Source: Capitulum mitella
Lineage: Eukaryota > Arthropoda > Thecostraca > Pollicipedomorpha > Pollicipedidae
Direction: 5' to 3'
Assembly: GCA_030062745.1 (NCBI GenBank)
Contig: CP099846.1
Coordinates: 29,781,201 to 29,845,200, forward strand
Length of the DNA: 64,000 nt
Shown: one piece after another, positions 1-64,000 of the stretch
How positions within the stretch are numbered: position 1 is the stretch's first letter
Layout of the letters: each line of letters starts with the position of its first letter
Made by a program: the position numbers and the translations under genes
Notes under the pieces: generated by a model
Told to the model about the DNA's origin: nothing
Databases searched by the model: none
Seen by the model: only the letters and a program-made list of their open reading frames with translations

Positions 1-1672
1 TCTTAGGGACTTTATTTTCCGTATTTTTCTAGTCGAGTCTAAGCGTCACCAATATGGGTTATCCCCGATACCCAAGATAGTCGAGCTACCCCAGTTTGAG
101 CTTGGGCCCAGCCAATGGCGTTGACCAGAAGCTCTTGTGAAATTAGTGTTTAAGAAAGGACTAAACAGACTGTTGTTTGAACATGCGCAGGCAATATGCC
201 TACAAAGAAAGCCGTTTAGTACCAAAGCTGTTTGTAGTAATTACCTCCCTTTAAACAGATCATGTTCATATGATGGACCATTTAATGTATAACTACAATA
301 AAGTTGGCAAAGAATAAAACGGTTCTGAAAACAGCCGCCATGCAAAATCAAGTGGTACAGTTCAGTAAGAAATTCCCTTTTAGAGGAAAATTAAGCTCAT
401 CAATATGATCTGGGGGCTCCACAATGCATTTTCTCGAAATTACGCTCCCGTATGTTTTATACACATACAACGTATGCCGTCATGGAACAAAAACGCATTT
501 TTTACAACATTGATGCGAATGGTGGGTAGAGCCAGGGATCAGAATCCGTGTTAAGCATAACTTGGAGTTCGGGTTAAGCGAAGCTCGATGCATGGACTTC
601 GACCCCCGCATTCGGTCGAGCAGTGTCAGGCGACGGCTGATTTGGTGGCAGAAATTTAACACAACTCGATAAATCATCACATAATCGAGATAATACTCGG
701 CTGGTGGGATTCCGCTTGGCATCTTGAATGACCTAAATAGGAGGCAAACATTCACAGTTAAATGTTCAAGAATGTGTACCAATTGCGATACTTCAGATTT
801 ACCGGCGTTCGTGTTCGGTGGCCGCGGCCCGCTGTCGACCGGCTAAACCTGGCCAAACGGAGAGCTGGGAGCCTGTCTGTCTCCCGGGGTGGTCAAGAAT
901 TGTCCGAATGTCCTCCAAATGGCGTCCGGATACCGCGGCTGATGGACCTCCGACGGCGACGAAGACCGGAATTCAGGGCAGCGGCCGACCAATAGCTCTG
1001 TTACCAGTTTGAAATGGCACACTGTGCTTGGCGGGGTGTCTGATTCACTGGCGGTCAAACGGTCGGCAACGCAGTTCGCGAGCACATGGCTGTGCTCACC
1101 GTTGTCACGTTTTGATAGGCATCTGACCAGGAACGTAGAAATGCCCCAAATACATCATTCGCATTTCGCCGTTTCCAGTTTCTTAGTTTCCATTTTTTTC
1201 AATTAGACATATTGAATGAAAAATGGAAGCATTTTTCCATTCGACTCCTCTCCGTTATAATAAAACTTTTGAGCGATCGTTTATAACATGGTGTCAAGCG
1301 TCAAAACTTAGTCAAATCTATCTTTAAGCATGAACTCCACAAAACCATGCGCGTAACTTTTTATCAAGATGCTTATCACATATGTTCGTTGTCTATAAGA
1401 TCAGGCCGCGACCAGCTCAGCGACACAAAACGTGTACCTGGACTGCGTAATCCAGAACCCACAGACGGCTCGAACAAAAAAAGCAACAGATCGACAGGAT
1501 GGCGACGCTCATCTGATAATCAACCTGCGCATTTTCCCGTTACGGCCTGTTATGCCGCATCACTTTGAAGCTCATTTTTTTCGTGCATCACCGTAGACTC
1601 AAAGGTCAGTTTCGGGATTACTGATGTTGCGGTACGGGAGTTCCACCACGGCTGCAGCCTGTCGTTGCTCAT
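1..1672. other. Anonymous intergenic DNA with a SINE-like fragment
   Basis: No coding sequence is recognised. A SINE-like fragment lies at about 530-665. A CpG-rich patch at about 805-1000 has overlapping short ORFs in several frames, which is typical of GC-rich non-coding DNA. Confidence 0.4.
530..665 (-). repeat. SINE-like fragment, body only
   Basis: It shares the phrase GGGATC..GA..CC..GCTAAGCA-like, then GCATGGACT.CGA.CCC and a CGGCTG.TTTGGTGGC block, with the copy at 5490-5600. The tRNA-like head is not visible here, so this is a truncated or diverged copy. Confidence 0.4.
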
Positions 1673-2217
1673 CACAGAGTGACCAGTGAGTCCTGCCAGC
1701 CACAGAGTGACCAGTGAGTCCTGCCAGCCACAGAGTGACCAGTGAGTCCTGCCAGCCACAGAGCGACCAGTGCGTCCTGCCAGCCACAGAGAAGCCAGTG
1801 CGTCCTGCCAGCCACAGAGTGACCAGTGCGTCCTGCCAGCCACAGAGTGACCAGTGCGTCCTGCCAGCCACAGAGTGACCAGTGCGCCCCAGCCAAGTGA
1901 CCAGGGCCCCACAGAGCGGCCAGTGCGTCCTGCCAGCCACAGAGTGACCAGTGCGTCCTGCCAGCCACAGAGTGACCAGTGAGTCCTGCCAGCCACAGAG
2001 TGACCAGTGCGTCCTGCCAGCCACAGAGTGACCAGTGAGTCCTGCCAGCCACAGAGTGACCAGTGAGTCCTGCCGGCCACAGAGTGACCAGTGAGTCCTG
2101 CCAGCCACAGAGTGACCAGTGCGTCCTGCCAGCCACAGAGTGACCAGTGAGTCCTGCCAGCCACAGAGTGGCCAGTGAGTCCTGCCGGCCACAGAGTGAC
2201 CAGTGCGTCCTGCTAAT
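1673..2217. repeat. 28-bp minisatellite, about 19 units
   Basis: Units begin CACAGAGTGACCAGTG and recur every 28 bp, from 1673 to 1869 (8 units) and from 1910 to 2190 (11 units). One 41-bp rearranged unit lies between the two blocks. Units differ mainly at a GAGTCC/GCGTCC site and at A/G in CCAGC/CCGGC. Since 28 is not divisible by 3 and no frame has a stop on the minus strand, all three minus frames stay open, giving spurious Leu/Gly/Trp-rich ORFs of up to 254 codons. Confidence 0.95.
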
Positions 2218-3000
2218 CTGACGAGCGGCCGGCGGGGACGTCCGGCTTCAGCAGGCTGCCCAGCGCGCGGTCCGGTCTGGAGCCGGAGGGCCGGGCCGGG
2301 CCGGGCCGGCCGGCGGCACGCGTGGGTCGGTTCCGGCGCCGTACTTCGTCCCGCTGTCATCACCCCCGCGGGAATGACAGCCCTCAGGCAACGCCGAACC
2401 GACCGGGGCCGGTGACGTCACCAATGCAGCCGCCCACCGGCGCGCCCGGCAGGAAATGAGCCCCGGCGATCGAGCGCCGCATACTGAGCGAGTCGCCGAG
2501 CCTCGCGGCTCGCCGGTGACACTGCACTCTGTTCGGCGTGTATGCGCGGGCCGGCACTCTGTGGCGGTCGAGTCGAAGATCGGCTGTTCGTCGGCCGGGG
2601 GCGGCTCTATTCCACCGTCGTGCTCCAGCGGCGGCGCGGCGCAGTTTCGGGCGCCGGCCAGATGAGGCGCCCGGTTCGGGAGATGATCGTAATGGCGGGC
2701 TGAGAGGGTGAGATGGGGTTTCGCCGGTGAACGTCCGCCGGCGCTGGCGCGTGATTATGATTGGTGGTGCTGCCAGAGGCCCGGCGGCCGCGCCGTGCGA
2801 ACTGTTCGATTCGTGAGTCGGGCCGTGGACGATAAACGACTCGCGACGGCTTGGTTATGCGGTATCGATAGGTGCGATCAAACCGTGCGCTTCTGCGTCG
2901 GCTGCAGGAGAGAAAGACGTGTCGTCTGAACTCGAACCGGGGTCACGCAGTCCGAATAGTTCGGCACTTCAGCAGTTCGAAAGCTCCGCCCCCGACTCGC
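2218..3000. promoter_or_regulatory. CpG-island-like block of unknown role
   Basis: Sharply elevated G+C and CpG directly follows the minisatellite, with GGGCCGGGCCGGGCC-type runs at about 2290. It ends near 3000, where AT-rich sequence begins. It could be a promoter with a first exon, but no TATA box, clear donor or conserved peptide is seen. Confidence 0.3.
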
Positions 3001-4012
3001 GGTGACTAATTGGAAAAGCTACTCAGTGATGTGTGACATATTGTCGTCTAAGTTCGCTTTATTACAGAAAGAAAGGAAATTCATTGCTCACTTCACAGAG
3101 TTAAAGATAAGTCGTTGTTTCTTTCTCTGTGTAGTATTTCGGATTCCCGAAGAGACATCAGTTTCATACTGTCGCGTGGCAATACACTAAGCCCATCTTT
3201 TTCATTTCAGCTTTATTCTCTCATATCATTTAGCCAGGGACAACTTTAAAGGGGGAGGAGGGAATTTCCCCTTCAAAACTGTCCTTCCGCACTTCAGATT
3301 TTCTGGAAAGAGGAAAGGGAAACTGGGGATTTCACTCTTCAGATATTTTCCGAAACTCAATTTACGCTTCTTTGCCAGCCTGGTCGTCCGTGAAGCCTCT
3401 CGTCGCCGGCCGGGGTCACGTTGAGGCGGTGGCGGGGTGGGAGGTCGGTTCAGAAACCTGAGCCGCCCGGAATCCACGTTCGCGTTCATGCGAACGTGGA
3501 TTTTCAGCCATGAATACCAATTCTACAACGACGCTAAACCTTTTGTTGACGCAGACGCTGAACACCCTACTGTTCGTACGCATCAATGGCCCAAATGTAG
3601 AGGCATTCGATGCCATAAAATATGCCCGACATTGGGTTGAACTGGGCCGCAGATATGCGAAGGACAAGTGCAGGTGCGCCAAACAGAAACGCGTAGAAAG
3701 CATGGCTTCGCAGCTTTTCTGCTGACTGCCTGGATGGTCAGTACGTCGGCTCGAGGGGGACCATGCGTGGAGCTCTGCACCGGGCGTAAAAAATCCGGAG
3801 ACATGTTGTTGCCTAGAACTGCTAAGTGTTAACAAAATGTTTGCTGATGCAGGAATAAACACTTATGGTTGTTGTAGAGCTTGAGTTTTATTTTTCGTTT
3901 ACCTGATGATGTGTAGTTGAATAAGATGTGGGTAGGTCATTGTGTGAAATTTTGCACTATGACTGAAGCCATTTTTAAAGGCCTGATCACAGGCTGTATG
4001 AAGTCTGATCCC
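3001..4012. other. Anonymous DNA with one perfect hairpin
   Basis: No gene is recognised. Contains the palindrome at 3471-3502. The ORFs here overlap on both strands without similarity to known families. Confidence 0.35.
3471..3502. repeat. Perfect 13-bp inverted repeat, 6-nt loop
   Basis: The left arm AATCCACGTTCGC (3471-3483) and right arm GCGAACGTGGATT (3490-3502) are exact complements separated by GTTCAT. Function unknown. It may be the end of a foldback element. Confidence 0.85.
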
Positions 4013-5231
4013 TTAACCCTATTCCCGGCAGGGGGGGCTAAATCCGCCCCCCTTGGGTTTTTGCTTGCCAATTCCAGGATTTTTAACACAGCTTCACGAA
4101 ACTTGGTGACTTTTCCTAGCTATTTTTTCTATGTGCCGTGACAAAATTTCAAAATTCTGTTTTGCTCAATGGCGGAGCCATGCAACGTTTTTGGGAGGAA
4201 CCTCAGGCCATTTTTGGCCATGTTGAAGGTAAAAGGAAAATGTCTGCCAAAAACAGAGTTTTTAAGATAGAACTTAAAACTTTATATGGATGTATAGCTA
4301 AATAGTTGGGCAATGTGTAGATGTAATTTTGTTTATCTGGGGTTATCTTACAAGGTCAGGTCAAGGTCAAAAGTCAAAATTTGTTTTTTCGCAATAATTT
4401 CGGCGCCGTTTTTTCAAATGCCAAACCCGGAATGCATATGACGTACAAGGGAGCCTTCTACTTGTGTACCAAGTTTCAGTTTGATATTACGTCGAGTCAC
4501 GGAGCTATGACCTAAAATGTTAGTGCGCGTAACCTATATCGCAATAGCCATAAAATGAAGTTTTCGAAACAAAGTGAATTCAAATTATTGAAAACGCTTA
4601 CAGGTAATATTAAATGCACACAAGATCATTCCAGGTGACCCCAAGGTCACTGGAGGTCATTTAAGGGTCAAAGGTCACAAGTTGATCTGAGAAACGTGTG
4701 ACCATGACAGTTCCCCCTTTTTCATGTCCCTGGCACCGCCTATGCTATCATTATACAAACATTGTAACACGATTTGTACTTCTTTAGTATGACATGACTA
4801 GCAGAAGCCAAAAAAGGGTGTTTGCCTCTTTTGTTCATTCAGTTGTTAGAAAACTAATCCTCCTATTTTTGAAACCCTGTGAACGCCCATGAATTTTCTC
4901 AAAATTTCAGATTTGTGGACCCATGGTAAAGCCCTATCCATAATCTCTCGATTCATGCCAGTTTCATCGAAATCGGTCCATAAACAACAGAGTTATAAGA
5001 AGTCCAAAAGTACCCTCCATTTTGACATTTTTGTCCCCCTGTATGCACAAATTTCAAAATTTTGAAAATTTCCTTTTATAAAAATGTAGTTTACGTCACG
5101 GCAAATCGATTGCCGTTTGTTGCGATGAAATCGGATGAGTAGTTCTCGAGATCTCGGGGGGGGGGGGCTGAACCCGCCCCCCGCCTGCCGGGAATCGACT
5201 ATACCGTCTAGCCCTCCGGGAATAGGGTTAA
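4013..5231. mobile_element. piggyBac-like non-autonomous element (MITE), 1.2 kb, copy 1
   Basis: The element is 4017-5227, flanked by TTAA at 4013-4016 and 5228-5231. The termini are perfect inverted repeats for 12 bases (CCCTATTCCCGG), followed on each side by long G/C runs able to pair. TTAA duplication with CCC ends is diagnostic of the piggyBac superfamily. No transposase ORF exists, so it needs a partner. The interior has many AGGTCA half-sites, including a DR1 at 4665-4677 and a cluster at 4353-4375. Confidence 0.75.
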
Positions 5232-5489
5232 GGCTTTAAGGTTTTCCCTCTCGTACCTCTCGTTCTTTCATACGTTTTCCTCCCTCTCCCCACTTTTTAT
5301 GCTTAAGGCGGTGGAATCACATTCCCTGCGTTTGCAACCTACGCTACAATGATAAGACATATTCAATGGCGATTTTCTGGGGGTCGTTGCGATAGGGGGT
5401 CGATGCGCCTGCCAACATTTGAGCTGGGTGTTACATGTATAGATTTTTTTACGTTTTCATACATCTGACCCAAGTGGTTTGATCGGGCG

Positions 5490-5745
5490 ATGTTAGGGAT
5501 CGGAGCCCATGCTAAGCAGCTAAGCAGAGCTTGTTGCATGGACTACGAGCCCTACACCGATCGTGCAGTTCCAGGTAACGGCTGGTTTTGCGGCGAAAGG
5601 TTAACGTGCCGCGACCGTGTGGTAGTCAGCTTGACCCTATGTTGGCCAGTTGCCAGCTGACCCCTGGGCCAAATATCGAGAGCGCCGAAGCGGTCGGACC
5701 CGTCTGCCGGAACAGGAGGACCAGCGCTCTACAACTGAGCTACCG
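5490..5745 (-). repeat. tRNA-derived SINE-like element
   Basis: Read on the minus strand, a tRNA-like head contains a box A-like TAGCTCAGTTGTAGAGCG (complement of 5725-5742). A box B-like GGGTCCGACC (complement near 5691-5702) follows at nearly tRNA spacing. The acceptor stem is not preserved, so it is not a working tRNA gene. The body toward 5490 matches copies at 530 and 43170. Confidence 0.55.
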
Positions 5746-5756
5746 ATCCGACGTGA

Positions 5757-5876
5757 ATGCATTATATATATATACATATAATGCATATATATATATATAT
5801 ATATAATGCATAGATATATAATGCATATCTATCTATCTATATATATATATCCACATATATATACATATATATATAT
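5757..5876. repeat. (AT)n-rich microsatellite, interrupted
   Basis: Runs of TATA with ATGCAT and ATCT interruptions directly abut the head of the SINE-like element. Confidence 0.9.
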
Positions 5877-8164
5877 AGGTTGTTGCCCTTTAAAAAATAT
5901 CAGTCACGACGACAGGCCTATGCAACGAAGGACTGTGCTTGCCTGGTGACGTTCAGTTAAGAGAACATGACCAAATCTTTAACGGAAATGTTCCACCTTC
6001 AATCCGACACCACTACGGAGATGTAAACCTGATGCTTTTGAAGACATGTCTGATGTTTTTGAAGATGAAGACTGGCAAGCTGCAGAATGCATTTTATTTA
6101 GGTTGGTTCCTAATTTACGTTATGCCTCTAAGCTCTACAGTTATGGAATTTCGGAACGGTTCCCCGCGGTTTTTCCCAGTATCTCCTGTTCATCTGTATC
6201 CTACTTTCAGCTGATGCATGATGTCGCGAGCGGGTGCAGGTCAATGAATGCAGAAGGCCTGTACGAACTGTGTCACATTTATGGATGACGTTGCATTTGG
6301 CACTTGGGACCTTAAATTGGCACTTGTTTCATATTGTAACATTAAATAAAACGCTTGTTCTGTCATAAAAATTCACCAAATGCACTTTAGAATTAACATA
6401 ACTGACACAGACTTTGCAGGCAGCCGCATAAGTTTGTGTTAATAATGCTGTGGCACGCTTTTGAGTTCAATGTCAGTCAGTGGCATGACCGAGCGACAGC
6501 GCACAGGTTGAAGAACGTTTTGGCACATGATGTATCTCAGGGCTAGCAAATGCGTGTGCTCTTGCAGGGACAAGTAAGTTTGAGCTCAAAGATTCCTCAT
6601 TTACTCGCCGTCACGCCATTTTCCGATGGATTACAGCCTTTCATGTTTAGCCAGTCAGTCATCTATTCCACTCAGTATGGTCTTTGTCGCAATGATGAAA
6701 ACGATTAAGAGTTCTTGTCGGCAAAGATGAGAGAAGTGATTTCGAAATGACGACGGTCTCCATCCTACTCAATCGCTTGTCACTTGAGCTTTTCCGAGAA
6801 TGAAAATCCATTATTTGCAGCACAGCATCTTACAGCAGACAGTAAGTTGACCATGCAATAAAAAACGTCTCATACGGACAGTTCATCACTAAGGAGGAAC
6901 TGGATAGTTTTCGGGATCATTGCAGGCACGCGTCTTGGTGACATCAACGGGTAATAGAATGCGAAGGAAAAAGAAACAGAGTGATGCAGGGGTGCACCCA
7001 GGATTTTCTGAAGGGGGGGGAGCTCAGTGTGAACTGAAATCATACGACAACCATCTGCCGGGAAGACGCTGTGCAATGGTTTCCACAAGGCTGCGCTTGG
7101 CTGCGCCTTTGGAGTGATGCATCGGCCATGAGGATTGGAGACGTTAAAAACCAAGCGGCATCGGCGGGCATCATACGTTGAGAAATGTTACTCTGATAAT
7201 TTTCACAAAGTTTCTGTTGAAATCCCCACACGTTTGACGTCCAAGTTCAGAAGGCAGTGGCAAATATGAAAATGTCAAAAATGTGCCAGTTGACAAAAGT
7301 CGACGAGTGAATAACTTTTCTTCAAAACAGACTATTCTTCCTCACTATTTACTGCTCCTGTGAAGTCGGAGTTCACAGTAGGCATTTCCCCTGCGCTGAA
7401 TCACAAAAACTTCATGCTCCTGATGATGGAGACGGACTAAACTGCCCACAATCGCTACTACCAATGCGGTCTCTTAAATGCATCACCATTTCATCTCAAT
7501 GTGATCGCAATCCTCGCTAGCACATTCCCTTGTCTCATTACAACAGCCGAGTGCAAGCGCAGTGCTTTAGTAGTTCGGCACATTGTTCAATGATTCCGAT
7601 TTAACTTTAAACCCACCACGTGCGTATTATTAAAACTCATAGTAACGCATTTTCTGACATGATGATGCTAAATGGTCATCTGATATAGAGGGACAGTTCA
7701 ATGCTGTCCACAGAAAAACAAATCATTCGGGGGCCGATCGATTTAAATTTCCTCATCGTTTGTAGTCCTTTGTATCCGTGAAGCTTATAAACTCGTTTAC
7801 CTGAGAACTGCGTTTCATGGGCCGGAGTGAACTGGAATTTGACTTCAAACGGTGTTATCTGTTCGCTCTGTTTCCATTTCCTCTCGAGACAAGAAAGCCA
7901 AGCAGCGTAGCCTGAATTTTAATAGAGAAGAGGTAAATGGTAAAAAAACTAAGAGCACACACCGTCAGCGGATATAAAGAGGGCACATTTACCCTCTCTC
8001 CACGCACACTCCAGCCTAGTCATAAAACACAATTTTATATGCATTTAATTTGTCAATCCTTGATATTAATAAACAGCAAAATATAATATGAAAAGTCCGC
8101 TCATAAACTGGGAAATGCAGAGCACTTTTGACTGTCATTGACAATACATTATATATCATCAATG

Positions 8165-8166
<2 letters not shown>
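5877..8166. other. Anonymous DNA, no gene recognised
   Basis: Short ORFs only. A phrase near 6985-7020 (GGTGCACCCAGGATTTTCTG followed by a G run) resembles the margin of a dispersed repeat; related wording occurs near 12290 and 38160. Confidence 0.35.

Positions 8167-8167
<1 letters not shown>

Positions 8168-8224
<57 letters not shown>
8168..8224. repeat. (AT)n microsatellite
   Basis: An uninterrupted AT dinucleotide repeat of about 57 bases. Confidence 0.97.
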
Positions 8225-8229
<5 letters not shown>

Positions 8230-10530
8230 TTCGGTCCTGCCTGCGCTTTCAGTGGGTTTATAACCCTCACATGATAACTCATGGAGGCGACTGAGCTACA
8301 AAATGCGCTGAATACGCAGATAATTAGCAACCGAAACCAGTGGCTGGCAAAATAGTAAGCGCTTTTAGAAACTGTTGCTGAGTGAGCAGATCAGTTGCTG
8401 ATGATGCTAACGCTCTCGAGCACTGTCGCCGCTGACCCCGCGAAAGGAAGCCTACGCCAACGGCGCAGACTGCATTGCCCAATTGGGTGTACCCGGCAGC
8501 TGGTTGTCGTAAATGCAGTGTTCTGCGCAGAGCCGTTTGAACGTCCGGTTTTTCGTCTTTACCATCTCAGCAATAGTCAAATGACAATGGGAAGTTATTT
8601 TCAGCATCAGGATCCGATGAGACCCCACAGCAAAAAATGTCCCTGGGGGCCGTGATGTCTCATGCTTTCAAACCGTGCAAGGCCTATGAATATGTGGGGA
8701 AAACGAGCCAGGAACATTGCGATGTCAGATATGAACCTTCTGGTGCTGGTGGCCTGTTCCGCTCCTTTCCTTTCTGTATGTAATATTTCGTAAGAGAAGA
8801 AGCCCAGACACGGAGCGAAGGGACCATAGGTTTGGTTGAACTAGCGCGTAGGGCAAGTGGGGAGGAATGGTTTCAAATGGCTCCGGCCTCAGAATAGTTC
8901 TGAACAAGTCTGGAACTGGACTTAAAATTATTCCGGCCCTGTCATATCTAATGGCGTTCCAACGCACAGAACCATAAGAACAAACACTGAAAGAGCTACG
9001 GTCATGCCACTCCTGTAAGCCATGACCTCTGCTTTCGTTCTCTAAACCGTCGAGTTGCTGAGGTGCTACTGAGATTTTCTGCCACCTTTTGGTCATTCCG
9101 GCATCACTTTCGAACATCATATGCCAGCAACCCCAAATTTTCATTTCTCTGCCTGAACAAGGCAGCCACCTTTTGACAAAAAATGATTCAGCAGATCTCC
9201 AAAGGTCAGATCATGAAACGCCATATGCTTAATCAAAGACGGGGTTTTCAGGATCTGTTTGGAATTCGGCAACTGCTTTTTTCCTTCTGGTGTGGCTTGC
9301 AGGAAGCTCACCAGGAATGACGCACGTGATTTCAAATGAGATGAACATCAGTCAGTGGCTAACTTTGTACAAAACCGATTTAGCCTGTTCTTCGAGGCAC
9401 ATTTAAGTCTAGCAACCAAACTACTGCAGACACAAAAAAAGTTATCTTAGCTTCTCGTAAAATTCAGTATCAGGAAAATGTAAAAGATCAAAGGTCAGGT
9501 CATGACTTTATTTTACACCGTGGACTAAGTTGATTTCGTGTCACCTGTAGCAAAAGCATTGTTCGTCGTGCAAAATGGGCTCATTTGATACTGCAAGCCA
9601 GTACCGATCTTTCTAGTCTTGTTTATGCGCTTCTGAAGCTGTCAATAAATAACTGTCACCATTATGGCTTTGACCTAACATGTGACGCCATCGCTGGCCT
9701 TGAGGTCAATAGATGGGGAACATCTGAGCCTCAGGGTGATGGAGTGTTGATTTTCATTGAAATCGTTTTCGATTAGGAAGGGGAGTGTCCCATGCACAGA
9801 AGCTGGAGGTCGGCGAAATGCCCGTCATTACCGGGTTAGCATTAAACATGTAGAAATGAACAAAGAAAAGCGCATTATCAGCGATTGATCCACCCTTTTT
9901 CAATGTTCCTAAGCCCACTGATGAGATACTGGCATGTTTTGAGATGCTTTTGTGATGCAACGCAAAAGCCAAAGTCAAAAAGTTAATGTCCGAAAAGTCA
10001 CTACACCGAGGTACATGCCCACGACTTATGAAAAAATTACAGTTACGCTTAATCCCTCCCCCCCCTGACTCGTTGCGCAATCCTTAGTAAACATAAACAT
10101 ATTTATCAGAAATAAAAAGCTGAAGACAAGAAATGCATTCTGCAGCGGTGGAAACATGGTAGATGATTTAGCTTTTTACCATTTTTCTTTTTTATTTCAC
10201 CTTTACCTTCCTTAATGTACCATTTTCCTTTGAGAAGAAAGCAGATTTTAAAAAAAAGTGACTGCGTTCAGTTACGCAGCAACGCTTTTCGCGTAAGATT
10301 ACGGACGTTATAAGATGTGACAGTACGGCAAAACATTTTACGAAAGACAAGGTAATGCTGTAGACAATGAAAATATAAGTGCTAGTGAAGAGGATCAACT
10401 GCCCCTTGTGATCCTTGCGTGGTTTCGCTACTGACTGTTTTTGAACTGAAAAAAAAAGAATTAACACAGTCACATCATTCGGTTCCCGACGCACCTTGGA
10501 TATGTTAACCAGAAAATAAAAGTAAAAAAC
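8225..10530. other. Anonymous DNA, possible decayed AGGTCA-bearing element
   Basis: No gene is recognised. Half-sites AGGTCA occur at about 9203, 9494 (AGGTCAGGTCA) and 9698, in a style like the TTAA elements, but no termini are seen. Confidence 0.3.
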
Positions 10531-10539
10531 AAAACATCA

Positions 10540-10800
10540 CAATGGAGGAGCGCTGCGACGACCGGGACCTTCCGCAAGTGTCTCACCTGGTGTATTGAGA
10601 GCGGGTCTGGTTGGGGCACTCGTTGGTGCTGTCCTGCTCCCAAACAAGCCGCCGCACAGAGACGCCTCAGCCTCAAATCCACTCCGCCACCCTGTGACCG
10701 AAATCCGCCGACCAATGGCGAACCGGCGCGAGCGGACAACAGCCAATCAGTGTGCTGCTTCAACGCGATGTGCCCGATGTGCCGATAAGGCGAAATTAGT
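10540..10800. promoter_or_regulatory. CpG-rich segment with two CCAAT boxes
   Basis: A GC- and CpG-rich patch carries CCAAT at 10712-10716 and 10743-10747, about 31 bases apart (three helical turns), as often seen in NF-Y-bound promoters. No adjacent coding exon is recognised on either side, so promoter activity is speculative. Confidence 0.25.
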
Positions 10801-10932
10801 TTACGTCCGATGGCTTCATGTAATGCCAACAAGAAGCTCCGTGATAATGGGCAGTGATGAAATATGCACACCCACGCACAAGAGTTCGCCTGCTAAAAGC
10901 TGTCGCCAAATATGATGCTGCCACTCACATTG

Positions 10933-10934
<2 letters not shown>

Positions 10935-10992
<58 letters not shown>
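10935..10992. repeat. (AT)n microsatellite followed by purine-rich tract
   Basis: A pure AT repeat of 58 bases. A nearly all-purine tract follows at about 11010-11090. ORFs on both strands through it (Ile-Tyr repeats) are artefacts. Confidence 0.97.
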
Positions 10993-10996
<4 letters not shown>

Positions 10997-13900
10997 ATAC
11001 ATATATCGAGAAAAGCAAGGGAATGAAGGTAAAGGGGAAGGAAAAGAAGCAAAGGGAAGCAGAAAAAGACGTGGGAAAGGATGCATGAAAACAGAAGTTG
11101 GGTAATAAAATACACATGGGTCAAATGCTTTTTTGTACTTCTTGAATCCAGGCAGTGCTTGCCGTAAACTATTTGTGTCTCCAGCTACGCTGTTACTCGA
11201 CAGGCCATAGTAAAATTCACAATGCTTAATTACTTTTGTACTTTTTGACTCTCGGTTGTGCTTTAGTAGCGTAAACTATTCTCCAGCCATGTTGTTACGC
11301 CACCGATCTTCTTTAGCCTGATTCAGTGCATGGTTTAATCCTTCTGCAGTTTTCGTCTTTACCACAGATCAAATGAAGGACAGAGATCAGGCATACATGA
11401 AAGCAAATGACTATCTGCCTATCTATCTATCTGTTTGTCTGTCTATCTGGCTACCTAGTTTATCTGTATCCACCATTTGTCATGGGATGATGCATCGTAT
11501 CATTGCACTGCAGGGAGGTGTTCGTCGTTCGTTTTGAATTGTATAGGCAGAGACAGACCCGTGTGAATCGCAACAAAAACCTGGGAGCTGTTTCGTGAAA
11601 CGAAAACTGAGTAGCACTGTACCAAGGCCACGGCAACATTTTTAGCTAATACACTATATCCCTCCTAGCATGATTATCCCTCCCCTTATTTCATTTTTTC
11701 CAGTGTGAATGAAAAATTTATCTACATCTTCTATTTAAAACCAAAATACTTTCTGAAGCCGCTTTTTTAAAAAATTGAACGTGTTTTAAAAACATTAGCA
11801 CTACAAGATTACATTCATCCTAATATGGAAAAACGGTACCTAAAAAAGCTTTGAAGACAAAAGATTCAAATTACAGAAGATCTGAAGACAATGAAAAAAA
11901 AAACAAATAGAAAACACGGAGCCCTCTATTCCCAGTTTACCGACTTATGCTCCCGCTTCCCACTCCTCCTGAGATTTTCAGATCCAGTTCATGCGGTTCA
12001 TAATTGTCACAGACGAACAAATTAAAAATGTGTGGGCTTCAATGTGACTGGACAACACCTTTCCTCAGCCAGCTACACCAAATTTTCTCCTCTCATGAAA
12101 AGTCCAGAAATGCGTTATCTTTCCAAGATGAGTCGCATTGTCGCCATTTCTGAAGCAGTCTGGTAACAGTGACCTCACCTGAAAAATTTTACCCAGCACG
12201 GCTTTCATTAAGCCATCAGAAATTTGTCATTGTCACGCTAGGACATAGTTCAGCGGTGTAATTTTCCAGAATCATTTGTGGGTGCATTCGGGCGCCAGGA
12301 TTATTGTACGGGAGGGGCTTTAATAGTCCTAACCCCCTGGAAACCAAAAACTCCTCGGATTTCGGCTAATTTATTTCCTCTTACCAAAAATTCAAAATGT
12401 TTGCTTTGGGGGTAAAAAACGCAAAATATGACAAAATAAAGCCGGTTGGTGGTTCTGGGGTGCGCCTTTGCGTGCATTTCCTTCCTGCGTTCCTTTTTGT
12501 TTAGTCATGAGTAGCGGATGCCCACACATATATGTATACCTGCTTTCTTTGTATTTTCATATAGGTACGGGTCCTTTTCGTGTTGTGAAAATGCCCAGGT
12601 CTTGTTTTTCGGGCCATAAGCTGCTTTTTGGCTTGTAGGTGTACAAGTCATGTTTGAGGAAACACAAATCTGGTTTGTGGGTGCATCTACGCCCACAAAA
12701 AAATATTAAGCTGTCCTGTCCCTCTCCTAGTCCTTATCACCAGCAGTACAGTCAGTAGTAACTCACGGTAGCTAATTCAAAAGCTGGGTCACATTCAGAT
12801 GTTAGTGGACTACGTTTAAATTTTCCAACGGCTGAACAGCTGGAGCATAATCACCCTGCAAGGACTGCAGGCAATCATTTGTTATTTGCTTTGAGACTTA
12901 CCAGAATGCTTATAATGGTTTGATATAATAAAATGTACAAGTTTTTGATGACGGTCCAAAAAAATGGTACTTTTTCAAGATATTTTTTGTTGATATTGGC
13001 CACTCCTGTCAATGCTCCTGATTTTAGGAGAAAAGCACAATTCGAACAGCGCGAAAGTAGCCAGCGGAAATAATATGTGCTGAACGACCTTGTAAGCTAC
13101 TTGGCCTTTTCAACAAATGTGAGCAGCCTGTCTCTTCCGTCGAGTTCCAGGCAGTCCTGTCTTCCTCGCGCGAGGTGTTGCCTCTCGCGCCGAATGCCGG
13201 GGTCCTGTCTGCGGCCAACACAGGGGCGGCCCCGTCTCTCCCGTCGAGCGCCGGCAGATTCTACCTCTCCCGCCAGATGTCACGTTCTGCTTTCTTGGGC
13301 TTCGCGCGGACTTGCCACCAGCCCCCAGTTCTGTCTTGCGGCGACGATGTTTTGCGTCACCTGGAAGAACTGAATATGGCTTGAAAATACGAAAACAAAA
13401 CGTGGTCCGATATGGCGGTTTCCTCTTGGACGACTGTGGATGATAACAGCCGTATCCAACGTCAGTACGTCGTCGAACAAAGATATGGAAGGACTTTTGG
13501 CGGCCGTTCCCAAGATATTTTCGCCGAAGTTGATTTGGTGCCATAGATATCGGCTGGTGATGTCATATCAGACTCACCGGCTGTGACAGAGTGACAGACA
13601 GACTTTGAGGTATTCTTTTGCCGTCTGCAAGTCCATGGCACCATTGTGAACGTCCCAGTGAAGGGATGACGAACGTCGTGTACGGATAGTTTCTCGTTAG
13701 AACCTCAACTCTTACCAGCACCCTGAAACTCATCCCATCAGGTACCGGCACCACTGGATGTTCCCAAAATGTGTCTGCGCTACCTGAGACAGTTTCAGGC
13801 CTTCCTTGTCCATACATTTCTGTAGAGATAATGATAAGTTACAGGGATATTGGTACTACATTGCCCTTTTCAAAAGCTAAAACCACTCGGTACGAAATCA

Positions 13901-14797
13901 CTGTGTGATTGATTGACTAAAATGATTTCCTTTTCCAAAGCTCCTGGTGGAAGAACACGCATGAAACGTACAATTTGCCGAGTTCTGCTTCTTAGTAACA
14001 GCAAAGGACCAGTCCTGGCCACCTGCAAAACTGAAAAGAGGTACCAGGCACCGTTCGGCAGTTATCGCCAGCCGCGGAACAGCCCGACCCGGACCTGCTT
14101 AAAGCTCGCATCATCGCGCTACCTCGCTCTCATCACACCAAGTCGTGTCCTCACCGCATCAAGATCACTCATGCGACGTGTTAAGATGTGGTTAATGAGT
14201 TTTAGCCCGCTTTCGTTGTCTGCAAATCACCCATCCTCATCAAAATAAACAGCAAAGACTAAGACGTCACCTTGACATACACAAATGACCCATAATGGCA
14301 TAAATACAACATTGTTTTTATGTGGCATACACAAATATTCCATAATGGCTTAAATGTAACATTGCTTTTAAGCCACTGTAGCTCAAACTCACGCAAGAAA
14401 AACACGGGGAAGCACCGGTTTTGTACGGTTGTAGAAAACCGTCACTGCTGCGTGATCCTCCACGTGACAAGAAACTATCTCTGACTGCAAAATAAATACA
14501 AAAGTCTTGAAAAAGCAGCGTCAACATTGAGATTTTTTTCTCTGCTATATAATAAACAATTTCTTTGTCTGCTATATAACAGACGCCTGGCATCGCCATT
14601 GTGGCATCACTATGACAACCGCCAGGAAATAGAATTGGCGGGGGGGGGGGGGAAAGAGGTCTGAGTCTCTCCAGAGGCGACAGACACACGATACCGGAAA
14701 TGCCTTTGTTATGGGTGCTGCCACCGAATATGCTATGAAGCCTACGTCCCTATTTCACACAAGGAGTATATGAATAAGCAGGCATTAATTTTATCTC
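10993..14797. other. Anonymous DNA, no gene recognised
   Basis: Contains a small ATCT microsatellite near 11421-11450, a CpG-rich patch at about 13130-13330, and a minus-strand ORF at 13563-13817 with a donor-like GTAAGAG inside it. A 13-base G run is at 14640-14652. Nothing is convincing as a gene. Confidence 0.3.
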
Positions 14798-14798
14798 C

Positions 14799-14851
14799 CA
14801 CACACACGCACGCACGCGCGCGCACACACACACATACACACATGTGCATGT
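14799..14851. repeat. Alternating CA/CG purine-pyrimidine tract
   Basis: About 53 bases of strict alternation, with a central CGCGCGCG core flanked by CA repeats. This is the classic composition for Z-DNA formation. Confidence 0.85.
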
Positions 14852-16640
14852 ATCTCTACCGTTTGCTATTTCTATATCATCGTCACTTTACGCATAGTTC
14901 CACAAATCCCTTCACGTCATACGGGATTCGTTTCGTACCTTTGAGCGTTATTTCAAGCCGTGATATTGCTATGGCTGTGCTACCAGAAATCTGTAGTGGT
15001 GCTTATGACTGTTCCTGGATCTGGGCCCTCGTCAGATCAGGGACGTCCCCGCGACATTTTCATCATGAATCCGTAAGCAGATTTCGATGGGTGTTTCCAG
15101 CTTTCCAGCTCCGTTTCTGTCTCCACAACGATTTCCCTTTTTCCCGTGTCCCAGTTTGACAAGGCGTTTGCAACATTACATCCAAATGGCAACAAAGAGC
15201 GTCGTTTACGAGCACGTTCATTCTCCGCACTTTTGACAGAGCTTTCTGTTGTTGACTGTTGACCGTTACAGCTGTAAGTTTCGTAACTGCGACCAAATAG
15301 GAAAGACGAAACGTACCCTTCAGGAAAACATAAAAAGGAGAATGTGCATGATAAAGCATGCAGTTACGAATCGGTTAAGCCTAAATAAGGATTAACCTAT
15401 TAAAATATGCACTGTGAAGTTAAAAAAGTTAAGTTAAAAACTCCTTGCATTCATGTCTGATGTCTGTACGTATTTAATGGGTCTGTCCTCAATTTACGTT
15501 GAAAATAAATGTTTTTTTTTCACCACTCTCCATTTTGTCATTGCTTGTTTTCTACCAACCAATGATGTGAATTACCCATTACGCCATTGCGAATACAGCA
15601 GTGAACGAAGGAATTCGGTAAATCTTTCAGCAATGAATGCTGTAAAATGTGTAATGGGAATGAAGCTATAAACAATGAGAATGTCAGGAACCAACGAAAG
15701 CTAACTTATTTCCTAGATTTTTTTTTAGATTTCTTCTTCGTTTTCATGGTGAAGTCCAAATGACTGTCTAAACAAGAATGTGTGCAATATTCTAGCCTGG
15801 ATGAAGACAGCAGAATGATTCAGAATCTTAAACGTCCTTGCTTGATTACTCCCTACCTTGCGGGGTTTATCCGTGCCATAAAATATATGTCCGGATCGTT
15901 TTTTGTAGCCCGTTATCCTGGATTCCTCACAAGTGACATCCGGATGGCCCGCTCTATCAATGACGTCATCGACTGGCAGCGGTACTTTCCGACGGCGTTT
16001 CCGACGTAGTTTGTGGTGATAGCCCGTCCGCAGGTTTTGCTGCGACCAACATACTCGAGGTGCTAATTAGGCCCTATGTTGGGGCTGGCGTTTGCCCAAG
16101 CTCCCTTATCTAGAAGACAACACGAGGTGTCTGGCTATGTAAAGATTGATCACTTTCCACGCTAATATGATCCCTGCGGTACAGGCCGAGCTGTGCGGGG
16201 ACTGCGTTGCACCGACGCAGAGTTTGCTAGTATATCACTCAAGTGGTGCGGGTGGACAGCTGTTTTTGTACATGTGGAATGGATTCATTGTCGATCATCG
16301 ATGCAAAGAAACTGGTGATCAGTGAGGCCTGAAATCGTTTTAGGTTCCCCTGAAGTTATTACGATTATTTACTTTATCTCTGCCACGTTTGAGGCAAATA
16401 TGGTAGAGCAGTTTCCAGATCACATGGCTGAACAGTCTATAATTACAGAGTTACTAGAGATTGGCTGACATGAAAGCATTTACGATAAAACGCTTGAAAT
16501 AAATTACTGAAACTGAATGAAACTGTTTTTTCTTTGTTTTGAAACAATCCCGCACTCACTATGAATGTAAAAAAACTAACGAAATTCCTGAATATCGCAA
16601 CAAAAACATCTGCAGTAATATCTTGTTGCCAATATTATTC
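14852..16640. other. Anonymous DNA, no gene recognised
   Basis: Only short ORFs without family resemblance. I see no repeat termini. Confidence 0.35.
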
Positions 16641-17915
16641 AAAACGGAAGGAGCTGGAAGCGTGCTTTGCACGCTTTTAGCGAGTGAAATTTCATTCATG
16701 GCGGTCTCTCGGGAATGTTCAGATCGAGGTGTTTGTCATCCATTCATTCAGTCAGTCAGTAAGCCTAGTCAGTCAGTCAGTCAGTCGGTCAGTCAGTCAG
16801 TGTGCCCAAGCTTCCGAACGTCTAACATCCGAACGAGCCAACCGATCGTGACACAAGCGGCACCGTCGGGTGCTCCTTCTCAGCTGACAGATTACGGTGT
16901 AGGTTTCGAAACGATTCATGGCGTGTGGCACATGCCACGCGGTGCGAGCCGTACCTCTACCGAATCCAGTTAGTCACGAATACAGATCAAACGGCGTGTG
17001 TTATTGACTCAAGACTTGGTGACAGCATGGGCTCCCACTCCACCCCACAACGCTCCACTCGCTTTTGTGTTCGGCGCCCACGTGTTATCCACGTGGCGGT
17101 CCACAGACATGTGTTTCGATTTGCATTCAGGGACCTCTCAGTGTCAGAAGCAAAGACCTAGGCGGTTAAAATTTGATGAGTAAATAGACCAGAACTAGGG
17201 CTGTTCAACGACACCCCACATGATGGGCATGGTGCAAAGGGTCCCATGTAGCGCACGTGCGCCGTTTTTTAACTCCGTGTTTCTTATGGGCCAACGGCCG
17301 AGACACAAACGGCGCAGTCCGGCGCGGTGATGTGTTCGAGAGGCGGACGGGCACCTGGGCGATTAATTTCGATGGATTCAGGCCGAAACAGGGGTGCAGC
17401 TTGCACGTAAAGCTCAAGGTGCCTGAGCGATTAACACCCTTCTTCCACTGTCGCAAACTACTACCGCTGGGATGCTGAAAATTGGCGAGCAGGGGCACGT
17501 GATACGTGGCGGTCGATAGATGTGGCTGCTTGCACATTAAAAAGGTCCAGCCTGGTGTGTGCGGAACGCACGTGCTGAGGCGTATCCCTTTGCCATTCAG
17601 GCATTTGGCTTGGAAACCGCTGGTTCTGGAGGTTTCAGGTTTTTTGGTGGGCTGCAGAGCCACAAACGCCATCCAGGACAAGGAAGATTTAGGGTATCAG
17701 GGGCCACATACCATCCATGTGAGTGCAGCTTGTTGGACTTGGGACCCTCTGTTCGCGTGAAGTGCGTGATACCTACCTTAGTACCTTTATTTAGATAAAT
17801 GTACTAAACGGGTGCACAAGTCTGCGTGAGATACAAAACATCGATTTGGGCTCCAAACCAATTGTATAAGACGTTGGTTTGCCTCTAGTATTAAGTCAAA
17901 TGAAAATTGAAAGCA
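16641..17915. repeat. Dispersed 1.26-kb repeat, copy A
   Basis: It aligns along its length with 39618-40870 and 40877-42180. Shared landmarks include GCGTGCTTTGCACGCTTT near the start, a GATCG(A)NCTGTTTGT block, CAAACGGCG(T/G)GTG, GATGGGCA..GTGCAAAGG and CGCACGTGCTGAGG near the end. This copy has a (TCAG)n expansion inside (16748-16801). Minus-strand ORFs of up to 158 codons occur but break in the other copies. The class is unknown. Confidence 0.7.
16748..16801. repeat. (TCAG)n microsatellite
   Basis: Tetranucleotide repeat with one interruption (TAAGCCTAG), inside repeat copy A. The other two copies lack it. Confidence 0.9.
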
Positions 17916-20639
17916 GATATTAAACTGAATATGTTCGTGGGGCGATAAAAACTGTGCGCAGACATCAGTGCACATGCCACTAAACAACAGCCGCCTCCTA
18001 CTATCTTTGCATTTTTATCAACGTTTAGATGCGTTGATGCGGAGGCGTATGGACCGGGTCCATGACCCCCTTTTTTCTGAAGCTGAATATTAGATCTGCG
18101 GGAAAAATCCTTCTTAACTTCTTTTGAATTCTAAGTACACTACCATGTGTTTGGCCTTTCCATTTCCTTGATTTGTCTGTACGCATTCTTGGAGGTATGT
18201 AAATTTTGCTTGCACTAATAATGTTAACGTTAATATTAATGTTAATAGTAGCAGTAGTAGTAGTAGTAGTCGTAGGAGGAGGAGGAGGAGGAGCAACTGT
18301 TACTGCAGCAGCAACAGCAGTAACAGTACCAACAGCAGGAGTATTGTTGTTGTTGTCGCATTATTGTTGTTCCCTAATTTTCTATGTTGTCAGTTTCCTA
18401 ATCCTGTATTACATAAATAATCATGTCGATCTTTCACCAGTTATCCTTATTTTTTTATAATAGACCTCATTTTTTGGTTGCATTTCCGTAAAGGCAACGG
18501 AAACCATTCCATATCCCTACCAGCGGCTATCACTGACCTGAAAGCCATTTGCAGACTTCAAGTTGGCGAAATAATCGGTGTGTTCGTCTACATTTGGACT
18601 ACATTTCCCCGCGCATCAGTTCGGAGCCGTCTCGTCAGGAAACCGACTGGTGCCTGGACTCGGTGGTCGGACCCTTTGGTCTGAGACCCGCTGTGATGGC
18701 GGACGCGTCGGCCCGAGGCCGATCCGCCCGGCCGCCCAGCGCCATACCGCCAGCGGTGAATTCTGATGCCTCGGATCCGATGGGCACCGATGGAAATTGC
18801 TCATTGATATTCGGGTCGGCGTTTGCGCCTGTTCGCTGTTTTACCAGCGACATCACGACCCAGCCAGAATGTTGCATTTTCTGGCATACAGTGGGAGGTG
18901 TCGTGACTTTTCCGTCGATGCGAATACCCATGCATCCCGCCATGGGTGGAAATCATCTGGAGATGGGTTTCCATTCCCGCCAGATGCATATGAAACGAGG
19001 CACGGGCCTGCGCGTAGCTGAGGGCGTCATCTGGCTTGCGATCCACATTCTCGTTCCGTCCGTGCAATGAATAGTTCTTTCGCAACGCCGGCATATGCTG
19101 ATGCCAGCGATTTCAAAACGCATCATATTCAGGTTTGGCTTCAGTTCAGAAGTGATATCCCCCTTAAAAAGCCAGACAAGTTCCGATACGAGTTACAACA
19201 GCTGGCCGATACATGAACCGAAAAGTGCTCCACACCCGACAGTTACTGGAGACGTCGGTCGGGGCTATCGTCGCCATTTCCCGGCCCTTGGACTTCGCAC
19301 CGCCGAGCACTGCATATACCAGGGCTACTTAATCCTGAACTGTAACCCAGATACTGTGGCAGCAATAACGCAGTTACCACGGGTGGCGTCACCGTGGTAT
19401 ACGAAGGTCACCAGCGCCCCAGTCATTTGATTGTGGGGTGTTGCCTACACCCAGGACCCCACATTAATCGTTACTGGCAAGGTGGAATATTACGGTGAAG
19501 CATACGAGTGGTTGTTAGATTCTTAGGATGAGAAGAAAATTTGTTTCTTCTTTACATATGGAAGCATTTCGAAAGCTTAGCCATTTTAACGGAACAGGCT
19601 GGTACGTTACAATTATCAGCCGACTTTAATAATGACACTGGAATCGGTGCACATTGTAGCGAAATTTTATGACGTCATTTTGCCGGTGAAATTTAACTTG
19701 GGATATACTGTGACAAAGTTCGCTTTCATGACTGAGATCCATGAAATCTAGCTGTTGCTCGGAGGAAGCGGCAAATTCCAAAATTCGCGAGAACATGTAA
19801 TGGAGAGCTAAACTGACAGTTTGTTTTCTGGGTAAAACGGTAGTGGAGAGCTAAGAATGCGGTTTGTTATCTTGTGTAAAACGCAAAATATTTGATAGGG
19901 TGATCATCAATCTTACCATTACTTCGGCCAGATAAGCGGCAAGTTCTTTTATTGCAGAGATAAAGTCGTAAAATGAAGTGGTCCAAATCCGAGGAGAAAT
20001 CCAGTTCTGAGGAAGGGGGGGGGGGTTCTTTCAAAAACTTATCATCTGGGCCGCACCCCTGGAAGTATCCCACAGTGAAAAATTGGTACACCGCCGCTGG
20101 GGATTACCTAAACGTTTAGATGTCTTGACTTGGTACATCCGGAACAACGACAGCCAGGCATCGTGCTCAGGCATTGCTGAAAGTCTGAGACCATGGGCGT
20201 GGTTTTTGGAAAATGATTGTAGGTGCTTGAAACGTTTATAGGGACATCCAGACATAGCGCATCGGGAGAGAGTGGGCTTGTGACAGGCGTTTAGGTGTAA
20301 AGTTCAGAGAAATGAATTTAAAGATGTATTACGGAATGTAAATTACAGGAGAATATGTTACGTAAATCATGGGTTGCTTTATGACAGCGACATCCTTAAA
20401 GGGAATATATCTATTTTTCCGGTATCTCAAAAAAACACTCTGGGGAATATTTAAGATTTGTTATGAAGTATTATGTCAATGAAAAATGCATTTCGGTTAT
20501 CTTAGAACAATATTTCGCGCATTTAAGCTATTTTAGTTATCGACAGTGCTATCGGTACCCGAAATGCAAGAACACAATACTAGAGGAAGGAACCCATCAG
20601 CGGGCGGAAAATCGTAGGTAAACCTTAGACCATGCTTAC
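17916..20639. other. Anonymous DNA with trinucleotide-repeat cluster
   Basis: A cluster of (GTA)n, (GGA)n, (CAG)n-like and (TTG)n tracts lies at 18245-18358. A CpG-rich patch spans 18590-18800, with an open frame to 19070 (173 codons) that I do not recognise. A G run near 20017 belongs to a dispersed-repeat margin. Confidence 0.35.
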
Positions 20640-20761
20640 TAGAGCTGAGGATGCGTATGGATTTTGGATTCGAACACCCGTATGGGTACATTCGATTACT
20701 CTGATCAAATATTCGAGTCCTTTGAAGTTAGCCTCATTTCGTCCCAAAAGGTACGATCGGA

Positions 20762-21110
20762 ACAATAAGTAAGAATCAGACCGATTCACAATGGCGTTAA
20801 CAAATTTACAAGCTAACTTTAAAACAGCGGCCAGCGCCGGGCACCGGGCGGACGGTTGCCGGGCTCTGCAGGGGCGTGGGAGATGCATGACGTCAATGAC
20901 ATGTCATGACGCCATGACATGTCGCTGACATCATGCATGTCCCACGCCCCTGCAGCGCCCGGCAACCGTTATCACGACAGTGTCGCTGACACTGCCGTTA
21001 TGTCAGTGTCATGACATCATGATATGTCGCTGACGTCATGTCAGTGCCATGACGTCAGTGGCATGACACTGACATGACAGTGTTACGTCAGTCTGATTCT
21101 TACTTATTGC
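20762..21110. mobile_element. Foldback element with 19-bp TIRs and 116-bp palindrome
   Basis: Perfect inverted ends, CAATAAGTAAGAATCAGAC (about 20762-20780) and its complement (about 21091-21109), enclose a 58-bp-arm palindrome at 20853-20968 with only six mismatches, and a further inverted repeat (TGTCAGTGTCATG at 21001-21013 with 21062-21074). TGACGTCA and CATGACA words recur throughout. No coding capacity. It looks like a MITE or foldback insertion inside the hAT element. Confidence 0.7.
20853..20968. repeat. Near-perfect 116-bp palindrome
   Basis: The left arm begins CGGTTGCCGGGC, and the right arm ends with its complement GCCCGGCAACCG. By hand pairing I find six mismatches in 58 pairs and no spacer. 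Confidence 0.9.
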
Positions 21111-21131
21111 TAGAATCAATACGTAATTCCT

Positions 21132-21360
21132 GACCTGATATCATGATATAATATGATATATCATGATATCAGGTCTATGTTATCATGACATATCATAAAC
21201 CTGATATATCATGATTATGATATATCATGTATGATATATATGATATATATGTATCATATATAGTGATATAGTGATATATAGTGATATATAGTGACAAGAT
21301 ATATGATATATATGAATAGGTTTCGTATATCCTGATATATCATAACCAGAATATATGAAA
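21132..21360. repeat. ATATCATGATAT palindromic array
   Basis: A perfect 18-bp inverted repeat (21132-21149 with 21158-21175; arms GACCTGATATCATGATAT) is followed by a run of TGATATATCA-like units, themselves self-complementary, to about 21360. Composition switches abruptly from the GC-containing palindromes on either side. Confidence 0.85.
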
Positions 21361-21387
21361 CGATTCCTGATTCATATATCGGTTCCG

Positions 21388-21460
21388 CGTATACCGATAG
21401 GCGGGCATGCCTATCGGCATACGCCCTCTGATAGGCATGCCCGCCTGCCTATCAGAGGGC
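21388..21460. repeat. Two adjacent GC-rich hairpins with alternative pairing
   Basis: Hairpin 1 pairs CGTATACCGATAGG (21388-21401) with 21410-21423, one mismatch. Hairpin 2 pairs GCCCTCTGATAGGC (21423-21436) perfectly with 21447-21460. In addition, 21399-21415 is a perfect complement of 21430-21446, giving a mutually exclusive long stem. Confidence 0.88.
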
Positions 21461-22012
21461 GCTCTGATAGGCAGTTAGAGGAGCAGACCGTCAAGCCGGT
21501 ACGATGGTGGTGCTTCGGACCGGTCATATTGGAATGAAGGACTGAAATGAAATCAGTTAGACCGTGGTAGGTGGCAAGGGTTCATCCCGGCCATGCATCT
21601 GACAGGAATCGTTCTTCCTGCTCCCCGTCACCTCAGGCATAGGCAGTATAAGGACAGGAACTAGATAGTTTGGAATTCTGTATTCCCTGTAGCCAGTGTA
21701 ATAAGTCATTCGCAGCATCGATGTCAGAATGCGATTTTTGTGAGACGTCTAGGCGCACGGTCCATTGTTCTGTTTGAAGGCAACAAGTAAACATATTCAA
21801 AATCATCCTAGATGTAGCAAATAACCAAATCTTCGTCAAGAATATTCCAAAATCCGTTGCTAACTCTTGCATTGTGAGAGCCAGTTGTGATGCTGCAGGT
21901 CCAGTTTCGATTTCGGGCCGCTGAGGTGCTGTGGCTCGATTGAGGCGTAACAAACAGCACAAGGAGAACGATGATGTATTAACATATTACTTGGCTAGAC
22001 TCACACAGTACC

Positions 22013-23890
22013 CTACACTTTGTCGGGAAGGAAGAGGATCGTACTGAATCGGTCTTTTCCCGGGATCAGCCAACGGCTGTTGAGTACCAAGCCAGCCCGC
22101 GAAAACACGTACTCTGCAGGCGTGCTGCAAGCTAGAGCCGCCAAGATTTCTTTGCCAGCGTCGCCAGCGTTCCAAAGCTGGGCTGATTTGTCTTCCACCA
22201 CTGCATGGGAGATGCGTCTTTCCGAAACTTTTCTTGCTGGAACTTAAATATTTCCGTTTCAAGTGACCCACTGCCATCGCCCTCTGAAGTAAAGGAAAGA
22301 TTCCATCACAAGACGCCTCCTTTTCACTGTCTTTTCCGCAGATTGCGTGCCTGCAACTACCGTGACGGCTGCGGTGGAAGATGTCCTCTCAGTTTCATTC
22401 TTTAGACTCTCGAACACCCGTTCTTTTTCTTCTCTTTTTAGTGCATGTGACCCTGAAGTATCTTTGGTCCAACATGGTTGCTCTGGCCAGAATATCTCTG
22501 TTTAGATTCGGAGCAGTGTGGCGCCTGAAGTCGTCCAACATGGCGCTGTTGATGACCACTATGTAGTTAGGATCATCTTCTTTCACTTCCATGTGCTTTT
22601 CAAGCTGTTTGACCATTGGCAGGACAACTGATGCAGTTTAATGCTTCTCTCCTCCCAGCAGGGCCGTGGACTTCTCGAATGGTTCTAGAAAAGTTCTGAA
22701 AAGTTTGTCAATTTGTTCGGCTTCTTTTTCGCTAGTCACCTGTGACGGCTCTCCAAACTCACACAAGCAGTTGTTAACGCATTGCACGCTCATATTCACG
22801 TTCACGTTCACGTTCGTGCCTTGGATCGTCCAGGTCACTTGCTTTGTCTGCAGAGACCTGCTCAATTTTGTCGGTTCTAATTATGGATTTAACCAATGTA
22901 GGGTTACTGTCCCACCGCGTTAGTACTTCTTTTTCATTCCTTTTTCCATGTTTAGGGCTACGTTTTTTGGCTGCTTTCCATCCCATACTCCATTTTATGG
23001 CCTTTTGCGACTTCCCAGCCATTTTTCATCTTATCAATCATGATGCATATAGGCAGGTCTCAGTTTTAGTCCATGACTGACCGCTGACTGAATCAGGCGA
23101 GCCATGCATCCGTTCATCTCTGGACTCGGGTACGCTGCTTCCATTTTGTTCTCGTTGCCCGTCACGTAAGCAAACACTATGTCCTTCACTTTGAATTCGT
23201 CTTTCACTTTTCTTGTCCCAGCCTTATAGTTTTCTGCTGTATGTGATTCTCTCATTTCTTTCACGCCGAGACTTGAGGACTTGAGCTCCCAGTCCTCGCC
23301 AACGTAGTGAACATTAATATTCATGAAGCTTGCAGCGCTGCTGTTGCACCATCAGTCAGTTCTTGCCTGCCATCGTCTCAACATTTTTCAGGTCAGTCTT
23401 CAGGAACTCAGCCTCTGTTTCATGCAGCTCGTCAATGTAGCTGGCTACCGTTATGCGATGAGAAATTTCGTACCCGGGACAAACAAATGAACAAAAATAA
23501 CGGAAGCCGTCGTCCTCAACAACGTATATGGGCCGGCTGTTTCGACGGATCCACCTCGCGATTGCGCCAGTAGCACCATTGCATTTCCCAGAATTTCTTT
23601 CCCATTTCTTTGGATGGTTTTTGCCGGATGCCGAGTGTTGCGACAAAAAACCTGGGAGCTTGGTTTGTTTCTGCTTTTCTTTACGCATATGCTTTAGCTC
23701 TGGACATTTTATTACCTGATAAGCCAAGTTCGTTGTTTGTCCCTAGCTGAGCACCTCTTCATATATTTTGCATGTCACTTTCGTTCTGTATACAACGCCT
23801 AATTCAGGAACAACAAAACCGACATGCTCCCAAACCCAACTCCTGCCGGTGTTTTTGGAAAGGCCAGCATATGTTGTTTCTTTTTCCATT
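22013..23890 (-). pseudogene. hAT-family transposase pseudogene with BED finger
   Basis: On the minus strand, successive fragments in several frames follow the ZBED-like transposase order. A BED-finger remnant at about 23870-23700 (WEHVGF, then VTCKIYEE, then GQTTNLAYQ) has lost part of its zinc ligands. The region with WIRRNSRPIYVVEDDGF (within 23356-23727) follows. Next is HYVGEDWELKSS with ESHTAEN (23034-23324), then LDQRYF (22395-22616). The C-terminal hAT dimerisation motif STPAEYVFSRAG is at 22013-22201. Frameshifts and stops between the pieces show it cannot make an active enzyme. Confidence 0.8.
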
Positions 23891-25793
23891 TCGCAAAAAT
23901 CAAAGCGCCAAATTAATCTTCCGGGATCTCTGAAAAAACGGGAGCAGATTTTATGTTGTCATGGTTATCATGGAGCCATCGTGAAGACATATGTTTAATG
24001 CACTCCAAGACAAGAAATACCTACGAACAGCACCTACTTCCTATGTTGCAGAGACCGGAGAAAAGAGCGCGTGTATGCGGAACGCTCCCGGAGTCTTAGG
24101 TGGAAACGGTCAGTTAGCAACAGTATTTAGATCGCACGTAAAACTTAAGCCACAGAAATGTACCGTTGATTCGGAATAGCGTAATGGGGCCTAAGGATTA
24201 GAATTCCGAGTCCGTGCAACCAGCTTTTAGTGTTGCACGGGTTTTGCAGCTGCAGTTAGCTCGAATCTGATTGGAAAGCGCCCTGGCAGAACATTTTGAT
24301 TAAATTTATAAAAAAATAGCCACCGGAAATGGATGCACTCACAGTCACCGTTCGGATTGCTAACCGTGCTAATCAGTCTCAGGCTGAGTACATAGACAGT
24401 GATAAAAACCGAGTGCTACTGAAGATGGAGTGGTATCTGTCCTTCATTTTCCGTTGACACGATTTCGCTGTCGCGGCTTATTTTGTGCTATATGTGCGTC
24501 GTGTAAATTGCAATACATTTTTTCGTGCAGGAAATCAGCATAGGTGCTCAGATCCATTGTGCGCTAAGTCTCTTTTAGTGCTTGCAAGTCAGGCAGGTTT
24601 CCCCATATTAGTCTCAACGGGTTTTTCTATTGGCCGTTTCCTATAGCACACGTTGTAAATGAGCTGACATTCACTCTCCCGTACCTTCAAGCTCCACTCA
24701 CTGACTGATCCCGACTAGGCGCTCTGCCAGTCGTGGCCAGAGTCAGGCACACCACGAGTGTCAGATTACTTGCAGGGCGACGCGTCACCCGCCCCCTCCC
24801 TCCCCCCAACGTGAGGCGCAGAACTGAGCCGTAGTGGGGAGGGGCGGAGCATATCTCATTGTCACTGCCGCGCTTTGTTCTAAGTCATAAAGAAGCCATA
24901 AACACGCTAGCAATGATCTAGTTAGTATTCCGCTTGGCGATGTTTAATTTGTCCCACATTTTTCTTCAGATTTAGCTTCGAAATGCAAAAAAAGTATTCA
25001 AATTCTCGGCTGACTCTCGAATATTTGGCGAGTGTTTGGGTGAAAAGACGGCCAACCGAATATTTGCTGAATATTCGATCCCTGAAATCAACATTCGAAC
25101 ATCAACCGAATCCGAATATTCGGCCGAATTTTCAAATCATCCAAATCCGAATCAACAGCTCTAAATTTCCCACTCAACAATCCGTCTTGCTGTACCAGAC
25201 ACAGTTATAAACGGCAGCGACGATTGTTTCCACAAACAGCACTGTCGTATTTCGATCTTTCCATGTAATGTGTACCTGCGGGGGAAATTCGTCGAACTGC
25301 GGCGGTACTTGCCTGCGCCCATAATGGCCACTTTCATAATTTCAGAGTTCGTCAACTGCGGTCAGCTTCGACATCGCTGAGGCTAACGATACGCTAACAC
25401 GTTTTATCAGTGGTCATCGTGTTAAAAAGAAAATGGGGTAAATAGATTGAACTTTGGCTGGTAGCCAGCGTACTTATCCCTGTAAAATATGAGTAAACGA
25501 GAGAGAGTTGGCAAAAATGAATTGTACCTAGGTCTTGATTCATGAAAATGTCTTTTCAATCGTACGTGAACAGTTAAAAATCGCAATTTAAGTACATATA
25601 CTCCCTTTAATGGAAGACCTCGCTCCAGGATCCAGCTTGACCGAATTTTGCTTGGAAGATGGTGGGAAAAAGCAACTGGTGAGTGACAGTGCAGTAAATG
25701 AGCTCCGATTATTGCTGATAAAGTTGATTTTAGGTGGTTAACGTGATGGACCTTAGAGTACAACTATATTCCAATATTTAAACACACTAAGTT

Positions 25794-25979
25794 ATGGGCG
25801 TCCAAGTCATATTGGTTTTAGCCATTTGCGGCCACTTCTTAAGTGTGGCAAATGCACAAATAGAGTGTAATATGATAACTGCACACACTCCTGCTTGTGG
25901 AATGTTCAATGTCAGGTGGCGGAAAATCGGAAATTTTAAAAACAGAAACAGTGAATTCACAGGAAAAAATTTCGCCTGA
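25794..25979 (+). CDS. Possible first exon of a secreted protein (hypothetical)
   Basis: A 61-codon ORF opens with a textbook signal peptide: a short N-region, the hydrophobic core VQVILVLAICGHFLSV, and a likely cleavage after ANA. The mature start would be QIECNMITAHTPACG, with spaced cysteines. A possible donor (CAG/GTGGCG at about 25913-25918) suggests the reading continues in another exon, which I cannot identify. TATATT and TATTTAAA-like words lie just upstream. It lies outside recognised transposons. I do not recognise the family, and it may be chance. Confidence 0.3.
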   Translation: MGVQVILVLAICGHFLSVANAQIECNMITAHTPACGMFNVRWRKIGNFKNRNSEFTGKNFA

Positions 25980-27598
25980 GACCTGCAATCCTCATGAGCA
26001 ACGCGGCAAAAAGGACCCTTGCCAATCCCAAAAAAGTCATACTGTGGGCGTGAGTCTAACCGCGGCGAAGAAATGAGGGTGTCCGAAATTACCTACCGTC
26101 CGATATTACCCATATCTCCCCTACATTATGGCACTCAATGTTTCAGCCAGTGGAACACTGCCAGTTTCAAAGACAATGTTACCCAGTTACCCATTACCCA
26201 AAACGCAAAGCTCCATTACCCAAAACACCACCGCATCAAAGGACATGCCTATCATACCTGCATTTTTATTTTTCTCGACAAGTGGGTGGTGCTGCAATGC
26301 ATTCTTTCTCGGAAGTGGCGCCTGTTTCTTCTTTAGTAACGAAGCCTTAACTGAGCTGGAACTATACGAAGAGTTTTCTGCGTAGGTATGAGGTGGGATT
26401 GTTCGAGACGTATTCGTGCTGAAGACTTTCAAATGTTTTTGGGAGTGCGAGCTCCCATAAAGTCGGTATCCATAGCCGGTTCGTCCGTTCACATCTTGGT
26501 AAAATTTTGTCTGATATGTGGAAGTCCATTGTAGCGCATTGTCCCGTTTACCCTATTCCGTGCTGGGGGGGGGGGGGGCGAATTTGCTCCCTCCGGTTTT
26601 TCGCTCGTCATTACCGGGGTTTTGGGAGCTGCTTCACAAAAGTTGTGGAATTTCCCTTGATATGTTTTTGAGATTCTGTGACAACATTTCAAAAGTCCGT
26701 CTGCTCTAGACGCGGTTCCAGGGCATGTTTATGCGAAGCATGTTTGAGGAATATCGGGCTTTCTGGAGATTGCGTACTTCGCCGCCGTCATGTACTATTC
26801 TGATGTCCTTTCTTATATCACGGAGAGTTCAAATAATCGAAATATTCGTAACCTGCACACTTCCAAGTATTTTTTAAGAAAAACGATCATCAATGTTGGA
26901 TCTAGGAGCATGTAAACTATGGCAGATCGTCATAAACATACCGTCGGTCTCCGGCGACGACCCGTGCTGATAACTGCATCTGCCAAGAACAGTCAAAACT
27001 TGGCAGAAAGGAAGAGGAAAATTTCGAACAGCCGGAAACTGAATGCCTTCCATGATTTTGACAGACAGAATGTTTGGCCGCCTCACCATCAGGCTCATGT
27101 CCTAGTATAATCTTCATCATTTGAGATATTTAGATGTTACACGTTGTCCCACTCTAAATTCTGTAACGCGAAAGTTGGCAATGCTATACGAGCACATGTA
27201 CCATGCACGTCCCTGACACGATGATATAAGGTATTGTATCGTGACGTTTTGTCATTCGGTAATTGACCGTTTCGATGTTAACAGAGGTCCATATTTTTCA
27301 GGTTCCATATCTCGCGTGGGCTATTTGCTCATCCAATATTTTGCCCCCCAATAATGTTTTCATTTCGTTCATTATCGCTATTTAATATTGATTCAAATCC
27401 AATGCTTTGTCCTTCGATGTTTTTCAAGTTTGCTGTTCATCTCTGCCGACATTTATCCTGATCGATATTTTGCCTCCGAAATTTTGTTTTCAATACCTTT
27501 TCCTTCAATATTCCGTCATACGGCATTCTGTAGGGTCACCGTGCTGTTCTTAGTTTATTGACCCCTAATTACGAAAGAAGACAATCGCTGGCTAAAAA
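25980..27598. other. Anonymous DNA with a truncated TTAA-element end
   Basis: Apart from the fragment at about 26547-26710, no gene is recognised. Short ORFs overlap in three frames at 26019-26385 without family similarity. Confidence 0.35.
26547..26710. mobile_element. Truncated end of piggyBac-like element, family 1
   Basis: TTTA followed by CCCTATTCCGTGCTGGGGGG resembles the left terminus of the element at 4017. Downstream wording (GCTTCACAAAAGTTG, GACAACATTTCAAAA) tracks 4090-4160. The right part of the element is missing. Confidence 0.6.
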
Positions 27599-28828
27599 TT
27601 AACCCGCCCCCGACTGGGGGAGGCGGTTGACCGCCCCCCTGAGGTTTTTCTGGGATTGCGAGAGAACGAACAAACACAGCGCCACGAAACGTGTACGTTT
27701 TGCTTCATCATTTTTACATCTTGTGTCAAAGTTTCGACTTCAGGCCAAGTCAGATGTCTGACCTAGGTCAGGTCAAACGGACCTATGTCCAAAAAAGTTT
27801 AGCGACCTCTAACGTTTTTGGAAAACAAGATATCACACAATACTTTCAGGGATTAGTCATCTTGATAGATGCAACAAATCTGCTATCTCAAATTTTTTGG
27901 AATTTTCGGGGCCATTGACCTAAGGTCAAGGCCATTTTTAAGACATGTCGTTTTTCGGAAATTGGCGAAGTTTTTCAAAACATTTTTAGTGTGGAGTAAA
28001 GCAGACATCTAGTTACCATCAATGGGGAAAGTATCAATGATTTCCAGCCATTGACCTGAGGTCAGGTCACAAATAACTGTTGCGAGCCAAAATGTACCAC
28101 CGTCAAAATCTGCGATGAATTACTCAGAATGGGTAGAAAATGGCAGAACTGGCTTGCACAGACGCAAGTAATACCATGAACATCAAAAAAGTTTTAAAAC
28201 TGCATGTTTTAGAAATAAACAGGCTCTCGCGGCGGAGCTTTATTAGAAATAAAGCTCCGCCAATTCTGTAGATTGGTAACTAATGAATGCATCCAAAATT
28301 TAAGCATGGGCAACCATCACAGGAACCACTAAGATCAATAAAATTTACATGGACAGGCTTATGTCGCGAAAATAAAGGAACGCTAAAATTTGTTCCCGTT
28401 AATCTCTTACTGCGTACGGTTGTGGCGCCCGCCGACAACCGGCGTGAAAATTGCCGTGTCTTCAACTTAATGTTTCGGCGTATATATTTAACAAATCCGG
28501 GAAATTAGGCGTTTATCGGCATCTGTGGACCTCTGATTGTGCTTGCATGCCTTTACCTTTGTGTTATTAGTCACAGCCCTGGAGATTCAGGCCGTTTCTC
28601 GGTCTCATGCAGTCGGCTATGAGAAAACATATATAGAACATAAATTGCTTACATATTATCTAAAACAAAAAATGATACCAGTTTCGAGCTCTACTTGTCA
28701 CGAGCTTTCCAACGGTGTGCTAATTTTTATCGTGCGACCAACCGTTCGTGAGTTAGAGGGGGGAGCGGTCAACCGCCCACCCCCAGTCGGGCGTGATCGT
28801 CGCCTACCCACCGTCGTGCGCGGGTTAA
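27599..28828. mobile_element. piggyBac-like non-autonomous element, family 2, copy 1
   Basis: The element 27603-28824 is flanked by TTAA (27599-27602 and 28825-28828). The left end is CCCGCCCCCGACTGGGGG, which contains a perfect CCCCC-GACT-GGGGG hairpin. The right end repeats CCCGACTGGGGG in inverted orientation about 30 bases inside. No transposase ORF. The interior has everted TGACCTnAGGTCA sites at 27916-27928 and 28052-28064, plus TGACCTAGGTCA at 27759-27770. Confidence 0.72.
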
Positions 28829-28899
28829 TGATAAATGGTAAAATGCACATTATCACATGCGACATGAAAGAAATGTGATCAGTTTGCACAATGTCTCAT

Positions 28900-29112
28900 T
28901 CCAGCCGTTGCTGATTTTACCTGTAGTTGTTCTAACCCGCATAGTTAAGTTTATTGGTCATGACGCGGAATATAGATGTCCACAGGCTTTTCCTCGTAAC
29001 TGGATTTCGCTCGTCCATTGCTTATCCTTACCATTGCTGATTTCTCCTGCAATTGTTCTGTTGCTGCATATGTAAGTTTATTGGTCATGCCGCGGAGTAT
29101 GGACTTCTACAA
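28900..29112. repeat. Diverged 126-bp tandem duplication
   Basis: TTGCTGATTT....CTG.A.TTGTTCT and AAGTTTATTGGTCATG.CGCGGA.TAT recur 126 bases apart (anchors 28908 and 29034). It abuts the right end of the TTAA element. Confidence 0.65.
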
Positions 29113-31207
29113 TATTTTACTTTCAAGTGACAGCGTTTCATATCCCTTAGGATCTCACAATGCCATTATTTCAAGAGGATCCTCTCGCGAACCGTCTCTG
29201 CTCTCGTAGACACTCACATATTACTTTGCAGACACGACTGACTTGGGAAGCTAGAAATACCCATAGGATCATTGTCCCGTTGCGATACCCACCGATGAAT
29301 GCATATCTACCAAAGGAATGGTACAATAGTGGGCCTCGTGTCACATAGTATTTGGTTGGTTATTGGGGCTTAGGGGCGCACCGACTAGGAGGCCATTCGG
29401 CGCCCAGCGTCACATAGTAAAGGGGAAATGTTGGTGACGATCTTGTTCGGAAATCTTCAGCCCTGTTTGGGACGTGGTCGCTACACACTATACAAGTCAC
29501 AGAGTAGAAAGGAGCAAAAAAATACTCTATGAACCCATATGTACCGTACGCATGACACCATAAACCCTACATTTGTACCTGCGAATCATTCAGGTGTTCT
29601 TAGTGTCCCAAGAAACACAGTCAGTCAAACATTGCAGCAACATAGTGACGTCCCATTAGCTTGGCCAGATTGGGATGCATCCCTCCCAATTTTTCGGACT
29701 TTAACTTCATGACTATAGTATTGCATGAATAAAGAGGAAATAAAACTAAATTCCGTGAAGTCGGGCATAATTATTGGGGTCGATTTTGTAAAAAAGCACA
29801 CCATGTTAAATGACGCCATTGAGCGGTATCCATTGCTCCATGATGCATGCTGTTATCATATTCATTATAGAGCAACGCATTGTTATCTTATCCACGATTG
29901 TCTTCCGAACTCTGTATTACCGACATGCTCTACCGGACTTGGCTCAGGTTATGCAAAAAGGTTTTCTTGGTACATCTGTCACCCGAAAACAGCACCTTAA
30001 CATCAATGAGGCTGTTTGAGGAAAAATGTAAGGATTTTCTTAACTGGTGGGGTTAAAACATAGGGTTGGTGTGTTTTAAACGAGGCTATGGCCTATGAGA
30101 AAGCAAAAAGAGTGGGGAAAAGCGACTGCTTTCAGGTCAAAAATGCCTGCTTTGAAAAAAGACCGATCAGCCCGGCGAAACACTCTAAACAAGTACAAAA
30201 AGCTTGCTCCTAGAGACTACATTAAGCTGTATGCCCATTTTCCATGATTTCATTTTTACGCCAACGTGGTAGGTCGGTGCTACTAGAATACCAGCCTGGA
30301 AGACCTGGCCCCCCAGTCAGAATTCCTTGCACGAAGCGCTCTTTCATATAGCATCAAGGGATCTTCTATGGGCCTCCTATGCCACCATGGAGGGCCCGCT
30401 ATAGCATCAGGAGCCACATTTGAGACTCAAGTAAACTCTTAAAGGGGTCAAATGGACCCCTGGAAGAAAAAATAGAGAGCCTGGAGGGGCCTTCTCGGGT
30501 ATTCATTTTCCCCAAGGGGGGAAACAGCTCCCTCCGTCTCCTCCCTTGACTATGTCCCTGGCTGACAGGACCGCCGCTAGACCTCTGTTCACAAATGACC
30601 GAGGTAGCGCTGTGAAACTAGCTGCTGTCGTTTCCGAGTGACTTGGTCTACCCCAACCAAGGCTGGTCCAGTTGTGTATACATCAAAACGTTAGTACATT
30701 GCCACGTTACAAGCGATCCAGCATAGGTTTAGACATCACATCAAATTCTTCAGACGAAAGAGAAAAAAAAACATGCCACATCTTTTCATGCAGACTTGAC
30801 AAAGAGGGTATAATCGACAGAATTAACGGACTAGTGAATCTTTGCTTTGGTGCAAAACTGAAACAGACATCCCTTCAAATGTTCATCCCTTTAAGCGTAT
30901 GGGAAAGTCGATGCAATCCTCATCACGTTTTCCAAGGAAAACCTTCTACCGGTTTGTTTGATCCATCTGAAACGTGGTGTACCCTCTGGGACATAGTTTC
31001 AACATGTTATGATATAAGACGTTTTCCTCGCAGTGACGTGGTGCTGAAATGAATTGTGTTTTTTCTGTTTGTATCGGTGGCGTCATCATTGTACGATAAC
31101 CAAGTTGTTTCCTTCTGTGTTTGCTCTGTGTGTTTGAAACTGTTTCTTTCGATAATTCGCGAATTATTCTTTACCTTTCGCGTGTTCTTCTATTCCTTCC
31201 CAGGGGA
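29113..31207. other. Anonymous DNA with dispersed-repeat fragment
   Basis: An open frame at 30672-31052 (126 codons) has no recognisable motif. A segment at about 30280-30565, read on the minus strand, begins like the GGGACGTAGCCAAG repeat at 44060 (here GGGACATAGTCAAGGGAGG). Nothing else is supportable. Confidence 0.35.
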
Positions 31208-31655
31208 GTCAGTTTCTGTAAATGATTGGGTAGGCCGAGCCGAGGGCCTGACAATCTTTGGCCTAACCTTCCTCCAAATGTGGGTTTCTCAGTAAGTTTA
31301 GCCCGCTTCATTCTGATCAATGGAAATTGTAACTTTCTGTTATTATTTTTGTAATAAAAAATTGCGTTGAAATTGCAGCTTCGTGTATAGAGGTAAATAT
31401 ATATAGAAAAAAAAGATAGGAAGATAGATAGATACATCACTTCATGCTTTATTCTGTACTGTCTATCTCTTATCTATTGTGGCCGTTCTTTTCGTTCTTT
31501 TTGCCAATTTCCTTTTCAGACCGGCAGAAAATATTGGAGGGGCCCAAACCAACATGGGGGGAGCCAAATCACTATCGGGGGGGAGGGCAGAGCTCTCTGA
31601 AAAAGAGACAAATCGACACCTCTGTATCCTCCTGTACATTCTTGATCCGTACTAG
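31208..31655. repeat. Dispersed repeat with GATA tract, copy 1
   Basis: It aligns with 35900-36290: both start GTTTCTGTAAATGATTGG followed by AGGCCGAGCCGAGGGCC or GTGGCCGAGCCGAGGGCC. They share a GATAGATAGAT stretch and a GGCCGTTCTTTTCGTT block, and end in G-rich AACATGGGGGG plus ACAAATCGACA. The GGCCGAGC start resembles a tRNA-Leu/Ser box A, so a SINE origin is possible. Confidence 0.65.
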
Positions 31656-32472
31656 GTAGGTATCGCAAAACAGTCAATACATTCGGAATGTGTTGGCTCC
31701 AAGGAGTTGCATGATATAAACGCGGTGAGATTTTTCCTTTATATTATGACAGGAGGGCGGAATGCAGAAAATTAGCCTCACTTGCTCCGTCGGACGGAGA
31801 AGCGCGTGCCGCGGGCGATGAGCCTACAGTACCACAACATGCCTAAAATTAGATTTTGTGGTGGACATCGACTCAAAAAAAAAATGTTTTAACACATCTT
31901 AGTCGCGATTTTTAGACAATCCGTGGAGTTTTAGGCCACTGGCTTAAGATAACTTTGGATGACTTAAGATGACCTTAAGATGCCATTCGACATTAGTGTT
32001 GATTAATTCAGATGCTGTATTTCACTTCAGCATCTATTGTTATCTCTCAAACATTCCTTCTGTAGCTCCGAGAAACCATCTCAGCCAACGATCTCGCTGA
32101 ACAAGGATTGCCCTAGCATGACAAGGATCAAACTACATGGCGGAATACAACCATGTGAGGTACAGGTGGACTTATGATTGATAACCGAACACCATGATCT
32201 CCGTATCGTTTCATTATTACTTATTCTTAGGCGTCCATTTCTGCTTAAACTAAAAAAGCACTACTTTCTGATTTTTTTTACCTTTGACGCGACCCGGAAC
32301 GTCACCTGATGACCTAAGACCTTAAAAAGGGAGACCAGACACCAGACCTCATCACGCGCAACACTCTGGTCTTTTCGCGGCGCTCTAGAATGCATGGTGT
32401 GGAAATGGTTGGGGGTCGTATCACCCCCCCCATGCGTCCGCGTTATGCAGAAACCCTTATACGAGCGAGGGT
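31656..32472. mobile_element. Left-truncated TTAA-type element, family 3
   Basis: It aligns with 58420-59230 (TAGGTATCG.AAAA at the left, ..CC.CC.CATNCGTCCGCGTTATGC at the right). The right end GCGAGGGTTAT matches the family terminus TTAACCCTCGC, with a mutated TTAA. The left end is missing where the preceding repeat begins. Confidence 0.55.
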
Positions 32473-32477
32473 TATAA

Positions 32478-33757
32478 CTAAGTGGTCGAAATCTGGTGGG
32501 TTTCGACCACCACTTTGACGACCGTTTCTGGAAACAGTGCCGCAAACTTTTAGAAACAAACGTTTCGCGTCAACAGCACGAAACGTTACGTCATGTCACG
32601 TTACACGAACGGAACGAAACATAACGCTCAAGCACCAGACAGACTCATCATCTGTCATCTTTATTTACCGTACTCGGTATCGGATAATGGATGGCGAGAT
32701 CAATGTTCTCAGAAATGACAAGAACCACGATATAATATATTTTGCGCAACATAAGTACCTAATTCGCACATTGGTTCTGGAGCACCCAAGCAAAATTCTG
32801 GAATAATTTAATACCACCGAGGCTTTCTTATTACTGGCAATTTAGAATTGCAATGCGATAACGCTTAAATTCATTTATGTCTTCCGCATTTTTTTGCTCT
32901 CTTTATGTAAAGAAATTTCAGCGATCTGTATCATCACTCAAGCACTGAATCAGCCAAAGCGCGATATCTAAGGCCCGACATGCAACAGCGGACCATTTAT
33001 CACTGGCAAGATTACGTAGGTGTTTGTTATTCCAGTGCCCAGCTGTAAACAGCATTTCCTCCACAATGACAGTGTAATGAGATTTTACTGTTGCCGGGCT
33101 AGACACTTCAATTTTCTAATGTTTCTCACCGTGCGACGTCTTGAGGGTAACCTTAGATTTCCCACAGTATGCGGGGACGACTCGCCCACCGCCCCCTTCC
33201 CTCTCATCGCCAATGCCCTTACAAATGCTACCCTAGTTTCTTACTGCCTGTGTAACAAAGTTCACTTCATATCTTCTAAGTCCTCATAACAGGAAGCATT
33301 TAAATATCAAAGAATTCTAAATCTCTCTAAATGGAAAGACTTTTCTTAAAAGTCTTTCAATTCTAAAGATTGAAGTACCAAATGTCTTCACCTCCCGTTC
33401 TCAGAAGCTGCCATTGAATGGAGTCAGACAAAGACGTCTAACTATCCGTTAATGTTTTACGTAGATCAGTCGTCACGTAGTGCCACTAGGTGGCTCATAT
33501 CTGTAATGTAAAACGATACTTCCTTTTTCGAAATAGAAAAGCACTCTCCTAGCACAATCTCAGAACCATTTCATCAGTCACCTTTGGGAATTGCAATGCC
33601 TACTACACTCACCCACTGGTTAATTCTTGTCCTTCTTGAATGTTTAGATTAAACACTGCGTTCTAATTGGTTAGAAATTATACCATTATGCCATAACTGC
33701 ATCATATCCTGCAATCATTTCCGTTTGTAGATAGTATGTAAGCAGCGCCGGTTTTTT
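32478..33757. other. Anonymous DNA, no gene recognised
   Basis: One perfect hairpin with 11-bp arms (GAAAGACTTTT at 33334-33344 with 33348-33358, 3-nt loop) is visible. No supported coding region. Confidence 0.35.
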
Positions 33758-33881
33758 CTCAGTATATAAAGGCTAAAGCTCGGGCTCAGTGCTGCTCTGC
33801 GAGGGAGACTGAGGTGTTGCTCAGTATATAAAAGCTGAAGCTCGGGCTCGGTGATACTCTGCGAGGAAGACTGTGGTGACG
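33758..33881 (+). promoter_or_regulatory. 62-bp duplicated TATA-promoter-like unit
   Basis: Two copies of a 62-bp unit start CTCAGTATATAAA at 33758 and 33820, each with a strong TATATAAA box followed by GCTCGGGCTC and CTCTGCGAGG. Sequence about 30 bases below each TATA is nearly identical, so twin start sites are possible. It resembles an LTR-type or duplicated cellular promoter; no downstream gene is recognised. Confidence 0.45.
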
Positions 33882-34637
33882 TGTTTGAGTTGCGAGCGTA
33901 ATGAGTGACGGTGCCCTCAGTGCTAGTGCGAGGAATGGCCGTGCATGTAGTGTCAGTGTGTGGAAGAAGATAATATGGTGTTAGTGAGGAGCTTTCACTC
34001 GTCTCTGGCCTCGTGCCGAGTGTGACCGAAGGTGAAACCTGCAAGAACTGAGTCGACAGAAAACGACTGGCACGGACGAGATCGCCAATAGTAAAACTAT
34101 CGCGCCATGCAGAAAACTCTGCCACAGCCTGCCGACAGCAATACATCTGGAGCCCACCGCTTCCCGTCCGGCGCCCAACAGTTCCGACGACTCCAGGTCA
34201 CTTCTACCCTAAAGTGGCACCCACTGGTCCCGACACTGATGAGAGCAGCTGAGCGTGAGCGCACCGCCGTTTCTGGCCAGGCTATCGAGGCGAGCTTCGT
34301 CCTGGTCCCGCGCACGCACGTTCATCGTGGGCTGATGGCTCGCTCTCTCAGCTGGGTTAGCGACAAGTCGCCAATAACGTATGCCGAGTGCCCACCTTAC
34401 ACGACTACCCTTGAGGTCGACAGCCATCAAGGTAAAGGAATGCTGTTTAACTGCAACTTCATTCGCGCCGCGGGCTTGGAAACTGGGGCGGCGCCGTGGA
34501 CTCATTCGCAGTAATGCGACGTCACGCAGAGCTGGGAGCGGACTGCACTCCTGCCAACCATTCCACCTGAACTTCGTTACGGCCCGTTGGCATTGGAACA
34601 GGGCACCGAGGAAACCAAAAGGACGAGAGAGAGAGAG

Positions 34638-34719
<82 letters not shown>

Positions 34720-35899
34720 AGAGAGGGTAGGTGAGCGGGAGAAAGCCTGGCGTTTCAGTCTCATATTTTATAAGTCATGCGTCCGATGCTCGTCCAATTT
34801 GCCGCAAATCAGAGCTCGGAGCAATAAATTATATTTGGACGGGATTTAGTACCTCGAGGCAGCCTGTGATGATCGCGTAGTTTCACGAAATGCCTGCTCA
34901 AGTGATGGCCCTGGATCTGATCATATCTAAAGTGGAGTGTTACCATTCTCTCAACATAAATTAATAAGGTCTGCGTGAACAAAGCCGCTGAAAGAGAAAA
35001 GACACAGTACAATAACGTCATCGCTCATCTTCAGCACACAGACATCAGGAAGTCGGGACCCTTTGCCATTTTCTCTCCAGGGAACCCTTCTGTCCCTCCA
35101 CCGAACTGTTGGGTGTCCCAAATAGTATAGGATAAAGCTCACTTCTTTAAGTTCACATTCGACGTCATTGTTTTTTTTATGCACTCCCTGACATTCCCAC
35201 TGTTCACCAACCACATGACTGACAATCCTGTTTGGAAACGTTTCGCCTTGAACCCACTGAGCCTCATTCATAAACTGACTTACGATTACTCCAGGTTGTC
35301 TTGATTGGCACATGCTACCAAACGGCGTGCATATAGCAGCCTGTGACGCCACCCAAGTCACCTCGATAGGTGCAACAAATTATCTCACAGTTACCTTGAC
35401 GGGCGCCGAGGAAGATCTTTGGTAAGTATGGCGGCCTCCAGGCGGACCGTAAATAATCGACCCGGACCAGTAAACTTGCGTCGTGTTTCAACAGCCGTGG
35501 CAATTTGTCTCAGCAGCGCAATGACTGATGAAGTTCAAACGGGGTTCGACAACGGATATCTCGATCACTCGAATATCAATAATCGAACACATATCGCGAA
35601 CGTGTCCCAGTTGTTGCCGTAAAAATGTTGCCCGATTTAGCTGCTTCCAAAGTCAGTGCTGTTCAGTGCCGTCAGTGGTAACCTGTGACGTATGCGGTCA
35701 GCATAAGTTTCGTTTCTTCCGTTGTCGTGTGTGCAAATGAAGAGGTGGCAATAGTTCTCTGACGAGTAGCGCTGGCTGCGCCGTGCTTATTTGTGTTCCA
35801 GCAGCCTCGGCCATCTAGCGGCACTATCAGAATCAATACGCAGAGATTCAAAAGCCGCTTAGTGTCTGTGACAAAACTATGCAAAGCCTCGGACGTCGA
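33882..35899. other. Anonymous CpG-rich DNA around (GA)n tract
   Basis: GC-rich sequence at 34100-34500 has overlapping ORFs on both strands that I cannot assign. A GGCGCCCAAC word at about 34171 recalls a retroviral primer-binding site, but the preceding base and flanks do not fit. No RT or gag motif seen. Confidence 0.3.
34625..34716. repeat. (GA)n microsatellite
   Basis: About 90 bases of GA repeat with one AAT interruption near 34638. It produces spurious Arg-Glu and Ser-Leu ORFs on the two strands. Confidence 0.97.
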
Positions 35900-36290
35900 T
35901 TTCTGTAAATGATTGGAGTGGCCGAGCCGAGGGCCCGACTACCTAACGTCCCCCAAATGTAGGTTTCTCAACGGATTTAGCCCACTTTATTTTGACCGTC
36001 GGAAATGTTTAAGTTTCTTGGTACTATTTATCAAATAAGAAACTGTATTTAGTCCCGTGTATATAGGCATAAACATAGATAGAATATAGAGAGATAGATA
36101 GATGCATCACTTTAGATTTTATTCTTTACTTTTTGCCTATGTCTTATCTATTGCGGCCGTTCTTTTCGTTATGATTACTCATTTCCCTTTAAAACCGGTA
36201 AATATTGGGGGGCAAACCAACATGGGGGGCCCAAATCAACACTGGGTGGGCTAGGGCCCTCCCAAAAGAATACAAATCGACAACCCTCCT
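35900..36290. repeat. Dispersed repeat with GATA tract, copy 2
   Basis: Second copy of the repeat described at 31208-31655, same orientation, shorter GATA tract. Confidence 0.65.
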
Positions 36291-36982
36291 GCGTGCAACG
36301 AATAAGTCGTGCTGTCGTCAAAAAACGAAGAATCACAATAATGGCTGTAATTTCATGTCCTCTGTAGCACAATTATATGCATATATCCCACTTAACGGAT
36401 TAGAAAAAAAACAAACTTAGCTCTACCGGCTAGCACATTTCCTTGGCCAAAACTTGCCGAAATTGCATTCCCTAAAACCATTTAGAGTTGTGCCGGTCCG
36501 AATTAGATAGTTCATTATTTAAATCAAAAGTCAGGTTTCCAAAGAAGCTTGCTAACTGCTCCACTGCTGGTGAGCAACAACATTCCTTTTGAAAAACCGG
36601 CAACTTAAATTGACTTGAATCAAGAAGGCACCGATTTTGCCCTTCTTCTACGACTGACGCTTCAATGAAAACCACTTTTTGGGACTAAATAAGACTGCAG
36701 ACTTTATGCTTCCTGAAAAGTTATTCATGACGTTTGTCGTAAATTAGTTTCATGTCTTTTTTAGCTAGCTCTGATTCGGTTTAACAGAGCTCCCACTATA
36801 AATATGAGGTTAGTCCGATAACAAGGCCACCAAGAGAGGGACCAAAAGTACATTTTGTTATGAAACGTTGATGAACTTTACGAAGTGCTTCGGAGGAAAC
36901 ACCGATTAGTCGATTAGCAAGATTTACGTGCAACAACAGTTGAGAATTTATTCATTTATTATTATATATGTATCGATCTTTC
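36291..36982. other. Anonymous AT-rich DNA
   Basis: No feature recognised. Confidence 0.35.
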
Positions 36983-38134
36983 TTAACCCGCATACGACTG
37001 TCGGTCGGCGCCATGCACGCTCGACTGGGGGCATTTGACTGTCCCCTCTAACTCAAGTACGGTTAGTCGCACGACAAAAATAAGCACACAGTTAGGAAGC
37101 TCGTGATGAGTAGAGCTCGAAACTGACCTCATTTTTAGTTTGGGATAATATGTACGCCATTTATGCCCTATATATGTTTTCTCACAGCCGCCTGCATGAG
37201 ATCGAGACACGGCCTCGATCTCAAGGGCCGTGACTTATAAAGTCTAGATAAAGGTACCAGCGGACAGGTAAAAGTTCGCAGATGCCGATAAACGTCTAAT
37301 TTCTCCGATTTGTGTAATATACACGAGAAAACGTCGAGTTAAAGGCACAGTGATGTTCGCAACGCTGCACCGTGGGCTCCGCCGACGAAGGTGGTATGAA
37401 ATTAACGGGAAGCAATTTTAGCGTTCTTTTATTTTCACGATCTATGCCCAACTTATGAAAAAATCCAGTTATTATCAATCTACACAAGTGGCGGATCTTT
37501 ATTCGCGAGTGCCTGTTTATTTCCAGAATTTGCAGTTTTTGAGGTTTTTTTTTAACTTCTTGATATTATTCCCAGCTGCGCGAGCCAGTTCTGCCATCTT
37601 CTACCCGATCTGAGTCATTCATCGCCGATTTCGATGGCAGTGCATTTTAACACTTATTCGTAACCTGACCTCAGGCTAGTGGTCGGAGGTCATTGGAACT
37701 ACGCCCATTGAGGGCGAATGGATGTGTGGAAATCCCGACACTCATATTGTTATAAAAAATTCATTAATTTTCGAAAAAACGACATATGTTGAAAACGGGC
37801 TCGACCTTAACTCAATGACCCGGGCATTTTCGAAAAATCCGAGATAACAGATTTTTTGCATTTATAAAATTTCTTACCCTTGAAAGTTTTATTGTGATAC
37901 CTTGTTTTGTGAAAAAAAGTTATAGGGGCTAAACTTTTATGGACATAAATCCACTTGGCCTGATCTAGGCCAGACACCTTGCTCGACCTGAGGTCAGGAA
38001 TTCAGTACAAAGTGTAAAAATGATCAAGCAAAGGCACACAAAGTTTCGTGGCGCTGCGGTTGTTCGTTCTTTCGCAATTTCGGAAGAATTTCAGGGGAGG
38101 CGGTCAACCCCACCCCCAGTCGGGGGCGGGTTAA
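36983..38134. mobile_element. piggyBac-like non-autonomous element, family 2, copy 2 (inverted)
   Basis: The element 36987-38130 is flanked by TTAA at 36983-36986 and 38131-38134. It is the reverse orientation of the element at 27603: its right end, read inward, gives CCCGCCCCCGACTGGGGG exactly, and internal blocks (GTTCTTTTATTTTCACGA against TCGCGAAAATAAAGGAACG) match. An everted GACCTGAGGTCA lies at 37985-37996. No ORF of note. Confidence 0.72.
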
Positions 38135-39617
38135 TTACGATCCTTAAACCCCTGATTTTGTGCATTGGCTCACCCAGGGAGGGAGGGGCCCGGCTCAGGG
38201 TAAACGTATCCCCCTTCACCAAGACTCCCCTGATTTTGGCCACTAGTTTGGTGTGATCGATTTTTCTCGCAAAAAAATAGAAAGTTACGTACCGTCTTGA
38301 GCATGGTATCAGTTACATTGTTCTGAAAATATGGCTGCCTCACATGTAAGAAACGGCAAACTTATGTCCGTTTATGAAAAATCACAAACATACCTCATCA
38401 AATGACACCCGCTTGAAGCCCATTAAACCCTTAATAAATGGGATTTTGACCACTATTTTCCGATCTCCTTCTTTCTTCTTTCTTTTTCGGCAAGAAACAA
38501 GAACAAAAGACATATGCTAAAACTGTTAAGAGAGAGGGCCGCTACATTCTGGCTCTTGCCTTGGGTGCGCCTTTGACTGAGAAATTCAGCATTTCTTCCG
38601 GCCTCTCTCGTCGGCAGCTCGCCAGCTCACCACAGATGGGCGAGCCGATCAGTTTACGCTGGTTACCGCCGCGCGGGGAGAGAGACAAGAGAGAAAACTG
38701 TCTCGATAACAACTGAGCGGTGGAGACGGACCGCGATAAGTCCGCCCGCCATTTAAAGTCTTGGAGTAGGACATCCGCTCACCGCGGCTCCCAGCTAGAC
38801 CCATGTCCAGAGTGCAGTGCAAAACTAGCGGTGCCAGATGGTACGGCGTCAGTCGACGACGGGTCACCACCGTCCCAAGAACGGTATCCCAGCAGCTGTG
38901 GCCGCCCATTTATCAGGCAGAAGCCCGTTCGTTGTGTGTGTCAACTGAGACCAAATTTACCGTCCCTGCTACCGGCACTAAGATCACCAGTCATTAGGAC
39001 TAAGATAACCATCACCAATACGAACGGTGGAAAGTTGCGAGATGAACCACTTTGGTAAGGAAATCACGGCGGAAAAGGGTCCAGTCAGTTCGTCCCTTGC
39101 AAAACCATGGAAGCAACTTCGAATATGCTATTAATCATGACAATGAAAATTAATGCAAACAACTCAAAAAGACATTGTCTGCTTTAACTTTCCTTGAAAA
39201 AAATGGGCATACACTAGCAGAGGTAAAAACATAAAACAGATTTAGCCCATTAGCAGCCCAAATGCAAACTGGTGTCCGTCACGATTGACCTCTCTTTTTA
39301 CATTTTTCTGCTCTGACACACGGTACCTTGCACTTCGCAGGCTCACGAGTAACCATTGTCCTGCCCCGAGAACCAAGTGTGCATGACCTCGTATTCTCGA
39401 CTGTGAGTTGAAGGAAAACATTTTCCCCCTCCTCAGGCTTCGAAATCTTATGCCCAAATAGATGCTGTGGCAGAAATAGATGTTCTCGCGATTCCGTGTG
39501 ACATTAGTCGCGACTTATTGCCTTTCAGAGCGGCAATGAAATGCTAACAACGCTCATTCGGAAATCGCAAACACAGTGCTGCACAGGGATGGCCCGAAGT
39601 ACAGAACTGTTTCAATC
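38135..39617. other. Anonymous DNA with CpG-rich patch
   Basis: A G-rich repeat margin at 38150-38230 (CACCCAGGGAGGGAGGGG) is followed by unrecognised sequence. A CpG-rich patch at 38720-38960 is open in several frames without known motifs. Confidence 0.35.
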
Positions 39618-40870
39618 AAAATCGAGAGGTGTGAGCGTGCTCTGCACGCTTTCAGCAAATTAAAATTCTACGTAAGGCGGTCGCCCGGAAAAGTTCAGAT
39701 CGAGCTGTTTGTATGTCCAAGCTTCGGAGCCTCTAAGGCCCGAACGCGCCAGCCGATTGGGACATAAGTGTTACCATCGGGTGCGAAGACTTAGCGGACA
39801 AATCATGGTGTAAGTTTTGAAGCGATTCGTGGCGTGTAGCACGTGCCACGTCGCGCGAGCCGAACCTCTGCAGAATTTAATTAATCTCGGGTACAGGTCA
39901 AACGGCGGGTGCTGTTGACTAAAGACTGGGTCACAACTTGGATCTCATTTGCGGTTGCTTGTTTTTGTGGTCGGCATTCACCGGCGATCCACGTGGCGAT
40001 CCTCAGGCACGTGTTTCGATTTGGACTCGGGGGCCTCCGAGTGCCTTCGACAGTGACATAGGCGGCCGAACTTTGGTGGATAGGTAGATCAGCACCAAGG
40101 CCATCCAACGATACCCCACGTGATGGGCAGAAATACAAAGGGTCATGAGCAGCGCGCGTGCGCCTCTTTTACACCCCTGTTTTTCTTATGGGCCAATTGC
40201 CGGCACGACGCAGTATGATGCAATACTGACTTGGAAAGGCGGACAGGCAGGTCATGGATGTAGCCACGGCTCAGAAGTTGAGCGTTAGAACATGCTGACT
40301 AAAATCCACCGAGGATGGATGGGGCAGAGGAAAAATCACCTTTTCCGGATGTTGCATGACAAACTACGGTTAAACGTGAAATTGCGAAGTTCAGCTGCAT
40401 CGCCGGTACGAAATGCCTATTTCTTACTAAAGCCTAGGGGCACCAATAACCACTTCTGGAAAATTGCGTGGAGCATATTCCCCGCAGCCCCGCTGAGATT
40501 ATACGCATGGGGCAGCTGAGGGACCAGTTCCCCATTATTGCCGGAAAACTATTAACGCTGGGACGCCGAAAATTGGCGGGCAGGAGCACGTGATACGAGG
40601 CATTCGATACATGTGGCCGTTACATGTCAATAGCTTCAGCTTCAGTGTGCAGAACGTACGTGTTGAGGTGCCACTCCGGCCCTTTACCATTCAGGCCTTT
40701 GGTTTGGGAACCGTTGATGCTGGAGGCGCCACATTTTGTGGTGGGCTGGGTAGTCACAAACGCCATCTTGGACAAACAAGATTCAGGGCATCAGTGGCAA
40801 GATGCCACCCGTGTGAATGTGGAATTTGTTGGAGTCAGGATCCTCTGTTCGCGGGAAAGAACACGATTTT
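39618..40870. repeat. Dispersed 1.26-kb repeat, copy B
   Basis: Head-to-tail with copy C (1259-bp spacing of the start motif). Its middle (about 40261-40540) differs from copies A and C and looks like a replacement or insertion. Confidence 0.7.
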
Positions 40871-40876
40871 TTTTTT

Positions 40877-42180
40877 CAAAATCGAAGGCGCTGAAAGTGT
40901 GCAGAGCACGCTCTTTGCCAATGAGACTTCATGCATGGCAGTCGCTCGAAAACAAAAGTTCGGATCGAGCTGTTTGTGTGTGGGTGTGTGTTCAAGTTTC
41001 GGAGCTTCTAGCACCTGGACGAGCCGGCCGATCGCGACATAAGTGGCACCATCTGGTGTGCCGATTCGCCGGACAGTTTATGGTGCAGGTTTCGAAGTGA
41101 TTCGTGGCGTGTGGCGTGCGGCACATGCTACGTGACGCGAGCCGGACCTCTGCAGAGTTCATTTAATCGTGGGTACAGGGCAAACGGCGGGTATTGTTGA
41201 CTCAAGACTTGTGACAACATGGACCCTGTCTACGGATGCGTGCTTTTGTGGTTTGTGCGTGGTTTGTGCATGCGTGTGCGTATGAAACCCCACGTGCGAT
41301 GCACATGGCGATTCATATGCACGTGCTTCGGTTTGGACTCGGGGGCCTCCGAGTGTCGGAAGCAGTGAACTAGGCGGCTGAAGTTTGGCGGGTATGTAGA
41401 TCAGCACCAGGGTTATCCAACGGCACCCCATAAGATGGAAAGGTGTAACGATTGACTCCTTTGCATCCGTGTTTCTGATGGGCCAATGTCCGGAACACAA
41501 ACTGCCCAGTTTGCTACGAGGGTGACTTGGAAAAGCGAACGGGCAGCTGGTTGATCAATGTCGATGGGCTCAGACCAAAACGGTGGTGCAGCATGCACGT
41601 GAAGCGCGAGTTGCTTAAGCGATTTGCACCCCTTCTTCATTGCCACAAAACTACTTCCGCTGGAAGGCTGAAAATTGGCGGGCAGGAGCACGCCATACGT
41701 GTCAGTCGATATATGTGACTGTGTTGAATGTCAATAGCTTCAGCCGTGTGAGCGGGACGCATGTGCTGAGGTGTACCCTTTTGCCATTCGGGAATGACGA
41801 TAAATGCAGCCTGGCGATACATGCAGTTGACCGAGTGATATCATTCCAGACAGACAGCTATCGTGCACTCACGCTGGTAGTCGGATAGTCAGAGCGTATA
41901 TCTGTGAATCAGGAACCTCGGGCTCGAGCCTAGCCGGCCGTAAAACATTTTCGTAGATCACAGTGCGCCGTTGTTATCCAGATTTCTTTCACCGTACAAG
42001 TGTGCCGCTGCGTGAAGGATAATATGACTTGCAGGTATGTTTTACTTATGCGTGGGCCTTATGCTGGTACTAAGCGGGTGCACAGGTCTACGTGCGATAC
42101 AAAGCTGTGATTTTTTACCCCAAACCTAACGTGGAACGCGTTAGTTTGCCTCCGTTATATCCAGTCATTTGCGTCGTGTG
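40877..42180. repeat. Dispersed 1.26-kb repeat, copy C
   Basis: It begins after a T run with CAAAATCGAAGGCGCTGAAAG and ends with the GGGTGCACAGGTCTACGTGCG block also found at the end of copy A (17810). An insertion of simple TGTGTG sequence is present near 40975. Confidence 0.7.
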
Positions 42181-43164
42181 CTGTCATTATAGCTTAAGAG
42201 GATTGTTTCGTACGAAACCATATCATGAATGCGGGAGAAGTGACATTTAAAACTTGCGAATCCCGTTCGCAGACTTATTAGTTTTCCTAGATTCCGCAAC
42301 GGCTACTGAAGACAGAGATCGCGGATTCCGCGATCTTTTAGCACTTCATCACTGAGGACTTTGGAAAGAAGAGGCTTAAAAACCATTAAATGCGTTCATT
42401 TACGTAATAGCGTTAGACATAGAACTAGCTCAGGTGCTAGCTTGCATTGTCGATTGATGTGACTTGACATGGTGTTTTTAAATGTTCATATCCTCGATGA
42501 TGGCAAAAATAAAGTCGTCTAGGCCTGTGCTACAAAGCCGTTGTCACTGTGCAACTGACGACGAGATGATCTTAAAACCAGGATTGGTGTAACGTGATAA
42601 ACCATGGCCACTTGAGCAGCTGTGCTAACTGCTTTGTTAAAGGCTTACTCGCTGCACCTCGGATTTTTTTTTTTGTATTGCAGAGTCCCATCTTATTTTG
42701 GACCGGGGTAGCCATGATTACGCCAATGACAAAGTATAGCACATGGTAATGCCAAGTAGCTGGGGATCCGCACTGCAAATCTGGATCGCTGCCAAACCAT
42801 CCGAGATGGATGTAATAAAGCTCACCTCCTTTTGCCCTGATCTATGTGAGTCTTTTGTTGCCTGGAAAATAAATTTAAACACATCTTAAGCAGATTTGGC
42901 GAATCATCTATAAAAAATATGTAGTGTTGTGATTTAAATCTCAGCTGCTGCTCATTGGTAAGAAAACTGAATCCTAGGCATCCCTGTCGACACAAAAAAA
43001 AAAATTATACAATGTAATGTAATACAATACAAAGTAACACAATGATGAATTGTATCGACTGAAAAACTAACTCCAGGTGGATGCGATTCTACATCTATTG
43101 CTCACTGCTCATTTACTCACAAGAATTTTGTTACATAAATTTAGTCCCATTGTCTTGGTGGGAT
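42181..43164. other. Anonymous DNA, no gene recognised
   Basis: A short palindrome GATCGCGGATTCCGCGATC sits at about 42319-42337. No coding region is supported. Confidence 0.35.
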
Positions 43165-43440
43165 GGCTTTAGGCGGACAGAATCCATGCTAAGCAGAATA
43201 GTAGCTGCTTAGTCCTTGAACCCTCCCCCCAATGGCTCAGTTGCAGATAAATGGGAAATTTTGGTCCAGAAATCTGAAGTCAGGACAATGCTTTGACACT
43301 ACAGTTCTCTTTATCCGAGTCTTATCCATGTTGGCAAATTACCAGCTGACCGGATGGTAATTTGGTAGGCCAAATGGTAGCGCCTGGCTGGGAATGGAAC
43401 CCTGCCTAGGTGCCATTCCAGAACATGAGATGGAAGCTTT
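43165..43440 (-). repeat. SINE-like element, third copy
   Basis: Read on the minus strand, a tRNA-like head has box B-like GGTTCCATTCCC (complement near 43390). The body matches the other copies (CCATGCTAAGCAG, TTGGC.A.TT.CCAGCTGACC). Diverged; not a functional tRNA. Confidence 0.45.
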
Positions 43441-43812
43441 AGCCTCTACTGTCAACGTCAGTCCACAACTGTTTAAATTATTCTCACTGATTTCTACAAT
43501 GAATCGGTTCATTCCCGTAAGACTTTACATATCGTCATTCCAACTTAAGCCGTGAATCCTAGAAACAAACCGGACAGCGAAGCAGGGCGCTTCCCTGAGA
43601 CACTCAGAATAAAAAAAAATGAAAAAATCTCCTCAATATAAGAAATCGACAACCTGGATGGAGGCTAGGAATGCATGCCATCATCGAGTCGGCGCCACCT
43701 CTACCGGAGACGGACTGTTTGCGTGTCAAATCATTCCAACACGTGCCGCCGAACTGTGAGGGTGACGCTTTATATCACGCCTGCAGCACCACAGGTTTAA
43801 TAGCTCCATGGA

Positions 43813-44860
43813 CCCCTCTGGTCGTCTCAGGGGTCCTTATTGCTAGGCGATGCTATTTAGCAGTCTGAAAGGTCCGTCTCTAATAGTTCCGGTGGGTCTC
43901 CTGTTTCCTCAGTTGCCCCTCTTGTCGTCTAGGGGGAACATTTTTGCCGTCTCAGGGGCTCTCTGGCAGTTGAGAAAGACCTTTTAGCGATCTCAGGTGT
44001 CCTATGCAATGTCATGGACCCTCTGAGCGTCTCCGGTGGTCCCCATGGCTACATAAGGGCAGGGACGTAGCCAAGAGAGGGCCATGGGGGCCATGCCCCT
44101 TCCCTGAGCCAAGCGGTCTGCACTAGACATATAGCGATTTCGCAGGAATACGTAAGAGTGGTCATATATATGCTGAAAAAACCATTACATGTTTTCCTGA
44201 ACAATGAATGACGCAAATTGCTCAAAATTGCCAGTTTTTCCTATAAATTTTTCATATGCCAGTGGCATATGACAAAATTTGACAGCCCCCGAGGAAATCC
44301 TGGCCACGTGCCTGCATCAGGGGTCATCCTTTGTTACATGGGGTATATCTGACAGCCCTAGGGCCACTCTAGTAGTATCAGAGACCTTTGTTAGCGCTTC
44401 AGGGGCCTTACTGGCAGTCTCAAGGGGACCTTTTCGTTCCAGGAGCCCGGCGAACACTCTCGGGGCCCTCTGGTCCTCCAGGGCCCCAGTGCCATTTTTA
44501 GAGATTCCCTTATCGTTATTCCCCCTCTCAGGGACCTCTCTGACTTTTTCGGCGGTCTCAGGGACTCTCTGCCGCGAAGAGGGCCATCTTGCTGTCTCAG
44601 GACCCACCTGATTTTCACGGGACCTCCTGACTGCATCAGAAACCTTCAGCTTTTCACATCTAGGCCTTTGAGGCACATCCTTGCCTTGACATCCCCACGA
44701 CATTCCAGGGGCCCCTACGCCGTCCTATGGACTCTGTCATCGTCTTCGCCGTCTCGAGGACCCTGTGACCCTTCTGACGGTCCCGGGGCACTCCGTCGTG
44801 TAGGGGCCTTGTTGTAGTATCAGTGGTCCTTTGAGGGTTTCATGGGCTCTTTTGTCCGTC
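43813..44860. repeat. Degenerate satellite of GTCTCAGGGGNCC units
   Basis: Dozens of degenerate units like GTCTCAGGGACCTCTCTG recur at roughly 25-36-bp spacing in two blocks (about 43813-44040 and 44300-44860). They are separated by a segment that starts with GGGACGTAGCCAAGAGAGG (44063). The long ORFs in it follow from the repeat composition. Confidence 0.65.
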
Positions 44861-45678
44861 TCAGGGGAGAGAAGCTAAAGCTAGGGGATAATCTATCCAG
44901 CCCTTCCGGAGGCGTCCCTGACTGCATGAAGAACCCGTCAGCAGGAGCGGTGGAACCTTGAGGTGTAAAGATGGGGGGAGCAAACGTATTTTTTACCTCA
45001 TTTCTTCCTATACAACGCCGTAAGGTTAATCTTAACTGTTGCCCAACCTGGGGGCAGCTGCCACCCTGCTGCCACCCCCCCCCCCTCCCCCTCTTCTTTT
45101 CCAACGCCCCTGCCGGTCAAGTTTTCGCAGACCCAGCGAAGCTCATCCAAGACCCCTTCGGAGCCCCTGTCCACTCCATCCCCTCACCACCCCAAATTGC
45201 TCCTGGATCAGACTGGAAGGTCATTTTAACAATGGGCCGCAGCATAGCATCGTGGGCCCCACATCATTACAGTCCCACGGGACTGAGATCAGCATGGATG
45301 GCTAAAATCAACATTGAAGCGGCACTTGCCCCTCAAAAGAATGCAGAATGACGCCCCTTATTATTGGTCCCTCCACTTCAATATAAAGGGTGGGGCCATG
45401 GACCCTATGACTCTCCCGCTCCCACGTCCATGGTCTGATTCATCGAGACTCACGGAATCCGATGTTTCGCGACGTTACGAGTTGTCGGTGCTACCACCTA
45501 GTGGACAATGCAACAGGCAAGCGCGCCATTAGAGATGAGGTTGTGTAAAATCATATCACGATGTGACGGGGTTTTACAATCTTTAATGGAAAGAAACGAT
45601 TAAAAATGGTTTTGAGCTATTTTCATCAGCTTAAATTAAAAAAAAGATCTAACAGGCTTAGATTTCCTTCTTTTCCAA
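44861..45678. other. Repeat margin and Ran upstream region
   Basis: G/C-run-rich repeat sequence (44861-45415) gives way to AT-rich sequence just before the Ran promoter. The 126-codon ORF at 44971 lies in repeat sequence. Confidence 0.35.
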
Positions 45679-45707
45679 TATAAACTGTCTTCGGCGGCGC
45701 TCTTTCC
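45679..45707 (+). promoter_or_regulatory. Ran core promoter: TATA-like box and TCT-type initiator
   Basis: TATAAA lies at 45679-45684. About 20 bases downstream is a pyrimidine-rich TCTTTCC (45701-45707), resembling the TCT/TOP initiator used by highly expressed housekeeping and translation-related genes. The placement directly upstream of the inferred non-coding exon 1 supports it. No transcript data are available, so the start site is an inference. Confidence 0.4.
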
Positions 45708-45740
45708 GTTGGTGAACGCCATTGTGAGCCGTAAGAGCGG
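45702..45740 (+). other. Ran: Ran non-coding exon 1 (5' UTR), inferred
   Basis: A strong donor (GTAAGT at 45741) follows a short CpG-containing stretch just downstream of a TATA-like box. A good acceptor, with a pyrimidine tract ending CAG at 46088, precedes the ATG exon by only 17 bases. Together they imply a 5' UTR intron of about 348 bp. The acceptor is convincing. The exact start of this exon is not visible. Confidence 0.5.
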
Positions 45741-46105
45741 GTAAGTGTCTGGCGGGTTAGGGCAGCTTTGTGCCGTAAAAAGCGTTAGTTGACCGTCGGT
45801 AGTAATGTTCATAAGGTGTTGACGTTTAAGAAAATCTTTCAAGTCAGGATTGCCCTTGTGTAAAGGTTGTAGGCATTAAATTGAAGGTCTAATGATGTAC
45901 GCCGGCCACGCGGTGCGATTAACTGAAAGACGCCATTTCGGCCCCACGTTTCTGGCATGTGAGCTGGCGCCAAATGAAGTCTTTAAATGAACTTGTGTCT
46001 TTGAATTGAAGTGTATGCCGAAAATGATGTGTATTTTCCTGGACCCTGAGCTTTTAACAATTACCGAAAACGTTTTTCTGTCCCTCAGGCATCTCGACGT
46101 CAATC

Positions 46106-46348
46106 ATGGCGCAGAACGCGGATATGCCAACGTTCAAGTGCGTGCTCCTGGGGGATGGTGGCACAGGAAAAACAACCTTTGTGAAACGTCACCTGACGGG
46201 AGAGTTTGAAAAGAAATATGTTGCAACACTTGGTGTGGAAGTTCATCCCTTGGTGTTTCACACTAACAGAGGAGCAATCAGGTTCAATGTGTGGGACACT
46301 GCAGGTCAAGAAAAGTTTGGTGGCTTAAGGGATGGATACTACATTCAG
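46106..46348 (+). CDS. Ran: Ran coding exon 1 (residues 1-81)
   Basis: The exon encodes the N-terminal G domain. The P-loop GDGGTGKT is at residues 16-23. The switch I region follows ([10 protein letters not shown], with the Mg-coordinating Thr at 41), then switch II with DTAGQE at 64-69, whose Gln68 corresponds to catalytic Gln69 of human Ran. The start ATG at 46106 sits 17 bases inside the exon, which begins after the acceptor at 46088. The residues before the P-loop match the usual Ran N-terminus in length. The exon ends in phase 0 at a GTAAAT donor. The protein matches arthropod and vertebrate Ran at nearly every position here. Confidence 0.95.
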
Positions 46349-46989
46349 GTAAATTGCTTTTGTGTTTGTTGGTTGTTGGCATTTAATTGTTTCCAGTGCA
46401 TCATTTTCCAAGGTGGAAGGTATTTCACATTTCTCAGGTAATTTTGCAAGCAGAATTTTTGAATTTTAATTGATAAATTGTTATTCTGTGATGCCAGATG
46501 AACAAAAGTGTAGGAACTAAGTGTGTTAATGTGTGAAAAAGATGCACCTCAGTGATACTGGCAACACTAGTAATGATCTAAGTCCCCATTCTTGTTAACT
46601 ATGTAAATGGGTTTGGGATTGTTGCAGTTGAAAGAATGTTGAAAGGGTACCATAGGTGTAGGCCTCCCATTTCTCATAACTCCAGAAATCCACATAGCTG
46701 TGAGGCTGTTTTGGTATCAAAAGATGTGCAATGAAAATGACTTAATTTGTAGGCATATTGTGCATTTACATCATCACATCTCCAAAATAGTTCCTGAAAC
46801 AATCTGGTTGCCACCATCTCAACAACTTGCATGAGTTTGATGCACAGAGCATCCACAAGAGATGGCTGAACATAAACTTTTTAGCACTGACAGTTAACAA
46901 ATGTGTTGTGAGATGACATCACTGAAAGACCTATCAAAATGTGGCCTCAAAACTTGAAGTCAGCTGAGACAGTAACAGAAAGTGATAGA

Positions 46990-47720
46990 AGTAGACTGGG
47001 ATGGACAAGGACAGGTATGAATGCCTGGGAGAGAACAGGGACAGAGAAGGAAAACTGGGCCAGGACAGAGATATGGAGGACCTGTATGGGATAGGAAGAC
47101 AGGCAGGAACTGTGACAGGATGGGCATGGAAGGGCCAAATGATTTTGGGATGGTGTGAGGAAGAAGGTCTGAGATGGGAAAGGAACAGGTAAAGGGATGG
47201 AGACAGGACAGGAACAAGTAAGAGGATAGAAGTGGGACTGAGGCAAAGGTAGATAAAAGGCAGGGTAGTAATATGAAATAGGAATGAGGAAGAGGGACCA
47301 TAATGGGAGAGGAACAAGGAGTAGATTGGGATGGGACTGGAAGGGGTAGACAGAAAGGAGGAACAGTGATGGAATAGAAGCAGAAGTGACAAACAGAACT
47401 GATGCAGTGATGGGGAATGGGATGACTTAACTGGGCATTGACTGGGATATTTCATCACCCTCCACAGACTGAGAGGGACACTAACACCTGGGCCATGTTT
47501 ATCTAGAGAACCAACTGCATTAAACTGTAATTGATCATCCTCTCCTCAGATTTGTCCCTGTACCAACCTCATTCCCCTGCCTATCCCTTTCCCAGCCCAC
47601 TCCCTTTTCATCATCCTGACCTAATACCTTTCTATGCCCATTTCTTTACTAGTCATCATTCTCTCTGTGCCATCCAGGTCCTTCATGTCTCTGTACAGTT
47701 CCAGTACTGTCTTAGCTTAT
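46990..47720. repeat. Inverted pair of old purine/pyrimidine-rich repeats in Ran intron 2
   Basis: From about 46990 to 47420 the + strand is strongly purine-rich, with degenerate GGGACAGGA-like units. From about 47540 to 47720 it is pyrimidine-rich, and parts read as the reverse complement of the first block: the phrase CCAGGTCCTTCATGTCTCTG near 47675 corresponds to the complement of 47040-47090. The long minus-strand ORF here is only a consequence of the purine bias. There are no CpGs, so the copies are old. Confidence 0.45.
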
Positions 47721-49033
47721 TTCAGGTTTTGAGACAGACACTTTTTGATGGGTCTTTTAGCAACATCATGTTTTATGGCACTTGTTAACCATCATCACTT
47801 GAAAGTTGGTGTTGATCTGTCTCATGGAGATGATCCACACTTTGAGCTTGTGGTAGTTGTTGAGACAGTGGTGACTGAATCACTTAAGGAGATTATTTTG
47901 AGGAAGATGTGAAGTTGACAAGTTGACTTAATGCCTTCAGTCTAGGTATTTTTAAATTGCACATCTTTTGGTACCAATAGGGCTTGGTAAGTATGTGGAT
48001 GTCTAGTTATGAGAAGTGGGTGGCCAGCATACAGAATGCCATTGAAAGAAGATTGAAGATAGCTAAAAAATATTGTTGCAGCCTAAAAGTGTTCACATGA
48101 TGTGTGCATTGTTATTGTTTTATCTGTTGCATGCTAACTGTCCTTATATTAGAAATGTTGTCTTTAGACAAATTGCATTTATTCATGCTAGTGTGGGTGA
48201 CAGCTATCATAATTCCTGTGTGTAGTACATCCTCTGTGAGGTGATAAACAGTCTATGGCTCTTAGGGCTGAATTACTAATTTATTTTGTTGGTGTTGTAT
48301 CTGTTCTTACTGACAGTTATGCGGACTGATGCAGGGTGCAGTACAAAATTGGAAAAGTTGTTGTTTTTATGGTGTTGAAGAAGACAAAAATAATTGTACA
48401 TCAAAAATATTTTATGCTCTAAAAGTATGATCTTGTGCCTGCATCAAAATGCTGCATTAAAACCATGTTGACAAATTCCTAATTCTGTATGCAAATGACC
48501 CCATTTAGTAAGAAGCATGTATGTTGTCATGACTGACTTACACCAAGAATGCCAAATTAAAGCAGAATTACCCTTTGCAACTTTGAAAACATCAAGAACA
48601 GCAACCAAGTTTCCAACCCTGTTGTAGTATAAATAACATTTCAAGTACACCTGCTTGCAGATATGCCCTTTTCGAGATGGGGTGATGTAATACCAAGAAA
48701 AGAGGACCTAGTCTCAAAAAAATGTTAAATTGGGAAGAGAAATCCAAATGATTGATGTTAAAAGTATGTTTTGGCAATCAGGTAACATTCAGTGCAAAAA
48801 CATACAATGCCAGAAAGAAGGAATCAGGGCAGAGCTGAAATATTGTTTCTATTAAAGATTCTTTTGTTTAGATTCTCCTGGCCAATTAAATATTTCTGAA
48901 AGTGACATCTTCTCTTGGCATTATTTTAAGAACATTTTGAACAGGTATTTATTATCCACATCATGTAGTTATGGGGTAGACGTAACACAACTTTTTCTTG
49001 GCTTGTTCCGAGTATTAATCACATCAGTTTTAG

Positions 49034-49282
<249 letters not shown>

Positions 49283-49930
49283 TGAGTCACTACATGTGAC
49301 TCACAGTCAGCCTTTGATGCCTAATGTGCTGTGTGATGTCATGTGCCATTTTTCCCTTTGTTGTGCTTTTGTTGTAAGATTGCCATGAAAATACTTGATT
49401 TATTTTCAGATGTGCCATGCCCAGTTTTCAGTAGCATTTTTACAAATGTGTTCAGAGTGTGTATGGAATGTTGTCATGCTTGGCCACTTTTTCCACTACA
49501 TGGTCAAGGCATGCATTTTACCAACATTTTGCTGCATTGCCTGATGTGATATCATTATCATTGCTTTGTTCTTACTGTGGTAAAACCTATAATGTCATTT
49601 AAGCCCTGGTACAGCAAATTTTAGATGCATGAATATTGTCCTGGCCAGAGGTGCTATAGCTGGGAATTTGAATTAGGATTATATAAATTTTTGTCATGTG
49701 TTTGGATGATGCAAGCTAGAAATTAAATGAAATAAAAAATATATTCTCATTAGATCAAAGTAAGGACAGATTAAGAATCAGAATCCCATGCTGTATCCTT
49801 GTGTGCATATTAAATACAATACATTTATCTTCAGTCTTGGCTCTAAATGAATGATGTCCACTATCTGGAAGGTGGAACTTCACAAATTATGTTGGATCCA
49901 TGATTAGTCAGGGACACAAATTGGAGATAT

Positions 49931-51083
49931 ACGATGGTCGTAAACGTCGGCCATTTATCGAAAAGTTGAGAAAATGAAACAGTGACGAGGTGGTCGCGCG
50001 ATTATGGCCTTTAGTGGAACGATTGGTCTTTGGCCGGTACCATGCGACGTCATTCTCCGTCCCCGGAGTGTGGCGTCGTAACGCTGGAAAATGCGGGCGC
50101 CGGCGCGGTCGTTCCGATATGCTCCTACGCACCAGACACGCCAAAACGCTCCTTCACTACTAAAGGGACGCTAGTGTAAACTTACCGTAACTCAGCGCTC
50201 TTCTTCAGCTGTCCAGTCGTACAAAACAAAACAAAAAATGAGAGAGGAGCTGTGACAAGACTGGCCTTTATTGCTGCACCATGACTGTCAAGTGCCTGTC
50301 TTCACCACGTATACATTGTGTACTTAATCGTCGCCGGCGTTCGCTGTTTGGACATCTTCAGCCGTACGGGATGTCCAAACAGTATGTCCAAACAGATGAC
50401 CGTACGGGCGTACAGGTTGGTACGACCACCCTGCACGCCCCCCCCCCCCTCCCCCAGCCATTTCCAGACCAGACATTCTAGGATGATGAAATAGAAACGT
50501 GCATACGGCTTGATCTTATAGCTACGCGGTGATACACCTTTTATCACTTTTCCCAGGCGGTCTCAAATGAGGGTACATCAGTGGATTCTGGCTTTCATTG
50601 GATGCTGTGGAACGAAACCTGTGTTTTTAAGGGGTCTAAAACAATTCATTTTGATAAAGGAGGACGCGAACTATTGTTCTTACGCGATTAGGGGTGACCG
50701 ATTACATCGTGAATTACTCCGGATGTCAGTAAATTGTTTAGAAACATTAGTGACCTCCATTTATAATTTTGGCCTAAGATGACCGTGACCCAAGAACTAC
50801 GCTGATGAGATCATTGACACCAGGGTTTGACACTCGTTTATAAGATCTATTAAGACCTAGTACCGTAAATTGCCTGAAAATTTTATCGTACGATGGGAAA
50901 TTCGCCATGGAGTGATTTCTGGATGATATGCCTTCGGGAAAAAGTCATAGGTCAGTGACCTGTCAGGGTACTGATCCAGGCTTGTAGGCAATATGTAATA
51001 AGGCTCAACACTCAGGCAAACTTTTAGAGTGATCATAGCAGTCATTCTGGGGTAACGTCAAGGGTTGCGCCAACTGGCGAGGG
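49931..51083. mobile_element. CpG-rich insertion in Ran intron 3, ending in a TTAA-type terminus
   Basis: Intron 3 is CpG-free by eye from 49271 to about 49930. It then becomes CpG-rich until about 51095, where CpG-poor intron resumes before the exon. The right edge reads GGCGAGGGTTAA (TTAA at 51084-51087). Its reverse complement, TTAACCCTCGCC, is exactly the terminus of the elements at 56794 and 57992. The left edge shows no clear TTAA and may be mutated. The segment carries a perfect IR1 AGGTCA palindrome at 50949-50961 and a long C run. No ORF for a transposase is visible. Confidence 0.5.
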
Positions 51084-51201
51084 TTAACACGACCTTTATT
51101 TCCCTTCAGGCACTGTGCATTGCAGTTTGTACAGGACTGAAGGTATCAGTGAATCTTTCCTCCAGTTTTTATGGTTTGTTTTTCATCCTGTTTCCTTGCA
51201 G

Positions 51202-51417
51202 TACTACGACATTTCGGCCAAGTCTAACTACAACTTCGAGAAGCCTTTTCTGTGGCTGGCACGGAAGCTGATCGGCGACCCGAACCTGGAGTTCGTGGCG
51301 ATGCCGGCGCTGGAGCCGCCAGAAGTCCAGATGGACCCCCAGTGGCAGAAGCAAATCGAGAGCGAGCTGAAGGTGGCCACCGAGACGGCGCTACCCGAGG
51401 ACGACGAGGATCTCTGA
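51202..51417 (+). CDS. Ran: Ran coding exon 3 (residues 145-215, stop)
   Basis: The exon begins after TTTCCTTGCAG. It contains the G5 motif SAK at residues 149-151, the Ran-specific C-terminal linker and helix, and the acidic tail ending DDEDL, which in the family packs against the G domain in the GDP form and is displaced for RanBP1 binding. Base composition changes abruptly: this exon and the following UTR are GC- and CpG-rich, whereas the preceding coding exons are not. The stop is TGA at 51415-51417. Confidence 0.95.
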
Positions 51418-51720
51418 TCGTCGCCGTCGCCACCGCTGCCATTGTCTGGTCCGACGTGCCCGTTGCCGCCCCACGCTCGCTGTTCCCACCGCGGACGGAC
51501 GCCGGTACCTCCACAGCTCGCTGTCGCGCCACGTGCTCTCTTGATCCTTGCGTCAGGTTATCAACCCCTAAGTTGATTTTTGGGTTCCTGCGTGCTTCTG
51601 CAAAGTCTGGAGCGAGTATTCTTGTAAGTCTCGCTGTAACCTGCGCGATCTGTTGTTGCGATTGGACATTCGTGTTTTCGATAGCCGGGCCAACGATGGC
51701 CAAATAAACAATGTGATTTG
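51418..51720 (+). other. Ran: Ran 3' UTR
   Basis: A GC-rich 3' UTR of about 300 bases runs to just beyond a canonical AATAAA signal at 51703-51708. No coding potential belongs here. The opposite-strand ORFs are shadows of the GC-rich composition. The cleavage site is inferred to lie about 15-25 bases after the signal. Confidence 0.6.
51703..51708 (+). terminator. Ran polyadenylation signal AATAAA
   Basis: A canonical hexamer 286 bases after the Ran stop codon, followed by a GT-containing stretch. It is the first such hexamer downstream of the stop. Confidence 0.6.
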
Positions 51721-52044
51721 GACGTAGACCTTTGCACGTAAAATGTGATTGGCGAGGAAGCGTATCTGGGTCGCCGCACTGGTTAACGGCCGCGTCTTTG
51801 ATGAAGAGGATTCAGCTGAACTTCATGGCTCATGGCTATTCGATGCTACGAATCCACGTTGCCCGGTGTTGGAGCAGATAGTTGCAGAAAGTAAGAATCC
51901 TCGTGAATGGCTGTGGGTTGGGTTTGGCCTGGTGTCAGTGCCAATACCTGCGCAGTGCTTACAGTCTAATGCAAGGAGGGTAGGTATTTAGGTAATGTGC
52001 TCCAAAACATCAGCGTATACAATCGAGCACATGGGTGTCATCAC

Positions 52045-52200
52045 CATGGGGGAGGGGGAGCTGTAGGGTTCATGTCCTCTTCAGTTCGAGAAAAAGGGAT
52101 TTTGTCACCCGCATTGTGGTCGATGAGTTTTAAAAATTCCCGTTGAAAAATATGGTTTTGGGTCAGATTGTTCCTCTTTTGATTCTGATTCCTCTCTTCT
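52045..52200. repeat. Repeat shared with 59300-59455
   Basis: Both have a G run followed by a CATG..CTTCT block, TTTTGTCA, CCCGTTGAAAAAT or CCCATTGAAAAGT, then a GGTCAGATTGT-like or GGCTAGATTGT phrase. Probably part of a further dispersed family. Confidence 0.45.
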
Positions 52201-53514
52201 TTCCGCCGTGCCCATTTCCCGGTGCGTGGCTGCACCTATGGTCAGGTACGCCGTGACAACACGGCATGAGTTCAGAAGAATTGCGGATAACGACCGGGTC
52301 GTTCCTGGACAAATATCGAAATTGGAAGCGATCTGGCAGCTCGAGTCCAATGTATGGCGCATTTGTCTCAGTCTGGGAGTGGCGCACTTTATTGCCTGCT
52401 TCGAGATGAGTCATACGTTGGTGGCGGGTGGCGGAAGTACTACGTTCGGTGAAGTCTAGGTCTGAGAACAGTGGGAGCTGTAAATAAATAGGTAATGATT
52501 TTACACGCACACGCACCATAGCGCATTCCGCTCTGAGGTTTCCGTCTGGAACGACCGTACTGTGTAGAGAGTAGATTTGGCTACGTTGTTTTGGACGAAC
52601 GTATCCCGAAGTTGTGTTTGCGTGGGATTTAACTCAAGGCCATAAAGAAACTGACTAGAATACCATCAGCTGCAGATCTGTATTGGGTCGAACCTTGTGC
52701 TTAACTCTGCAAAACTTGTTCTCTTCTTATTGTGGCGTTTCTTAAGGTTCATTTGACTGATCCCTGTGAACTGTTCCGTCGATTCCTGTCAACAGTAGGC
52801 TTACACCCTAGACACTTGGTGACCTGCAATGGAGGTGCAATAGGTGTAGGCACAGTACAGATGTGGTCAGTTGTCACTTCGTAAAAATGCAGTTTTGGGA
52901 GACAACTGTACCTGTTGTCTACAGTCAGCTCCCAACTGTAGACAACTCCGTTGGGAGACATCTCTTTTGCAAAACAACTCTTGGTTGTCTCCTTGGGTTT
53001 TGATAGACATTTCTTAGCAGTTATCACTACCATATTACTGCTGAGATCTATTGTTTAAATAATGTTAGGTTTCTTGTCTATGTAAAAGAAAGCTGGTAAA
53101 TATCTGCTTTCTCATGCTGGTTTCAGTTTTATTTGTATATGGCAAACCTGTTGTGAAGGGATGTGCACCAAACACCCACACTGCAAAGCACAGCATGTGC
53201 GAGCCTAAGGTGCACTTTGGTCATTGAGAACATGTCTGGTGCATGCCTGGACCAATATCCTGCACTTGTGGCAAACATGCTATTCAAGTATTGCATGCCC
53301 AGGGAAATTTAGTCATTTCAGTTCTGTGCAGTGCCACTTTTGCTTGTTAGGCTCTGTTTTAGTGCCAAAAAGGTAGCTTATGACTAATCAGATTGATAAA
53401 GCTAACTGAAAAGGGAGAGCAGTAATATGCTTTTACATCCAATTCTTGTAAAGAGCACACCAATTTTGCAGCCATCTGAGGCTTATAAGGTTATAAAATG
53501 TGCCCATAACAGAA
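52201..53514. other. Intergenic DNA between Ran and GOLGA7
   Basis: Becomes CpG-poor from about 52640. A hairpin pairs TTGTCTACAGT (52915-52925) with 52935-52945. A donor-like GTAATG at 52492 is a weak alternative for a GOLGA7 first exon. Confidence 0.35.
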
Positions 53515-53909
53515 CTGCCGTCCAAAGGTAAAACAGGGTATGTTCAATTTTTGGCCAAAATATGATTTTTATATCACTAGATTCGTAACAACGAAGCGCA
53601 TCTACTGGTAGCAACGAAAAATTTGTCTTGTTTGTACCTAAAAAATTCCCTATTTGTACCCAGGCGACTGTGAGCATCAGCCATGATGGCAAAAAAGGAG
53701 ATGGGTTTTTCTTAACATTAAGCAGAACTGGGAACTTTCTGTTAGCAGGATAAGATTTATTATGCTTTATTGATTTCAGTGATGTGTAATTTGCCCATTA
53801 ACATGTATCACAATCCTCAAAATTCATCCAAATGCCAAAATGGTTCTCCTGCACAATTTTTTTTTCTGTCAGAAATCATAACATACCCTTTTTTACCTTT
53901 GGACGGCAG
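53515..53909. mobile_element. MITE with 30-bp terminal inverted repeats
   Basis: The left end CTGCCGTCCAAAGGTAAAA (from 53515) and the complement of the right end (to 53909) match over 30 bases with one mismatch. Flanking AGAA on both sides could be a 4-bp target duplication. At 395 bp with no ORF, it is a non-autonomous DNA transposon of uncertain superfamily. Confidence 0.75.
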
Positions 53910-54435
53910 AGAACCTACAAATACCTAAGAATAAAAGCACAAATGCACCATTCCGGCTAAAGGTAAGTTTCTGCCTGACGAAATCACAAACAATCCTTTA
54001 TATAATTGCCACCAATGTAAAGAATGTATCATCCTGTTTCTAACCATACTTTCCACTACTTGATTTTCTAAAAAATAACAACAAAATTGTAACAACAACG
54101 TACCACACAGTAATGCCGTGCTGCAGTCGACTGGTGGAGAACAACATTATTCTGCCGCGGAAAATGTAGTCCCGCCAAGGTTAAGGTTATTGACGTCAAG
54201 AAATTGTAGACCCTGCATGCATCTTCAAGCGATTAATGACATCATATATGTGAAAATTCTATTCTGTTGCCACAAACTGAACTTGGAGGAACTGCTGAAT
54301 TATTACATCGTTATATTATTGTATTAGATAATTGTTGGGATATCTCATATCAGTATTATTACATTATGACATTTAATGCTCATTAGATTACATTAGGTTG
54401 CTAGGTTGGGTTGTGCTGGGCTAGGTTAGATAAAG

Positions 54436-54515
54436 TTAGGTTAGGTTAGGTTAGATTAGATTAGATTAGATTAGATTAGATTAGGTTAGGTTAGGTTAGG
54501 TTAGGTTAGGTTAGG
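54436..54515. repeat. Interstitial (TTAGG)n telomere-type array
   Basis: Sixteen pentamers: three TTAGG, six TTAGA, seven TTAGG, with degenerate TTAGG-like words on both sides. TTAGG is the canonical arthropod telomere unit. The internal TTAGA block shows local homogenisation of a variant. Confidence 0.92.
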
Positions 54516-54724
54516 TTACTATGTTAGGTTGGGGTAAATTTTTATTTATTGTTTTATTTCACTTCCTAATATTTTCCAGTTTTGTTCTGTGATTTCTTTT
54601 TCAGATATTTTATTTCACTGCTTTTTATTTCTATTTTGTGTTTTTTAAATTGCAGCTTCACTTTTCCATCTTTGTAATCTTTTTGTTTGTTATTATTTTT
54701 GTTTGTTGTTATTGTTACCACTAC

Positions 54725-54726
<2 letters not shown>

Positions 54727-54762
<36 letters not shown>
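54727..54762. repeat. (TTA)n microsatellite
   Basis: Twelve uninterrupted TTA/ATT trinucleotides. Confidence 0.95.
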
Positions 54763-54763
<1 letters not shown>

Positions 54764-54839
54764 CAACAATTAACTTTTTTATTTTGAAGATAATTTATAT
54801 CACATTAGTTATTCCCCCAACCCTTTTTATTACGCTTCA

Positions 54840-55011
54840 TTGGACCTTGAGGCCGACCGACGACCAATCAACGTCAGATCTCACGTAAACAAACTATTTA
54901 ATGCAGAAACGTCAAAAATCCCTACCCGAGCATCTGGCGGTTAGCATACCAGGGACGACGCAATCTGTTTCGGGGAAATAATGTGTGTTTCAGGTTTTTC
55001 CGGCTGAAATC
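54840..55011 (+). promoter_or_regulatory. GOLGA7: Probable GOLGA7 promoter and non-coding exon 1
   Basis: A short CpG-rich island stands out in CpG-poor surroundings. It holds a CCAAT box at 54864-54868 and ends with a strong GTAAGT donor at 55012. Downstream, CpG-poor intron-like DNA (broken by a transposon-rich block) runs to the acceptor at 60525 just before the ATG exon. This makes it the best candidate for the GOLGA7 5' exon, with an intron of about 5.5 kb. A weaker alternative donor is at 52492. No transcript evidence is available. Confidence 0.4.
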
Positions 55012-56107
55012 GTAAGTAGTGCTTATCAGTACTGCATTTGAAGCGCCATGCAACCACTGCTACGATTATTTTCCCCCCCAAAGTAAGTGCTCGGTCAAAA
55101 TCTTACTGTTGACCACCATTTCTCCCAACTTGCCAGCTTTTAGCTACTTTCCTCTAAAACAAGTCCCATGATTTATGGTACACATTTAAATATCAAAATC
55201 CAGCACAGGAGAAAATTACAGTATTAAAGGTTGACTTGTTTGTGCCAGCGGACATCTCAAAATCACTGAATCAGCATGATTCTCAGTAATGTGTAATCAA
55301 ACATAATTTTCCACTGTGAAATTTATCAAATGTGGTGATAATTTAGAAACTATTGAATATGAGAGTTTTGGAGCACTTTTTCTCCTCATTTTACCTGCTT
55401 GTGCACATCTTTTTGTCCTTCAGTGAATTTGTTGTTTTCTGAGCCATTTTTTAGTGATGGCACACACTGAGCATGCCTGAATATCTGAGTACATCCCAAG
55501 GCCACTCTGTGCATGCCCAAGCCAGCAGCTGTCTGGTGCTCGGACAAAATCTTGTAGAAACCTATAGTGGTTTGCAGGCTGGCCATACATAGGATTTTTG
55601 CATGAAATGTAATGGATTGGAGTATCTTAACTGCTAGTTTGATTGCATGTTTGTTTTGCAGTTAAACTATTCTGATGTAAGAGTCCTCCACAATGTATTT
55701 GAGCTTGAAAACATTTCCAGGGTGACGTTTCCTGTTTGTAAGGTTACAGAATAAGTGGATTTTATTTTGTTGTGGGAGCCAGTTAATTAGCTCTTGCTAG
55801 CTGCCATCAGCAACCTGAGTCAGATTTTTGGTCTAAGGAAACATGAACAGTGTTGCTTGTAATGGTGTTGTTTTCATGCATGCTTCTGCCTTGTATTGAA
55901 GAGAATCTTACTCAACACAAGTTTTAACCCAGCACCACCTGGTGTTTTTCCACAGGTCTCCACAGAAGTAATGTTAGGTTTTAGGATGTGGTAAACCGGC
56001 GATAGCTCCGGTGTTTATGGTGCTAATGTAATGTAATTTGAGCAGCTGTCTGCCACGACGTACCCGTAATAACTTCAGACCTGTGTTTCATATGTTAATT
56101 TCATGCC
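55012..56107 (+). other. CpG-poor sequence, probable GOLGA7 intron
   Basis: No ORF of interest. CpG is scarce from about 55100, like the Ran introns. It ends at a 22-base A run (56108-56129), beyond which CpG-rich repeat DNA starts. Confidence 0.4.
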
Positions 56108-56789
56108 AAAAAAAAAAAAAAAAAAAAAATATTTACGCTCGGTAGTTGGGGACGTTGGGCGGGTTTCTTAGTTCCGCCACTGCGCTAACCCTCTCGGCTC
56201 TCAAACTGGTAAGATCAGTTGCGTTGTGAATGGGATACTGGGTAGAGGGTATGAGGAGGGAGTGCATCTTGGTCACATGACATGTTCTGCCAGGGCTGTG
56301 AGGGCGTCGTGGAGACTGACCAGGCCGTGTCCGACCCGCAGTCCTTTCCAAACAGGCAGTTTTTTCACCTGATTGGATTTGAACCTTGATTGTATTTCGA
56401 CCCGAGAAATGACGGCTGAGCGATTTCTGAGCAGTAGCGTTGAAAATAACTTGCACACGAGTGAACGGTTCATATTGTGTACACAGGAAGCCTTTATGAT
56501 AATTATATGGTGGATGCCATTGCCAGGGCAGTTATTGGTAATGACACGAGGTTAAACGGACATATATTGCGTTTATTTACACGGGAGCACTTAACTCGCC
56601 GGAATATATTGCGGCATATATACACATGCATTACTAAGACCGGAACTTTGCATCTCTTGGGTGGGGGGCACCCCTCATTGTTCTGCTGACCTCCCAATGT
56701 TAAGCTTCCCTTCCCCCAATGCTGAGCTGGGCCCCCTCACGGTGTGGAACTTGTCCCCCAATATTTTGTCAGTTTGCAGTGAGAAGAAC

Positions 56790-57991
56790 TTAACCCTCGC
56801 CGGACGACGGGGGTGGATGCCACCCCCAAGCATTGTTTTCGGGACCACGGCAAAACGGCGTACGACTGCGCCGTGAACTTTGGCATAGCTGCCGACACAT
56901 TCATTGCAAGTGTCTTGAAAAAAAGAGTGACCCCATTTTGTGTCAGGGCACCGAGTCATGGCGTTATTACTGAAAGTTTGTAAGTAAGTTTGTAAGTTTG
57001 TAAGTAAGTAAGTAAGTTTGTAAGTTTGAAAGTAGAAAGCGACTTGTGCGCCGAATATCGATTTCTTTACTGTTTTGGGGCATGCATAAACGGCAAATGG
57101 CGGGCATGGAATCAGTTCAGAATGGTAGTCCACATGAGAGCAGGCCATTTTAGATAGCCCAATCACTTTTTAAAGGTGAAACGAGGTCAGTGACCTTAGG
57201 TGACCTTTTCTAGCCTTAGAATGTTCCTACGCAATTTTTTTTTTGGGGGGGGGACGATTTTAGGCCTATTTGGCCCCAAATGTGTCGTGTTTAACTGGGG
57301 AAAATCAATTTGTAGTTTCCAAACATAAAGTTTGGCCTGACCTAGGAGGTCACTGGCCGACTTGATGGAGTTGACACGGTGACCATTGGATTTCTTGGAC
57401 ATGCGGCCATCGATTTCTTCTTGTCCCGAGGCGCTAGCTCAGTTAGGGGCGAAATGGCGAGGAAGGTGCCTACCGGCGATGGTTAAAGAAGCGTAAGAAT
57501 TAATGCTGTGGATGTTGGAAAACACAGATATGCATACCCTATCCATGTCAGACATTTGAAGTGGCGTCAAGATAATGCAAACAGAAAAGAACAAATGGTA
57601 GGTCAGTAATCCGTTCCCGATCCGCTGAGCCCGGGATGACAAGTCGGAGCGTAACGTTTGACACCATGGTGTCACTAGCACAGATTCACTCACGTCACCG
57701 ATGTCTTCTGTTGGATGGCTTTGCATAACTGCAACTTCTGTTTAACTTGGCTATGTCTGAACCGTTCGCGCAGATTACCAATGGCGTATAAACATATATC
57801 CAAGGGTTCATGTATGACACCATATTTGTATAACCTGACCTAGCATGGAAATTATTTTGATATCAGAATATGTGAAATTGATTGCTGAACAGGTACTGAA
57901 AATTTGGTTTGGCTGGCTCCAACTGTTAAGAACTTATTAAAGAAGAACCGAGGGGTGCCCCATTTGACACCCCCAGGCGGTGCCAGGTTAA
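56790..57991. mobile_element. TTAA-type non-autonomous element, family 3, copy 1
   Basis: The element 56794-57987 lies between TTAA at 56790-56793 and 57988-57991. The left end CCCTCGCCGG is followed by a GGGGGTGG-ATG-CCACCCCC hairpin; the right end has a CACCCCCAGG block. A perfect IR1, AGGTCAGTGACCT, is at 57184-57196. It contains a (TAAG/TTTG)n tract at 56975-57032. No transposase. Confidence 0.6.
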
Positions 57992-59230
57992 CCCTCGCCC
58001 ATCTAGAAGGTTGATGCATCCCCCTGGGGTTTTCTGAGGATTACTTCCGAACGGTGTGTGTGATCCATCTGAATCTAGGCGTACGCCTTGGGGCTTCCTT
58101 TCCGCATCTTACGGTGACTTTTTTCCTCCTATGTTGCCATGGGAACGAGTTATGACATCACAACGGGAGCCACGTCAGCCGTTTTCGCGCGCCGACGCAG
58201 CCGGTTTATAACGGTCTCAGTTTCGTATCACTGTAAGACGGTTGGAGTGTACAAGTACAGTGAAATATATCAATCGACTCCAAATTGTATATTGTATAAG
58301 ACTATACGTTGATATGACAGGCTTATGCTCACTTTCAGGATTATCATGGGTGTAAACTGAGGTCATGAGCTGCGCGGGAAACACGCCACTTTTTATCTTT
58401 GGAAATGTGATGGAAGATAGGTATCGTAAAAGAACCAGTATATTCGGTGTGCTTGAGGTGTGAGCAATCGAATGGTATAAATTTGGCGCAATTTATCTTT
58501 TATTTCGTCAAAAGAGGGCGCAATGCAGCCAACGCCTGAGTTTTGCTTCAACGGGTGGGGCGGCGCCGGCCGCGGAGTGATGGGTCCACAATAGCAGGGC
58601 ATGCGTAAAATTAGGTTTTGTGTTGTATGTCAACTCGAAAAGTGTTTTTAAGACTTCGAAGTTACGGTTTTGAGCCAATCCGAGGTCATTCTAGGTCATT
58701 GCCTTCAGATAACCTTGGATTACCCAAGAGGATCTTTATGTGTTATTCGGCAATAGTACTTGTTCACTAAAAGGCTACATTTGACTTCATTGTGTGATGT
58801 ACAAAAATGCTTCTGCAGATCCTAGAGCGCATGCAAACCGACGACCCCGCATGACAAGGATTGACCTAACATGACCTGGATCGGACTTCATGGGTAAAAT
58901 ACAATCATGTGGGATACAGATGGACTCATAATTGATTGACAAACACTTTCGTTCCGTTTCGTTTCATCATTTGTTGTTTGGCGTTCATTTGCGCTCTAAC
59001 TCGAAAAGTTCCACTTTCTGCCAATTTTTGACGTTTGACCCAACCTGTAAGGTCATCCGTTGATCTGAAACCTGAAAAAGAGGTAACAGTCGCGAGATCT
59101 CGTCACGCGCAACACGCTGTTTTTTTCCGCGACGTTCCAGGACGCACGATGTGGAAATGGCCGGAGGGAGGGTCGTACCCCTCCCCCCATACGTCCGCGT
59201 TATGCAAAAGGCCCAATACGGACTTTCTGT
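57988..59230. mobile_element. TTAA-type element, family 3, copy 2, abutting copy 1
   Basis: Starts at the same TTAA that ends the preceding element, with terminus CCCTCGCCCATC. Its right part (58420-59230) aligns with 31656-32472. The right terminus is decayed. Contains a DR4 (AGGTCA-TTCT-AGGTCA) at 58683-58698. Confidence 0.55.
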
Positions 59231-60525
59231 TATTTTCTGAGATCTAAACTGAGATGTCCAGTTTATAACATGTACTTCTAGAAACCAACCTTAAATCTTG
59301 GGTATAAAGGCGGGGGGGGGGGATACATGACTTCTCCAATATTGGAAAGTGGGTTTTTGTCAACCAGTTTTGGTCAGATAGGGAACATTTTGCAGTGTCC
59401 CATTGAAAAGTAAGATTTTTGGCTAGATTGTACCCCCAGATTCCGATTTGTCTGCCTGCCCACTTTGTCATGTGACTACACTGCTTCATGTAACATACAT
59501 TATGGCTCAACACTGTACTTCTGGAGGCTCAAACTTCACAGTAATCCCCATGGTTACTCTCGTGCCCTGTCCACCTGTGACATATTTACAGCTGTTTTGC
59601 AAGTCCATGCAGCAATAGTGAGCAGGCTTCAGTCAATTAATGTTTTGCCTGGCACATCATATTGTCATTTACAAACTTGCATTTTTGAAGATTTTCAACC
59701 TTTTCCAGAAGGAGGAGGACCAAAAGCACCATCAGCAACATTTTTCCGATTTGGCTTTATGAAAAGTTGGCCAAGGTGAAAAGTTCCCTTTAAGTTCACT
59801 GATCCCCAAAAATGAGATGGTATGACCACTGTCATTGAAGTTTATAAAAAGGTAATCATCTGATTGCTGGTAAGTGGTATTTTAGACCATTCCATTTCAT
59901 ATGGAATTTAAAATCTTAAAAACTGTTGAACAACTATGTGCAGTACAGCATTGTGCTAAAATATTACCCGATTGAAACACACCTTCCCAAGAAAGGATTT
60001 TTGAACAGAAGCAGTACATATCAGAAAGCAGAACTCCATGGCAGGGTGCCTGAAAGGTGGAACTAAATATCATAAGGAATGTTTTTGGATTTATATGGCC
60101 TATGTGCTTTGTTTTGAATGACAAGTTGTTCTGGTGTCCATAAGTGGGGTATTTTTGTATGCAGGTGTGATATAGACTATAGATATCACCAAAAAGTTAG
60201 ATTGTGTTGTACTAAGGCATTTGATTTCTTCTAACCACTTACGAGCGTATGGATGTCAGATACTAGTGGTGCATGATACATGGGATGGTGATACCATACT
60301 TCCCTTCTATGCAGCTTTGTAGTAGAGTAATAGTGTTAGAAGTGCCTTCTAAGGTTTTTGAGATGCAGTTTTCTGGCACTGTGTGTAATATGTTGACATG
60401 TTGTTATGCACTGTTATAGATGTGGAAGGCGATGTATGATTAGTGTTAGAATGGTCTTTATGTGTGATGAAATGTTAGACATAACTAAGGTAATGTTTTG
60501 ACTGAGGCATCTGTTTTTTTTTCAG
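59231..60525 (+). other. CpG-poor sequence, probable GOLGA7 intron
   Basis: After the repeat at 59300-59455, the sequence is AT-rich and CpG-poor up to the acceptor at 60525. The 104-codon ORF at 59465 has no recognisable motif. Confidence 0.4.
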
Positions 60526-60563
60526 GATAACCAATAAATTTAGATACACCTGCTCAAATTACA

Positions 60564-60584
60564 ATGGCTTCAAAAAGTTCCAAG
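60564..60584 (+). CDS. GOLGA7: GOLGA7 coding exon 1 (residues 1-7)
   Basis: A tiny initiator exon encodes MASKSSK and ends at a GTGAGA donor. Its acceptor is a long T tract ending CAG at 60525, so 38 bases of 5' UTR precede the ATG. Phase 0 at the donor matches the acceptor at 61424 and excludes the nearby CAG at 61456. The peptide itself is too short to recognise. The assignment rests on splice signals and phase. Confidence 0.65.
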
Positions 60585-60802
60585 GTGAGAGTCTGCTTTT
60601 CCTTGGGTTTAAAGAGGGATGTCACATGGAATATGCACCACTGAGAACTGTCAAGTTTTTTTTTTGGGGGGGGGGCTGATTGACACACAACTTTGGAGGG
60701 CTAACCCATAATGCAGTTGTAATAGCATTGTACATTTTAAAGAGTTCATGGGCTTGAATCTCTCCTCCCTTGCCAGGCATGAGCCTTCTCACCCCCCCCC
60801 CC

Positions 60803-60826
60803 CACACACACACACACACACACACA
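60803..60826. repeat. (CA)n microsatellite in GOLGA7 intron
   Basis: Preceded by a C run. A dispersed-repeat margin with a G run lies at about 60661-60675. Confidence 0.9.
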
Positions 60827-61424
60827 TTGGCAGTGTCCCAGTATATGTGTGAGTTGATGCATTGACAGACAGAGATGGAGAGTATAGACCTGGGGGATGG
60901 GACGTCTTGATCTTTCCATCGTTCAGTGATATGAATCTTAGACGGATAGCAATAACTAGAAAGACACATTCTGAAATTTTGTGCATACCCTGGAAATATT
61001 TGTTGGAAATCCTCAGCCCTGTTGGCAGATGTCACTACACATTGTGTGTAGGGGTTATTGTCATTCTGTTTCTTTTGAAATATGTGGGTCAGTTCAGTAG
61101 TCTGAGTAATAAATTACATGAAGGTGTGGAATTAGGACATTGACCACGGCGAAGGCATGACCCTAATGGTGCGATGCTGTTGTTGATTCCACAGAATGTG
61201 CCAGCTTTGAAGAGAATTTCAGTTCAAAGTATTCATAAATACAAAGCTTGCGTGCAGGCAAATTCTGTATTTCCATTTGAGGAAATGGCAATGCAAGCTA
61301 AAGATGTTTGGGATTAGGCATCAGCATTGGGATGAAGCATAATGTCGTATTCCAAGTGTCAGCTGTGAAGCCGCACTGTGGGTGGTCACGATTGGCGCTG
61401 ACGGAGCGCGCTGCGCGGTTGCAG

Positions 61425-61547
61425 CCGGCCGCTCCGGAACAGACCGAACACCTCAGCAACTGCCTGAAGGTGTTCATCCAGCGCGACTACTCGGAGGGCA
61501 CGGCCGTCCGCTTCCAGACCAGCCTGCCGCCCGAGCTGGAGGGACGG
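61425..61547 (+). CDS. GOLGA7: GOLGA7 coding exon 2 (residues 8-48)
   Basis: This exon encodes a short linker and then the family motif [18 protein letters not shown], followed by LPPELEGR. In human GOLGA7 the matching segment is [12 protein letters not shown]. The acceptor is GGTTGCAG and the donor is GTGAGG. The exon is GC-rich, while the intron upstream is CpG-poor. Confidence 0.88.
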
Positions 61548-61729
61548 GTGAGGCGCTGGCCCCTCCGCGGCCGCCGCTCCTGATGGGCAGGAGCGTTGGT
61601 TGGATTATCCGCACGTGCTGCCGATTGCCTTATGCCACGCGTTGCCCCGGATCAGGACAGTCGCGAGCCTCGCAGCTCCCTTGCCTCGTGAGGACGCGGA
61701 CCATCATCACTGACTGCCGCTGTCCGCAG

Positions 61730-61882
61730 ATTGAGCCGGGCGTTTTTGACAACACTCTGAGCACCATCAACGAGATCTTCGCAGAGGCGGAGGAGCTCAA
61801 CTGCGCGACCTACTGCGAGGGCTGCTTGGCCTGCCTCACGGCCTACTGCATCTACACCTGCATGGACCCGCACTACGACAAG
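61730..61882 (+). CDS. GOLGA7: GOLGA7 coding exon 3 (residues 49-99)
   Basis: The exon contains the helical core and the motif CEGCLACLTAYCIYTC at about residues 77-92. The two cysteines of GCLAC correspond to the palmitoylated Cys69/Cys72 of human GOLGA7. It ends with HYDK at a GTGAGA donor. Extra cysteines (TYCEG, AYCIYTC) make this copy unusually cysteine-rich. Confidence 0.92.
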
Positions 61883-62315
61883 GTGAGATGATCCGCTAGG
61901 TGCAGTGGTGGGGTTTCCGGGTGAGGATGTGTCAGATCTGCGGTGCGGGCGGGACTCGGTCGTTGTGTGGGGATTGCTTGGGACGTGGTGACGTGGCTCG
62001 ATGTGGAAGAGCGAACTGTGGGGGGGGGGGGGCTCCTCAGTGATGAGCATTGTCAGTGGTCATGGAATTGAGCAAGTGAATTATGTGCTGCAAGTGGATG
62101 GCATAGCAAGAACTTGCTGATCTAGCTTGGAATAACGTAGGCTTGGGCAGACGTTTTCTTGACAACCTACTGTGAGGCAGTAGGTGGCTTTCCTGCCAAA
62201 GGCGGAACTGTGGTATCTTAACCCTAGTGACGGCGTGGGTTGTGATGTTAAAGCGTTTCAGTTTAGTTTTTGGCGTCGTGCGCGGGGCGTGCTGACCGGC
62301 CCTCACCGCCGCCAG

Positions 62316-62459
62316 TGCGTCAAGAAGTGCTCGCGCTACATCGTGGAGCAGAACGAGCGGCTGTGGCTGCCGCGCGGCCTGCTGCTGACGGACCCGATCG
62401 AGCGCGGCCTGCGCGTCATCGAGGTCAGCGTGCTGAACGAGCCGGCGCCGCAGCGGTGA
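62316..62459 (+). CDS. GOLGA7: GOLGA7 coding exon 4 (residues 100-146, stop)
   Basis: After the acceptor GCCGCCAG, the exon encodes a region like human KKVSKYIQEQNEKIY, then the near-invariant [16 protein letters not shown] block, and a short variable tail NEPAPQR before TGA. Family proteins end similarly just after this block, so the gene is complete. Confidence 0.92.
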
Positions 62460-63620
62460 CCGCGCCCCCGGACAGCGGCGGCCGCCGGGCCCGAGCCGGC
62501 CTGAGTGGCCGCCGGAGCTCGTGAGGCGGTGATCTCGCCCGCGCCGCCGGGACAGCGGTGCGCTCGCGGAAGGACCGGTAGTGATTTTTGGTGGGGCGGA
62601 CTTGTGATGGACCGCTCCCGACGGTGGAGATTTGGTGGGTTGTCGATCAGGATGGTGCCGCCGTCGATGGCCCACTTAAGCCGAGATTTGTGCAAGGATT
62701 GACTGAATGTAATTAATTTGAGCAAGGCATTGACTCGGACGGAAATGGCACGTGTATTCCGGATTGTTCCGTTGGAGCGGTGTATGCCCGTGATGATGAG
62801 GAGATCGGGTGGCAGATGTGAGAAGCGGGCGGTTCACACCCTCTTTAACATGGCTAGCGCCCTCTGAACATTTGCCAAGGTCCATGTTGCTGACGGAAGC
62901 CGATGAATTGCCTTTTGCCAGGAAATTCTTCGAGGTCACAGCAGCCCCCTGAAGTGGTATCCTGGACTGCGGGGGAATAGCTGTTAGCATGCGTTGCATT
63001 TCTTGATATCCATTGTCTAATCGTGGGTGTTAAATACTTGCGTCCTCTGTGTCAGCGTTGACAAAGTTTTGTGCGTCAGAAGGTGTATGAAGTGGGAGAG
63101 AGCCTAAGACGCATCATAAGAGGATTCACAACTCGCGTGATGAGTGCGGGACGCCTCAGAAGTCGATGTAATATGCTGCCGAGCTTCCGGGCTGATGCTT
63201 TTCCTGTGTTCGAGGGCGGTATCCGTGGCGATTGTGAGTTTAGAGTGAGGCACCGGCGGACAGGTGGCAGCATTGTCGCAGTCTGCGCTCCCGCCATGGC
63301 TTGGCCTGCCGTGCTGATCGGTGTCCGACTGCCGTGCTGATCGGTGTCCGACTGCCGTGCTGATCGGTGTCCGACTGCCGCGCGTCGTCTCGCTCTAACT
63401 TCCTCCGCTGTATTGGACCTGCGGCGGTCGTCTGCTGGCGGTGGCACGCTCTGCGTGGCAGCAGCACCTCAGTCTGTCGTCGAATATATTGTTTATTGTA
63501 GATGGTTTTGCCGGTTGTGGGGCGTTGTATGGCAATTCTGGAAGCTACGATATGCAGTTTGGACTGCGCATCAAACGCCTTAGGTTATACGGTATTAAAA
63601 CTGTTGCACTGGAATAATGA
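62460..63620 (+). other. GOLGA7: GOLGA7 3' UTR with 23-bp triplication
   Basis: No further exon is recognisable. An ATTAAA variant polyadenylation signal at 63594-63599, followed by GT-rich sequence, would give a 3' UTR of about 1.1 kb. A perfect three-copy 23-bp tandem repeat lies at 63308-63376. The end is inferred. Confidence 0.4.
63308..63376. repeat. 23-bp tandem repeat, 3 identical copies
   Basis: Units start at 63308, 63331 and 63354, each beginning GCCGTGCTGATCGG. They appear identical, which suggests recent duplication. Because 23 is not a multiple of 3, the ORFs across it are not meaningful. Confidence 0.9.
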
Positions 63621-64000
63621 TATTTAAACTGTTTGGGGTCATGGCATGATGGCATCCTTCAGTTAGACAGCGCAACTTTTCACCTCTTCACCGGCACTGC
63701 GGGATAAAACACGCGTGTTTTCTTGCTGGGATTCTTCGACGCCAATATAAGAAAGGTTTGAATGCGAGATGGTGCGATCATGATTATTTCTCTGCCGATG
63801 ACTACTGGGTTGGCCTCTCATCCAGATTTCCTCGATCGCTTGTAACTAGTAGTTTGCTTTAACATTTTGTTTCCATGGAGGTTGATGCCCACGTCAAAGG
63901 CGTTGTTACAAGATACATTATCAGAACTTTTGGCTTCAGGGTACGATGAATGATATGCTACTTAGTTATCTGCAAGGTCGGGAAAGCCTTAGTCGACCTG
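63621..64000. other. Intergenic sequence, no feature seen
   Basis: The last 380 bases have mixed composition, with no recognisable coding exon or repeat. Confidence 0.4.

Follow-up and report, generated by a model that had tools for sequence, protein, structure and literature searches.

The 64,000-nucleotide stretch analysed here (the window; G000:C8:29781201-29845200) contains a dense series of inverted repeats at 20762-21460, where the original prediction had described a cascade of nested palindromes. The series interrupts a copy of a dispersed repeat. Elsewhere in the window we observed a 28-bp minisatellite of ~19 copies (1673-2213), crossed by three long minus-strand open frames, and an exon of a GOLGA7/Erf4 gene (61343-61891, E 1.1e-9), which is the sole Pfam match among the eight frames scanned there and marks the sequence as animal DNA. 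A different dispersed repeat occurs twice, in opposite orientations and at 71% identity, at 27597-28828 and 36983-38136; a further copy of that repeat abuts the cascade's host transposon at a different locus (L007). The features of the cascade and its host, in window coordinates, are as follows.

20396-25800, no strand: host copy of the dispersed repeat, split by the insertion; its counterpart is the paralogous locus L083 (C5:19205400-19210600); TIR-like ends TAGAGCTG near 20640 and ~25167, placed by eye
20763-20784, plus strand: outer part of the left flank, from which the second copy was made; the left "TIR" of the original prediction
20852-20901, plus strand: part of the left flank from which the first long fold-back was copied; 45/50 positions match the reverse complement of 20920-20969
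20902-20919, plus strand: small hairpin at the turn, TGTCATG-ACGC-CATGACA, 7/7 pairs
20920-20969, minus strand: inverted copy of the left flank 20852-20901, holding 5 of the 6 rare states shared between flank and insert
20970-21087, no strand: second-round stems built of the same TGAC/GTCA words (20990-21019/21031-21060 and 21035-21051/21062-21078)
21088-21109, minus strand: inverted copy of 20763-20784; the right "TIR" of the original prediction
21110-21131, no strand: stretch without an inverted partner
21132-21356, no strand: overlapping AT-rich stem-loops (21132-21150/21157-21175, 21152-21168/21181-21197, 21166-21183/21190-21207 and 21184-21206/21207-21229, plus longer-range pairs)
21357-21386, no strand: stretch not covered by stems, which may be the joint of a left-grown and a right-grown part
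21387-21452, no strand: right staircase of four overlapping stems starting from the right flank (13/13, 16/16, 17/17 and 15/16 pairs)
21453-21474, plus strand: right flank of the insertion, with a native mini-hairpin CAGAG-GGCG-CTCTG and ATAGGCAG, the template of step 1; found in paralogues without the insertion

The individual structures named in the original prediction are present, several with corrected limits. The pair reported as 19-bp TIRs (20763-20781/21091-21109) is exact over 19 nt and matches at 21/22 positions over 22 nt. What had been described as a 116-bp palindrome with six mismatches consists of two 57-nt arms (20852-20908/20913-20969) with five mismatches and a 4-nt loop. The reported 13-bp inverted repeat is probably the exact 14-nt pair 21000-21013/21062-21075, itself a portion of bigger stems at 20990-21060 and 21035-21078. 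The arms of the AT hairpin (21132-21150/21157-21175) are exact over 19 nt rather than 18. Both GC hairpins (21387-21402/21409-21424 and 21422-21437/21446-21461) and the alternative stem (21399-21415/21430-21446) were recovered, together with a fourth GC stem (21445-21457/21462-21474) absent from the earlier description.

These palindromes are real features of the sequence. Inverted-repeat arms cover 0.743 (74%) of 20852-21474. In 208 control stretches of the same length, taken from the window and overlapping one another, this coverage has a median of 0 and never exceeds 0.196. Folding of the single strand 20762-21480, a check that the original prediction had proposed, gave -217.8 kcal/mol against -89.4 (s.d. 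5.1) for 20 dinucleotide shuffles (z -25). Seven inverted repeats with arms of at least 18 nt, at least 85% identity and loops of at most 20 nt were found in the 64-kb window; four are low-complexity and the other three all fall in the cascade. When only perfect even palindromes of at least 10 bp were counted, no block rose above its own shuffle maximum, and the signal resides in long imperfect stems. Stem coverage of the right block (21386-21474) was 0.99, with a maximum of 0.38 in 100 shuffles. The AT block (21110-21385) reached 0.61, where 100 shuffles gave at most 0.41; since a plain (TA)n microsatellite of the window likewise exceeds its own shuffles (0.48 versus 0.38), this coverage is weak evidence. 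Single hairpins are not rare under laxer limits (arms of at least 15 nt, loops of at most 30 nt): 15 were counted in 146,774 nt from other loci. In total, 210,774 nt were scanned, made up of the window and fetched loci; this sample is biased to the window's repeat, and no genome-wide rate is claimed.

The insertion can be delimited by comparison with paralogues. Positions 206-709 of L083 align with window 20396-20895 (78.3% identity) and positions 714-5028 with 21453-25800 (77.9%), so that L083 runs continuously across the site (709 to 714 versus 20895 to 21453) and the window copy carries a net insertion of 553 nt. The inserted block itself is 20902-21452, ~551 nt, and lies between bases that are nearly adjacent in the paralogues. 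Searches were run against the 477-Mb genome (16 contigs). With 20762-21460 as the query (best 40 of 138 candidates), the first ~140 bases matched many places and the AT part several, and besides the locus itself no match extended across the stretch between them. The loci behind the first set of matches pass directly from ...GACGTCA(GCG/ATG)GCA to GAGGGCGCTCTGATAGGCAG..., two words that stand 551 nt apart in the window. A search with the right flank scored 31 of 31 candidates and a search with the junction the best 40 of 348, and the family list is near complete for the right-flank search only.

Forty-one distinct copies, the window included, were compared by eye at the junction. Thirty-seven have no insert there. 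The window has 551 nt, a copy on another locus (L042) has a hairpin insert within ~20 nt of the junction, and two more copies, L006 and L019, carry short ones, roughly 10-20 nt long. Further to the left, inserts are found in four of the 37 (L037, L039, L040 and L043); that of L037 is a direct duplication, and no inverted flank copy was seen in the other three. The flank matches of the L006 insert are ~7 nt by eye, too short for us to accept it as a fold-back. The host is an old dispersed repeat, probably a hAT/ZBED transposon. L083 yields a zf-BED match at E 0.016, below the cut-off, and no Pfam transposase match was obtained in the pieces scanned. The sequence TAGAGCTG was seen by eye at both ends of the repeat, without matching 8-bp flanks, and L083 homology extends beyond both of these ends.

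Much of the insert can be read as inverted copies of its own flanks. On the left, 20920-20969 is the reverse complement of 20852-20901 (45/50) and 21088-21109 that of 20763-20784 (21/22), with match scores of 40 and 21 against shuffle maxima of 17 and 15 (200 shuffles each). The supposed TIR pair is therefore a piece of flank and its templated copy. On the right, the four GC stems form a staircase that begins with the 21445-21457/21462-21474 pair and continues through those starting at 21422, 21399 and 21387, each template overlapping the preceding product. The native right flank already contains the 5-bp mini-hairpin, and step 1 adds the 8 nt expected from a snap-back primed there. Set against the right flank by itself, the right block reaches a score of just 13, whether in inverted orientation (equalled by 1/200 shuffles) or in direct orientation (0/200), and the case for it therefore depends on how its stems chain. 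The middle shows chaining too, among the left-hand TGAC/GTCA stems and among the AT stems. The AT block showed no match above shuffles to either flank. Its look-alikes at eight other loci (L009-L016) are (TA)n-type arrays, the flanks of which look unrelated by eye. Two further AT-rich arrangements were noted at such loci: an array between long inverted flanks (CTGATCGAACTGGTCCCACGACTGCTCTAAAA and its complement) that forms a large fold-back unit (L013 650-1250; C5, about 12719850-12720450), and a regular chain of AT palindromes in which TTGATATATCATATATATATGATA is repeated (L014, about 880-1010; C15:9883690 region). Searched on their own, as had been suggested, blocks 20970-21092 and 21380-21455 each matched only their own locus in the genome, in a search that skips simple and very common words. 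The earlier suggestion of templated growth is thus upheld, by reverse-complement copies of the flank on the left and a flank-anchored chain of stems on the right.

Flank and copy were compared at 72 copied sites with 41 distinct relatives, drawn from 68 hits; coverage at the sites listed ranges from 4 to 39 relatives and is only 4 at positions 20896-20897. Six of the 72 sites show the same unusual state in flank and copy, one that occurs in just 1 to 6 of 31 to 39 relatives. As these family-rare states are common to flank and insert, the template was most likely this very repeat copy, and the sequence comparison thus points to copying in situ. Flank and copy differ at 6/72 sites: the flank changed later at three, the copy at two, and one is ambiguous. 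At 20782, for example, the copy 21088-21109 retains the family state that the flank itself has lost. The copying thus took place long ago, with ~8% divergence accumulated since; these ages are relative only, with no clock attached. The recent origin that had been proposed is not borne out for the left part, where changes have fallen on both template and copy. The arms may not all be of one age. All left arms taken together have 18/160 mismatches as compared to 1/81 for the right arms and first AT stem (p 0.005), whereas the stricter comparison of flank-anchored left arms alone with right arms gives 6/79 against 1/62 (p 0.13). With that p value, a single event is neither proved nor excluded.

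We consider it likely that the cascade is the scar of mutagenic DNA repair in an old transposon copy, in which iterated snap-back synthesis at both ends of a break, of a Pol-theta-like kind, was followed by end joining. This would begin with a break, or a broken fork, where the native sequence is self-complementary (TGACGTCA...CAGAG-GGCG-CTCTG), exposing 3' ends. Each 3' end would fold back, prime itself and copy ~8 to 50 nt of its own strand; once released, it would refold on the newly made sequence and copy again, repeatedly. The two ends would thereby approach each other, the left one growing to the right and the right one to the left, and finally be joined, perhaps near 21357-21386; for each staircase, the direction of growth is deduced from its anchoring flank. 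The AT-rich middle probably arose from the same stepwise refolding, starting from some seed sequence. The analysis shows the empty site, the copies of the left flank, the fact that these were made in situ, and the stem chain. The break itself, the succession of steps, the place where the ends met, the polymerase and how many episodes there were are inferred.

The best candidate for a polymerase that would extend stems of few pairs is Pol theta, acting with end joining. The genome has a POLQ gene on contig C2, the helical domain of which matches solved Pol theta (E 2.9e-30), and DNA_pol_A exons lie on the same strand no more than 21 kb away. Another helical domain of the POLQ type was seen at G000:C5:23457354-23457578, on a contig without DNA_pol_A hits. 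Its short exon gave no match when compared with solved structures, and HELQ is a candidate identity only.

Several other origins were weighed against iterated snap-back repair. Insertion into the repeat of a mobile hairpin or foldback element of MITE type, bearing 19-bp TIRs, would account for the inverted repeat 20763-20781/21091-21109 and the long stems, and the AT-rich palindromic middle does resemble arrays elsewhere. The left "TIR", however, lies within the host repeat, which in L083 homology reaches back to 20396, and both it and the palindrome arm carry rare states of this particular repeat copy. No second copy was found among the best 40 of 138 candidates for the whole query, and blocks 20970-21092 and 21380-21455 matched only themselves. 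By eye, the limits of the insert share only a 2-bp CA, with no long target duplication, and its ends at 20902 and 21452 are not inverted repeats of each other; in the same family, a likely real insertion of ~200 bp (L032) has an 8-bp overlap at its ends. Given the paralogue without the insert, the shared rare states and the failure to find a second copy in these searches, we rejected the mobile element, which we regard as very improbable, and with it the earlier hint of a TIR or foldback element. The accompanying remark that no named element has this layout agrees with our results, as no known element of such layout was found. An assembly or long-read fold-back artefact is scarcely credible. 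Such artefacts of long reads have been described (PMC12870357). An artefact would be near-identical in its arms, but template and copy here differ at 6/72 sites in both directions; an artefact is unlikely because the arms have diverged, and they are moreover short, nested and chained, with a similar event at a second locus (L024). Just as hard to credit is a functional structured element under selection, such as an origin or a regulatory or non-coding RNA hairpin array. The fold is very stable (z -25), but nothing in the window scored at or above the gathering threshold of any Rfam family, and the block is found only here, in a decayed transposon, with diverged stems. No tRNA was found.

Two other origins are closer competitors. 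Template switching during replication (by FoSTeS/MMBIR, or through a fork stalled at the native palindrome), using Pol delta or another polymerase and requiring no two-ended break, gives the same signature of inverted copies, and the native site is self-complementary; yeast fold-back synthesis requires Pol delta (PMC11724301). We nonetheless hold this origin to be unlikely, though well short of negligible: stems are anchored in both flanks, each beside its own flank, which fits two 3' ends better than one travelling fork. A two-ended break and template switching are not cleanly separable from the sequence. Somewhat easier to entertain, if still on the lesser side, is a series of episodes in which each fold-back raised fragility and seeded the next, so that the palindrome grew over time. 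The seemingly unequal ages of the arms (18/160 versus 1/81) speak for it, as does the hairpin insert that another copy of the same transposon, L042, carries near the same place. The stricter mismatch comparison is not significant, however, and low-fidelity synthesis or later homogenisation of the arms could yield the same contrast.

A second, smaller fold-back insert is seen at L024, in another repeat family. By sequence comparison, ~50 nt at this locus are absent from 5/5 fetched relatives (L087-L091). Over 21 nt the insert matches the inverted sequence of the flank to its right, with a score of 21 where 500 shuffles gave at most 13. The same insert also holds a nested GACGCCCTAGGGCGTC palindrome.

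Other candidates were examined with less firm outcomes. At L042 (1415-1503; C5, minus strand, near 2131088-2131173), a hairpin with 35-nt arms at 97% identity adjoins the same junction of the same transposon, with a net gain of 70 nt. Only the outer 9 to 14 nt of its arm resemble the native flank. When the insert is compared with its own inverted flank, between 5 and 305 of 500 shuffles score as high, according to where the boundary is placed (176/200 with the BLAST boundary), and L042 is therefore a suggestive rather than a firm second fold-back. A palindrome at L047 was rejected, its stem being largely present in a relative (L036), and the ~200-bp insert of L032, with the 8-bp overlap at its ends, is probably an ordinary transposon insertion. 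Two further loci drew attention. L045 2801-2920 (C10, around 11045979-11046058) contains nested palindromes ACCAGTACACTGGT and ACCACTGCAGTGGT within GAGATCACGT...ACGTGATCTC and is possibly a fold-back cascade; among the best 40 of 190 candidates no relative without the palindrome was found, and only L045 itself matched across the stem. At L071 954-1060 (C1, left of 31330953), a ~36-nt palindromic unit is repeated in both orientations next to the same transposon.

The components of iterated snap-back repair have precedents. Purified human Pol theta extends stem-loops from two terminal pairs (PMC11292364), and in vitro it has made a 138-nt product by alternating random and snap-back synthesis (PMC4912351). 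Templated insertions are generally <25 bp (PMC12426944). In these accounts, Pol theta snap-back and theta-mediated end joining share with the present locus the inverted copies of flanks, the short loops, the use of each new end as the next template, the unexplained bases between segments and a native short inverted microhomology at the right junction (PMC11292364, PMC4912351, PMC12426944). The scale is different, with 551 nt and ~ten or more stems here, as compared to generally <25 bp in cells and 138 nt in vitro. The insert has also been fixed in the genome long enough to diverge, and the enzyme here is a candidate. Inserts of theta-mediated end joining are usually under 25-30 bp, and because 551 nt exceeds this usual size, we class the insert as working like theta-mediated end joining rather than as a proven member of that class.

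Fold-back inserts at induced breaks in yeast range from 2 to ~150 bp, the majority under 14 bp, and likewise invert one flank, are primed by inverted microhomology beside the break and have the second end attached through end joining (PMC11724301); the local yeast events described there copy one side, whereas here both sides anchor chained stems. Template switches in great apes (fragment median 12 nt, maximum 128 nt) resemble the cascade in being germline events with local inverted templating, recognised against event-free sequence, but are modelled as one switch and return per event (PMC7954356). FEN1-linked small inverted triplications are also local inverted duplications of hundreds of bases that can form hairpins; their DUP/IN/DUP units average 148/160/148 bp, and the abstract describes no chain of short stems (PMC13334657). 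The foldback elements Galileo and Tm1 similarly place long inverted repeats in an animal genome, but they are multi-copy and mobile (PMC4168063, PMC3169594), whereas the insertion here occupies a single locus and is made largely of its own flanks. No germline-fixed cascade of this length was described in the titles and abstract openings surveyed on related subjects, which is no proof of absence.

The process proposed is thus already known, and what is unusual is its length, the number of steps and its preservation in a germline. The fingerprints of Pol theta are templated insertions, usually too short to be read beyond one or two steps. Here, ~ten or more overlapping stems, a paralogue with an empty site and a copy whose age can be set against that of its template make the order of steps, their length and the size of the loops readable in a germline. 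The locus suggests a route from ordinary transposon sequence to nested palindromes without a mobile hairpin element, and indicates that such palindromes can persist while diverging ~8%. More speculatively, this germline may run unusually persistent snap-back repair, its broken ends refolding and recopying many times before they are joined and its palindromes growing stepwise at self-complementary sites over several episodes, a generalisation we presently find doubtful. Were it true, the longest legible trace of it would be the one in the window, with a smaller trace at L024 and possibly a third at L042.
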